Part shown: piece after piece, positions 1 to 64,000 of the stretch | Layout: each line of letters starts with the position of its first letter | How positions within the stretch are numbered: position 1 is the stretch's first letter | Assembly (NCBI GenBank): GCA_026874595.1 | Contig: CM049306.1 | Span: 89,446,642 to 89,510,641, forward strand | Source: Sipunculus nudus | Lineage: Eukaryota > Annelida > Sipuncula > Golfingiida > Sipunculidae | DNA length: 64,000 nucleotides | Direction: 5' to 3' | Translations under genes and position numbers: made by a program | The notes under the pieces: generated by a model | The model's database searches: none | Told to the model about the DNA's origin: nothing | The model's input: the letters and a program-made list of their open reading frames with translations, nothing else

Positions 1-1990
1 TCAAGTACTTTTCCAATAATGGTCAAGCATGTTATCATGGAAGCATTATAACTGATGTATATCCCATTGCACAGGTTCGCATTAGGCCTGTAAGCCTTGT
101 TCTGGATCTCACATGAATTTGCAGACAATTTTATTTTGTGTTGTATGCGAGTGCCAGAATTGTAGGAATGAGTGCAGTTTGAGATTTCCTTTGCAAGTGA
201 AGAGGTATAATTAAGAAGGATGGTAATAAATGAACTCTTTAGTAATAGTCAATGCCTAATAAGGTAGTAGAATATATAAAATGTTTATATAAATATATGT
301 AAAACTGTACTTTTTGAAAGATGAAACCATATATATATACCCTGATTAGGAATTTTATTTCTTCGGTGTTGATGTATATACAAACAAAATCTTGGTCAAG
401 TTCGAAGATGGGTGACCTTGACTTATTTCTCGAGGTTTTGGAGCGAATTATAGAAATTAACCGGCGTGTGTTAACATTTACCATGTGAGGAGGATATCTC
501 CAAAAGTATTCAACACAGAATTTTCATTTCTTTGGTGCTGATACATATCAACAAAATCTCGGTCAAGTTCCAAGATGGATGACCCAAGGTCACAGAGCTT
601 ATAATAGAAAAAAACTTAGGAGCTTATTTCTAAGTAACCACTGGATGGATTGTTTTGGAATATGGAATGGTCATTGGCCTTGATGATCTGGTAAGTGCTG
701 CATGACTCACAAAGACTGGGGCCAGACTTACAAAGTTCATACCTCTCTAGTTCCAATTCACAATTTGAACAAAAGACATAGGTACAGATATACATCCATG
801 TGAGAACAAATATTACATGAATACTTGTTACTGTTACCACCCATAAATACTGCTCATTTGGCTGAGGGCTTTTGTCAGCTTTTGCTGATATTCTAGTATT
901 TTTCTGTAATTAATGACTGAGCGAGCAATGTTGATCTCTATCTCGTCTACGTCTAAACGAGAAATGCTGTACGGTCAGGAAATATCTGTTTATTATAAAA
1001 GCTATTTATAAAATGAAATAAATTTACAAAGGCAGTTAAAAAGAAACACAACCAAAAAAAAAACAGTCGCTTATATGTTATGCCTGTTCTGTTCAGCTGT
1101 GGCCGGTAGAAACAATGCGTCAGACACCTCACAAAACCCTGTCATGATCGCCACAGAACTGACGAAATCACCGATTCTTGTAATACCAAACATCTGATTT
1201 GTGGAGATCGTGCGTTACGCATCGTCAGTTGCAGATTCCATTAAACAGGCCCGCGTCATTTGCTTGATATAGGCCTACTCACGGTGCCACCGTGAGTGTT
1301 GCTGAAAAATTATAACCAGCATAAGCGACACGATGTCAGTGAACATTTTCCCGCCAAAATAGTGATGAATGAAGTCATATGGGGTGAACTTTTACTACGG
1401 ACCTCTTATTGGCTCTCTGGCTTTAACGCGTGACCGCTCCGCCAATCACAAGAACGTTTGCGTGGGCCAGGCACGTGTTTATGCAAATCAACGTGTCACA
1501 TGGTTTAAATGCCAACATTGGTCAGTTGACAGTATGAATGTCGAGAGAACTTTCATTTAATCAGTTAATGCGACAGCGGTAAGCTTCCGCTTTATTTGAA
1601 ATCAAATATGAAACATTTCTAATTGCTCAATATTTTTTTTCAGCCTGTTTCGCCAGAACAACGAAATTTGATGGCGGTTTCCCGGCAGTTTTTCTACTCT
1701 CGCGCACGAGTGTAGCGATCGTTCCACGTGTATATATATAGGCACAACCTGACTAATTGTTAGGGCTCAAATTAGACGATCGGCGACGTTGGGTAATACC
1801 TTTCATGAATCATTATGGAAATTAAGTGCATCTAAAAATGTAATAGAAGGACTATTTTTCTAGCACATGAAGGCAGATTTTTACGGGCCCAGGTGCTTGC
1901 AGCAGATCATATAAAAATATTAATTTGCAGATATGTCCAAAACAAATTCCAGCCGCAGCCAAAAATCACGACCGGCCGGGTTAGCCCCAA
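1..1990. other. No confident gene; AT-rich flank
   Basis: I see no recognisable gene here. There is one short minus-strand frame (616-840, listed separately), a slightly more CpG-rich stretch near 1,330-1,770, and no clear repeat ends. The stretch may hold introns or regulatory DNA but nothing in the bases proves it. Confidence 0.5.
616..840 (-). CDS. Possible small secreted Cys-rich peptide or exon
   Basis: A 74-codon minus-strand frame. The N-terminus is hydrophobic (about residues 3-22) and reads like a signal peptide. It is followed by cysteines at spacing C-x2-C, then C-x6-C-x2-C, within about 25 residues, and a polar tail. I do not recognise the family. A short open frame with a hydrophobic start can arise by chance, and no upstream promoter or splice partner is evident. 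It could be a first exon of a larger extracellular protein, a small secreted peptide, or noise. Confidence 0.2.
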   Translation of the reverse strand: MVTVTSIHVIFVLTWMYICTYVFCSNCELELERYELCKSGPSLCESCSTYQIIKANDHSIFQNNPSSGYLEISS

Positions 1991-1999
1991 CACAGAACT

Positions 2000-2227
2000 T
2001 TTTAAGGATGGCCTTATGTTTGGGCCCATAACTTTTTTAAATTAAATAATTCAATTTTCGGCATGGTAGGAGATTTTGGGGACATCTAACTGTATGGCGA
2101 ATTTCAGATTCGTAGGTCCAATAATGTCGAAACGTGCCAGTCTTACGAACGGACATCCGGACAGATGGACGGACGACAGACAATGGACCACGACTATAGC
2201 TCTGATGACTTATAGTCAGCTGAGCTA
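2000..2227 (-). repeat. Hairpin-led interspersed repeat, copy 1
   Basis: Minus-strand copy of a family that begins with an AGCTCAG...CTGAGCT-type hairpin, then a GTCC/TCCG-rich stretch, then text around 'acgaatctgaaattc' and 'ctcctaccatgcc'. Other copies lie at 2,240-2,636, 32,990-34,247, 51,417-51,455, 52,312-52,600 and 57,381-58,160. The hairpin end here is at 2,193-2,227. No coding capacity. Confidence 0.7.
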
Positions 2228-2239
2228 AAAACGGGCCAT

Positions 2240-2636
2240 GGTCAAAATTGGGCAAAATTTTAAAAGTGCTTATGTTTGGGCCCATAATTTTTTAAAATTA
2301 TGAAGTACTGACCTATTTTCGGGCATGTACATAGGTTATATATAGACAAATATTTATGGAAAATATGAAAAAAAAATAAGTGAGTGGTTTTGATATTAGG
2401 CATTCCTGAAGTGTAAAAATGATTTTAATAAAAAACTGAGGTTTTCCATAAATTCTCAAAGGAAAAAGGTCGCAGAGACCTAGTTTTTGGCTTGGAAGGA
2501 GATCTTAGGGACATCTAACAATATGCCACATTTTGGATTCCTGGGTTGTATGGTTTCAAAACGTGCCACATCTACGGACGGACGACGGACAATAGCCCAT
2601 GTCTATAGCTCAGATGACTTATAGTAAGCTGAGCTA
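2240..2636 (-). repeat. Hairpin-led interspersed repeat, copy 2
   Basis: Second minus-strand copy placed directly after the first, so the two form a head-to-tail dimer. It ends at the same hairpin (2,604-2,636) and carries the same 'gggcccataa' and 'aggagat-tt-ggacatctaac' blocks. The middle is longer than in copy 1, showing that copies are truncated to different extents. Confidence 0.65.
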
Positions 2637-3649
2637 AAAACTCAGGATATAATTTTATAAAACAAGGCCTACAGGCCTAATGCAAAAGTGCAAAGTTTGG
2701 GAGTATGAATGGAGGTTTATTTTTGGTAATTTAATATTGATCCTCTTATGTCCTGCATAGCTACCTTAGTCATAATGATTTCAGCAAAATGGATGTTTCG
2801 AACCTGCAAGTTTCGGACTAGGACATTTTAAAACTAGGATGTATCAGTCAGGATATTTCAAATATGTTCTTTACCAGGGAGGATTACTGGGAAAGATGAA
2901 TGGACAATTTGGCAGCATGGTTTTGGAGAAGAACATTTTTTAATGTTTTTTAGCTTCTCCCCTATAAAATCTCAGAAAATTCAGTTAGAAAAACAATAAA
3001 CAAATTCTGATAGAGTTTTTTAGATGACTGATCATTTGCAAAATTTGGTGATTCTAGCTCCTGCCGTTTTTGAGATAGCTATTGTTAATGTACAGACCAC
3101 GCAGAAGCTGCACCATCACATAAGCTCACAAGTTCGCTAATAATAGTCCGTTCCACACCAGATGTCCACCTGATTTTTCGCAATTATCTCTACATAAGAC
3201 AAACTTGCCTAACAAATTTGCAGCAATGGCATAAAGGGGCAAAAGCATAATTTTTGGTACCTTACTCGCTCACCATATAAATATTATTTACTTTATGGCC
3301 TGGTTGACATGTCTCATATATAAATAATCTTGTTTCATTGTGTCCCTAATAAGTAGCCATTGTTCATCCTACTTTGATATGGATAAAAAGTAACGTGACA
3401 TAACAATTATGTGTGTGCACGAGGAGAATAAAAGTCTTCCTGTAAACAGAGGTCGGCAGCTCTTGATTATTGGTCCCGTAAATGTTGGTGCCTCTTAAGT
3501 ACGTCATGTCTTTTATGACGTCTTGACTATTCCTAGATATGCATATTTCACAGATTAGTGGTAATATGTCGCTACAGAATAAACTAGTTTACTCATGAAT
3601 TGTTAACAGGAAAATGACATAAGGCAGGCTATTATTTCCATAATAGTTA
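2637..3649. other. No gene seen
   Basis: AT-rich sequence without a convincing reading frame, RNA gene or repeat end. Confidence 0.5.
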
Positions 3650-3700
3650 ACTAGACATTTCTTGGCACCGCAGGTGGCAGAGTATCCCCAGACATAGTAG

Positions 3701-3715
3701 CCCCCCCCCCCCCCC
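3701..3715. repeat. Poly-C tract (15)
   Basis: Homopolymer of 15 C near the 3' end of the minus-strand Helitron-like element. Similar pure G or C tracts of 12-20 occur at 8,289, 8,809, 27,934, 28,308, 28,990 and 49,469. Confidence 0.9.
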
Positions 3716-3779
3716 TTAAGAATAGACCCCCATTTTTAGCAGCATATACTGACACTTGGCATATTCATTGTTTCTTCCA

Positions 3780-5370
3780 TCTAACAATCCACAATCTTGT
3801 TGAAGATGTTGGTCCTGTGACCTTGATCTTTTTAAAGATGTGTCCTGTGACCTTGACCTTTGACCTCATGACCTCAAAATCAATTCGGGTCTTGCTTTTC
3901 CAATTGGACATATACAAGTCAAGTTTGAAATCCATACATCAATAAAAGCAGAAATTATCATCCTGAAACTAATTTTTGGACAGATGGCTCCTGTGACCTT
4001 CACCTTTGACCTTGTGACCTCAAAATTTACAGTGTTCTTCCTCTCTTGGCAGGAGAACTATATGAAAGATCTGAGATGAAATGTTTTGCTGAAAATGCAT
4101 CCACAATTTTTTAAAGATGTGTCCTGTGACCTTGACCTCATGACCCCAAAATCAATTTTGGTCTTGCTTTTCCAATGGGACATATACAAGTCAAGTTTGA
4201 AATCCCTACATCAATAAAAGCAGAAATTATCATCTGCTTCAAACTCAAGTTTGAAATCCCTACATCAATAAAAGCAGAAATTATCATCCAGAAACTAATT
4301 TTTGGACAGATGGCTCCTGTGACCTTCACTTTTGACCTTGTGACCTCAAAATTGATAGGGGTCTTCCACTCTTGGCAGGTGAACTATATGTGCAAGATGA
4401 AAGATCTGAGATGAATTGTTTAGCTGAAAATGCATCCACAATCTTTTTAAATAGGTTTCCTGTGACCTTGACCTTTGACCTCATGACCCCAAAATCAATT
4501 CGGGTCTTGATTTTCCAATGGGTCAGATACAAGTCAAGTTTGAAATCCATACATCAATAAAAGAAAGAATTATCATCCAGAAACTAATTTTTGGACAGGT
4601 GGCTCCTATGACCTTCACCTTTGACCTTGTGACCTCAAAATTGATAGGGTTCTTCCTCTCTTGGCAGTTGAACTATATGTGCAAGATGAAAGATCTGAGA
4701 TGAAATGTTTTGCTGAAAATGCATCCACAATCTTTTTAAAGATGTGTCCTGTGACCTTGACCTTTGACCTCATGGCCCCCAAAATCAATTTGGGTCTTGC
4801 TTTTCCAATGGGACATATACAAGTCAAGTTTGAAATCCATACATGAATAAAAGCAGGAATTATCATCCAGAAACTAATTTTTGGATAGATGGCTCCTGTG
4901 ACCTTCACCTTTGACCTTGTGACCTCAAAACTGATAGGGGTCTTCCTCTATTGGCAGATGACTTATATGTGCAAGATGAAAGGTCTGAGATGAAATGTTT
5001 GGCTGAAAATGCATCCACAATCTTTTTAAAGATGTGTCCTGTGACCTTGACCTTTGACCTCATGACCCCAAAATCAACTGGAGTCTTGCTTTTTAAACAG
5101 GACATATATAAGTCAAGTTTGAAATCAATATATCAATAAAAGCAGGAATTATCATCCAGAAACTAATTTTTGGACAGATAGCTCCTGTGGCCTTGACCTT
5201 TGACCTTGTGACCCCAAAATTTATATGGATCATTCACTATTGGCAAGTGAGCTATATATTCAAGATGGAAGACCTAGGATGAAAGTTTGGCTTAAAATGC
5301 ATCCACAGTATCTTTTAAAATGCCAGTCTATTGACCTTGACCTTTGACCTCATGACCCTAGAACCTATAG
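3780..5370. repeat. ~290 bp tandem array inside Helitron-like element
   Basis: About five to six head-to-tail units. Each holds TGACCTTTGACCTCATGACC, a block around 'gggtcttgcttttccaat', 'caagtcaagtttgaaatcc', 'aaactaatttttgga' and 'gatctgagatgaaatgttt'. The open frames seen here on both strands simply repeat with the DNA and are not genes. Six exact TGACCT-T-TGACCT motifs occur (starts 3,854; 4,469; 4,758; 5,048; 5,194; 5,338). Confidence 0.85.
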
Positions 5371-6005
5371 GGTTCTTACTTTAGTGGTGGGCCATACATA
5401 AGTCATGTTTGAAATCCATATGGCTATCAACACTGGAGATATCATAAGAGGTGTGTGATTTTTACCATATATGGCAATATTCAAGGTCAAGGCCACTATC
5501 ATAGGAAAGGTCATGACCCCAATTTAAATAAACATCATCCCATAACCCATACCTTTGTATATGCATAATATAAAAAAAAATCTGTCCATTAGTTTTTGAC
5601 TTATAATGCTCACAGTACTGTAAGGTGGCAATTTTGGGGGTATTAAACGGCACGAAAACAAGTAAAGAATAATAGGTGGTGCCACCAGTTTCTGGAACAT
5701 GACAACCCTATCCATGATCTTCCATCAACTTGATTTAGGGATAAATCCATGCAAGATTTCTTGAGATATTAAAGAATTTGTGTGATTTTCCCCAAAATTA
5801 GTCCTATTCAAGGTCAAGGACACTCTTCTAGAAAAGGTCATGACCTCATTTTAAATAAGCGTCGTCCTCGTACCCATATCTATACATATACCAAGTTTGG
5901 TAAAGTTCCGTAAAATATTTTTTGGGTTATCGCGCCAACAAGATTTATATGCGGCGGCGGCGGGACCGGTATGAAAACATAGTATCCCCCGACTTTGTCT
6001 TGGGA

Positions 6006-6929
6006 TACAATTACGCTTTTTCCTCTTTCTGTCCGTAGGTCAAATTTTGGCGTTCTTTGCTTTGCAAAAAGATAATCGCGAAAAAACAGGTGGACAGGGT
6101 ACTGGAGTATAGCCAGGATAAAGGGACTATAGTTAGGATTGAAACCATAAAATGCATACTGACTGCCTTGTAGTGTACCAGGGAATTGGGCCTGCGGCAT
6201 TTGATTCAGTAGTATTTATCAGTTGATTTATGCATTACAGATCTAAACGCCAGGGCTAGGCATATATACCAGGAACTCACACCATATGGTTCTCATACCC
6301 GGATAAAGAGTTTTTATCTTAGAGTCCAATTCAATAGGGCTAGGTTTGGCTATACATATTGTGTATTTGATATTTATAAGCAAAGATTAGTTATATAAAA
6401 TAACTAACTCATTAAAGGTTGCTCTTATGTGGATACTGTTGATTGTCTATGGTATATACAAACCATCACCTGGGCAGTGATTACTCCAATGCACAAATAA
6501 TCAGATAATGGCCTGGTATTGGTAGGTTGTCTGTTTATCTGTTTATACAGCTATTCAGCTAATTAGATGGTATGATGTGGCTGGCTGTGCACTGATGCAT
6601 AGAGATAGAGGGTGACTATATACATCACATATGTTATAGTTGTCTTGCCAACCAGACCACACTATCAACCAGACCAGTAGCATTTTAGACCCTACTGGAG
6701 ACACCTGTCCTACATGGGGTGGTGACAAAATTATGTACTCTCAGATATTGGAGAGCAGGGTTGGCAAGTTTAAGGCAGGAAGGTTTTAACCATAGGTTAT
6801 AACCTGGTTAAAACTGCCCTGCCTAAAACAGGTTAAAGGCTGTAGGCTGATGAGAGGCTGTAGAATCAGTACATACTACAAATGCTCTTAGTCAAGGAAA
6901 AAATTCTTGGCGATTATTCCTAGTATTGC
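6006..6929. other. No gene seen
   Basis: AT-rich sequence between the Helitron-like element and a SINE-like piece. No frame, RNA gene or repeat could be supported. Confidence 0.5.
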
Positions 6930-7105
6930 CTATAAGGTTTACATCTGTTGTTCGTAGATCTGCTGGGTCTCCGTCTGGTGGCGAACTTGTAATCAGAAAT
7001 TTGAATGATTTATTAGTTCACATAACATGCAATTGTGAAGCTCTTCACTGGGCCTCAAACCAGCAACCATGTTATAACAAGTCCTATGCGCTACCAATGC
7101 ACATG
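6930..7105 (-). repeat. Possible tRNA-derived SINE fragment
   Basis: On the minus strand the text from about 7,105 reads like a decayed tRNA head: TTGGTAGCGCATAGGA resembles an A box, and GCTGGTTTGAGGCCC about 30 bases later resembles a B box. A non-tRNA body follows to about 6,930. The B box deviates from GGTTCGANTCC, so this is tentative. Confidence 0.35.
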
Positions 7106-8011
7106 CAAGACGAGTTGAAATTCAGGGGTCGTATGGGGATATTTAAATCAACTATTGAGAATTGGTCGTAGTTGTTAAAATGAGGGTTAATTTTTGTTAA
7201 GTGTTTGGGACGTCCGACCGCTTGCCTGGACATTGCAAAAAGCTTGAAAAAATTAACCCTCAGCAGTTTGTTAGCTGCCTGCAACTAAAGGGTACTCCGC
7301 CTTGGGCTTCGCGCAGACAAGGTTGAGTCGCAGATATATTTGTAAACCCTAACCCTTGCAATACACCCAATATATATTTGTTAGATAGCTGAGAGATCCC
7401 TGTCCATACAAATGGCTCGATGGTGCAATACATGATGTATGTCATGATGTAGGCACTGGTAGGCTAGACTGTAATAATGAGCACATAAGCAAAGTTGTGT
7501 AAACAAGCAGAGGGAGGAATCATGATGAATAGTAACAAGTTGAAACGCGTGAAGAAAGGATAAATTATACATTATATCGGCTAAGATATAAGTGAAAAGG
7601 CTACAGGATACAATAAATGTACAGCTAGAGGAGTAAGTTTGATCTATCAATCATTGGAACAATTAACATGTATCTATTGTGTACTATAATTATAAAGGAG
7701 TCCTGACCGGTAGGTACTGATTGTATTATAAGTCGCACCAACTAGAGCCAACCAACCAAAATATTCACTGGATGTTCTACAATATGTACCTGTTGTGGCT
7801 GTACTGGCTTCCAACTTGATTGTGCTGAGGTAGAGGCAGTGTGCATCTAGACCAGTACATTTCAATATCGCGGTCGTTCTGAACTGCCTTGACCTCTGGG
7901 TATGAGCTAAAACACAGACGTCCGAGGTTAGAAAACGGAAGATAAATGCACAGATCAAAAACCGGACGTGGATTTCCGAAGTCAAAATGCACAGTAGCCA
8001 TATTAACAGTA

Positions 8012-8015
<4 letters not shown>
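7106..8015. other. No gene seen
   Basis: Several short overlapping frames exist on the minus strand but none has a recognisable domain. Nothing further is supported. Confidence 0.5.
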
Positions 8016-8081
<66 letters not shown>

Positions 8082-8164
8082 AAATATAAAATAAAAATAA
8101 TAATAGACTAAAATATATTTTATATATATATAAAATAAAAATAATAATAGACTAAAATATAATA

Positions 8165-8217
<53 letters not shown>

Positions 8218-8231
8218 CATATATATATATC
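8016..8231. repeat. TA microsatellite with internal duplication
   Basis: Two long (TA)n blocks flank two copies of a ~35 bp segment containing 'ataataatagactaaaata'. The segment duplication suggests replication slippage or unequal exchange within the microsatellite. Confidence 0.9.
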
Positions 8232-9005
8232 TATAATGGCAAAACCGTATTTTTAAATTTAAATCAAGAGTTTTTATATTTTTTTCTTGGGGGGGGGGGG
8301 AGCTATTTAATTCATCTCAATGGAAAGAATATTTATCAAACCCCCTTAACACATTTCATTTTTCTAATTATTGAAGTGTATTGGCAAAATGGTATCAAAA
8401 TATTATAAATATTAAGATCATGTTTAATATATTTATTTCGCACCATTTTATTTAGTCAGACATAAAAACCCTTATAGCCATGACAACATATCATTCAAGC
8501 CTTTTTAAATTAAAATGATAGGGGTAATGAGAAAAATAAAACTTATACAGCATAGACAAACTCGAAATTACATTTGTAATTACAACATAACATCTATACA
8601 CAATGATATATCATGCATGCATCTTGCATCATGCACGAGTTGATCCATTTACAGGTGAAAACAGTGAACCAAGCAAACCTGTTCCTGATGAATGAAAAAT
8701 TCTGAATGTGGAAAACATACATTCCTACTCCTGTACTTCAACCAACACTTCTCTAAATTTGAATAACTAACATCCAATACACTGAGTGTCAAGTAAGCCG
8801 ATAGGATTCCCCCCCCCCCCCCCGCCCACCAAAGCCCCCACCCACAAAGAAATGGGTGCATGACACAACCAGTCAAGTAGCGATCAAACAAGGATTGATA
8901 TTGGTTCACATTTTGCTCTGAAGTTGAATATGCAGTTGATATACAGTCTGGAAATTCTTGTTCCAATTATCTAGTGCTCAAGTTATTCCACATTCATGAT
9001 TGTGA
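8232..9005. other. No gene; poly-G and poly-C tracts
   Basis: Contains G12 at 8,289-8,300 and C15 at 8,809-8,823. The 105-codon minus-strand frame across the C tract has glycine-rich low complexity produced by the homopolymer and no domain. Confidence 0.5.
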
Positions 9006-9095
9006 TTAAGCGACGGATATAGAGGGAGCCTAATTATAAGGGGCGCCCCTCCATTTCAACCACAACATCATTCTAAGATCCCGTGTCCGCCACTG
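9006..9095. mobile_element. Probable small MITE (hAT/P-like ends)
   Basis: A ~90 bp piece with imperfect inverted ends: GCGACGGATATAGAGGG at the left and, on the other strand at the right, GTGGCGGACACGGGAT. A perfect 12 bp palindrome AGGGGCGCCCCT sits inside. The ends resemble the animal MITE class starting CAG-GGCGGA, as does the clearer copy at 10,420-10,632. No target duplication could be fixed. Confidence 0.4.
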
Positions 9096-10297
9096 TTTCT
9101 CGCCATGAACCACTGGATTATTGGTATAGTGGTGGCCTGGGTGGCGAGAAAAACTGGTAAATTAGCTCAATCTCACGTGTGGGAGAGCTTGCTTCTGATT
9201 TCAACCTGCAAGCTTGAATACCTAGTTAGGTGTTCTTACATATAGTATTACATTACTTGTACCACATGTGCTCTCTCTAATTTCTACCGATCGTGTGCAT
9301 GCAGTGTGCTTCTGCTGTAATCAGTTGAATACATGCACAGAGCCGTACGTCTGGTTACGTTTTATATGTATCGCCTCAGTCATCAAATTCCATCAAACTT
9401 CTCCCAGTTTCTTCTTACACTCCATTGTACATATCAGTCTGGTCCATATAATGTAAGCGGTCCAGCAACCTGCTTGTCACTCACAAACGAGTGCGCCTTT
9501 CGGGGGCTCCTCGGTGGTATGACCCTGCAATGGGGACGATTACGCACCCGAGCCCGCAGGTGGAGTAGTCATTAGGCTATGATATAAAATGAGAGGAAGC
9601 GTGTAATACTGCCCTGTCATGTAGTCCGAAACCGGAATGGAATTCTGCAGATGTAAATATATGTAGTTAAGTTAGCATTAAAAATGGAGGCAGATACCTC
9701 CTCCGAAAAAAAAAACTGTTTGTGGTTTCTCTGGCGTGTTGTATCCTGGGTTAAAGGGCATACTCAGGAGCAATATTATGCCTATTCTTTCACACTTAGT
9801 CTGTCAGTTCAGTTTTGCTCTATACAAAAGTTTTCAAGTAAAACCATCCCAGCACATGGTCTCGGTACCTTAATTTATAATTAGCTTTTTAAACCCTTGT
9901 TATGGTTCTGCGTGTAAATAAACATGGTCGACGCGCGTCTGTTTACCATAACAAAGCCGCGTGGCCGAAGGTCCCAATTTTGGGCATGATCTGGAGAACA
10001 TATACAAGGAGTATCCCAAACGTGAAAGGGCACAGCTGTGAAACACCGGTTGTAAGCCTGAAAAGAAAACGGAAAACGCAGGTGGCGTTCGCGATATGTT
10101 GATATGCTGGCGCTAGTGATCGCACCCGGTTTTTTTTTAAACTTTTTCACAGGAAGTAAGCCAACGATTTCATTACAATAATTTGGCAGGTAAAATGCTA
10201 TGTCAAAGAGAAAACGCTATTTTTTTAGGTTAAAGTCACACAGGCGAGAGGTTTCCCTTTTCATTAGGTGAAACTGAAATTGGATGTTGGATATCAA
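9096..10297. other. No gene seen
   Basis: Open frames on both strands near 9,880-10,150 occupy a more GC-rich stretch but show no domain, signal peptide or repeat. Nothing could be assigned. Confidence 0.45.
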
Positions 10298-10706
10298 ACT
10301 GGTGGACGCCCTTCAGGAATCTTCCGGTAGGTCAGATGACAGACTGGTGAATGTGTTTAGGTCATTTTCAGGTGTGCTGGATGACAGACTGGTGAATGTG
10401 TTTAGGGCATTTTCAGGTGCAGAAGCGGATCCAGGTGGGGGGGGGGGGTCCAGGGGGTCCGGATCGACCCCCCCCCCCCTTTTTCACCCGAAGCAACCTT
10501 TTTAAAGGGTTTTAGAAGAAATTTTGCGACCTGGATCCCCCTTTTTCGGACCTGATTACCTTTTTTTTTAGGAATTTCATTAGTCCTCCTGGCCTGGACC
10601 TCCCCTTTTCCTAAATCCTGGATCCGCCCCTGAGGTGTGCTGGATGACACACTGGTGAATGTATTTGATGGATCATCAGGTGTGCTGGATGACAGACTGG
10701 TGAATG
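10298..10706 (+). repeat. 45 bp minisatellite, array A (MITE-interrupted)
   Basis: Head-to-tail copies of a unit around GTGCTGGATGACAGACTGG then TGAATGTGTTTAGGGCATTT. The unit is 45 bases, so all copies keep one reading frame, but no long open frame spans the array. It is broken by a MITE at 10,420-10,632. The same unit recurs at 22,612-23,249. A (GTAG)4 run follows at 10,706. Confidence 0.85.
10420..10632. mobile_element. MITE with GGCGGATCCAGG-type inverted ends
   Basis: 213 bp. The left end CAGAAGCGGATCCAGG pairs with the right end CCTGGATCCGCCCCTG. It is bracketed by AGGTG (10,415-10,419 and 10,633-10,637), a 5 bp target duplication. Neighbouring minisatellite units show the uninterrupted site with one AGGTG, so the empty site is known from the same window. 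G- and C-runs just inside the left end can pair with each other. Confidence 0.75.
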
Positions 10707-10721
10707 TAGGTAGGTAGGTAA

Positions 10722-12214
10722 GATGTATAACTCATCGAGCAGCTACAGTTGATGTAGATCAAGTTCTCCATCCTGCGAGCTCCCTTATAAGTAATAATGA
10801 TAATGAACGATGTTGAAAGCGATGTTTCCGTCCGCTTAGGCCAATAGACTGGTTGGTACTCTTCACTGTTATGTTTTGCACTCTTAATCGGGAGTACTTC
10901 TAGTTCTAAACGATATGAGTTGTGCAGTTTATTTCCATCAGGTTTTTTTCTTCTTTCTCGATTTTCGTAGGTTTGCACTTGTTCTGGAGCTGACTGGTTT
11001 CGAACTAGTATTTGTTCTGTAGCTGTCTGGTGGTAGATCTGGTGTTGTTTTGGCTATTATCTCAAGATCTTCCCTTGATTCTTAGCGATCATTTATTGGT
11101 GAGGTGGGTGGCAATCCTAGCTGCTGTCTTTTGTAGGCTTATACTGTCTGGTGAAGTGGTACGTAGTCTTCTGCTGTAGGCTGGAAGGCTAGTTCTTCGT
11201 CCTGGCACTCTTCATATCTTCAGCTGAAGATGCCATCTCTTTATCTGTGTCCATTCAGTCTTTACTACTGTAAAATTGACATCTCGCTGCTGTTTGTTCT
11301 GGTTCTGTCTGGATCACCACTGACGTCATCATTGGCATGGTTATGGGTATTCTAGTGCTGTACTTTAGGTGGTCTTGTAGTGTGCACACCGGCAGGCTCA
11401 GAGGTTTTAACTGCTGTCTGAGTGGTCTTGATTTTCGTCTTAGCTGCGGCTTGGACCTCAATAGTTCGTGTGGTGGGTGGTCGTGATGAATGGGTGGTCG
11501 TTCGTGTATGCTCCACTTCCATAGGAATGGAGTTCCATTGACTTGACTGGGTTGTTTCAATTGTAGTTCTAGTAATTGTTGTTGATTGGTAATTCTTCAT
11601 AACTGGCAAAAATAATCGCATCCCCGGTATGCCGTTGAGTGGTTTCCATCAAAATTCCCACAGGTCGTTTGAGTAGCTATACATTGTCTAGTAGTGTGGT
11701 CTTGGTGATAACCGGATGTAAATACACTGCAAAGGTGTCGAATTCTATCCCTGGAAACGTTTCCGTGATGAATCGCACGCATAGTATAATTGTAACGAGG
11801 GTTGAAAAGAGTTTCCGCTAAGCTTCCAGCCTTCCGCCCTTTAAACGGGTTTCCGGAAAGGACACCATTAAAAGGGGCGTCTGGCCAAGTCTAGGTCAGA
11901 TAGTCGCCAGAGGTCAACCGGTGCGCTTCGCCCAGACAACAAACAGCTGATTTCGTCTTGACAGCCCGGTTCGAAGTATAACTAACAGCATTAATTTAGT
12001 GGTTCAGCGAGGGCCTTTTCTTTTAATAATAACTACAGGTGCTAGAACCATGCAAATACGATTCTTTTGTTATATTACGGTAAGGGCGATGTAATATTTC
12101 AGTTTTCCTTTTCGACATTTGATCTGTGTTATTATCTGGGAATAACCCGTTAAACTTACTGATTTCTTATGACATCTTTGGAAACTGTTATTGTATTTTG
12201 TTGACTAAATAGGA
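10722..12214. other. Unassigned region with Thr-rich frame
   Basis: No confident gene. A minus-strand frame at 11,352-11,621 is listed separately. The block near 10,733-10,760 (atcgagcagctacag-t-g-tgtag) resembles one at 35,371-35,404, hinting at a shared low-copy repeat. Confidence 0.4.
11352..11621 (-). CDS. Thr/Ser-rich frame, unknown; doubtful
   Basis: An 89-codon minus-strand frame very rich in threonine with Ser, Pro and basic residues, like a mucin-type O-glycosylated linker. An overlapping frame just upstream (11,597-11,782) contains a Cys-rich pattern ending in YRGCDYFC, and another upstream frame is hydrophobic. These could be pieces of a broken or multi-exon secreted protein, but frames do not join cleanly and no splice signals were established. 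Chance composition is an equal explanation. Confidence 0.2.
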   Translation of the reverse strand: MRLFLPVMKNYQSTTITRTTIETTQSSQWNSIPMEVEHTRTTTHSSRPPTTRTIEVQAAAKTKIKTTQTAVKTSEPAGVHTTRPPKVQH

Positions 12215-13109
12215 TCCGACAAGACAGAGTTTTGCGGATACTATGTTTTAAGTTGGACGCCGCCGCCGCCGCATAGGTTTCCGGAGAACTCCTCCATAAC
12301 CACTGGGCGGATTTTTTTTTAATTCGGGTATTCGATCGGGTCACATGTAAACTGCTGCGCCCTCATTTTTGGTTGACCTCTGACCTTTCCTCCCTGCCCA
12401 GCGTCCATTTTTGCGTCCGTTTCCACACATAAACCTACATATCTCGGGAACCGTTTGTCCGATCAGGCAAAATATTTTGCACAAATGTATCCCTTGGATA
12501 GCTTTATAATATACACTAAAAATGATGGCGCCACCTGCAACCATTTTTGCATAGCGCCCATCTGTTCATCTGCCTTGGGATAAAATCACTCATATCTCAA
12601 TAGAATTTTCACTTATCTGCCTAAAATTTTGCATGTTTATACCTCCTGGATACCTTTCTCGATTTTGTGGCAGGTGGCGCCAACTACATTTATGTTTACG
12701 CTGCAGACATTCTGGCTTTTATCTCAGGACTAGTTTGACATATCCCCCTGAAATGTTGCATGTGTATAGATCTCACATAGCTCTTAATCATACTCAAGAT
12801 CGGTGGCGCCACCTGCCACCATCTTTGCACAGCGTCCTTCTGTTTGTCTGCTGTAGGATAAAATCACTCATATACAAGTAGTGGTTTGACTCATCTGCCT
12901 TAAATTTTGGCTATGTATACAACTTTCTGGATTTTGTGGTAGATGGTGCAATCTACATACAAATTTCGGCAGCAGCAGGCATCCATGCCAATATGCAACA
13001 CACCTCACTCTATTTCCCCTTACCACTCAATCCATGCCTCACTTCACCCGTCCCACTCTGATTTCGGCGGATACACATAGTCGCTTGTCGACTACCCGTA
13101 TATTCTAGT
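12215..13109 (+). mobile_element. Helitron-like non-autonomous element 1
   Basis: 895 bp. Starts TCCGACAAGAC after A, with GTTTTGCGGATACTATGTTT and a CGCCGCCGCC run. It ends with hairpin TAGTCG-CTTGT-CGACTA, a short spacer and CTAGT (13,105-13,109) followed by T. The core holds two to three partly alternating modules with GGTGGCGCCACC palindromes and 'catctgtt-gtctgcc'. No coding capacity; near-identical ends occur at 36,323-38,006 and 58,200-59,072. Confidence 0.75.
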
Positions 13110-13184
13110 TGTTATTTAAATTTATCCACGTCTTAATTTTTAATTGTCCCTGCATGTACGTAAGCATGACCATTGACCTGAAAG

Positions 13185-14209
13185 TGTAGCTCCCATCCCA
13201 CAAAAAACGAAAAAAGTTTCTTATACGCTTATGTACAATGTTCAGTCTTTATTTCTTCTCATTCATGATGTGGAACACCTTCACATCAGAGGAACAGCTC
13301 TCGACTGATACACAGACTTATAAGGTGAAACTGAAAAAATATAACAGTTATAAACTATCTGAGTTTTTTATCGCAATAAAACCATATTATCATGGTTCAT
13401 CATAATACAATACATACAAGAAACGATTTCCTTGACATAACAAGAATGGTCGTTACTGGTGCTGCCATCTGTAGGAAGGTTATGAAACTAATACAAAAAC
13501 TAAGACTGAACATGGAATGCCGTGCAAGGTACAGAACAAATGCACTTTTATAATATCGTTTCATCACATTCATTGACAAGGATTTGGAAGATTTATCTTA
13601 AACACACTTCTTACTGCTTAAAGAGTGGATTTCTTAACTTTACAGGGATAACAGGAGAAACGTGTTATCACGTGACACCATAATGCACAGAACGATACAG
13701 AAACTACTTGCGCGATATAAAATAGCATCAGTTCTAAAGGATGTGCGTTGTTACATAAGAAAAACTCCATAAAAGGGTAATCGAAGAGTACAAGCTTATT
13801 GTTACCTCGTTCCGACCCTGAGGGCTTCATGGGAGACTATGAAACGGGGTAAATACAGAAGACGAGACTTCTTCACGTCTTCCCAGAGTAACAAAAATGG
13901 CGAAACGCGCGGAGTAATACGTGTTACTGTTGATCACATGGTAGGACAAATATAAACCACTAAAGGTAAACAGCTAAGGTAGAGTACAGATAAAGGGCCA
14001 ACTACAGATAAATAATTAATCTGAAATACGAATACTTAAGGAGGATCAAAACCAAGCCCCCAGATAGTTCACAAAGGACGGACTATATCGTCGATAGAAC
14101 GAACACGATTCTGATTGCGTAAACTGGTTACTGATGAAAATGAAGCTACCGCGGTACTTCCATGGTGGGCCGTTCCGTACCCAAGCTAAACGTTGCGGCG
14201 GCAGCTACA
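13185..14209 (-). repeat. BEL/Pao 3' LTR
   Basis: 1,025 bp, ends TGTAGCT/AGCTACA. It is the downstream LTR for the minus-strand element and is about 98% identical to the copy at 21,399-22,424. Confidence 0.93.
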
Positions 14210-14220
14210 CTCCCCCCAAA
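14210..14220 (-). promoter_or_regulatory. BEL/Pao polypurine tract
   Basis: Minus-strand TTTGGGGGGAG abuts the 3' LTR, the expected site for plus-strand DNA priming. Confidence 0.8.
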
Positions 14221-14417
14221 TCACTTGTGATTTCTCTTCAAACCGAGCGAGAATACGATATACTTACTTCTTGGGTTGGGTATTCTGGACTTGTAACACC
14301 TTAAGGAAATAACAGTTACTTACCTATAAAGTGACCTTACTGTCCGTCGGATTTACTTTCAAGCAACAAGTAAGCTTGTGAATCGGTCTTACGAGAACTG
14401 TTGGGTTACCAACCCGC

Positions 14418-14660
14418 TTACCTTCCTTGGTTAAGTTTTGATTGGCAACTAAAAGTTTGACCTTTCGTACAAGACCATCCTCGCTTGAAATGGGTTCTAG
14501 AACCCGAGCATTGTCCTCGAATAAGGTTTTCCTCTCTGAAGATCACTATATCCCCAGTTTCCAAGTTTCTACGTTTGTTTTGCCATCTTTGACAGCTCTG
14601 GAGTGATTGAAGGTACTCCTTTCTCCAGCGTTGCCAGAACTGGTCTGACAGGTACTGCAC
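14418..14660 (-). pseudogene. BEL/Pao pol C-terminal tail (DUF5641-like)
   Basis: Eighty codons with the pattern FWQRWRKEYLQSLQ followed by GDIVIFREEN, which is the conserved tail seen after integrase in BEL/Pao polyproteins. The frame is separated from the integrase frame by a shift and ends near 14,418. It is part of the pol reading frame, not an independent gene. Confidence 0.75.
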
Positions 14661-14729
14661 CCTGTCCCATCTCTTTCTTGCATAGTTTTCCTCGCGGACG
14701 AATTTACCAGGTGGCGGTGGTGTAACTGA

Positions 14730-15546
14730 TTATTTCATCGTCAAAAGATGACTGGGTGCAAGTGGAATAGGTCCTAAGGGATCATTGATTGTCTCTACTG
14801 TCAATGGTCTGCTATTCACGATTGACATTGCCTCATACATCAGAGTTCTAAGGGATGCCGTATCTAGGCGACGTTTTGCATGATCAAGAAGACCCTCTAG
14901 AATTGTACGAATACTGCGAATTTGCCTCTCCCATATACCTTCCATGTGGCTTGCTGAGGGAGGGCTCATTACGAAGTCACAGCTATACCTAAGTAGGAAA
15001 TGTCGAACTTTCTCCTGACAGATCTCCTGCATGGCTTGCTTCAATTCTTCACGAGCTCCAACAAAATTGGACCCTTGATCACATCTGATCATACGGACTT
15101 CTCCACGGATTGCTATGAAACATCTGAGCCCATTGATAAGGGCATCTGTGGTCATGTCGTCCAATGATCTCCCTTGGGACATCAGCCATTCTCTGACTTG
15201 TGGTACTTCCTCTCCTTTTCGGTGACACTGCTGCACTGCAGCCAATAATCCAATATCCTTCATTTCGTATCTTGTTGATTGTGATGCCTCTGCCTTGATG
15301 AGCTACCTCTGCATGAAGGTGGTCGATGATGAGGTTGTTAACATGACTTCTCCTAGGCAGGATGATAGGGTGCTTAGTCTCAAATGGCAGAGTTGAGCAT
15401 GCGAGTCGACCACCAACTCGAAGCATCCCGTCGGCTAGGAATGGGTCAAGTGCTTTCAGTTTATGTCCTGACGAAAGACCACTTTTCTCAAGTTGACTTA
15501 TTTCAGAGGCAAAATGGTCGCGTTGAGTCCACTGAAGGATTACCAT
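14730..15546 (-). pseudogene. BEL/Pao integrase, broken and internally deleted
   Basis: Two overlapping frames. The first (15,546-15,079) ends an RNase H/IN linker and has the H2C2-type start: HPIILPRRSHV, HAEVAHQGR, then YWIIG. The second (15,263-14,730) has TTDALINGLRCF, RCDQGSNFVGA (second catalytic Asp) and MEGIWERQIRS (catalytic Glu). Between QRMADVP and the TTDAL segment the family normally has several tens of residues, including the zinc-binding cysteines' follow-on and the first catalytic Asp; these are absent. Integrase from this copy would be dead. Confidence 0.8.
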
Positions 15547-15645
15547 TTCAGTAAACTTCCTTTCTTGAACTGGAGTACCAATGCTCCTGTTTGTCCTTCT
15601 CTTAATCGCGGTTCTGAGACAGGTAATGGCAGTTACTGCCTTTGA

Positions 15646-16470
15646 CTAATTTGAAGACTTGCTGATCCTGTCTAGCATGCCGATGCTGTCATTTGTAGTC
15701 GTAGCTAGAGTAACCACTGCCTTCTTTACTTCTGGGTCATCTGGTGAGAGGTTAATCTCCTCTGGTTGCACTGATAATAATGGTTTACATAGAAAAGATG
15801 GTCCCTTGAGCCATGTAGAACTGAGCTCTTCACCTTTGAGACCTCGAGATGCATGGTCCGCTGGGTTTTCCCTAGATGGTACATAATGCCATTGAGGAGG
15901 TTCCGATGATTCCTTTATCCTTTGCACTCTATTAGCTACGTATACATGGAATCTTTGGGCATCATTTTGTATGTAACCAAGAACTACCTTTGAATCTGTC
16001 CAAAAATGGTTGGTGATGGAATCATAATCCAGTTGAGTGTTCAGCAGATCACTAATTCTAACTGACGTTGTTGCCGCTTGCAGCCCTAGACGGGGTATAG
16101 TAATCGGTTTCCGAGGAGTCACCCTTGATTTCCCCATCACTAGGGAACAACATACTTCCCCCTGGTCATTTGTCAGCCTGACGTAGGAACACTGACCGTA
16201 AGCGGTTTGGCTCGCATCTGAAAAATGATGCAATTCAGCCGTGGGGGTCTTTCCGAATGATGATGGCTTGAAGCATCTTGGAATCTTCACGTCTGTTAAA
16301 GAAATAAGTTCCGAACGCCACTGTTCCCATCTTGTCCTTAATGCTTCAGGAACTTCATCGTCCCAGTCAATGCCTTGTTGGCATATCTCTTGTAAGATTA
16401 GTTTGCCTCTTAGGACAAATGGGGCTAAGAAACCCAATGGATCGAAGACCGATGCAACTGTGGCAAGCAT
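15646..16470 (-). pseudogene. BEL/Pao RNase H region (Pao peptidase A17-like)
   Basis: 274 codons starting with VASVFDPLGFLAPFVLRGKL, the signature right after the BEL/Pao RT palm. Next come WEQWRSEL and LHHFSDASQTAYGQCSYV with the RNase H Asp, then PRLGLQAA and FWTDSKVVLGYI. It is out of frame with the RT fragment upstream (overlap 16,425-16,470), so at least one frameshift lies there. Confidence 0.85.
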
Positions 16471-16934
16471 ACCTCTTCTTGTAAAGGACGATCCTTTAAG
16501 ACTAAACGGAAGTTGAACTCGTCTAGTTCAACACACCACTGTATGCCTAAAGCCCTCTCTATGGGTTGATCTCCAAAGGGTAGGTCCAAACCTTGTGTGG
16601 CCTTTGCTATCTCAGATTCTGGAATGGAGTTCATTACCTCTTTACTGTTAGAGATGAACTTGTGGAGCCTCAGTTTTCCAACATTGCAGATTGTTCTGGC
16701 ATCAGCTACTAATTTGAGTGCTTCTTCTACAGTCCCTACACTTTTAAGGCCATCATCCACATAAAAATCTCTCACGATGAACTTAGAAGCTGCTAGGCCG
16801 AGATGGCGGTTTCTGAGTGCTATTTCTTTGAAGCCAATGTTGGCACAAGCAGGGGAAGAAACTGCACCAAAGATATGTACTTTCATACGGAAGTCTATGG
16901 GTTCTGGATTGAGATCGCCATCGTTCCACCACAA
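16425..16934 (-). pseudogene. BEL/Pao reverse transcriptase, C-terminal half
   Basis: Contains KVHIFGAVSSPACANIGFK, then the catalytic box FYVDDGLKSV and the thumb region. It follows directly on the end of the upstream frame at VVFDCSA. In BEL/Pao proteins some 45-50 residues, including the first catalytic Asp of the palm, lie between these two points; they are missing, with a frame change at the join near 16,935. The RT is therefore non-functional. Confidence 0.85.
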
Positions 16935-19228
16935 GCACTACAATCGAATACCACTCTGATCTTTCCTGGTTTCATTGGGTGATAGACACCGTGGTGTGGG
17001 ATGTACCACACTGCTCCCGGTCTAGATACCCTTTTGTCAACAACTTCCGCATCACCTCTGGCTAGAATGTTCTCCATAAAGGTCTTGTAGTCCTGAAAAT
17101 ACACTGGATCCTTCTGAAATCTCCGCTTGAGGCTATCTGCTCGACGCTTGGCTACGACCTTTTTGTTTGGAAGGAATGGTTTCTCACATTTGAACGGAAA
17201 CGGCATCTCGAAATGTCCATCTACTTGTTGATGGATCTTATTTGTCATAATCTTGAGAAATCTAACATCGTTCTGTGAGATATGATTCTCAGACGGCGAA
17301 TCTTCGTTAAAATCCCTTTCAAAGGTTTTCACTAAAGCCAAGAGTGGGTCTGACGTTTCCTCAGTAACTAACGTTTTGAAAGTGAATCTCAGTTCCGTAG
17401 GGGCACCAGGGACTTGCAACCCCTCTGGTACTTGGTGGGTGACAGTCAAGTTGGTTCTGCCGATAGCATCACCAGAGTCATCTCGAAGTTCTGTACAGCC
17501 AACAATTGTCCATCCAAGGTCTGTTTTTACTGCGAATGGTTCGTTACCTGCTCCAGTAATGGCCTTCTTAGGAGCCAGCGCTTGCGGACAATTGTATCCA
17601 ATTAAAAGACCCACATCACAGTCTTGCAAGGGTTGTATCTCATGAGCCACTTCTCTTAATTGCGGCCACTTCCAGGCAACGTCTGGGGTCGGTATGTGAG
17701 ACACATCTAAGTGTATGTTCTCCCGAAAATAGGTAGTAGGTAGAGGGATCCGGACGTTCGAATTATAACCCCGTACTACCAAATCTGTGTATTTAGTGCA
17801 CTTTATAAGCTGATTCACAGATGTGATTGTTGTTAAGCGCAACTTAGCAGGCTCACAATTGGCATTCTCAAGCCTTTCTGCTGTGTGGTTAAGAATAAAG
17901 GTTATATCAGACTGTGTGTCCAGTAGAGCGTACACAAGCTCCTCACGTTCTGGGCTGTCTTTTGTTGAAACCCACACAGGAACAACCATGGCTGTTATAG
18001 GATCCACAGTGACGTTTGCACGACAAGTGCCAGAGTTCATACTAGAGTCCCCTCGTTCATTTTCCTTTGGCACTGTGGTCTTAGGCGGTCCTTCCGTTTT
18101 GTCCTCATGAAGACATGTTGGGTGTCCTTTGTTACATTTCTTACAAGTACTCCTTTCAGGGCACTTTCGTGAAATATGACCCTCTTGTAAGCACCCGAAA
18201 CAAAGGTTATTTTGTCTGATAAATTCTTTCTTTTCATCCACGGACTTTGCCCCAAAAGACCTACACGTGTCTAACGAATGGTTTGTTTTCTCACAAAGGG
18301 GACATGATGTCCTAGTCTGCTTATAAGACTTCCCAGTTGTGGAAAATGTATTAACTCCTGGATTTCGTTTCCGTAGTTTCTTGTCTGTATCCTTGCCAGT
18401 CGACTGTTGAGGCCGCAGGGAACCAAGTGACATTACAGGTGAACAAGCAAGGTCTGCCTCTTCTTGAATGTACTTGGCGAAATACGCAAACTTCGGGTAT
18501 CCCACGGCATGACTGCTTGACTTCCTCCATTTGGCAAACCTTCGGTTCCAGCCTTTCACAACACCATCTGGCAACTTTCTTAGAATCTTCTTTGATTCTT
18601 GTGGGTCGTCTAACACTGACAGTTCCCTAATATCTATCATTGCTGCCTCGCACTGCAGCAGAAAAACTGAATCTTTATAGTCTACTTTAGGCCAGCTGTC
18701 TAATTTTTGACGAAAATGCTCAGCAACAATATATGGATTTCCAAAGCGCTCACTCAATACAGCTTTAGCCCTCTCATATGCTTGGCTGCTCCTTAGTAAG
18801 AAATATCCGCTAACAGCTTCTTTAGCCTTTCCTCCAAGGTACTTCCTCAAATAATGGATTCTTTCTTGAAGTGGTATGCCCCTGGACTCTAATAGAGCTG
18901 TAAACGAGGCTATCCAGTCAGGATAATCAATAGGATCCCCCGTGAACACCGATGGCTCTGGCACGGGAAGTTGTCTGAGGCTAATCGAAGACAACAAGGT
19001 CTCTGAGAGCTGTTTCACATCGACGTTCTCTCGTGTGGGTGATGTCGGGTAAAAAGGTTCTGCTGCTGCATTCAACTTGGAATCCAGCTCCCCTTTGACA
19101 GAAGATACAAATGTAACAGCTGTACAGGGTTCTCCCTGAGACCCTTGTAAATCATACGCATCTAACTTAGCCCTTTCAATTTGCAACTGCTGAGTCAGCT
19201 TCGTGTGTTCCAATTCACGGTGTAACAT
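16895..19228 (-). pseudogene. BEL/Pao gag C-terminus, protease and RT N-terminus
   Basis: 777 codons, the longest frame in the element. Order: coiled-coil-like acidic/basic start; gag domain (DUF1759-like) with EPSVFTGDPIDYPDWIASF at about residues 94-112; zinc-knuckle cluster CPLCEKTNHSLDTC, CFGCLQEGHISRKC and CKKCNKGHPTCLH at about 310-375; pepsin-like protease motif YALLDTQSDITFI near 435, the usual BEL form; and the RT fingers up to IRVVFDCSA. The frame is out of phase with the N-terminal gag part (19,316-19,927). It breaks at the RT deletion. Confidence 0.9.
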
Positions 19229-19315
19229 TTGAATCTCTGCATCTGTCTCAGCACGGCGCTTTTCTTCTTCTAACTCAAATTCCTCAGGCGGTCCTCTTCA
19301 ACTGCAGACACCTGC

Positions 19316-19927
19316 TTAGCAACCTGTCCTGCTTGTAAGTCTGCTGCCTTCACTATGATTTCTTGAAGTACTGTGTGTACAAGATGTCATACTTGCATGC
19401 TCTGAACGAAGGCTTTTCATGGATCCATGGGCAGAACGTCGTCTCCGACTGAAGAACGATCCTATTGACACAGTGCTTTCAAGGTCTGCTGTACGAATAA
19501 GACGCTCAATCTTTTTTACATTTCCGTCTACAATGGCACACGCTCTATCAACAGCAGCAACATCTGAAGGTGGAGCCTTTACACTGAGCTCCCTTACTTT
19601 ATCATAATGATTTATGATACTTTTTCGCCTTTCAGAAAGGTCTTTGCTTAGGGCATCTAAAGCCTCTGTTGAATATTTTGTGAAATCTGTTTTAGCAACT
19701 AGCTGAAGCAAATCATCATATGCATCGTTAAAGCTATCTTCAGCTTTATTAAACAAGTTTTCTCTTACCTTCTCTGTAGGTTTTCGAACTCTCTCTGATC
19801 GACGTGGCTCTTGTGATTCACCAACTTCACCGGTATCATCAAACTTACCTTCATGATCATCCACTGAAACTTCTATCTCAGTTTCCTCATTACTCACACA
19901 AGAGGTCTTACCTCCTTTAGTGCTCAT
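19316..19927 (-). pseudogene. BEL/Pao gag N-terminus
   Basis: 203 codons from an ATG at 19,927. Acidic N-terminus, then RRSERVRKPTEKV, then a helical segment. Near its end the natural frame leaves this ORF (a different frame reads VHTVLQEIIVKAADLQA) and at least two frameshifts separate it from the 777-codon frame. It is the likely start of the gag-pol polyprotein. Confidence 0.7.
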
Positions 19928-21398
19928 GTTGCCAGAAAATTCACAAGTGACGAAAGATTTCTAGCATTGACCTTAATAAACCTGATTGCTTAATGAAGTA
20001 TACCCATAGTAGATACAGGTGTCCCAACAAAAAGCACCACGGTAACGTTTACAAATTGGAAATAATGAATTCATACAGATTGCAAAGTAAAATAAACTCT
20101 GGTGGCCAGGTGTTAAACCTCAGTTCAAATGTGAGATAATAATATGCAAGGCAAACGTGTAAAGATTTCAAATCAATTTTAGCCCTCTAGTGGCTATATA
20201 TAAAACTGCTAATCCTGGATCTCCTTTTATCCTATCTCCTCAGATTTAACCTATGCACGAAAGGCTATATGCAAATTACATGAGTACAGCATGTTAAAAT
20301 GTTTAACATGACGCTCAGCTCATGAACTGATGAGGTATATTCTGTCACTTTAAATGATTAAGTTAAGCAATAACCATTAGAGTATTAAATCCACACTTCA
20401 GCACTTATTTCATAGCACTGCTGTAAAAAATACAAGTAAACGGCAATAATAGAGTAAATTACTCAAAATCTTATGAGAATATATGACAGATCTAAAATCA
20501 GGCCAGTTGCCAATATTATACTGTACAGTGTATGACCTTCCAAGTTACATTCAAACCTAGGGCCCCACACTATATGAGCCACTACCAGATGTTCTAGTTA
20601 AAGAAAGCGAAGCAAATGATGCAACTTAAAACATAATTCTCGGCAATATAATGGTGACCATGATAATTTTATCATGTATCAAATGTATAACAAAGAGATG
20701 TCCAGTGTTCTGGTTTGCACTTCTAATTCACCATGGACGATCAAAACTGATGCTCAGCACTTGTAGAGTCTCAAATGTTCTTGAAATCTTGCAAGGAAAT
20801 AAACACGTAGTAAAACTTTACAAACTTGCATTAACATCTGCTAATGTAGTCAAGTAATGGGTAGTCACATGCTCTATTTGTAGAAACGGACGCAGTCAAG
20901 TAATGGAGTGTCACAAGCTTTGTTTGTAGACACAGATGCTGTCAAGTGATGTAATAAGCTTTTTTTTGTAGACACAAATGCAGTCACATTCATATGGTTT
21001 ACTAATACTCATCAATTAAATAATGGAAATTAGGTTGGCACTGGTGTCTGTGTTGAAATATTTGAAGTCAAAATGTATGCACTTGAGTATATCAGTGTTA
21101 TCACTGCACCATGAAGCATTCACATAACATGAATAACTGTTCAATTAACAACTCAGAGAGCAAAATCAAATATTCAATTTGATTGTTATCTTGAGTTCAG
21201 CTTGTTGGTGCAAATTTCTTATTGACACGCATAACACTGTGAATTGCAATCAGCTCCTGACTTGACACTTCTGATAGACAGAGTGTTGAATATGTCTATA
21301 AGCACCATGTTGCATATGTCCATAAAAAGGTTTTAAATCACGCTGGTAGACCAGCAGCCATTTGACCAAGTTGTATGAAAAGTGGTCACGAGTTTCAC
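19928..21398 (-). other. BEL/Pao 5' leader
   Basis: 1.47 kb between the 5' LTR and the gag start, without a gene. It includes three imperfect ~60 bp tandem units at 20,845-20,996 built on 'gtcaagta-tg' and 'tttgtagacacagatgc'. No clear tRNA-complementary primer site starting with TGG abuts the LTR on the minus strand. Confidence 0.65.
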
Positions 21399-22424
21399 TG
21401 TAGCTCCCATCCCACAAAAAACGAACAAAGTTTCTTATACGCTTATGTACAATGTTCAGTCTTTATTTCTTCTCATACATAATGTGGAACACCTTCACAT
21501 CAGAGGAACAGCTCTCGACTGATACACATACTTATAAGGTGAAACTGAAAAAATATAACAGTTATAAACTATCTGAGTTTTTTATCGCAATAAAACCATA
21601 TTATTATGGTTCATCATAATACAATACATACAAGAAACGATTTCCTTGACAGAACAAGAATGGTCGGTACTGGTACTGCCATCTGTAGGAAGGTTATGAA
21701 ACTAATACAAAAACTAAGACTGAACATGGAATGCCGTGCAAGGTTCAGAACAAATGCACTTTTATAATATCGTTTCATCACATTCATTGACAAGGGTTTG
21801 GAAGATTTATCTTAAACACACTTCTTACTGCTTAAAGAGTGGATTTCTTAACTTTACAGGGATAACAGGAGAAACGTGTTATCACGTGACACCATAATGC
21901 ACAGAACGATACAGAAACTACTTGCGCGATATAAAATAGCATCAGTTCTAAAGGATGTGCGTTGTTACATAAGAAAAACTCCATAAAAGGGTAATCGAAA
22001 AGTACTAGCTTATTGTTACCTCGTTGCCGACCCTGTGGGCTTCATGGGAGACTATGAAACGGGGTAAATACAGAAGACGAGACTTCTTCACGTCTTCCCA
22101 GAGTAACGAAAATGGCGAAACGCGCGGAGTAATACGTGTTACTGTTGATCACATGGTAGGACAAATATAAACCACTAAAGGTACACAGCTAAGGTAGAGT
22201 ACAGATAAAGGGCCAACTACAGATAAATAATTAATCTGCATTACGAATACTTAAGGAGGATCAAAACCAAGCCCCCAGATAGTTCACAAAGGACGGACCA
22301 TATCGTCGATAGAAGGAACACGATTCTGATTGCGTTAACTGGTTACTGATGAAAATGAAGCTACCGCGGTACTTCCATGGTGGGCCGTTCTGTACCCATG
22401 CTAAACGTTGCGGCGGCAGCTACA
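21399..22424 (-). repeat. BEL/Pao 5' LTR
   Basis: 1,026 bp, ends TGTAGCT/AGCTACA. For the minus-strand element this is the promoter-bearing LTR. Confidence 0.93.
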
Positions 22425-22611
22425 GTAAGGTTACGGTTACGTTACAGTGTTCTGTTGTTCAGAATGGTATCTGTGATACCAAAAACGAGGAAACCTCTCC
22501 CCATCGCGCTGGTTAACATTGAGTACATGCACTTTGTGTAACTGACGGCTGTAGTCGTGGTGACACTAACACTCTAGTACGTCTGTACTGGTTGAAAGCC
22601 AATAAACAACT

Positions 22612-23249
22612 CGCTGGTGAATGTGTTTAGAGCATTATCAGGTGTGCTGGATGACAGACTGGTGAATGTGCTTAGTGCATTTTCAGGTGTGCTGGATGAC
22701 AGACTGGTGAATGTCTCTAGGGTATTTTCAGGTGTACTGGATGACAGACTAGTGAATGTTTTTAGGGTATTTTTAGGTGTTGGATGACAGACTGGTGAAT
22801 GTTGTTACAGATGTCTCTTTTATTGTATGTGTATGTGCAGCGCTAGCATAGGCCGTTGCCATGACGGCATAGCCCGGCCGACGCGTGGTTTCTGACGTAC
22901 CTGTTTACAGCGGTCATGCTAGTCTGGGGTTTTCTCGTCCTGGATAACAGACTGGTGAATGTGTTTAGGGCATTTTGAGGTATGCTAAATGACAGACTGG
23001 TTAATGTCTTTAGGGCATTTTGAGGTGTGCTGGATGACAGACTAATGAATGTCTTTAGGGCATTTTCAGGTGTGCTGGATGACAGATGGCGAATGTCTTT
23101 AGGCCAATTTCAGGTGTGCTGGATGACAGACTGGTGAATGGGTTTAGGGCATTTTCAGGTGTGCTGAATGACAGACTGGTTAATGTCTTTAGGGCATTTT
23201 GAGGTGTGCTGGATGACAGACTGATTAATGTCTTTAGGGCATTTTGAGC
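22612..23249 (+). repeat. 45 bp minisatellite, array B
   Basis: Two blocks (22,612-22,803 and 22,938-23,249) of the same unit as array A, split by 134 bp of unrelated, CpG-rich sequence. About 11 units with scattered substitutions (for example 'ctgattaatg' for 'ctggtgaatg'). Confidence 0.88.
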
Positions 23250-24205
23250 AATTACCCCACCCCCTATAGTCTTGACGCCCTTCTAATTATGTATTGTTAT
23301 AATATCATAAAGAGACAGAAACTGGAATTGAGCACACGCAAGCAAAACTTTATAAACTTTTTAAAAATATTTTAAAAGACCCTTGTCTATTTATAATATG
23401 AGAAAAAAAAATGTAAACATTCAAAAGTATTAAACAACATTGAAACATTAAAATATTAATGAAGACAAACCACACCCCATTATAATCGATGCTATTCTCG
23501 ATTTTACTCACACTTGTTTATCTTGAATACCAGAGGTTTGAATATTTTGTGATGATTACATTTTTTGAAAGTTAAATTGTCAGTTGCATACTCTGACGCA
23601 TCGTCACGTGAATACACTCATAGAGTATGACTGAAAAGGGAAGATATTCTGCTCCGGTATAATTTGATACATAAAAGTGCAACATTGGGCAGTTATTAGG
23701 AAAAGTACGTAATTATTATGCAGCCGATGGATAGGATGTTCCAAAGAGAAAGAATAGGACCATTCATTATTTTGTATAATGTTACTAAATTTGATAATTA
23801 ACAAAGAAAACAACTGAAGAAAAACTTATTGATACATAGGAAGACTTAATGCATAATGAAATAAAACAATCATTCATTTTAAGTCTTTCATTCTTTATCA
23901 CTATTTTCAGTCAGACGTACTGATAAAACGTCTGTATCAAGGAAGACCCTAATATAATTGATACACGAACAAAGAAATGTGCCACATTAATAAAACTTTA
24001 CAAATCTCACTCTCTGAACACATCACGAAAATTGTAATGTAAAACGAATGTACAAAAATTGTTTTAACAGTAACATAACAAAGAGCAATTTGTTTGCCTA
24101 AACATTATATATGTGTCACAATAATGACATGGTCATTAATTCTAGGAATTTTGGTTATTTGAATACAATTTTACATGCTAATGGATTCAAGCCAGATAAC
24201 ATCAG

Positions 24206-24269
<64 letters not shown>

Positions 24270-24551
24270 TCAAGCAAGATAACAGCAGCAAATATATTGA
24301 TAGCTTCAGCTTTCCTTGGAAAATAGGGTCACACCCTGCAAATGTTGTAGTTTTTATGGCTTTATAAATATGCACCATCAAGATATATATAGCTAAAAAT
24401 ATTTCTTTGATGAAACACAAGCAGATATACCTGTCACTTTGAAGACGATCATGTCCTTAACAAATGTTGATATAGGATAATGTTACATTGTATAGTGATA
24501 ACTACTGAATATACAGAAAGAGTGAATATAGTCCCACACAAAGACAGGTGA
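23250..24551. other. No gene; AT-rich 3' flank of TLR
   Basis: AT-rich sequence downstream of the Toll-like receptor, with a (TA)n microsatellite at about 24,211-24,265. Open frames through the microsatellite encode only Tyr-Ile repeats. Confidence 0.6.
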
Positions 24552-26717
24552 TTATTTTAACGCTGCCCGTAAACGGGACCAAAATGTATTAAGATGATCG
24601 ACCAGTCCGTGTCCTGGCCAATCTATGTACGTGTGTGATCGTAGCAAGGTCACCAGGGTGCGCGGCATTTCCGACAGTGGGACGTCTTCCAGAAGGACAA
24701 GAATTATTCTGTCGATTCCTCGTTCTATCAGGTCCAGTCGAGCCATGTGCATCTCAAACTAACACCAGCTACTTCGGACAAAACTTCGGGATAAGATAAA
24801 CACAGTCCTGCGGCTGTTTGAGATGCTGTTCAGGATGTTGTCTTCCATAGGGACGCCGCGGATGAAGCCTCTCTGGTGAAGGCACAGACGCAGAGGTTCC
24901 TCTCCACCTTCCAAATTAGGGACCAGTTGGTCGTACACCCAGGGACTATCATGGTCACAGTGCGAGAAAAAAACATCATATTTAAAGTCAATCAGCTCTT
25001 GTTCAAGCTCCCTGTACAAAGTCCTCCTCATCTTAATCTGGAGACAGGCATACTTTAAATCCCATCTGTGCCTGTAAGCCAGTGCTGACACAGTTAGTAG
25101 GACTGCAAATGTGATAAGCAATCCGAGGATTGCGTACAACCAATGCAGCTTAAGACAACGCTTTTCTAGAGTCGGCAAAATAATTGACTTGACTCTCGTG
25201 AATGCAACATGATCTTCGTTCAGTTGACAAAATACTCGATTAAGCGACATTTTTTTATTTCTCTGAATCCATCGTAAAAAAGACAGTGTGTTGCAGGTGC
25301 ATTCCATCGGGTTTACTTCTAGATTAAGTCTAAAACTTGTTATTTTTCGGCCAAAAGCTGTGCTGATGGAGTCCATGGCCCTTGATGAGAGTGCACGCAG
25401 TCTGTTATGAGACAAATCAAGATGTGTGAGATTATTTAGGTTGGCAATATCCAACGTGAACTCAGTTATCAGATTATTAGACAATATCAACCTGTCCAGC
25501 TTTTTGTTTGCGTCTGATCCAAATATATTTGGCGATAAAAAAATAATCCCGTTCTGGGTCAGTTCCAGATGTGTCAGGTTGGTCAAATATGGAAGCGGTC
25601 CTCCATTATAAGACAACAGCTTACCCAAACGGTTATTGTTCAAAATTAACTTGGATATTGCAGGTGCCAGGGTGCCACTGAAAAACGAAGCAGATATGTT
25701 CCTACAATTATTATTTGACAAATTAAATGTTTACTCAGCCATAGGTTGATCGGCATGGATCCTCCCCATCAGTTGCATGATGTTATTATTTGAAGCATCT
25801 ACGTAATTCATATGAAATGGTTGTTTTCCGCCTAATGTAATGTCTGACTTCATTTTATGAACGTTATACACGCTTCTTGCATACAGCCTTTTTAGGCTTG
25901 ATGGCAAATTCAAAATTATGTTATGACCAATATTTTTATTCGTCTCATGGTAGCCAATATTCTGCGTTTGATAGCTTATGTTTACCATTTGAATGGATGT
26001 CAGTTTATGCAGTCCAAGCAATAGATTGACATACAAGTTATTCTCACTGACATCATAAACCTCCAAGTTGGGAACACTTTGACTGATACCTATCGCAATA
26101 TTACTTATTCTGTTTCTGTTGATTTGTAGCATCCTCAAAGAATTCGATTTGATAGAGTTCCAGAAATCAACCGTTATTTCGACCTCGCAATACCTTGCCC
26201 AGTGTCCGACGATTTCGGTTAAAATCAACTCATTCAAATTACCCTTTGGAAGCACTTTCAGGGCAGAGTTAAGTTGAACAAACCGGTCTCGTGTCAGGTT
26301 TACATTGTAGGACAGATCCAGGAGTTTAAGTTTCTTTAACGGACTAAAGGTCCCTCAAGAGACATTCGTGAGGTTATTATTGTTCAGTATCAAAGTTTCT
26401 AGCCTTGCAAGGCCATTGAAAGACTGTTCGTACAAATGCAGTATAGAACATCTATCCAGCTGGAGTATATATAGATTTGTGCAGTTAATGAATGAATTAT
26501 TATTAATCTGTTTAAAGCTGTTACCTGAAAGATCGATGTTTACGACATTTTTGTTGCACAGATTTGTTGGCAGCTTACTCAGTGACTTCGAGGAACAGTT
26601 GACAATCACGGAGCTGTTTAATAATCTGTCGCAAATGCAAGGTCCACACGGGTACCAGGTTGATCCTTCTGCTCCGGTGCTAATCAATACAACCAGAATT
26701 ACAACAACTGCTCTCAT
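24552..26717 (-). pseudogene. Toll-like receptor with three in-frame stops
   Basis: Innate-immune receptor of the single-cysteine-cluster (vertebrate-like) TLR type, 721 codons in one uninterrupted exon. I chose the second Met (26,717) because a signal peptide MRAVVVILVVLIS follows. Then: LRRNT with CGPCICD (~22-30); leucine-rich repeats (~45-465); LRRCT NPMECTCNTLSFLRW (~470-500); membrane helix (~525-548); TIR from YDVFFSHCDHDSPWV (~580) to box-3 FW near the end. In-frame stops are TGA at codon 121 (26,355-26,357), TAA at 329 (25,731-25,733) and TAG at 653 (24,759-24,761). There is no frameshift. The BB loop reads RGFIRG where RDxxPG is usual, so the key Asp and Pro are lost. Probably a young pseudogene; recoding or assembly error are less likely. 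Confidence 0.9.
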
Positions 26718-28479
26718 TTTGACTGGTTTCTCCTTTAAATGATGCACCTCATGCTGATTCAAAATAGACTAAAGCATCCCGTTCCCTACAAGGAAGCGCG
26801 CATTCAGATGTTCATGTCTTGACGGGATATCGAGCATCAACGCTTTTTTTGTGTATCTGAATAAACATAAGTATGTGTCTAAATATAAGCTACCTTTCCG
26901 CTGCATAAAGTGCATGGTTGGTTGCCTTTTAAGTGATTGACCTGAACAAACGGGACCTACTGCTGAGTTATGTTCAAGTACTTTGCAAAGGATGATTTTG
27001 CACCGTAATTCCACGCTCACTATAAACAAAGGCATATTTTCATATTTTCGGACACCCAGGACCCCCTATAAGTATATGTAATACCAAAACCATATGTGCT
27101 ATGACACACTGAAAAGTGTATTAAAATATATTTAAAATGCCAAACAGATATATGTGAATAATGGTAAGTAGGGCATAATAATTTTTTTTCAGATATTTAT
27201 ATTACATCAAAAAGGCACTGAAGATCCTCGCTGGCTGAAGCTAACAAAAATATTAAGAGTGACACACTGTCTTTCGTTCTCAGGTTTAAGTTAAACTGGC
27301 ATTCACAAAATTTTGACACGTAAACTCAGAGGCACCCACAATTCATTATTATTTTCACCTATCCATAGGTGGAGATATTAGCTTTGGCATAATTATTATT
27401 TTGTCGCTTTTATCTTCCGATTTCATACTCACTCAGGATATACCCTACTATGGTCCAAATAATTTAACCATGTTTAAGTGACCTTGACCTATTTTTCAAA
27501 GTCACGGGGGTAAAAAAGTAAGATTTTCAATATCGATTTTCTTCTTATGTATGAGGGTAACGGGCAAATGGAAGAAAAATACCAAAAATATTTGATTACC
27601 AACTTTATGGGGGTTCCGCATCAAATTCACTTATGCGGAAACATAGGAAACAGGTGACTTGGCGCTTCCGGGAAAACCATATTGCCTAACATTCTGGAAA
27701 GTTGAAACTTTTACAGACATGGACCATTTATAACGTAGGAGTGCAGTGGCAACTTTGGAAGAGATATCTTTAATAATTATTAAAAAAATATCCAAAATTA
27801 CGAACATTTGACTTGAGCTTTTTCAGGTCCTCTGTGAAAACTCAAATAGGAACCACCAAATTTTGTCTTACAGGACTACATAGTTCCTTTCATACTGTCA
27901 CAGGAGGATACTGTGTGGGGTGTGGGTGTTGACGGGGGGGGGGGGGGGATAGGTGGAGATCCATAACAGTTCGAAGGAGTCTACTTTTTTACGAAGTGGT
28001 AAAATCCAGCTCCGGGTAGGTCCTTAGTGGGTCGCCCTTGATTAGGTGATCTTGTAATATACTAGTATCCCTTGGCCCCTGACTATGAGCCGACTTTGCG
28101 GACAACGCCACTCATGGTAAAAATTGTTAAAAGACATACTAAGAAAGCTAACCATTGGTCTGGATTATCATTTATGTCAATTGACAATAGTGTACAATAT
28201 TTGCATCCTCCTAGAGGCTCCCCTTTCGGCCCTCGTTGATGGATATAAAGGCACTCTGATCCCAGTACCATGGCCCCTGAGGGCTAGAGGTTAGAAGGCT
28301 ACCTACGCCCCCCCCCCCCCCCCCCCCAACCCCCACCCTATCCTAGGATCCATGGACAGAGCCACAGTTAACCAACGTGGCGAAGCCCCAAGAAGCATCG
28401 ATTTGAAAATATTGATATTTTGGCACAAATTAACTGTGCTTTCTATGTATTACATTTTTTTAAATAATTAACTAAACAG
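26718..28479. other. TLR upstream flank; no gene seen
   Basis: Sequence 5' of the receptor. The 88-codon frame at 26,769-27,035 has no domain. G15 lies at 27,934-27,948 and C20 at 28,308-28,327 just beyond a short frame at 28,083-28,271. No promoter motif can be called with confidence. Confidence 0.45.
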
Positions 28480-28820
28480 TTGTTTTCTCTTCAATCTACA
28501 TGAATCCTCTGGATCATTATGGATGTCAGGGAAAACCATCGTTCCTCGTTTTCTGAATGCACACTCCTTTACAACTTTATATCCATTGTTACATCCCTTT
28601 GTATGTTCATAAAGGCCAGAGTTTTCAACCTCGTTTGACCCATAGTTGACCTGAGATAGATTTTTAAAAGTCTCATCAAACTAATGCTTCTCTCGCACTC
28701 GCAACTGGTGACTGGAAGTGTTGCGGATATTTTCAACAGCGTATGATGGAATTTTTTCATTACAAAAGTTTGACGACTCCACAATAGACTGAGCTGATGT
28801 GTTGTACACACTAGGGGCAC
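28480..28820 (-). pseudogene. hAT transposase C-terminal remnant
   Basis: A minus-strand frame ends in the hAT dimerisation motif: ATLPVTSCECERSISLMRLL followed by KIYLRSTMGQTRLKTLAFMN. This is the conserved C-terminus of hAT transposases and related zinc-finger MYM-type proteins. Beyond the stop at 28,569 another frame continues with KVVKECAFRKRG, as in the family, so a frameshift separates them. Only about 90 residues remain, and the rest of the transposase is absent. It is a dead fragment. Confidence 0.8.
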
Positions 28821-30280
28821 CGGCTGGAGCAGAATCTACCGGTGGGGGTTTTAGTTTTTACTTAAATGAAAAAGAAAAAATAGATGGGAATATATGATAT
28901 TTGAGGTGAAAGTGACCAAAATTGATTTGAAATTTTGACCAGGATTGGTTTGAATTCTTGACATAAAAAAAATAATTGTGGCAAACTCCGGGGGGGGGGG
29001 GGGGGGGCCGACCCCCTTTGCCCTTGGGATCGGGACTACATTTAGCGGGAACTTAAACAACCTCCCTTGGTCGCTTCGCCTGAGACGAACACAGCATAGC
29101 CATCAATATGGTTTCTTCCAAACTTTTCGTACCTAGTTTATTAAACCTGCGCCATGGGAAGAGCCACATTATGTGTACCATGTATTTTTTGTATAAAACC
29201 ATTTCATCAAACTGGCTTCCTTGACAACTCTTGGAATATTCAACTCTTGCGTCAGAGTCTTCTCAGATTCTCAAAGATTTGCCTCGCACTTCCCTTCGGG
29301 TTTTACAATATGAATTTCCGATATATACAACAGTTGATGGTTACTCCCAATACGGACCCGGAAGTTTGACGCTTTATACTATTGGGTAATTTTTCATATC
29401 ACTCAAATATGTGATGTTTAATGCGATGAAATGGATTGACTCTGCATCGCCCCTGTTTCGTGTATTAATAATCTACAGAACTGACTAGTTGCCTCCGCCA
29501 GACGGGTCTGTCTTCACCCCCTTTCGTGGTTGTGTTTGTGTATGTGTTTATTCGTAATATAACTCACGGGATTTCATTAGTGAACGGAATCACACGGAAT
29601 TCTCAGGGCATTACGAAAGAAAAAAAATAGTCCAAGGAAGAATCGATTGAATTTTAGTGTTGATCCAGAAGATAATAGGGATTCATCATTAAAGTAAAAC
29701 AAAATATTCACAAGGGCGCACTCACCTTTGAACGAATGCACCTGGCATATGGGCCGAATAGGTGAATGCAAACATAAGGTGGAGGATTGCCTTCCTTAGA
29801 ATGCAGATTTCTAGTATGATTAATTAATCCGCAAGGTTTCTGATCACAAATAAGGTGTTATAGTAGAACAAAAACTGATGACATTAATCTAAATACGCGT
29901 GTACAGGAGTTTATGCCCGCAGAATAGGATGCCGTCGGTGGGATAATTACCACGATGTATTCAGGACTAGAACTTGTCGTGATCATGAGGTGTCATTTTA
30001 TTACACACATAACATTCACACTACGTCATGGATGAGGAAGCCAGTGATATATCTGCCAACACACTCACATTGAAATGGCATAAATTATGAATTACACAAT
30101 GGTTCACATAATACAGGCAAAGGTATCAGTGTCATGCAAACTGGGTGTTAGCTGCAATCTTACCAGACAACTAACAAATTATAATCTGTAATTATGGACC
30201 CGCCCTCTTGAACGATTACATGAGTTAAACTTAAATTATTTTACATGGATTGTACAACTAGTTATAATAACTAGGAAGTG
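28821..30280. other. No gene seen; G18 tract
   Basis: G18 at 28,990-29,007. Short frames lack domains. Otherwise featureless AT-rich DNA. Confidence 0.5.
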
Positions 30281-31085
30281 ACTGAACAGCCGGCAGGAAA
30301 AATATACCTTTCCGTCATTCTAGCCCACAGGCTAAACTGCCGGCAAATGAATTCATGCTATATTTCAGAGTTTTAGTGTGATACTCAATAATTTCCATTA
30401 TTATTTTGACAATGAGCTGACAATAGAGTGCTGACTTACCAAAATAGATATTTTGCTGGTCCATAAGTAAAAATTACCAGTTAGTGTAGATATTTCTTGC
30501 ATTATCTTGCAACAAAATAGGCCCAACAGCTTAAATTGGGTGTCGTACAAGATTGTTTGATTACCTTTCATCCAAATAATGAGCTGACCATTTATCTGAC
30601 ATATCCTGAGTTGTTTGTTTTTTAAACACTAATTATTTGTTGATCATAAGCACACTTTTGTATAAACAGTCGTTATGCTTCACGCTTGATTAATTTTAAT
30701 CAAGAATCTGCATATCCCTTGATAGGACATCTCATGAGTTGTTTGTGCTGTCATACATTACCCATTGTCTGCTCGTAAGCATATATAAGCAGCTGATATG
30801 TCGGTCTGCTTCGGTTCAATTCTTATAAATTTATATAAAACTACCCTGTAAATATCACAAAATATGCACTTTTAACACCTACTCAATATACTTATTTTAT
30901 ATAGACCAGCAAAATATCTGAAATGGTAAATCAGCACTATATTGTCAACTCATTGTCAAAATAATAATGGAATGTATCACAGTGAAACCCTGAAATAGAG
31001 CATGCATTCATTTATCTGCAGTTTTGTCTGTGGGCTAGACTGTCAGTCGGCAAGGTAAATTTTCCCTGCTGGCTGTTTAGCCTGT
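30281..31085. mobile_element. Foldback (long inverted repeat) element
   Basis: About 190 bp at the left (30,285-30,475) reappears inverted at 30,893-31,085, for example 'ttttgctggtccata' against 'tatagaccagcaaaa' and 'gacaatgagctgaca' against 'tgtcaactcattgtc'. Spacer about 420 bp, no coding capacity. The arms are roughly 80-85% alike by eye. It is a foldback or long-TIR MITE; no target duplication was identified. Confidence 0.7.
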
Positions 31086-31099
31086 GGACTAAACTGCCG

Positions 31100-31325
31100 G
31101 CTTTAGCTCATTCCTAATTACTAATAGGAGGCACTCTCGATGGCTCGGATGTTGCCGCTCGGAAGTCGGTAAGGGTGGAGGAAACCAGAGGACCCGGAGA
31201 AAACCAAATACCTTGGATGGAAAACTACAACTCACTCTCATAGCCACGCCGGGAATCGAACCCAGGTCGCCAGCGGAGAAGGCCGAACGTTTTACCACTC
31301 TGCTGTCCAGGTCCCTATTGTACAT
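31100..31325 (-). repeat. tRNA-derived SINE
   Basis: Minus-strand head with an A-box-like CAGCAGAGTGGTAAAACG and a perfect B box GGTTCGATTCC (31,252-31,262), spaced as in a tRNA. A body with TTTTCTCCGGGTCCTC and GGTTTCCTCCACC follows, a conserved SINE body widespread in invertebrates. RNA polymerase III would transcribe leftward. The open frame across it is not a gene. Confidence 0.75.
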
Positions 31326-32639
31326 TACATTATAAGACGTCTTATAATATTTTATTTAGTAATATCGTAGCCACATGGCCTAACTGGTCATTATTACTTT
31401 CACCGTGGCGCTACATTCGAACTGGTCATCAAAATGTAACCAAACTCCTAGAAAATAGTAACCAATTCACATATAAAGTTATTATTATTTAATATTAAAC
31501 GAGGAAGGAATAAATAACACGCTCACTTGAAAGTAGAACACAGAATATAAATGAGGGACATGTCCCCCAGTTCGAATGCCAGAGTGGCATCACCTGATAT
31601 GCGAACGCTTATATACCCGATTACAAGTAGCGCTGTAACAAATTAAAGAAATGACCAATAAAGAGGTCACAGTTCATATAAAACCGTTGGACCTTATGAA
31701 CTAATTAAATGAAAGGTAACCCTTAAGTTTAAAAGGACCAATGACCTGGGATATGTCAAGAGAGTGGGATCATTGGCGTTTATATTATCTTAAGTTAAAA
31801 TTCGAGAAATACTTAATGCCATGACCTTGGCCTTGTTTGATGACCTTGAACCTACTAGAAAAATTGCAATATAGATTTTAGTCTGATATTGTTATAAGCT
31901 TGTCATGATGTATATGGTCAGCTTTCTTCATGAAATCCCAACGGAATTACAGCTGACTCTGGATTAGATTTTCTGAAATATCGAAATCAACGACCTTGAC
32001 CTTGTTTGTTTACCTTAGATATAGAAAAGATATAGGAACATATAGTTTTAGATTGTTTTGGTTATAAGCTTTAAAGTAGTGTATGTTCCATCTAGACTGG
32101 CCCAGTCGATGCAAAGGTTAAGACTTAATCCCTCCAACAAACACAGCCATCAAACCTGGTCTTGCTGTGTCAAAAGGCTTAGAACAGGTACTGCCAGCTC
32201 GCGACAAATTATATACGGTGACTATAATTATGGCTCTCTGGCCGACTATTTCATCGACCGGTAAACTCAACACGTTTTGGGACGGTCAGCGCCACACATT
32301 AACACCTCGCTGAACTAAATCTTTTCCAGTGACATCAGCATTAATTGGCGGTCTTTCCCATAATTTTCACAAAACCGACATATGGTTCATTCAGTCATCG
32401 CTTTTTGCAGGCTACCATTTGACTACTATTCCCATAAATAGCATTACTATTATAAGGCACGCGCATATGTTAAGTGAGACTTTCAATAATACATCCCTCA
32501 ACCTCAGTGATAGCAGACCATTGCTGTTTAAACAAATGTAACAAAAGCCAGTGTAGCCGAGAGTGATCTCGAGGTGTTCTAGTGTGCTCGAGACGAACGC
32601 TGCCAAACTGTGCTTGTACCCGCTGGCTGAAACAAGCGC
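31326..32639. other. No gene; diverged ~170 bp tandem dimer
   Basis: Two copies of a ~170 bp unit at about 31,790-32,090 share 'gaccttg-ccttgtttg', 'agatttta-tctgat' and 'ttataagctt'. Nothing else can be supported. Confidence 0.5.
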
Positions 32640-32823
32640 TGTTGCAACCACTATTGTAATAACGTTCACTATTGTAATAATTATTACAACAGTGGTTGGT
32701 AAGGGCCAGTTTTTGCCAACCACTGTTGTAATAACGGTCACTATTGTTATAATTATTTCAATAGTGGTTGCAAATGCAACCACTATTGAAATAGAAATAG
32801 ATTTTTATTACAATAGTGGTTGA
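32640..32823. repeat. Three adjacent hairpins with the same arms
   Basis: Six arms of CAACCACTATTGTAATAA type alternate in orientation, giving three hairpins of about 50-60 bp side by side: 32,644-32,699, 32,718-32,769 and 32,778-32,821. Each has 16-18 bp arms with one or two mismatches. Valine/isoleucine/threonine-rich frames on both strands are by-products. Confidence 0.8.
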
Positions 32824-32989
32824 TGTTGCTGGCGGAAATTTTTCACAGATTCGTCGAGATTCTTCCAAACAAATAATATTCCCGAAAAAAAAACCCAACA
32901 AAATTCATACACATTATCCCCCTAAAAGCATCAGACTGTATTTTATATGTTATTACACTAAAATCCTTACGTGTGCAAGATATGAAAAT

Positions 32990-34247
32990 TAAATCAACAG
33001 TGCTTACAGGGAAAAAACATGCCATGGCCAAAGTTGGGCAAAATTTAAGGTACTGATTTTATATTTATGCTAATAACTTATAAAATTTGAAAAATTCAGA
33101 ACAAACTTGGGAATACAATTGAATCTTGATTAAATAATGTTATATCCCTGGCAAAAAATGTCTAGCTTCGGCAATTTTCATGTTAAGTGAGTAAATATAT
33201 TGGTTGATTTTTTACAAAGTGCATTATGTTTGGGCCTAGAACTTAAAACAATTACACAATACTGACACCATTTCTGGCATATTCATAGCGAATGTATAGA
33301 AAAATATGTATATTATATATTATCAAAGTCAGATCACTGGTTTTGATATTAATATCTCAAAGGAATGCAGTACTAGTGACCAAAATTTTAGTATGGTAGA
33401 GGATTTGGGGGACATCTAACTGTATGCAAAATTTAAGGAACTTAGAGCTGAAGCTGGGGAGCTGAGCTCAAGTAAACTGCAAAACACTAGCTCGATGTAA
33501 ACAATATGTGACATGGTGCTTGAAAACTTGAATAAAATTTACAGTTTTTGATCAACTGGTTTCAAATTTTTTTGTTTTAACAGTTGAAATGATAACAAAA
33601 ACATGCTTTGAAAATTAAATCCACAGCAGTTACAGGAACAAAACGTGCCATGGTCAAACTTGGGCAAAATTTAAGGTACCAATTTTATATTTTTGCCAAT
33701 ATTTAAAAAAATTTAACAGATTTTGATCTAATTTTTGGTATACAATTAAATTTTGATTATTTAAAGTAGTATCACTGAAAAAAAAATCCTACCCTTAACA
33801 CTTTTGGTCTTAAGTGACAAAATATCTTTCCTCATTTTTTTACCAAGTCCATTATGTTTGGGCCCATAACTTTTTTAAATTGAATAATGCTGACTTAATT
33901 TCTGGCATGTACATAGGAACCATATAGAGGAATATTTATGGTTAAAATGAAGAAAACCAGATGAGTGGTTTTGATATTAGGCAGTCCTGAAGTGTGAAAA
34001 TAGATTCCTAATAAAAAATTGAGGTTTTTTCTTAATATCTAGAAGGAACGAAGTCATATTGACCCAATTTTTGGCATGGTAGGAGATTTTGGGCATCTAA
34101 CTGTATGCCGAATTTCAGATTCGTAGGTCCAATGGTGTCGAAACGTGCCAGTCTTACGGACGGACATCCGGACAGACGGACGGACGGACGGACGACGGAC
34201 AATGGACCACGACTATAGCTCAGATGACTTATAGTCAGCTGAGCTAA
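32990..34247 (-). repeat. Hairpin-led interspersed repeat, copies 3-5 (tandem)
   Basis: Three successive minus-strand copies of the family, each with 'gccatggtcaaa-ttgggcaaaattt' and 'ttatgtttgggccca' blocks. The last carries the terminal hairpin (34,214-34,247), a (GTCC)n run and 'aagactggcacgttt'. The inner copies lack their hairpin, so the array is nested or truncated. Confidence 0.7.
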
Positions 34248-35155
34248 ATATATAAATGATATAAAATAATACAAATTTTATGTTTAACTTATATTTTAGA
34301 TAGATTTACCAACATTTTATCAAATTAATCCACCCTATGGTTGTTTCAGGGTAGGTGTATGAAGGTTTTGACCATGAACCATCCAGTGGGTACTGAGTTA
34401 GTGTGACAGACAAAATCCCATCCATACAAAAGCCCATCCCTGAACTTGCAGAATAGGACAAAAGCCCACCCTTGACTAAATATATACTTGTAAAAAATAT
34501 AATTTAATTATATATTTTAGTCATATGTCCTGGTCTGCACTCTTTGTGGTGGGCTTTTTGTCCATTCGGCTTTTATCCTACACCCAATTACAGTGCGGTC
34601 TGTTGTAACTTGTATGAGGTAATTAAGGCACTCTGGTGCGAATTACACTGGCTATAGACTCTTTCAGAGGGTAAAAAAGGGGCTGCTTACAGCTTAGATG
34701 ATAATGAGGCACAGGTGTAAAAAAAATGTATTGTGTAAGTGGCTAAACCCTGGAAATATTTAATTTTTTTCTCCCCTATTTATTTTGCTTTTTTATATCC
34801 ATGTTTTTCGCTCGGACTTTTAGTCATGCTGAGTTTTTTTAAAGGATAGGTCTATTGCCTGTTGGTGGCACTGTTTATTGAATGAGGATGAAGGTATTCA
34901 TATGATAAGAAACAAACTTTTCAGATAAGTGTGAAAACTACTACTCTGACCTTGATTGAGTTGAGGTCAAATCTGCTAAAAATATTTAAGTAGGATGATC
35001 GAACCTCATAACTTTGAATTGTGGCATGTTCTTCCTCAAATTTGATAAACAAATTGTTTTGACAAGTTTCTTGATTAAAATAAAAAAAAATGGCATTGAC
35101 TTTGATTTTCAAAACCTGATCAGGCAGAATATATATATATATATGTGTGTGTGTT

Positions 35156-35187
<32 letters not shown>

Positions 35188-36322
35188 TGTATAACATTAT
35201 TATTGTGAAACCCACAACTTTTAAAATATATTACCTATTTTCCACTCATCTTTGTTATATGCATCATGTCAACTAATTCTTTGAGAATATATAAAAACTA
35301 GTGACCCGGCCCTTTTTTGTCAAGGTCATGCAAATATGCAGATATACATACACTGACTGACTGAAGATGTTTTATCGAGCAGCTACAGGTGGCTGTAGTC
35401 AAGGCTCCAGCCCATTGTGCTGCTAAAGCATAATTGACATTTGATGGAGCCTGTAGACGTGATGCCATGCAAGCATTGCAGGGAGCTGGGAGCTAGACAA
35501 CCAGCGTTTTACCCATACTGGTGACCTGAGGAGAGCCACAGCACCCAAAGCCTATAAGGCCAGGCAGAATACAAACTGACACCAACATCAGCAGCAGAAG
35601 CCCAGCCAATCCAGAGAGCAGAACTTGATCTTGAATGATTGGAGAGCGATTAACATTTTCATCATAAGCCTGCAGCCTGGAGTACTGTTATGTTTTCCAT
35701 TTTACTCAATAAAGGTGTATGCATTTGTTTTTAGTGATATGAGGTGTTTGTTTATGTGTATGTGTTGTGTTGTTTTGTTGCCTCTTGCAGGTGTATGTGA
35801 TAAGTTTGTATTGTGTTATATACCGTAAACAATGATGAGAATACAACATATGCTTGTAGGGATAGTCTGTCCTCAAAATATAGTACTGCCTTCCAGTATC
35901 CTCCAGAGTACCCCCGTCATAGCATGTTGTTATCCCCTGCATATTTTATATATTATTTTTGTAAAAGGAATAAAAAGTGTATTTTGTGTGTGGGTGTATA
36001 AGCAAGTGTGTATAGCAGAGAAATCCAGACCATGCAATTTGTTTGATGTTGTATCTGAAAAATACTAGGGTGAATATCATGTGCAAGAATAATATAATGC
36101 AGTGCTGTTTTTTTTTTTAATTTTTATTTTTCTTGGCTAGTTTTACGTATGGTAATGGTCTGGTATTACCATACATTTTATTAGTAGCGTCTATAGTAGT
36201 TATTGCAGTGCATTCTTCATGCAGAAATACAGTAATATTCTGAACCCTTTAGCTTTTGAAGATTTGCTTATTTCCCTTGAAGTTGGATATATAATATTTG
36301 TCGAGGTGTGTATGTAATTGTA
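34248..36322. other. No gene seen; TA/TG microsatellite
   Basis: Microsatellite of TA and TG dinucleotides at about 35,130-35,190. Short plus-strand frames at 35,600-36,070 overlap in three phases without a domain. No gene supported. Confidence 0.5.
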
Positions 36323-38006
36323 TCCGCCAAAACAAAGTTTTGCGGATACTATGTTTTTGACCGGGTTCCACCGCCGCCGCTGCGGCGTTCGTTTCCGGAG
36401 AACTCCTCTGAGACTACAGGACAGATTTCTCCAAAACTTACACAAATTATCGGGTCACATGTGAACTGGTGCCTAACCAAGTGACCTTGACCTCTGACCT
36501 TTCCTCTCTACCCAGTGTCCATTTGTGCGTCTGTTTCCACACATAAACCCATATATCTCAAGAACCGTTTGACCGATCAGGAAAAAAAATTTACACAAAT
36601 GTAACTCAGGGATAGCTTTATAACATACATAACAAAAGGTGGCGCCACCTGCAACCATGTTTGCACAGTGTCCATCTGTTCATCTGCCTGGGGTTAAAAT
36701 CACCTAAAGTTCGGCATGCGTATACATCCTAGATAGCTTTCTTGATTTTATGACAGGTGGCGCCACCTACATTCACGTTAACGCTCCACAGATAAACCCA
36801 TATATCTCGGGAACCGTTTGACCGATCAGGAAAAAAAAATTTACACAAATGTAGCCCTGGGCTAGCTTTATAACATAAACAACAAAAGGTGGCGCCACCT
36901 GCAACCATGTTTGCACAGTGTCCATTTGTTCATCTGCCTGGGGTTAAAATCACTCATATCTCTGCAGTGGTTTGACTAATTCACCTAAAATTCTACATGA
37001 TTTTGACAGGTGACGTCACCTACATTCACGTTAACGCTGCAGACATCCAAGCTCATATCTCGGGAACCGTTTGACCAATCAGGAAAAAAAATATCCACAA
37101 ATGTAGCCCTTGGATAGCTTTATAACATACACAAAAATGGTGGCGCCAGCTGCAGCCATTTTTGCACAGCATCCATCTGTTTGTCTGCCTTAGGTTACAA
37201 TCACTCATATCTCTGCAGTGGTTTGACCAAATTACCTGAAATTCAGCATGCTTATACATCCCGCATAGCTTTCTTGATTTTATGACAGGTGGTGCCACCT
37301 ACATTCATGTTCACGCTGTAGACATCCATGCTTATATTCCGGACTCATTCAACCAATCAGGAAAAATTTTTTACACAATTGTAGGTCTTGGATAGCTTTA
37401 TAACATACACAAAAATGGTGGCGCCACCTGCAGCCATTTTTGCACAGCGTCCATCTGTTTGTCTGCCTTGGGGTAAATCACTCTTATCTCTGCAGTGGTT
37501 TGACCTAATTACCTGTAATTGGGCATGCATATACATCCTGGATAGCTTTCTTGATTTTATGACAGGTGACGCCACCTACATTCATGTTCACGCTGCAGAC
37601 ATTAATACTTATATCTCCGGAACCGTTTGACCAATCAGGAAAAAATATTTACACAGATGTAGCCCTTGGATAACTTTATAACATACACAAAAATGGTGGC
37701 GCCACCTGCAGCCATTTTTGCTCAGCATCCATCTGTTTGTCTGCCTTAGGTTAAAATCACTCATATCTCTGCAGTTGTTTGACCAAATTACCTGAAATTC
37801 AGCATGCTTATACATCCCGCATAGCTTTCTTGATTTTATGACAGGTGGCTCCTCCTACAATCATGTTAATGTGGCAGAGATCCATTCTAATATTTAACAC
37901 ATGTAACTCTATATCCCCTTGCCATTCAATCCATGCCTAACTTCACCCGTCCTTCTCTGATTTTGGCGGATACACGTAGTCGCTTGTCGACTACCCGTAT
38001 TCTAGT
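36323..38006 (+). mobile_element. Helitron-like non-autonomous element 2
   Basis: 1,684 bp. 5' end TCCGCCAAAACAAAGTTTTG forms a subterminal palindrome with the following CGGA. 3' hairpin TAGTCG-CTTGT-CGACTA, then CTAGT (38,002-38,006); flanked A...T. The core has about four tandem ~270 bp units, each with two palindromes of GGTGGCGCCACC type and 'ggaaccgtttgacc-atcagg'. Minus-strand frames repeat with the units and are not genes. Confidence 0.8.
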
Positions 38007-39702
38007 TATATACATTTTTATGCTCTGCAAGAAATGCTCAGTTTTCATATTTCTTTGTGACGTTTTGAATTTATATTTGTAGCAGACATTTCTTTAACAC
38101 CTATCACAGAACACTTTGAGAACAGTCTATCCATTAATTCAGGTGCAGAAAAAGGAATTTGATGAACTCAAGCAACAGAGAAAATAAGTGACTGTCCAGG
38201 ATCATTCCCAAAGGTATAGATGAAATTTTTTAATGTATTTACTCCTTTTAGTTCTTCTGAGATTGCTCTTTACAAATAAACTAGTAAGAGCTTCCCATTA
38301 AGCTTCCAATCATACTTGTTGCTCACAATGAACATGGTAGAATATTACCTGTTCTTGAGTTCAAGACTTCACCCAGTTTTCCATGGGCCGAGTTCACCTG
38401 CTGGATACACTAATATATAGTTTCTAGTAAATTGCACTGCAATACACCCTTCACAGAATTTACTTTTTTTGTTGTTAGAACCCCGCTTGAAAAGGGGTGT
38501 ATTATAGTGATTGACTTGTCCATCTGTCCACCCTTTCATCTGTCTTTTCTGTCCATCCGGTATGCTTTCTTTCGAGTGCAGTATTTCAATTAGATCTTTC
38601 TCGAATTCATTGTTCAAAATGGTGCCTGTTATCGAATTACAGACCTGCTTAATACCTATTTTGGAGACTGGACTTCAGTGAGTGATTTTCATGCAAAATT
38701 TTGACAGAACATTGACACCCTTGAGGGTTTGTGTGCTTTAACATTTCAGACTGCAGTTGAATCCATTATGGCTGCCAATCAAATACTTTAAATCTTTTTA
38801 CAATAACATTTTAGACATCCCTGTGATTGTTTTATTATTTTTTTTTACCCTTTTAGATTATTTATGGTAAAAAATTTCAGACCAATCTGACTTTCAATAT
38901 GGATCCCTGTCCCTTGGGCTGCCATTTTTAGGAGCTTAGGCTAATTGAGGACCTTCATGGTCTCAACCTCTAGTTTCATAATTGACTAATTTCTTTTGTG
39001 ATTTTTTACCTGTAATTTGTTCAATGTAAGTTATTTACAATAAGGTCAGAATTTGTCTAAGGACATTCTAATTGGATTAGTCTTAGTAGAAACAGCAGTC
39101 CTAATAGCAAAATAAAAGATCAGAATTTGTCTAGTGACAAACCCTCTGAGGTTGGCCTTGCAGGATCAATGATTCTGCTCCAACAGATCAGAGTAGGAAT
39201 TGCTACATATATTTTATTTATGTTAATATTTTTTTGTGATTCTTCAGTTGATATAAGTAGTTTCCACCATTGTTTTCATTCCTATCACAGAACTCCTCAG
39301 CAGACATACTTTGATTGGGATGCAAAAAAGGCCTGTGCTGTACACTCAACAACAAAGACGTTCAAAGTGACAACCCTGGACAATTCCTGAAGGTATAGTT
39401 GGAATTATATTAATACAGATGTTCTCAGAACATACCCTTGCAGAAAAAAACACATTTGAGGCAAACTCAATAAGCACAGAAAAATTAAAAATGAAATGTA
39501 AATAGAGCATGGTTTAAGCACTACTTAGGCTTGTGAAAAACACCTTTGAGTTATTGTTCATTGAGCATAAATGTTACCAAAATTGAATGGTACTTTGAAA
39601 ATATATGAGCAGACCTAGGACCACTATAAAAGCAGTTAATCAGTTTATTTGGAGCACCAAAGCAGCAATTTCAGCACAATGCATTTCTGAAGCACAGAAT
39701 CA
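38007..39702 (+). other. Host DNA with exon-like tandem segments
   Basis: Two exon-like blocks, 38,107-38,212 and 39,296-39,389, each preceded by 'cctatcacag' (3' splice-like) and closed by 'AAG|gtata' (5' splice-like). A third lies beyond the gypsy insertion at 51,267-51,390. Reading frames are not consistently open, so I do not call a gene. Confidence 0.4.
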
Positions 39703-39706
39703 GTAC

Positions 39707-39934
39707 TGTCAACGTTTTTAAACGCTTACTATGTGGGCAATATCCTTACCCACATGGAAGGGTCCGATGGCAGAGAAGACCTGAGTATTCCGCGGATAAA
39801 TCTTGGCTTGAATCAGCTGGGTATCTTGGCTTCCATTAAGTCGGGTCTTCTGCGCATGTCCAGGGGCCAGTTCCGGGGTGTCCAAATTCCAGAGGTCGAC
39901 ATCTGGCGCCGGTGTTTTCCCTACATCTACTACA
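39707..39934 (-). repeat. Gypsy 3' LTR
   Basis: 228 bp, TGTCAAC...CTACTACA on the plus strand. Same length as the 5' LTR. The last 60 bases are duplicated again at 40,494-40,553. Confidence 0.88.
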
Positions 39935-41112
39935 TTCCTCCCCGTCTTGAAACACAAGCTCATATAGGTGGAACAAATGGAGATATTCAGGGATTAAAAT
40001 ATAACAATTCAATATCCCCTGACAAGTTTAAGAAAGCATTTTTTTAAATCCTGGTGTTACAGACTATATTCGACAACATGACATACTGCAAAATAAGATA
40101 CGTCAACTCGCCATACCTAAGGAACATGCTTAGTCCTAAAAATTACTATTGTGCTCCCTACTTAGCAAACATTTTCAATTAATAGTGTGAATTTAAGCAA
40201 AAGGTCGCCTTGGTCCTCCAGCTGGGTCGACTGGACCAAGACAATTAGTAGCATACAGCTCGCATGCAAAGTATCGCTGTCTTGATCCTCCAGCTGAGCC
40301 GACTGAACCAAGACAGTTAGTATTTGCATGCGAGTTGTGACTCTTCGGCTAGACCAACGAGTCAAGATAACTGCCTTAACAGAATCAAGCAACCCCCTTA
40401 CTAAAATGAGCCATAGAGCCGAGCCGCATTGCTGTTAAGTTGTTGGAGTAGGAAGGTGAGTGGAACCTGTTTGATTTTACTCAACTCCGTGACGGGGTGT
40501 CCAAATTCCAGAGGTCGACATCTGGCGCCGGTGTTTTCCCTACATCTACTACATTCCTCCCCGTCTTGAAACACAAGCTCATATAGGTGGAACAAATGGA
40601 GATATTCAGGGATTAAGATATAACAATTCAATATCCCCTGACAAGTTTAAGAAAGCATTTTTTTAAATCCTGGTGTTACAGACTATATTCGACAACATGA
40701 CATACTGCAAAATAAGATACGTCAACTCGCCATACCTAAGGAACATGCTTAGTCCTAAAAATTACTATTGTGCTCCCTACTTAGCAAACATTTTCAATAA
40801 ATAGTGTGAATTTAAGCAAAAGGTCGCCTTGGTCCTCCAGCTGGGCTGACTGGACCAAGACAATTAGTAGCATACAGCTCGCATGCAAAGTATCGCTGTC
40901 TTGATCCTCCAGCTGAGCCGACTGAACCAAGACAGTTAGTATTTGCATGCGAGTTGTGACTCTTCGGCTAGACCAACGAGTCAAGATAACTGCCTTAACA
41001 GAATCAAGCAACCCCCTTACTAAAATGAGCCATAGAGCCGAGCCGCATTGCTGTTAAGTTGTTGGAGTAGGAAGGTGAGTGGAACCTGTTTGATTTTACT
41101 CAACTCCGTGAC
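39875..41112. repeat. 619 bp tandem duplication at 3' end of gypsy element
   Basis: 39,875-40,493 and 40,494-41,112 are about 99.5% identical (three differences seen). Each unit holds the last 60 bases of the LTR, the 3' untranslated region and the final ~31 codons of the TatD frame. The 3'UTR itself contains two ~65 bp imperfect repeats around 'cagctgagccgactgaacca'. Confidence 0.92.
39935..39946 (-). promoter_or_regulatory. Gypsy polypurine tract
   Basis: Minus-strand GACGGGGAGGAA directly abuts the 3' LTR. A second copy occurs at 40,554-40,565 because of the 619 bp duplication. Confidence 0.75.
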
Positions 41113-42401
41113 GATGGGGAGGATGTCCCATGGCGATCTTGACAGGTAAGGGCAATCCGATTCCACCAGTAGCTTTTCCAGTGGGATGGCCTGTATTGCT
41201 GCTCATAGGGGCTCCACCCTAAACACAAGGTTGGTGATTCCAAGGTGGCAATTTGGGAGTGTGTCTAGCCAGGCAGCGGCTTCCCCTTCACCTCCAGTGA
41301 AACAGTGCCTATGTATCTTTTGCTCCTGGAGATTTCTATTTTGTAAAAGCTGTAACACTTGCCTAGCTGCGGAGCCGTCGCCCTTATCTCGACAATGTAG
41401 AATCAGCACCTTACTTGGGAAACGTCCAGTGATTCTGAATATCCTGTCAAGAAAATTGCGCTGAACACGACAGCTGCCAGCAGAGGAACTATATGAGTCC
41501 AGTCCAACTTCCCCGATGGCGATACACTTCGGGAGACTCAACATTTGGGTCAGCCTGCAAATATAGTCATCAATGCGATGGCCGTCCTGTAAAAGCCTGG
41601 GATGGACCCCAAAAGCGCACCGCACTCTGTTATCACGTCTGATATGAAGATGGTCTGGCCAGTGCTCTGGGTACACAAAGTTTGCGACTATTCCTGAGAT
41701 ATTGACCCCAGCACTGGTATGAGACTCAAGGGAGGCCAGGCTGTCAGATCCTGTTCTACTAAGTAGCATGTCCAGGTGTGCATGCGTGTCGATGAGGGCA
41801 GGATGTGAAAAAGGTGCAAACTCTGGAAGGCTGTCAATAATAGCCCTAGGTAAACGGCTACAAAGGAGCGCCAGGGTATCCCAGTGTAGCAGGCCCGCAA
41901 CACAAGAGGGTGGGTCGGCTGATATGGATTCACTGGGGCTCACCCATTTATGGGTGGCAGACAAGGCAGCCAGACGGACCTGTTCTTCAGGTGAGAATTC
42001 TTTTTTTGTGTGTAGGCCCTCCCGAACTACAAAATGTTGAAGGTCCTGCAAGGAGGCTTTACAGTATAACTGCTGGATGCTTGTTATGAGCTCCCTGCAT
42101 CCCATATCCCATTGACCACTGGCCTGGGGCTTGACTCATGTTCATGCTTCTTTAGGAATGACACATGGCCCTCCTGCACATGGCAGGCCCAGCATGCTGT
42201 TTCAACCTGGAACCACCAGGGAAGATGCTTTCTAACAACGTGACGTCTCAGGTGAGAGTCCTGGGTGTGGCAGATGGGACACAGTATGACCTGTCTGCGT
42301 TTTCTTTTCTTCTTTACTGGAGTTGGGACATCTGGGAGAATTTCTTCCGCCATCTCCTCCTCATAATCAGGGCAGAACTGTGACTCATCCGACAGCTCCA
42401 T
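41020..42401 (-). pseudogene. Zinc-finger plus TatD-family nuclease, third ORF of gypsy
   Basis: Two frames joined by a -1 shift in a 22-base overlap (42,084-42,105). The first (105 codons from ATG 42,401) has a basic stretch KKKRKRRQ and two C2H2-like fingers, CPIC...HVVRKH and CWAC...HEH. The second is a TatD-type metal-dependent hydrolase: DTHAHLD, FGVHPRL, GEVGLD, LHCRDKGDG and HCFTGG give the metal ligands His-x-His, Glu, His, His. A TGA (41,203-41,205) interrupts it, but the same frame goes on to VESDCPYLS with the final Asp and stops at 41,020. TatD proteins are Mg-dependent 3'-5' DNases/RNases. It lies between integrase and 3' LTR, in the element's orientation, where env sits in other elements. 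The -1 overlap may be programmed or a mutation. Confidence 0.85.
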
Positions 42402-42474
42402 TTGAACTAGAGTTTGTACTGGTTTTATTTTTGTTTTGTTTTGTTTATTACAAACACTTGCGTGCCTCGCAACC

Positions 42475-42493
42475 CTGTAAGAAATAAAGAAAC
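42475..42493 (-). promoter_or_regulatory. Candidate 3' splice site for the TatD ORF
   Basis: On the minus strand TTTCTTTATTTCTTACAG ends at 42,475, 73 bases before the ATG at 42,401. A pyrimidine-rich tract plus ACAG is a strong acceptor by eye and would let the third ORF be made from a spliced RNA. Confidence 0.45.
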
Positions 42494-42563
42494 TGACGTT
42501 ATTCCTTTTATTTCATTTCTTGCCCTTATCCTACTTAATTAGATGAGTAATGCCTTATCCCAA

Positions 42564-45070
42564 CTAATTACTTGGCGACTCCACCCTGTAGTCCTCGAAG
42601 CGCTCTGGGCGCTTTATTAGCCTTCCCCTTCTGGTTTTGTTATGGGGCAGGCCCTCTTTCTGGTTGGGATTTGCTCCTTGAGGCTTGTTTGAAGCTTCAT
42701 TTTCTCCTTGGGGCTCTGCTACTGGTACTAGATCTACCGGGTCTGAGCCCAACGTTTGATCACAACCTTGACTATCCACAGGGAAGAGTTTATTCCCATC
42801 CAGGACAGAGAAGCCCATCCGGGCTTTACCGTTTGCTGGACTCCCCTGATCCCGGTCAAGAACATCCTCCTCACGGAAATACTGGTTCCTGGCTCTCCTA
42901 AGCCATAAGGGAATGGATCCATCCGTGCAAGTTTAAGGTTATCGTGATGGATATACTTATCCCTTTTCCTTGACCTCACAAGATAGATCGGGTGCCTCTC
43001 CTGGACCACAAGGTACGGCCCTTTCCAAATGGGACGCAGCTTCGGACTTATTCCCTTCCTTGCCGACTTATCCAGCTGGTATACTAGATCTCCTGGGTGA
43101 TGGATGGTTTCATTTAGTTTTCGACTATACTGATGACTCTGGGAGGCTTGTTGAGCTTTCAGCTTTGTCCTCACATGATGGTGAATATCTGCCATCCGGG
43201 CGACTGGATCTGAGACCCAACAATTGACAGTCAAAGACCGTACTTTTTCCTTGAATGTGCCCAGCAGCAAGTCTATGGGTTGGAACACCTCTCTGCCGAG
43301 CATCATCATGTTAGCCGAGTGTCCGGTGGCACGGTTGATCATGGACCTGAGAGCTCTACTAAGGATAGGGAGATCTTTATCCCAGCCCTTCACATTATCT
43401 CCGATATAGCACCTGATCATTTGCAACAGCGTCCTATTTTGGCGTTCTACCTGGCCATTAGAGGCCTGGTGGTAAGGCGTAGTCCGAGTCTTTGCTATGT
43501 TCATCAATTTACAGAATTCCTTAAACAGGCTTGATTCAAAATGTGTTCCCTGATCTGTATGTATTGAAATTGGACATCCAAAGATGGAGACAAAGTTGAC
43601 AAATAACTTCAGTGCGACTGTTTCTGCACTTTGTTCTGGGAGAGGGACACATTCAACCCATTTCGAAAATTGATCTGTAATCATCAATATGTACTTATTG
43701 TTTGCTTCACTAGGCATGAAGGGTCCCAGTATGTCCAGGTGAACCCTTTCCATGGGGTATCCTGCATGGAACGACCTTAACTGCTCTTTCATTTTCCTAG
43801 ATTTCTTTTTGTTCTTATTACAGGTAGCACAAGACTTGACAAATAGGTCAGCATCTCTTGTCAATAGGTGCCAGTAAAAGTTCTGTTTCAGCCGATCCAC
43901 TGTTTTATCTCGGCCCAGGTGGCCTGCTGTCTTTGTACAGTGCGCCAGTTCTAGGATTTCATTTTTCAATGATGCTGGCACGACGAGCAATGAGCGGGGC
44001 AAATGAGGGTCTTCCCAATTATAGTAGAGGACCTCGTCCTTTACCGATAGTTGTATCTGAGAAGTCCAAAGTGTTCTGGTTGCGGGACTTGTCAGTTGCC
44101 ATTCAGACTGTATAGGTTCTCCCTTGTTAAGCCATTGAAAGATTGGCCTAAGGTCTGGATCTTGTTTTTGGCACTTTGCAATCTTGGCTGACGAGTATGA
44201 GTCTGTCCACTTGATCTGCGGGTCACTCTGCCCACAACCGCTCTGCCCAGAGTCTGATTCTGAATCTTCTGCTGAACTAGACTCTCTGTCATTGGCAGAA
44301 GTCTCTGTAGCACACACTTTGAAATTTCTTTGGTCGGAGCCAATACCAGTACTTCCAGGAACTTGGCCCCCCAGCGATTCCGACTGAGCCAAGGCCCCTA
44401 AGTCCGGCATAGGCTGACCGGATGCCCCGGTGTCTAGAGCATCTCCACCACCTTCCAGCTTAGCCGACTGAGTGGCAGGGCATGTCCCAGCCACCTGAGG
44501 CAACCTCGTAGCAATGGGCACTACATCATCCACATCCATCTCAAATCTTTCCCACTGCTGACTGGCTCGAGTACAATACTTGCAACCCCCACAGGGCAGA
44601 TCAGTTAGATTCACACCCGCCTCATAGCAGTTACAACTAGGTAAATGGTCCGGGATGCGCGATAGGGCGTCTGCATTGCAATGTCTAACGCCAGGGCGAT
44701 GCAGAATCTTAAAGTCATATTGTCCCATCTCCTCCAACCATCTAGCCAGTTGCCCCTCTGCAAACCGAAACCGTGCTAACCACGCCAGGCTGTTATGATC
44801 CGTGCGAATCAGAAAAGGTCTTTCCAGTAGGTAGTGGCGGAAATGCCTGCAAAATCGCACCACGGCCAACAGCTCTTTCCGTGTTGTACAGTATTTCCTT
44901 TGGCACGGCAGGAGAACGAAACTGGCATATGATATCACTCTTTCCACGCCATCCTGTAACTGAGCTAGTTCTGCGCCAATTGCACTTTCAGATGCATCAC
45001 AGTCTAGGATAAATTGGCCAGTTGGATGCGGAAAGGCCAATCGAGGAGCAGATATAAGAGTATCCTTCAA
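42564..45070 (-). pseudogene. Gypsy RNase H and integrase (pol C-terminal half)
   Basis: Main frame 45,070-42,734 (778 codons). RNase H: LDCDASESAIGAELAQ, TTRKELLAVV, RTDHNSLAWL (Asp, Glu, Asp present). A Ser/Asp/Gln-rich linker follows. Integrase: zinc-binding AHCTKTAGHLGRDKT and CATCNKNK, core VHLDILGPF, IHTDQGTHFES and NGQVERQNRT, so the DD35E triad is complete; then a GPY/F-like WKGPYLVV module. The tail continues in another frame (42,818-42,564) to RRGRLIKRPERFEDYRVE, showing a late frameshift. Just upstream, the RT-RNase H connection has a frameshift near 45,160 and an in-frame TAG near 45,100. Confidence 0.92.
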
Positions 45071-45147
45071 GCGCTGAAAGATTTCATCATGCTCGTGAGT
45101 CTATGTAAATACCTCTTTCGGCTTGACCAAGCTGTAGAGACTAGCTG

Positions 45148-46317
45148 TTAACTTGGCGTAGTTTTGCCGTGCGCCCTGTGGTAGTTAAGGTACCCTAGGA
45201 AAATTTCCAATTCCTTCTTGTTGGCTGGTCGAGGCCAGTTGGCAATTGCGTCCTTCTCTTCTTCTGTCATGGCAACACCTTCAGAGTTGACAGACCGTCC
45301 AAGGAATTCCACTTCTTCCTTTAACAGGGAACACTTTCTTAGTTTCAGCTTGAGGTTGAAGCTGCGGAACCTACAGAACACCTCTTTCAAATTGGCTATG
45401 TGGTTTTGAAAGGAATTACCTAGGACAATAACATCGTCCAGGTAAACCAACACCTTGTCCCATGTGAGTCCCTGCAAAACAGTATTCATGGCTCTCATGA
45501 ATGTTGCCGGGGCGTTACAGAGCCCAAAGCCCATCCGGGCATGCTCGAACAGACCATATCGGGTGATGAACGCTGTTTTCTTCTTTGAACTCTCTTCAAG
45601 CTCGATTTGATAATAGCCAGAGGCTAGATCAAGACAACTAAAAAACTGAGTGCCTGCTAACATGTCAAGACAGTCTTCTATGAGTGGAAGCGGGTACTGG
45701 TCTTTAACAGTCTTTTCATTTAGCTGTCGGTAGTCAATACACCAACGGACTGTCCAATCTTTCTTTCTTACAAGTACTGGTGCAGACGCCCATTGGGAGG
45801 CTGATGGCTGAATGACTCCTGCAGCGTTCTCAAACCCAAGAGGTGTCCGGCGCATTCGCTGCTTGACAGGCGTTGCTGAGCCAGTATCTATCTTATGTTT
45901 AATTCCCTGTAGGCGACAAAGATCAAGGTCATGACTAGCAAAGATGTCCGAGAACTCTAATAGCAGGTCACATATAAATTTCAGATTATCATCTGAGTGT
46001 GTCTCTTTACATTCCTGAAAGATCGTAAGCAAGTGACTGGGCAACATTACCTCGATCTCTGACAGAGAGAGTGATCCTATTTGACATGAGGTACTCAGAT
46101 TCTCATCACCTTTAGAATCAGTGGTTTCTTCAGCAGACATGGTCCTTATGTCAAAACTTCCCGTGGGAACTAATTGTGTGGTGATGCTCCCAATCACCTG
46201 ATCAACTTCTATGGCATTACCTATACAGATTTGCGGCTTCAGTTTCACGGGATGATTCGTGTCATTCAGTACATCTACCAACCCTTTATTTTTTATTACC
46301 GCACTTGTTGGTAGCAA
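45148..46317 (-). pseudogene. Gypsy reverse transcriptase
   Basis: 389 codons, in the same frame as the protease but separated from it by a TAG at 46,351-46,353. Motifs: WCIDYRQLNEKTVKDQYPLP, SCLDLASGYYQIELE, FGLCNAPATF, VLVYLDDVIV (YLDD box) and LKLRKCSLLKEEVEFLG. Fingers, palm and thumb are present. Before GVIQPS about ten residues usual in the family are missing (in-frame deletion). After FLGYLNYHR the frame is lost. Confidence 0.9.
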
Positions 46318-46350
46318 ACCTTTAAGATTCTTTTGCAGCTCTACAACATA

Positions 46351-46926
46351 CTAATGATCTTCGCCTGGAGCAACTATCTTGACTGGAATGGAGGTAAGTG
46401 TTGCTGGTGGGATACAGACCTTGGAGCAGGTAGCGACTTCGTAGACGCGACAAGACCTACCAGAACTTGTGTTCCTTAAGGGTGCCCATACCACCTCATT
46501 TGGCATGTTGATGCTATGAGTGTTAAGGTCTATCTTACATTGCTGGCCCACCAAGAAGTCTAGTCCCAGTAATACAGGGTCGCTGATGTCAGCGGCATAA
46601 ACATCCCACAGGTATTTTGATTTCCCTAGGCCTATTTCCACATTGTTAACCCTGTATGCTGGTATGGTTGAATCCTTTTTCCCTATGCCCCTCAATGTGA
46701 CTACCTTGGAAGCTGAGTCAACTAGGTCCTTCAAAAAATCTATTTTCACAATCGTAACCTGTGCAGCACTGTCTACTATGGCAGATTTATGTACACGATT
46801 TATGGTGACCGGAACAGTAAGGCTAAGGCCTGTGCATTCATTATTATCAAGTTCACTGTCACAGGAAAAGCTTGTAGCATTGGTGACAGCACCTGGTGGT
46901 ATTACAGTGATTTCTTTTTCTGTCAT
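46351..46926 (-). pseudogene. Gypsy aspartic protease region
   Basis: 191 codons. The active-site loop reads AIVDSAAQVTIV where D-T/S-G-A is expected, so the catalytic-loop glycine is replaced by alanine. The second conserved block is VLLGLDFLVG. It follows gag after about 130 bases in a different frame, consistent with a gag-pol shift or with decay. It would mature the polyprotein in an intact copy. Confidence 0.8.
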
Positions 46927-47059
46927 CCTCCAGGTTTTCCTTGTTCGCTAATTGATACTATTCCTGAGGAGTCCGGGTATGGGCATTTCGTCAATATCTT
47001 GTCTAATGGTGTGTGGCCTAATGGTTCAGCCGTGTCATGGCCACTTGGCACGACCCCTA

Positions 47060-49436
47060 CTAGTTTAAATCTGAATCTTTTGTGCTCTCCCCCTGCTGTT
47101 TCCCTTGTTGGGGATGTACAGATCGCTTTTTCTCAGGGCAATCTCTAGCGAAATGGCCCCTTTGTTGACAGTGGAAACAGACAATCTCGGTAGCCTCTGT
47201 TCGTGGAGGTGGTGTAGGGACACGATGAAGATTTCTCGCCTGTCTGTCTCTGAAGATCAATTCAACTTTATCCTCCAGAATGGTCATTTTTTGCAAAAGG
47301 TCCGAAATGTTTTTCTGTTGCTGCTGATATCTCTTCTCAGCCATGCCTTCCCTGTCCACATCTGAAAGTTTTGGAGGTGCAGGTGGTGTTGCCATTACTC
47401 CCATCTCTTTGACCCTTGGATTGCCCTGTCTGATTTGTGGGTTAAAGATTTTTGGTCTGTAGTGTTTAAACTGTACTGCTCTGACATCCAGTCCGAGAAG
47501 TCTGACTGCTCCTGAGCGAAATGCACCTGTCTGGCAACATGAGAGGACTTCCCAAATATCACTCGGCCTTTGTTTATGTAGCTACTAACATATCTCAGCG
47601 CTTTGTTGATGCTGCGAGGGTTCTTATCCATTGCGGATGCTGCGGCATGTTTGTCTGCACAGCCTCTTAAGAAATGCTCTACTGCGATCTGTTCTAGTGT
47701 GCTTTCTCTAGCACCTGGCAACCCATCCATGAACAAGAAGAGGACCCTCTGACTAAATTCTTCAAGTGTTTCCCCCCTTTCTGCTTGACAAATTGCAGGG
47801 CCCTCCTGACAGTGATGGGATCCTCTTCAACACCAAATCTTTTTCCCAGTTTCTTTTTTAGCAGTTTATAGTCATGTTCAATTCTTAGCTTCCTCACAAA
47901 ATCCAGTGCCTTACCTGAAAGGCTGTCCACCAGTCTGTCGGCCTTTTTATGTGTTGACCATTTGTATCTTGCGGCATATCTTTCAAACTGAAAGATAAAT
48001 GCCTTCCAAGTTCCATCACCACAGAACTGTGCCAATTTAGGCGGAAGCGGGCTTGCTCGACTTGCTCTACTGGAGTGTCCTCTTGCACTAAGGGGTCTAG
48101 AATTCGATGCGCGGTCGCTTGAATCGGATGTACTACTGCTTGAGCTAGAAGCTCTATGGCGCCCCCTATGTCTACCTCTATGTCCACTCGAGTCAGATTC
48201 CGATGAGCTGCTAGATCGCCTGCGGCTCCTGTAGGAAAAACTTCCGGCACTGCTTCTATCAGAGCTACTACTAGAATCTCTACGTGTTTTGGGTCAGCGA
48301 TGGTAGGGCTTCGGGCTGTAGTTCTTTGACTTACTTGACGGACTTGTATTTACGTTGTGGACATGCTTCTTAGAGTCTATTTCTCGATGCCTGACTTGAT
48401 CTGGCCCTGCATGATCACGTGGGGTATGGTCTTGTCGCCGATATCCGTGTGTCCTATCAGTTGAATCAGTCCTCTCAACCATCTTGTCATGTGATCTGTA
48501 TTGTCTGTTATGACTAACAGCAACCCCAGTGAGAGGCTCAGGGTAATGTCTTGAGACAGGATTGTAGTAGCCAGGGGACTGATTTCTTGCATGACCAATG
48601 GCGGGTGCCCTGTGGCCCTGAACATACCGGTCTCTATTATCAAATTCATCCAGGCAGAGTGAATAATACGGATGTGTGGGAGGTCCCCTAACCGAATGAC
48701 TCTCTGATCTAAATTGTTGGTCCTGGTACCTGGATTGGTGTGTCTTAGATATTTCGTGCTTTGGACTCGGGGCAAGTTTATTTCCCTTTGGGTTTGGCCT
48801 ATCTGCTTCATGGTGTGGCTCGACTGGGGGGCATCTCTGGACAAAGGCAACTCCAAATGTTTGTAGTGGGCCTGGGTTGTAAGAGTTAAACATATTAGGC
48901 CTCCTATACTCAGCATTATTGCCTTGACCTTCCTCATCTGAATAATCATAAGGCAAGGTGGCTGCTGGGCTTGATGTATTATGGTCAGGTTTGTGATAAA
49001 TCCCCCTCTTAAAGGCTGAGCTATTTGCAGTAATCACCTGTTGTATTGTAGGATCAGAATGTAGAGTGGGGGTTCCCCTTTCCTGTATAACATGTTTGGA
49101 GGTGTGGGTATTGTTTTCAGCTTTTTCCACGGTTTCCATATTGTGAGTGGCTTGGTGCCTTATTTCATTTGATTGTTCGTTACCCGGTGATGTGTCAGTT
49201 TGAACCAAGTGGACAGGCAATACTACTTTGCCATTTACTAGGAGATCTTGCCAGTCACTGACCTTTGTTCCAGTAGCCTGGGCTAGCTGAGGGATGTCAA
49301 AATCTGGGTGTTCCTCACGAAGTATCAGAAACTGCTGTGCATTGTCCATATTTATGAGCAGAGGAAATGCTGAGGATAACACCTGCACTGTTACACTGCG
49401 CAAATTAAGAGGCATTGTGTTCATTCTTGCTGCCAA
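47060..49436 (-). pseudogene. Gypsy gag
   Basis: ATG at 49,436. Residues 1-380 form an unusual long hydrophilic N-terminal extension, very rich in His, Pro, Arg, Ser and Tyr. A TGA at 48,294-48,296 interrupts it, but the frame continues into a Ser/Arg-rich run and then the capsid-like part (FCGDGTWKAFIFQFERYA ... KKKLGKRFG). A frameshift near 47,770 leads to MDGLPGARESTLEQ, and another near 47,400 to the nucleocapsid with one CCHC knuckle CFHCQQRGHFARDC. Predicted intact length is about 790 residues, long for a gypsy gag. Confidence 0.82.
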
Positions 49437-50250
49437 TAGAAGTTAATTGATTGTCTTTTGCCGAGGTCGGGGGGGGGGGGGGGGGGTTGAAGTGTTAATA
49501 TTTGCAGGAAAAATCAATGAAGCAATGTGCAAGAAAAGTATTAATGCTTATAATAGTGCTGAGATAAAAGCAAGCACAGCAGTACAACAGACAAGCAATA
49601 TGAAATAAAATATTTTACTAAGAGGGATATGAATATAATAAGAATCAGGGTAGTGGCAGGCTCTGTTCAGAAAATATTGGACTAATGACAGGAGCTACTT
49701 GCAGGTAATCATACAAGTGGGTCAACACAATGAGAAAAAATAGGCCTGAAAATTGTGCTGGTTGAATAATACTGACAAACAGTAGGTTGTCAGCAGAATT
49801 ATTGTGAAAGAATACTGTCAGCCTTGACTAACAAATAAAAGTGTCATCAATCCAATAGGACTCAACACGGGTTATGACTGTTTGACAACAGCACTGAGCT
49901 ACAACAGTTGTCAACGGCGCTGAGCGATAATGTGTTGACAGCACAGCTGAGCGATAAACGGGAAATCACAACGTCAGGTGGACGTCAAGCGGGGTTGGGC
50001 GATAATAACAGAACGCGCCACTACAGTATCAGTTATTCCTAAGCAGGGAATAAATGACAGTAAAGTAGATGAATGTGGTTCATCTGGACTGAAGTAAACC
50101 TAACAAGTGACGAAGTGGTTAGGATAGGCTATAAATATCGGAAGAGAAAATCAAGGTGATAAACTGAGGAATGAAATCACCGGGGGCAAATGGCTTCCCC
50201 AGTGAAAAGTCTCTGCCGATAACTAGCAAAGACACGCTAGCAACCGATTT
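49437..50250 (-). other. Gypsy 5' leader
   Basis: About 0.8 kb without a gene. It contains a C18 tract in the sense orientation (G18 on the plus strand, 49,469-49,486) close to the gag start and several short imperfect repeats of 'gctgagcgataa' type at 49,890-50,010. Confidence 0.65.
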
Positions 50251-50262
50251 ATTTCGTCGCCA
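50251..50262 (-). promoter_or_regulatory. Gypsy primer binding site
   Basis: Minus-strand TGGCGACGAAAT begins one base after the 5' LTR, the expected place and TGG start for a tRNA 3' end. The first seven bases match the tRNA-Arg-type site used by some insect gypsy elements; the exact tRNA is uncertain. Confidence 0.6.
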
Positions 50263-50263
50263 A

Positions 50264-50491
50264 TGTAAACATTTTTAAACGCTTACTATGTGGGCAATAT
50301 CCTTACCCACCTGGAAGGGTCCGATGGCAGAGAAGACCTGAGTATTCCGCGGATTAATCTTGGCTTGAATCAGCTGGGTATCTTGGCTTCCATTACGTCG
50401 GGTCTTCTGCGCATGTCCAGGGGCCAGTTCCGGGGTGTCCAAAATCCAGAGGTCGACATCTGGCGCCGGTGTTTTCTCTACATCTACTACC
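50264..50491 (-). repeat. Gypsy 5' LTR
   Basis: 228 bp, TGTAAAC...CTACTACC on the plus strand; the final C replaces the A of the other LTR. Confidence 0.88.
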
Positions 50492-50495
50492 GTAC

Positions 50496-51416
50496 ACTTG
50501 TTGCACTAAAGAAGCACATGCAGTTTCAGCATTTTAAAAGTATTTCTGTACAGCATTTCACTGAAAACACAAAATAAGCACAATTTAAGCACACTTCATG
50601 TTCCAAAATTTCTGTAAGTGTATGTTCAAATAGATGGTGGGATTTTCCAAGATGTAAAATCATGGGATGAATTTACCGTTTCAGCAAGTATGTGTGAACA
50701 GCCTTTCATAATAAATATATTTACAGTACTCCTGTTAATTCTTCAGACATTTTTTTATATAAATATATTTGTTATTAAAGAGAAACAGCTGCCATTTGTC
50801 ATTATACATGTTGTACACAATGATCATGCTAGTATATGTGTATAACAAATTCTTGAGTTCACGACTTTTTTCCAGGTTTGCATAAATTAGATCACCAAAT
50901 TGAAACTCTTATAGTTTCTTTCAAATGGCACTAATAAAACCCTTCACTTAATTAAAGATATATTGATTTATTAATTCTTTTTTTTTATTTTGTATCTTTT
51001 TTTGGTAAATCACTTTAAGTAAGATCAGAATTAATTTAGGATATTCTAATTGGATTTTGTCCCAGAGGTCAAATTACAATCCTACCAGCATAAACAAAGA
51101 TCATGGGTTTGTCTGACATCAACTCCTATTGGAGTGAGTTCCTACAGGATCAACATTTCAAAATTATTGGAACATTCATTGTTACATAAAGTAAATTTAT
51201 TGGAATATTCTTTTTTTTATTTTTAAATTTGTATGAGTCACTTATATTGTTTTAATTCCTATCACAGAACCCTGTTGCAGTTTTTCTCCACTGATGGGGT
51301 TACAGAAGTGCTCCACTGGTGGTGTTACAGAAAAATTGTGGTTCCTTAAAAGCAACCGAGGTGAAATAACAATACCTGGATACACCTTGAAGGTATACTC
51401 AAGTGACATTATTTTT
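50496..51416 (+). other. Host DNA, continuation of exon-like tandem segments
   Basis: Resumes the sequence broken at 39,706. It has 'cacaatgatcatgctagtatat' -like and 'ttcttgagttcacgactt' blocks matching 38,325-38,370, 'ggatattctaattggatt' matching 39,060-39,080, and a third exon-like block 51,267-51,390 open for about 41 codons in one frame. Confidence 0.4.
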
Positions 51417-51455
51417 AGCTCAGATGACTGTAAGTCATCTGAGCTATATCTATCA
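51417..51455 (+). repeat. Isolated perfect terminal hairpin of the hairpin-led repeat
   Basis: AGCTCAGATGACT-GTA-AGTCATCTGAGCT: 13 bp perfect arms with a 3-base loop. The body of the repeat is nearly absent. Confidence 0.8.
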
Positions 51456-52311
51456 CTATTTAGCACTATTTCTCCTTTTGTGTGTTCATCTGGGGCACAG
51501 CAGTTCATAGTTCATAGAAGGGCACAGATTGTAACCATTCAACCTAGAAACTTCTCACTACCTAGGAACTTCTGTAAATTGAATACCTCGTGGGAGGACC
51601 TTGGAAAATCTCCCTAGAACCTAGGTCAATCCTGTTTTACATGATCAATACTCTGTGAGCTTCACAGCAAAAATGTGCCTTAAAGCACTATGATTGTCTG
51701 TTGATTACCATATTAACACCATATCCTTTGAAGTATAGTTTATTTATAACTCATGTTTGATACAATTTGTTTCTCTCAGTTTTGGCAGGAGTTTTAAAAC
51801 TGATGACCTTGACCTTCATGTCAAATATGTAGCTTTATAGGATTTCTTGTGAATTTTGAAGTATTGCATATTGTTTCCTCAAATTTTAGTGACAGGCAAA
51901 TACCTGATAGTATGGTAAACCTCACACAAAATGCAACAAAAGCAAAATCACCTCATTTTGATTCCTGGATATGGCCTTAATGTAAAAAAAAGTTTTATTG
52001 TGTGTTGGGAAAGTTTGAAAATCATCACACTTGTCCAGGCAGAAAATACCTTTATTTCACTATACATCAGCATTCAAATGGAGTTGTATGAATGATCTCA
52101 TCTCTTGGTTATCATCATGCTTATTCCTGTTCAAGATGTTTTGAATTAGTGTATTTCATAAACTATAAAATACAGTGGTATAAATCTAAAAAATCAGTGA
52201 ATTCAAGGGACATCATGTGCAACACTATTCAAGTTGAAAATGATAAAAATAACCAAAGATCTCTATAAAACATTAACATTGTAAAAACTGTTGATATACA
52301 TTACGATATTT

Positions 52312-52600
52312 AATTCAGATGACTTTATGTCATCTAAGCTATAGTTATGATGAATTGTATGTCATCTGTTTGTGTGTCTGTCTGTTCATTATAATTAGAC
52401 TGGCACATTTTGAAATTAGGCTTACGAATCCAAAATTTGAGACACTTTATTTAATCAAGATTTAATTGTATGTAAGAAATTAGATCAAAATATTGTAAAT
52501 TCTTCAAGTTTATAGCATAAGTGTGCAATCAGCACCTTCCATTTTGCCCAACTTTGACCATGGCACATTTTTTTCCTGTAAACACACTGCTGGTTTGCTT
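52312..52600 (+). repeat. Hairpin-led interspersed repeat, diverged copy
   Basis: 'cagatgactttatgtcatct' hairpin, TG/TC-rich run, 'gactggcacattttgaaa', then the family's 'tttgcccaactttgaccatggcaca' block. Plus-strand orientation. Confidence 0.6.
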
Positions 52601-53459
52601 TTGACAGAAGGTACACATAAGGGTTTAATCTGTTAAAATATGAAATTTGAAAATATAAGCTCAAAACAGGGCTCGTTCTTGATTTTTTGGGGGGGCTCTA
52701 TTGTATTCACTTGCATTGTTAACTTAGTTCCAAGCAGCCCACTGTTGGTCACTGGAACTCATTTAATACAGCATTGCCTGCATACCCCACTTCCGGGGGA
52801 TAATTATTCCATTGCACTTGATGTATATTGCACCCGGGTTGGGATGAGATTAACTGCAACAGTAGGGGTGCTTCTGAGTGATGCATTTCATATCAGGTAT
52901 AATATTCAGCTCTGTCCATCCGTAAACAATTTTATTCGACATAAAATATTTAAATAAGGCCAACAAAATAAAAAGGTATGGTTCTCAGGCTCTCTTTTTT
53001 CAGAAATAACTGCAGGTGGGCGTTATTTTATTTTACCATTTATTGTATGTTTCAATAAAAATGTCATATGACCATGGAAAAGTATGAAAATAACAGGCTG
53101 TTTTTGCTAAACAGGTAAAAGCACTACATAACAATGGAAATTGTATCAAAATTGTATTATTTTATCTTCTTGAAAGATGAAAATCAAAATAAAAATGTTT
53201 GATGCGGGGTATTAAAATTGACGCGGGCGGTGCCTGAGAACCTTACCTTTTATTGTTTTTGCCTAAGATATCTCAATTGTTACTCAGATCTACTTCTAAT
53301 TGTTGTAGCAGGTGCATCGTATGGGTTTCTAGAGCTGATAAGGTTTTGGTCATACTTAAATGATTTTTGGAATTTTTTAATTTTTTTATACAAAATTTTT
53401 ACATTTCATATGTGACACTAAAGTTTTTTTGGGATTATTGGAATAGCATGAAAACTGAC
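52601..53459. other. No gene seen
   Basis: A 105-codon plus-strand frame at 52,640-52,957 has no recognisable domain. Nothing else supported. Confidence 0.45.
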
Positions 53460-53870
53460 AAGGGCTTTGATGGATTTTCAAGAAACTCACCATATTTATT
53501 TACAAATAGATGATCTCACCCGAGTTTGATTAAAGGTAAATCCCCGGCCACATATTTAATTAGGTCACAGGTCACAGAGCTATTTTAAAGGATGGCTGTG
53601 ATAACTTAATAGGAATATGATGGATTTTTGTCAATCTCAGCAGAACTATTAATCAATTTTATATCTCGCCTAATTTTATTCCCAGCCAAATCCACGCATA
53701 TTTAATTAGGACACCAAACTTTGGTGGCACCATTGTGACTTACCAAAATTCTTATGAATTTTCATGAAACTCTATAAACATAAACACTAATAGAGTTTCC
53801 CACTTGAATTTCATTCTCATAAACATTCAAGCATATTTCATGAGGTCAGAGGTCAGCAGATAAGGTTCTC
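53460..53870. repeat. Diverged ~150-170 bp tandem repeat
   Basis: Three poorly conserved units share 'ttcatgaaactc', 'catatttaattagg' and 'agatgatctcacccgagttt'-like blocks. Two exact AGGTCA-N-AGGTCA motifs occur at 53,562-53,574 and 53,843-53,855. Confidence 0.5.
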
Positions 53871-54962
53871 TGATTAAGCCTGCACAATGTGTTTTTGAAC
53901 ATTGGTGACTGTTAGTGTGTATTTTCTAGTTGTTATTGTTTGAACTGTATTTCCAATACTAAAGTTGTTTCATTGCAAATGTAATCCACAAGATGCCATG
54001 TTGTGCTATTGTGGCACTTGTAAAGAAACTAATTTCAACTTGAATAATTTAACTAAGTTATCATTCAAAATAAAATTAAATCCACCTGTGTGCATAATGT
54101 GATGTTATATGACCAAAATTAAGGATAAATGATGATGATATTGAGAAATTTGAATTGACTTATAGATCCAGATAAATATATGTTACATTGCAAATGTATG
54201 AAAATCAAAATAATGAAACATAAAGAAAATTGATAAAATGATAAGTGAGGATCCAATGCACATTTATTATTTTCCTGCCTCAGACAAATTTGAAATAAAG
54301 TGATCAGCCTTGTTTGTCTCCCCTGTCGTTCTACCCATTTTTATATTCAGTAATCATGGATCAACTGTTTTTCCTGTACTAACTGTTGAATTAATTTTTT
54401 TATCCCATATGTATATTCAGAGATGTTGTAACTCCCACCATTAGGGCCATCGACAACCCCTACCATGCATCTGGGGACTGGGGCTGTTAGTTATTCGAAA
54501 AAAATATATAAAACTGAAAAAATGTTTAGAAAAAATCAGAATTTAATTGAACACATGTGTCACCTGCTGAGCTGTCAACAACTTATCAAGGAGTCAGCCA
54601 CTGATCATGGTGTTGGTATGTATCTTATGTTTAAAAACTGCTAACAATGTTTCAGTTTCATCATTATAAAACACATGGTCAGATCACATAGTATTATTTG
54701 CAACAATTTTCTTACTTGTCAGTACAAATCTATCATATTAACCAATACCCACCCTATACTACCTTTTCCTCTCAGACTTTATCTCTATTAGTTTTTATTT
54801 TAGTTTTTTTCCTTTAAGGTCAACTTTAGCATAGCACAATGACCCACAGGTCCCTTGTTTTAATCACCATATCAGTAAAATCATGCAGATGTGTAATGAT
54901 TACAATTTAAACTAGACATCCTCTTTCGATCCTTATCACAAAGTGTCTGTGTGAGTTATTCA
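53871..54962. other. No gene seen
   Basis: AT-rich DNA with no supportable feature. Confidence 0.5.
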
Positions 54963-55749
54963 CAGGGTTGCCAGCTGTCAACTCTGAAAAAAATCTTGGA
55001 CTTTTCCCTGACTGTTCCTGGACTTTTAGTTGATTTTCAGGGATAAACTAATTAACCCACAAAATTTAAATTCCCTCTAGGAAATGTCATTCTACTGCTA
55101 ACACAAACCAAATCTTTATTTGAAAAATTGTAACTGTAAAGCAAAGAAAACTGAAACTAGAAATTTAGAATGACAATGTATCATTTAAAAAAAGATTCAC
55201 TTTGTTACCTAGCATAAATCATGTGTATAAATTTATCATACAATAACAACGATTAACTTCTATCGATCAGTGTAACTACACTGTGTTCTGCCTTTCTAGT
55301 TTGTTACCTGGTCAGATTCATGTCCTTTCATAAAATGTTTTACTAGTACTAAATATAAGTTCTATATTACTGCTAAGAAACAGGTGACCTTTCATTGATG
55401 GTTGGTGCTATATGTATACATTTTGTGTTTCCATGCTCTGCATCATCAATCAATATGTATGTTCAAAAATCAAAGCAATTTAGGATTTAATCAACTTACA
55501 TAACACAACAATATTTAAAAGGAAAATGAAAATGTAGTATGAAATTATTGAATGCTGGCTCATGAGATGAAAAGGTCTTCCTGTCTGATAATCAACTACA
55601 GTTGCCATATAAGCCATAAAAATTCCGACTTCTCCCTTGCATACAATCATCAGAAAATTTAATTACTTTTTTTTTAAATTCCATGACATTTCCCTGCCCT
55701 TGAAAACATAATATTTTCCCTCTCTTTTCCCTGACCACTGGCAACCCTA
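54963..55749. mobile_element. Probable hAT-type non-autonomous element
   Basis: The left end CAGGGTTGCCAGCTGTCA pairs with the right end, which read inverted is TAGGGTTGCCAGTGGTCA. CAGGGTTGCCA is a common hAT terminus. Subterminal 'tttccctgac' also occurs at both ends inverted. No transposase and no clear 8 bp target duplication. Confidence 0.55.
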
Positions 55750-57380
55750 TATGCAGCTAGAGCCCCCACAGTTTCCACAAGCCAGGGTGCATGATATGTG
55801 ATTCTTTTTGCATGTGCTTTTGAAGAAGCAAATACCTCACCACTTAACATAAACCAGACCAATCAGTAGCTGTTTTAGTATACTTTCTAACAACACCTAC
55901 TAACCAAGAGTATTGGTCAATCCCTCTGTATCATGGTTTAATATCTAATTACTTCAATATCAGTGCAACAGAATAGATCAGGTCCCCCCGCCCCCCAAAA
56001 AATGGATACCTTCTAGGGTACAATGTTTTTGTTCAGCAGTATGACAGGGGAACCATACATTCACGTCTGGATAAAATATTTTTGCAGTTTCAGGACCTAA
56101 GGAAGAATATCTTACTCAGCAGTATTATATCAGAGATCGTGTACATTGACACTTTTATTGCATAAAATTCTCTAATATGCAAATTAGTGGTTGCCATCAT
56201 TTTCCTAGCCGTGACAACCAGCCTCAGTAGGCAATTGGATAATTGGGCTGGTAAGCCTACTCGAGTTGTGATACAAGTAATATCGAGGAATGCATCACGT
56301 TGCATTCATATTGTGGTAAACGTTCGGCCCATAATCTCAATATCATGCTTTGAATGATGAATTAAAACAATAGTATACATGTGAGCTCATGGTACTTGGA
56401 GATCTCGGACCTTTTACATCTCGGCCCACACAAAGTCGGACCACTTCAGATCAGCCCATTACGATCTCGGACCACTTTGCGATCGGGCTGCTACGATCTC
56501 AGACCAAAGTAACATACATGTCCTGGCCGTCTAAACTGTTATGAAATAACCGATGTTATGTTTATAATACACAATATTATTTCCTCTGTGCGCGATTCAG
56601 ATATTAAAAATTCCATTTGGATATGTTAGGCCTACGACATAGCTCAGTATGTATATCCACTCAGAAAACATTTGACACACACAAGCACATACTCTTACAC
56701 TTAATTTATAATAGTTTGTGTGAAACGCATGACACCATATTCTAACTCAAAGGGAAATGACAAAGTTTATTAGAATTTATTTAATATAAACAGTATGAAA
56801 ACTGAAATATGAAATTTGTGATAAACCAAAAATGAACAAGTGAGCATGTATGAATCGAAGAATCAGAACTGTTGTATTGCTGTTACATATCTCCTGTATT
56901 GTATGCAAGCTGCCTGCCTATTGTAACCTGTGCGAGCCATGCTTGTGTTCATGCGGTCATAAATTCAACAAACATGCTGAGGGTTTTACCAATGAGCCGG
57001 GTTAAAACTGAACATTTTTGCACATGTTTGGTACTACTCCTCCCCCAACACATCCGTTCAATACACAGGACTAATAAACAAGATGAATATTCTTATAATT
57101 TCTGTATTAATTTTTTGTTGAGACTTGAAAAATTTGCAGGATTTGAATCCTAATATATTTAAATGTGATAAAATATTAGAAACTTATGTAAGTGCTCACT
57201 GACATATTTTAAGATTTAGTGAGAGATAATTCTTTATTTACATTAGATTGATTTCTCTTAAGGTTGACTGGCCCTTGATATGAATAAAACTATTACTTAG
57301 TTAATCAGGAATATGGGATTAATTTTTTCGCTCATATGGCATTATATTTAAATATTGCAAACTTAATTACATACACACAT
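55750..57380. other. No gene seen
   Basis: A short cluster at 56,398-56,515 repeats 'gatctcggacca' variants four to five times. A 93-codon frame at 56,872-57,153 and a 71-codon frame at 56,090-56,305 show no domain. Confidence 0.45.
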
Positions 57381-58160
57381 TTTTAGCTCAGCTGACTGTT
57401 AGTCGGTATCTGAGCCATAGTCATGGTCCCTTGTCCGTCTGTCTGGCCATCTGGCCGTGAACATGGCATAATTTAAAACTCTTAGACCTATGAATCCAAA
57501 ATTTGGCATACAGTTAGATGTCCAAAAAATCTCCTACCATATCCAATATTGAGTCACTATGACATTCATTCCTTTGAGATATTAAGAAAAAATCTCCTTT
57601 TTCAATTAAATTCAAGGCTACCTGATATAAAACCCCTGATCTGTTTTTGATCATATTTCATATGTACATGTTCCTTTATATATTTTCTCTAATCATACCA
57701 GATATAATGTCAGTATTGCTTTATTTTTTTTAAGTCATGGGCCCACACATAATGCACTTTGTAAAAAAATCAGGAAATATATTTACTCACTGACCATGAA
57801 AATTGCTGAAGCTAAAGACTTTTTTTCAAGGATATGACTTTATTAAAAACTGAATTTTGCTATATTTTTAATTTATTTGCATAAATATAAAAATCAACCT
57901 TGGCCATGGAATGTTTTTTTGCTCAGCTGACTGTTAGTAAGACCTATAGGAATCCAAAATTCTGCATAATACTAGATGTCCCCAAGATCTCCTACCAAGC
58001 TGAAAACTGGGTCTTTGCGACTTTGTTCCTCTGAGAAATTAAGGAAAAACCTCAATTTTTTATTAAAGACTTTTTTTCACACTTCAGGACTGCCTTATAT
58101 CAAAACCACTAATCTGTTTTTCCTCATATTTACCATAAATATTCCTCTATATAGTTTCTA
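57381..58160 (+). repeat. Hairpin-led interspersed repeat, tandem pair
   Basis: Two plus-strand copies, the first from 57,384 (TAGCTCAGCTGACTG...) and a 5'-truncated second from 57,920. Both share 'atctcctacca' and 'tttcctcatattta-cata-atattcct'-type blocks. Confidence 0.7.
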
Positions 58161-58199
58161 TGTACATGCCAGAAATTAGGTATTTATTGTATAATTTTA

Positions 58200-59072
58200 T
58201 CCACCAAAACAAAGTTTTGTTGATACTATGTTTTCGACCGGGTTCTGCCGCCACTGCGTTCGTTTCCGGAGAACTCTTCTCAGACTACTGGATGGATTTT
58301 TCTTGCACCAAATATCAGGTCACATGTGAACTGGTGCCTAACCATTTAGCCTTGACCTCTGACCTTTCCTCTCTGTCCAACATCCGTTTGTGCATCTGTT
58401 TCCACACATAAACCCATAAATCTCGGGAACTGTTTGACCGATCAGGAAAAAAAAATTGTACAAATGTAGCCCTTGGATAGCTTAATAACATACACAAAAA
58501 ATGTTGGCGCCACCTGCAACCATATTTGCACAGTGTCCATCTGTTCATCTGCCTTGGGTTAAAATCACTCATATCTCTGCAGCGGTTTGACTAATTCACC
58601 TGAAATTCGGCATGCGTATACATCCTAGATAGCGTTCTTGATTTTATGACAGGTGGCGCCACTTACATTCACGTTCACGCTGCAGACATCCAAGCTTATA
58701 TCTCAGGAACCGTTTGACCAATCAGGAAAAAAATTTACACAAATGTAGCCCTGGGATAGCTTTATAATGTACACGGAAATTGTGGCGCTACCTGCAGCCA
58801 TATTTGCACAGCGTCCATCTGTTTGTCTGCCTTTGGTTAAAATCACTCATATCTCTGCAGTGGTCTGACCAAATTACCTGAAATTGGTCATGCGTATACA
58901 TCCCGCATAGCTTTCTTAATTTTATGACAGGTGGCGCAACCTATATTCACGTTCACGTTGTATTGTAAACATCCATGCTTATATCTCCGGATTCATTCAA
59001 CCAATCAGGAAAAAGTCCTACTCTGATTTTGGCGGATACACATAGTCATTTGTCGACTACCCGTATTCTAGT
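58200..59072 (+). mobile_element. Helitron-like non-autonomous element 3
   Basis: 873 bp. Starts TCCACCAAAACAAAG after A. It ends with a weakened hairpin (tagtcatttgtcgacta) and CTAGT at 59,068-59,072, followed by T. Core as in element 2 but with fewer units. Confidence 0.75.
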
Positions 59073-59344
59073 TTTGAATAAATAGTTTAACTCTTATATC
59101 ATATGTGCTAGTGCTACCCTTGGGCATAGGTAACCTGCCAGTGTAATTATTGAATAACTGTAAACTCTGTTGTTAAAAGCATGATAATTAACATGACTTA
59201 TAGTGGACATTTTTTTCAAATACTTCTGCTGCAATGTAGATAAAGTTTTTAGGCCAAGTCAAAACCTGTGTGACAATACCACTCTTTTTCCAAATGTAAA
59301 TAATATAAATGACACCAGCCCCAGTTAAGACGTGAGATAACCAC

Positions 59345-60650
59345 GACATCACTGTGATATCATTAGAGTGTCACGGATGTGAGTTCACTACTGTGAACCC
59401 ACTGTGAGCTCATGGTTACCTTACTACAGTGAGTTCATATCTGTTACACAACAGTGAGTTCACAGTGATATCACAGGATGACGTCAAAAATGTAACACCA
59501 TGGTGAATTCAGAACTGTGGGCTCAAAGTGATATCATAGCATGAGTTTATGTCTGTTACACAACAGTGAGTTCACAGTGATATCAGAGGATGACGTCAAA
59601 AATGTGACACCACAGTGAATTCACAACTGTGAGTTCACAGTGGTATCATGGCATGAGTTCATGTCTGTGACACAACAGTGAGTTCATAGAGATATCACAG
59701 GATGACGTAAAAAATGTGACACACTGGTGAATTCACAACTGTGAGTTCACAGTGATATCATGGCATGAGTTCATATTTGTTACGTAACAGTGAGTTCACA
59801 GTGTTATTACAGGGTGACGTCAAAAATGTGTCACCACAGTGAAATCACAACTGTTAGCTCACAGTGATATCATGGCATGAGTTTATGTCTGTTACACAAC
59901 AGTGAGTTCACAGTGATATCACAGGATGACGTAAAAAATGTGACACCACAGTGAATTTACAACTGTGAGCTCACAGTGATATCATGGCATGAGTTTATGT
60001 TTGTTACACAACAGTGAGTTCACAGTGATATCACAGGATGACGTCAAAAATGTGACACCGCGGTGAAATCACAACTGTGAGCTCAAAGTGGTATCATGGC
60101 ATGTTCATGTCTGTTACACAACAGTGAGTTCACAGTGATATCACAGGATGACGTCAAAAATGTGACACCACAATGAATTCACAGCTATGAGCTGAAAGTG
60201 ATATCATGGTATAAATTCATATCTGATACACAACAGTGCATACACAGTGATATATCAGAATGAAAGCAAAATATGACACGGTGGTAAATTAACAACGATG
60301 AGCTCAAAGTGAATTGATAGCAGTGTGCTCATGTATGTTATACAACAGCGAGTTCACATTAATATCACAGGATGACGTAAAAAATGTGACACCACAGTGA
60401 ATTCACAACTGTGAGTTCAAAGTGATATCATGGCATGAGTTCATGTCTGTTACACAACAGCGAGTTCACAGTGATATCAGAGGATGACGTTAAAAATGTA
60501 ACACCCTGGTGAATTCACAACGGTGAGCTCACAGTGGTATCATGGCATGAGTTCATGTTTGTTACACAACGATGAGTTCACAGTGATATCACAAGATGAC
60601 GTCAAAAATGTGACACCCTGGTGAATTCACAACGGTGAGCTCACAGTAAT
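59345..60650. repeat. 112 bp satellite of stacked palindromes
   Basis: About 12 head-to-tail units; the 'gatgacgt' mark recurs at 59,479, 59,591, 59,703, 59,815, 59,927, 60,039, 60,149, 60,373, 60,485 and 60,597, almost always 112 apart. Each unit is built from GTGATATCAC, TGACGTCA, GTGAATTCAC and TGAGCTCA, all palindromes of 8-10 bp. The unit near 60,240-60,320 is degraded. Confidence 0.93.
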
Positions 60651-61499
60651 GTCGTGGCAGATATGCAAGTTGCAGATATGTAAGGGAAAGAATGAAATAT
60701 ATAGAATCAAGAATGATATCAACAGAGAAGCAGGCCGACAGACAACATACAGAGATTGTGTGTGCATGTCAAGTCAGTGCATGGACATATTTCATTCGTA
60801 CCTGTTCTAGATTTTTATTTTTAATTAAATTATCAATGTTGGATTGATTTAAATCACTGCAAAAAAGTCATCAAACTAATCAAATTTGATTTTTAGGTTA
60901 ATTTGTCAATTCTCATATCTGTTTTTCACAAAATTAATATATATATATATATTAAGCTTGGTCTTCACGAGCACCAGAGCCATTTATGCACACGTATACA
61001 CAAGTAGCTGGTATCATTAATTTAACCCATGTCAAATGTTCTTGGGTCAAGTAACGGGAAAGGAATTTTCCATGATATAGGTTCACTAGGAAGTCACCAG
61101 GTCAGCTGATGGGGCAGTTGCCCTACCCCAAAATGGGTTCATTCGGTCAAAACAGACCAGCTGACCAATAGGAACGGTCCGTAACAGGGCCCGGGTCACG
61201 TGACAGCAGCATCTTAGCTTGTTGCCAAATCCACGCATTCACTCGTCAAGCTAACAACCGAAGAAACAACTTCATTTCAATGTTTATCAAATAGAAATTA
61301 TTGATATTTGAAACTTTGTGGATATTTGCTTCCTGCGACCATCCTCAGATTCGTTCCAGCTCGGCAACTCGTTATCCACAACTCTGGGCCGGGCGGAATT
61401 TGTGTTCTGATGCAAGTTGTTGTTTACAAGTTTCCAGGCCAGCTCAGTGATCGTGAGTACTCTCAAAGTTATTGACTAGTTTACTTTAGCTGCAGGAGC
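60651..61499. other. Upstream region of the SGNH frame
   Basis: AT-rich to 61,100 with a short TA run near 60,940, then CpG-richer from about 61,170. CCCGGGTCACGTGACAG (61,189-61,205) holds a palindromic E-box. A promoter is plausible at 61,180-61,480 but not proven. Confidence 0.4.
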
Positions 61500-62175
61500 A
61501 TGTCCCATGAATCCCCAATGTCCGTTCTAATAGTCGGACATTCCTTTGTTAAAAGACTCTCCCGTTTTTTTGACGGAGTTTGAGAATGAAGGCACGGGCT
61601 CCTTAGCGGCCGGTGCCGCCCCAACCGTGGTCGTTTCAAAGTGGCAGCTTTCTGACAATCTCGGCCTGGATCGAGCGCAATTTAAGGTGTCTTTTTATGG
61701 CATTGGGGGAATGGTTTTACGTGGTCATCAAAGCGCGAAATCCCTCACCAGCGCTTACACCATGCGCAAGATTGAGGAGTACCGCCCCAGTATACTAGCT
61801 ATTGACATAGGTTCGAATGACCTCTGCGACAAAACGACTGATCCAGTTAAATTGGCTAATCACGTACACGCGTTTGCAGTGGTGATTGCTGAATCTTATG
61901 ATATTAGGGCGGTCATATGTGGATCTGCCCTTCCTCAACGTTCTTCCCCCTTTGGCACCTACAATGCCAGGGTTGATGAGTACAATAGCACTTTATATAA
62001 ATTATGCAACAAAGCGGAGGAAAATTCAAAAGTCCGTTTTTGGAAACATTCTGGCTTCCGTAACCCATCTTCTCAAGTGTACCTTGTTGACGGGATTCAC
62101 TTAAACTTTAGAGGATTGGGCAATTATGCTTGTAGCTGGAAACGAGCCATCGTTACATGTTTTAAGGAAAAATGA
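61500..62175 (+). pseudogene. SGNH/GDSL-type hydrolase, one frameshift
   Basis: Serine hydrolase of the SGNH fold. The frame from ATG 61,500 reads MSVLIVGHSFVKRLSRFF with the block-I Ser (GHS). At a T7 run (61,565-61,571) the reading shifts by one base into the long frame. That has block II FYGIGGMVLRG (Gly), block III IDIGSNDL (Asn) and block V VDGIHLNFRG (Asp-x-x-His). All four signature residues are present, total about 225 residues. Such hydrolase frames occur inside some retroelements (Ngaro/DIRS-like and CR1-like), so this may be part of an element together with the frame at 63,442. The single-base slip at a homopolymer could also be a sequencing error. Confidence 0.75.
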
Positions 62176-62390
62176 CCAAAGCAAACTTTTTAATTAGCTT
62201 GCAAGCTGCAATATGATATTTGAGAAAATTATGAACCTAACAGATTTGTCTCATTTGTTTCCATTTTCCTGGAAGGGTTGTACTCACTTTGACTTGAAAA
62301 TATGAATCTTCATCTTAGATACATAATCATGATTTTTGTTTTATACAAATTATGCAAGCCAATAATTTGGTTGTTTTTGTCGCAACCTTC

Positions 62391-63243
62391 ATTATGTCTT
62401 CTTATTCGGGGCATTTTTCCCCATATATTGTTCATCTGAGGCATTTTTTCCTCAATCTTTATTGAATAAAATTTTCCCCATTGGTGCCTGTATCTAATTG
62501 TTTCCTTTACAAAATCCTGTTTATTAATTATGTTTAAGCTGGTAATTTTATTACTAATTCACCAATAGTACTTGAAATGTACTTCAATCTATTAGATATT
62601 TCTTGTCAATATGTAAAAGATGGGTATGGCATATTTTATTGTTAATTTAATTTAATCCATATAGTTTGTCTACCCTTGCTTATTCATTCAATATCTATTT
62701 CAGGGGCATTTTTTCCCCGTACCATGATTCTTCATTCAGTATCTATTTCAGGGGCATTTTTCCCCATTATCATAATAATTGTTCAGTTACATGTTTTGTT
62801 GTATATGCATTATGTCTTCTTATTCGGGGCATTTTTCCCCATATATTGTTCATCTGAGGCATTTTTTCCTCAGTCTTTATTGATTAAAATTTTTAAAAAC
62901 TTGGGGCATTTTTTCCCATTGGTGCCTGCATCTTATTGTTTCCTTTATAGGATCCTGTATATTAATTATGTTTAAGCTGGTAATTTTATTACTAATTCAC
63001 CAATGGTACTTGAAATGTACTTCACTCTATTAGATATTTCTTGTCAATATGTAAAAGATGGGTATGGCATTTTTTATTGTTAATTTAATTTATACGTATA
63101 GTTTGTCTACCCTTGCTTATTCATTCAATATCTATTTCAGGGGCATTTTTTCCCTTACCATGATTATTCATTCAGTATCTATTTCAGGGGCATTTTTCCC
63201 CATTATCATAATAATTGTTCAGTTACATGTTTTGTTGTACATG
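62391..63243 (+). repeat. 419 bp tandem duplication with mini-hairpins
   Basis: 62,391-62,809 and 62,810-~63,243 are close copies. Nine mini-hairpins of GGGGCATTTTTCCCC type are scattered in them (listed in findings). No reading frame crosses them convincingly. Confidence 0.88.
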
Positions 63244-63441
63244 TACTTTCCTAGGTTTTATCAATTACCTAAAGATTTATCAGGGAACCTGGTTACTAAT
63301 TTTAATTGATAACCTCTTTAATTAAGGACCTAGTTCCTAATTTTCATTCTTAAGCTATTTAAATATAGTTTGCATGTATTTTCTCTAGTACATTGCTTAC
63401 ACTGCCATCTTCATAAGCCAACAGTCTGCGTTTCCTTGTGA

Positions 63442-64000
63442 ATTTATGTTTTTCAGATTTCCAGAAAATGGAAGGCAGAGGCATCTGAAACCAGGACTTC
63501 CACAAGGCAGCGCCGCCAACCCTCCTCCCTCAATGACTTTGATACGGCGACAACTACCAATCATGACTCATCTAGGTTCGCTGCTTCGCTTGCCCCCCCC
63601 CCAACTAATGTTCACCATAATGATAAGGATAACTCATCTTCGCCAGAACAGAGCAGTCAGCCAAATGGGCTTTCATCACAAATTCAAGAGCTAATCGCTA
63701 AGGAAATCGCTACGGCCATGGACAGACAATTTGCCGACCGTAATTCCCATCGAACCACCCACGGCCCTTCTGGGGGACAAGCAGACCCTGCTCCATCGAC
63801 CAGCCTAGGACATGCACATCTTTCCAGTGATTCACCCCATGAGGGGGTGGGTCATTCTACCAGACGCAACATCGCTGACCAGGCTGCTGGTTTAACAGTG
63901 AGCAGCCTTTTGGGTGAGTTTAGCACTTCAAGACACTCAAACTACGCCTATGATACCCTCACTGCTGGGCTCGACGACAAGGACAGAAAGGACATATTGT
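63442..64000 (+). CDS. Open frame running off the window; gag- or coat-like, unknown
   Basis: Open for 186 codons from just after a TGA (63,439) to the end, without an early ATG. 'tatgtttttcag' at 63,445-63,456 is a good 3' splice site, so this may be a downstream exon. The product begins basic (RTSTRQRRQPSSLNDF). It then has a Ser/His/Pro-rich disordered stretch with SSQIQELIAKEIATAMDR, and ends VSSLLGEFSTSRHSNYAYDT then GLDDKDRKDIL. I do not recognise a domain. Low complexity followed by a helical block suits a gag-like ORF1 of a DIRS/Ngaro-type element, but this is inference. Confidence 0.5.
   Translation, partial: MYVFQISRKWKAEASETRTSTRQRRQPSSLNDFDTATTTNHDSSRFAASLAPPPTNVHHNDKDNSSSPEQSSQPNGLSSQIQELIAKEIATAMDRQFADRNSHRTTHGPSGGQADPAPSTSLGHAHLSSDSPHEGVGHSTRRNIADQAAGLTVSSLLGEFSTSRHSNYAYDTLTAGLDDKDRKDIL

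Follow-up and report, generated by a model that had tools for sequence, protein, structure and literature searches.

A Ty3/gypsy retrotransposon lineage of Sipunculus nudus with a zinc-finger/TatD nuclease gene at the env position

Errantiviruses are Ty3/gypsy (Metaviridae) elements with an env gene. A captured nuclease at the env position is already known from the bdelloid rotifer LTR retrotransposons Juno and Vesta, whose ORF3 encodes a DEDDy exonuclease (PMC5408684). Among TatD proteins, PMC12709183 describes E. coli TatD as a 3′-5′ exonuclease with ssDNA and RNA as substrates, human TATDN1 and TATDN3 as enzymes that cut abasic sites, and TATDN2 as an RNase which resolves R-loops and acts on the RNA in hybrids. 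A TatD nuclease with fingers at the env position is, in the literature searched so far, new; the titles and abstract openings covered revealed no TatD gene in an LTR element, with most subscription journals, bioRxiv preprints and Repbase outside that scope.

Here we examined 64,000 nucleotides of the Sipunculus nudus genome (contig CM049306.1; this whole stretch is referred to as the window). Within it lies, very likely, a decayed member of a Ty3/gypsy lineage in which a stand-alone finger-TatD nuclease is the regular third gene.

Structure of the element and its third gene

The element spans 10,785 bp, a 619-bp tandem duplication included, and is bounded by two LTRs and a short target duplication, with a primer-binding-site-like stretch and a polypurine tract beside the LTRs (Table 1). 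The LTRs bracketed by GTAC, as proposed in the first-pass annotation, were found, with the outermost base of the 5′ LTR deviating from the TGT seen in the 3′ LTR. The order protease (weak), reverse transcriptase, RNase H and integrase is that of Ty3/gypsy pol. In gag, a CCHC knuckle was detected (6.6e-8) together with a PNMA-like match (E 1.6e-4) under the family cut-off. The pol gene ends near 42579, leaving a gap of about 160 bp to the third gene; RNase H and the integrase domains H2C2 and rve lie directly upstream of that gene on the same strand, in agreement with the earlier claim of a gene in the env position in the element's own orientation. The units of the tandem duplication are 39874-40492 and 40493-41111, and frame changes were also seen in pol and gag of this copy.

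Table 1 Features of the Ty3/gypsy element (positions within the window)
Feature	Position	Strand	Basis or remark
Whole Ty3/gypsy element, LTR to LTR	39707..50491	-	LTR pair, target duplication, gag/pol domains
GTAC target-site duplication, 5′ side	50492..50495	.	read from sequence
5′ LTR, 228 bp	50264..50491	-	differs from 3′ LTR at 8/228
Primer-binding-site-like stretch TGGCGACG, directly inside 5′ LTR	50245..50262	-	same place in sister copies
gag region, several frames; PNMA-like stretch and CCHC knuckle	47060..49442	-	
Aspartic protease	46351..46947	-	weak match, under curated cut-offs
Reverse transcriptase	45148..46350	-	RVT_1 6.9e-29
RNase H and integrase (H2C2, rve)	42734..45100	-	Pfam domain matches
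pol C-terminal tail, different frame	42564..42932	-	tblastn, P0015 residues 1440-1541 at 42929-42579
Splice-acceptor-like site AGTTTCTTTATTTCTTACAG	42475..42494	-	next base 42474, 73 nt ahead of TatD ATG
ORF3 N-terminus: acidic FxPDY motif and two C2H2-like fingers	42135..42401	-	tblastn with P0001, 48%
ORF3 helical region and TatD nuclease domain	41020..42114	-	Pfam 3e-25; tblastn 45% to P0001
619-bp tandem duplication, two copies	39874..41111	-	4/619 differences; covers TatD 3′ end, 3′ UTR, part of LTR
Polypurine tract GGGGAGGAA, directly inside 3′ LTR	39935..39943	-	similar in sister copies
3′ LTR, 228 bp	39707..39934	-	pairwise comparison with 5′ LTR
GTAC target-site duplication, 3′ side	39703..39706	.	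read from sequence

The third gene (ORF3) lies between pol and the 3′ LTR and runs on the minus strand from an ATG at 42401 to a TAG at 41020-41022. The encoded product starts with an acidic N-terminus, followed by two C2H2-like fingers, a helical region and lastly a TatD barrel in which every metal ligand is present. The first-pass annotation had described fingers and TatD as a single frame; both parts are present, but they are read in two frames, the two CxxC..H..H fingers downstream of the ATG in one and the helical region with TatD in the other, with the shift between 42135 and 42114. The metal ligands HxH, E, H, H and D are all in the gene, as had been noted; DTHAHLD, GEVGLD, LHCRD and HCFTGG fall within a 310-aa frame, and VESD, with the last ligand, follows a TGA at 41203-41205. 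With one frameshift and one TGA the window copy is broken, and the protein cannot be made as read. The assignment to the TatD family is supported by the match to TatD_DNase (PF01026) and by a TIM-barrel fold. No DEDDy family was found by Pfam in the window ORF3 or in 13 relatives, where TatD_DNase was. Loose checks of the five TatD motifs passed in 21 of 23 relatives, with P0005 and P0007 ending early.

In the predicted structure the fingers fold as strand-strand-helix twice. A Foldseek search with the fingers gave no significant match to solved folds (best E 0.25), and its list was headed by tandem DNA-binding C2H2 fingers such as those of CTCF and ZBTB7A (E of at least 0.25); the structure comparison of P0001 scarcely covered residues 1-210. 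The GC content of TatD (0.506) is close to that of the LTR (0.504) and of pol/gag (0.46-0.47), unlike the flanks (0.31-0.34).

As to ORF3 expression, the splice-acceptor-like site ahead of the TatD ATG ranked first among 829 AG sites of the element and 7,397 of the window, both strands, when scored with a consensus table; its score was reached in none of 200 shuffled elements and in one of 2000 shuffled versions of the short gap between pol and TatD. A top-ranked site 73-192 nt ahead of TatD was found in the window lineage and in 4 of 5 sister copies, where it has another sequence, is stronger and comes first in the fetched stretch; it is missing in the fifth. No strong acceptor was detected within 400 nt at six loci of the lineages with 505-, 500- and 509-aa proteins (best sites at ranks 5-14, scores 3.2-4.4). 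Spliced expression of ORF3 in every lineage was rejected on account of these six loci; with the fifth sister copy they indicate that splicing is not general, and another expression route is therefore required in those three lineages. For the window lineage, the position of the site makes it somewhat probable that ORF3 would be expressed from a spliced, env-style mRNA.

Elsewhere in the window, repeat units recur every ~250-280 bp at 36536-37893, adjoining the element. A BEL/Pao-type LTR element (DUF1759 and Pao peptidase A17) occupies 15646-19297 on the minus strand, with integrase-like frames down to 14730, and pieces of a Toll-like-receptor-type gene, with leucine-rich repeats and TIR, lie at 24759-26354, minus strand (Pfam on 24759-25730). 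A GDSL lipase/esterase-like frame (2.5e-10) is present at 61534-62175 on the plus strand; GDSL ORFs are also known in retroelements.

Linkage of TatD and pol across the genome

A search of the source genome (1.4265 Gb) with the window TatD produced 131 matches, merged into 104 loci; the 57 pol matches scored among 10,253 candidates merged into 57 loci. At 45 of these 57 scored pol loci a TatD-family gene follows downstream in the same orientation, at a distance of 211-1601 bp (0.011 expected), and within 12 kb on the opposite strand or 15 kb upstream no TatD was found at any of the 57. The suggestion that a Ty3/gypsy element carries a cellular-type nuclease as its own gene is borne out by this linkage, and TatD is not confined to places outside gypsy elements. 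Because of the genome-wide linkage TatD is not a chance neighbour of pol, and we consider it almost certain, judging from the loci compared, that TatD would be a bona fide gene of the element.

The remaining 12 scored pol loci have no listed TatD (8 of the weakest-scoring kind, at 382-426 bits, and 4 at 467-775); the TatD gene is therefore lineage-specific. Seen from the other side, a listed pol lies upstream at 45 of the 104 TatD loci, the pol list being the 57 scored of 10,253 candidates. From the other 59, three loci were fetched, two with pol and one without. Altogether 15 TatD loci were fetched, namely the five loci closest to the window copy (its duplicate excepted) and ten from abundant families, and pol was directly upstream in the same orientation at 14 of them.

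The fifteenth fetched locus, C7:62425059, is an LTR-TatD-LTR deletion derivative. This copy (C7:62423800-62429799) is without gag and pol, and has an open TatD, LTRs 99.1% identical, its own TGCT duplication and a primer site cut by the deletion. Its origin as a retrocopy of a spliced message was rejected, as the junction joins the primer site to the 3′ end of pol and lies ahead of the acceptor.

Sister gypsy copies with the same LTRs and no TatD had been named as evidence against the element's ownership of the gene, and the source genome was examined for them. The LTR relatives with both ends, on C1, C4, C12, C13 and C7, enclose a TatD gene. C3:2425473 and C3:2428621, at a distance of 3.1 kb, form a weak LTR-like pair (69%) with no listed TatD beside it, and the same holds for the LTR-like matches C6:81204387 and C2:64526819 and for four likely solo LTRs. 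The latter are single matches of 79-83% without a listed partner (C6:60070499, C5:25841874, C1:12063942 and C8:60505733), probably from sister families. Comparison of the insertions demonstrated that the gene sits between integrase and the 3′ LTR in many of them and evidently travels with the LTRs and pol.

Target duplications were clear at eight of nine insertions, all differing (GTAC, CGTA, TATA, ATAT, TGCT, GTTA, ATAA and CTTT); the one at C13:28366056 was not cleanly readable. In the lineage sister to that of the window, the LTR pairs of five copies were 96.9-99.6% identical. In three examined copies of two other lineages the LTRs are 100% identical and TatD is open (505-509 aa), and thus TatD-bearing elements moved recently; within these two lineages the copies are 99.4-99.7% alike across 7.6-8.8 kb. 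An open frame of at least 480 aa with no stop was present in 32 of the 131 TatD matches, two of them matching at just 32-34%. The TatD and LTRs of the window element occur a second time (rounded 100%), all shifted by 322,866 bp; this common offset makes a duplication, segmental or produced in the assembly, more likely than a fresh insertion.

Between the window copy and five sister copies TatD dN was 0.20-0.22 with dS saturated, and for pol (three pairs) dN was 0.16-0.17 and dN/dS 0.12-0.14. Between lineages, TatD dN is far under saturated dS. For close copies TatD dN/dS, where defined, ranged over 0.07-1.26, as expected if recent copies drift after insertion. The identity ranks of TatD and pol agreed (Spearman 0.84, from 21 non-independent pairs of seven copies in four lineages), and much of this agreement is driven by the grouping of close copies.

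Relatives and origin of the TatD gene

A tree of the TatD domain had also been proposed. Ten element TatD rows formed one supported clade with P0001, P0002, P0003 and P0135 (100/99), and the wider finger-TatD family was separate from vertebrate TATDN2 and from bacterial TatD. The family does not group with TATDN2, as it forms its own clade (97/87, against 100/99 for TATDN2) in a tree from which P0242, the sole invertebrate TATDN2 candidate, had been dropped with no cutting motif and P0005 and P0008 had been left out. Nine bacterial TatD rows likewise formed their own clade (100/100). With fewer rows the family branch was weaker (88/86), and P0140 fell outside.

The signature IH[RC]HCF was found in 91 of 93 TATDN2-like rows, 13 of 15 family rows and none of 12 bacterial rows. 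The finger motif was detected in 13 of 15 family rows, missing in P0003 and P0138, which start inside the finger, and in none of the 93 TATDN2-like or 12 bacterial rows. All 15 family rows had higher scores against TATDN2-like proteins than against bacterial ones, in a comparison with a small bacterial set and with TATDN1 and TATDN3 left out. Given the common signature and the higher scores, the element TatD was likely derived from an animal TATDN2-like source.

An exon-like match at C1:109164513-109164743 (52% to zebrafish TATDN2 residues 563-637) is perhaps the host's own TATDN2. Near-identical bacterial-type TatD genes on small contigs (C61-C89 and L135-L137) look like bacterial DNA in the assembly; on L135 the gene adjoins a peptidase-like frame.

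Beyond this genome, a longest contig of exactly 557,787 bases is listed both for P0015, the best relative of pol, and for the TatD protein P0002, the sole value shared among the 120 of 359 pol and 120 of 3,813 TatD-profile matches listed. This coincidence points, indirectly, to the same arrangement in another genome. P0003 represents 27 member sequences. Metagenome-assembled genomes of Candidatus Thiodiazotropha, symbionts of lucinid clams, contain relatives of TatD (P0144) and pol (P0035) that look like host DNA. In the IMG/VR viral contigs, query A1 had just two weak TatD matches (24-26%), P0001 and A4 had none, and the single contig found with the pol query A5, L083, is distant gypsy DNA that has no downstream TatD frame. 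Among prokaryote contigs, query A2 found no relative and A4 found ordinary bacterial TatD genes; the finger-TatD family was not seen in prokaryotes among the A2 matches and the 80 of 445 A4 matches listed. Two relatives have further domains: P0141 (21 member sequences) is a finger-TatD protein with an extra C-terminal NADAR (3.2e-19), and the related gypsy pol P0032 has a macro domain (PF01661), another captured enzyme-like domain, at its N-terminus ahead of the protease.

Possible roles and comparison with known systems

In the mechanism that we propose, ORF3 would be made in the window lineage and its sister from a spliced subgenomic mRNA by way of the strong acceptor directly upstream, and its product would bind nucleic acid via the fingers. 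Intact copies would very probably be catalytically active. By analogy, the metal-dependent TatD nuclease may work on the element's own reverse-transcription or integration intermediates, with 3′ ends, RNA left in RNA-DNA hybrids and abasic sites as candidate substrates; this role is put forward tentatively, as one that falls somewhat short of probable. Against the hybrid RNA speaks the RNase H of pol, which already removes template RNA, so that a second enzyme is not obviously needed. The first-pass annotation had put forward trimming of cDNA ends, clearance of failed intermediates, attack on rival or host nucleic acid and DNA targeting via the fingers, all of which are candidate functions.

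The main rival to a role on replication intermediates is counter-defence, which we regard as possible and rather unlikely: the nuclease would hit host small RNAs, RNA-DNA hybrids of silenced loci or DNA seen by sensors, and the fingers would do the targeting. Defence antagonists are often accessory, present in only some members, and TatD is accessory, found downstream of some pol loci only (45/57 scored); the fingers are conserved in deeply diverged members, and the relative TATDN2 acts on RNA in hybrids (PMC12709183). However, long persistence at constrained sequence is equally consistent with a replication role. Less likely still is help in integration, in which the fingers would hold the pre-integration complex at selected DNA and TatD would trim flanks or flaps at the junction; it suits the modelled strand-strand-helix folds and their non-significant likeness to CTCF and ZBTB7A, but the target duplications are ordinary, 4 bp long and of varied sequence.

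That TatD is a passenger without a role, a host gene that landed beside a gypsy element or was once picked up by read-through, is very improbable: the window copy is broken, element decay could mask a lack of function, and dN/dS is near or above 1 in some close pairs, but the reading is refuted for the whole lineage because of the repeated linkage, and the insertions' own target duplications (8/9), the 32 of 131 open matches, the low dN between lineages and a GC content near that of LTR and pol/gag also stand against it. An envelope-like role despite the gene's origin has equally little to recommend it, since it has in its favour the position of env and, in two lineages, an acceptor of env style, and against it a domain-family search in which TatD, with NADAR in P0141, was the only family above cut-off in ORF3 relatives.

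We lean slightly towards the view that an animal Ty3/gypsy lineage of long standing, present in many hosts, stably maintains TatD under selection as an auxiliary gene, and that a good share of the multi-copy genes annotated as "TATDN2-like" in invertebrates are these element genes. The giant-squid genome paper places a "TATDN2" among non-Hox genes in the Hox cluster, beside a pogo-transposon gene and zinc-finger genes (PMC6962438), a hint in support of this reading. Annotators should be aware that TatD or TATDN2-like genes present in many copies may belong to transposons. With TatD, the few enzymes known at the env position of LTR elements now include a second nuclease fold, unrelated to the first. 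This suggests a recurrent benefit of a nuclease to such elements, and the open, recently mobile families within one genome make the role of the nuclease testable.

Compared with known systems, the family differs from bacterial TatD/YcfH nucleases, which form their own clade and lack the finger motif (0/12 rows). It shares the TatD barrel and the IH[RC]HCF signature with TATDN2 and, unlike it, is a separate clade, has the finger motif, is multi-copy and stays open over its own length. With env-bearing Ty3/gypsy elements such as errantiviruses it has in common the order gag-pol-ORF3-LTR, the 4-bp target duplication and possibly a spliced ORF3 message, but its ORF3 is a nuclease-type protein and not a fusion glycoprotein. 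The likeness to Juno and Vesta (PMC5408684) lies in a captured nuclease gene downstream of pol at the env position, in element copies that cluster apart from cellular homologues and in a Zn-type Cys/His motif, found in some bdelloid ORF3s. In contrast to the bdelloid DEDDy fold (RNase D/DnaQ-like), the enzyme of the window family is a metal-dependent TatD barrel, it is preceded by two fingers and a conserved helical region, and it is nearest to animal TATDN2.
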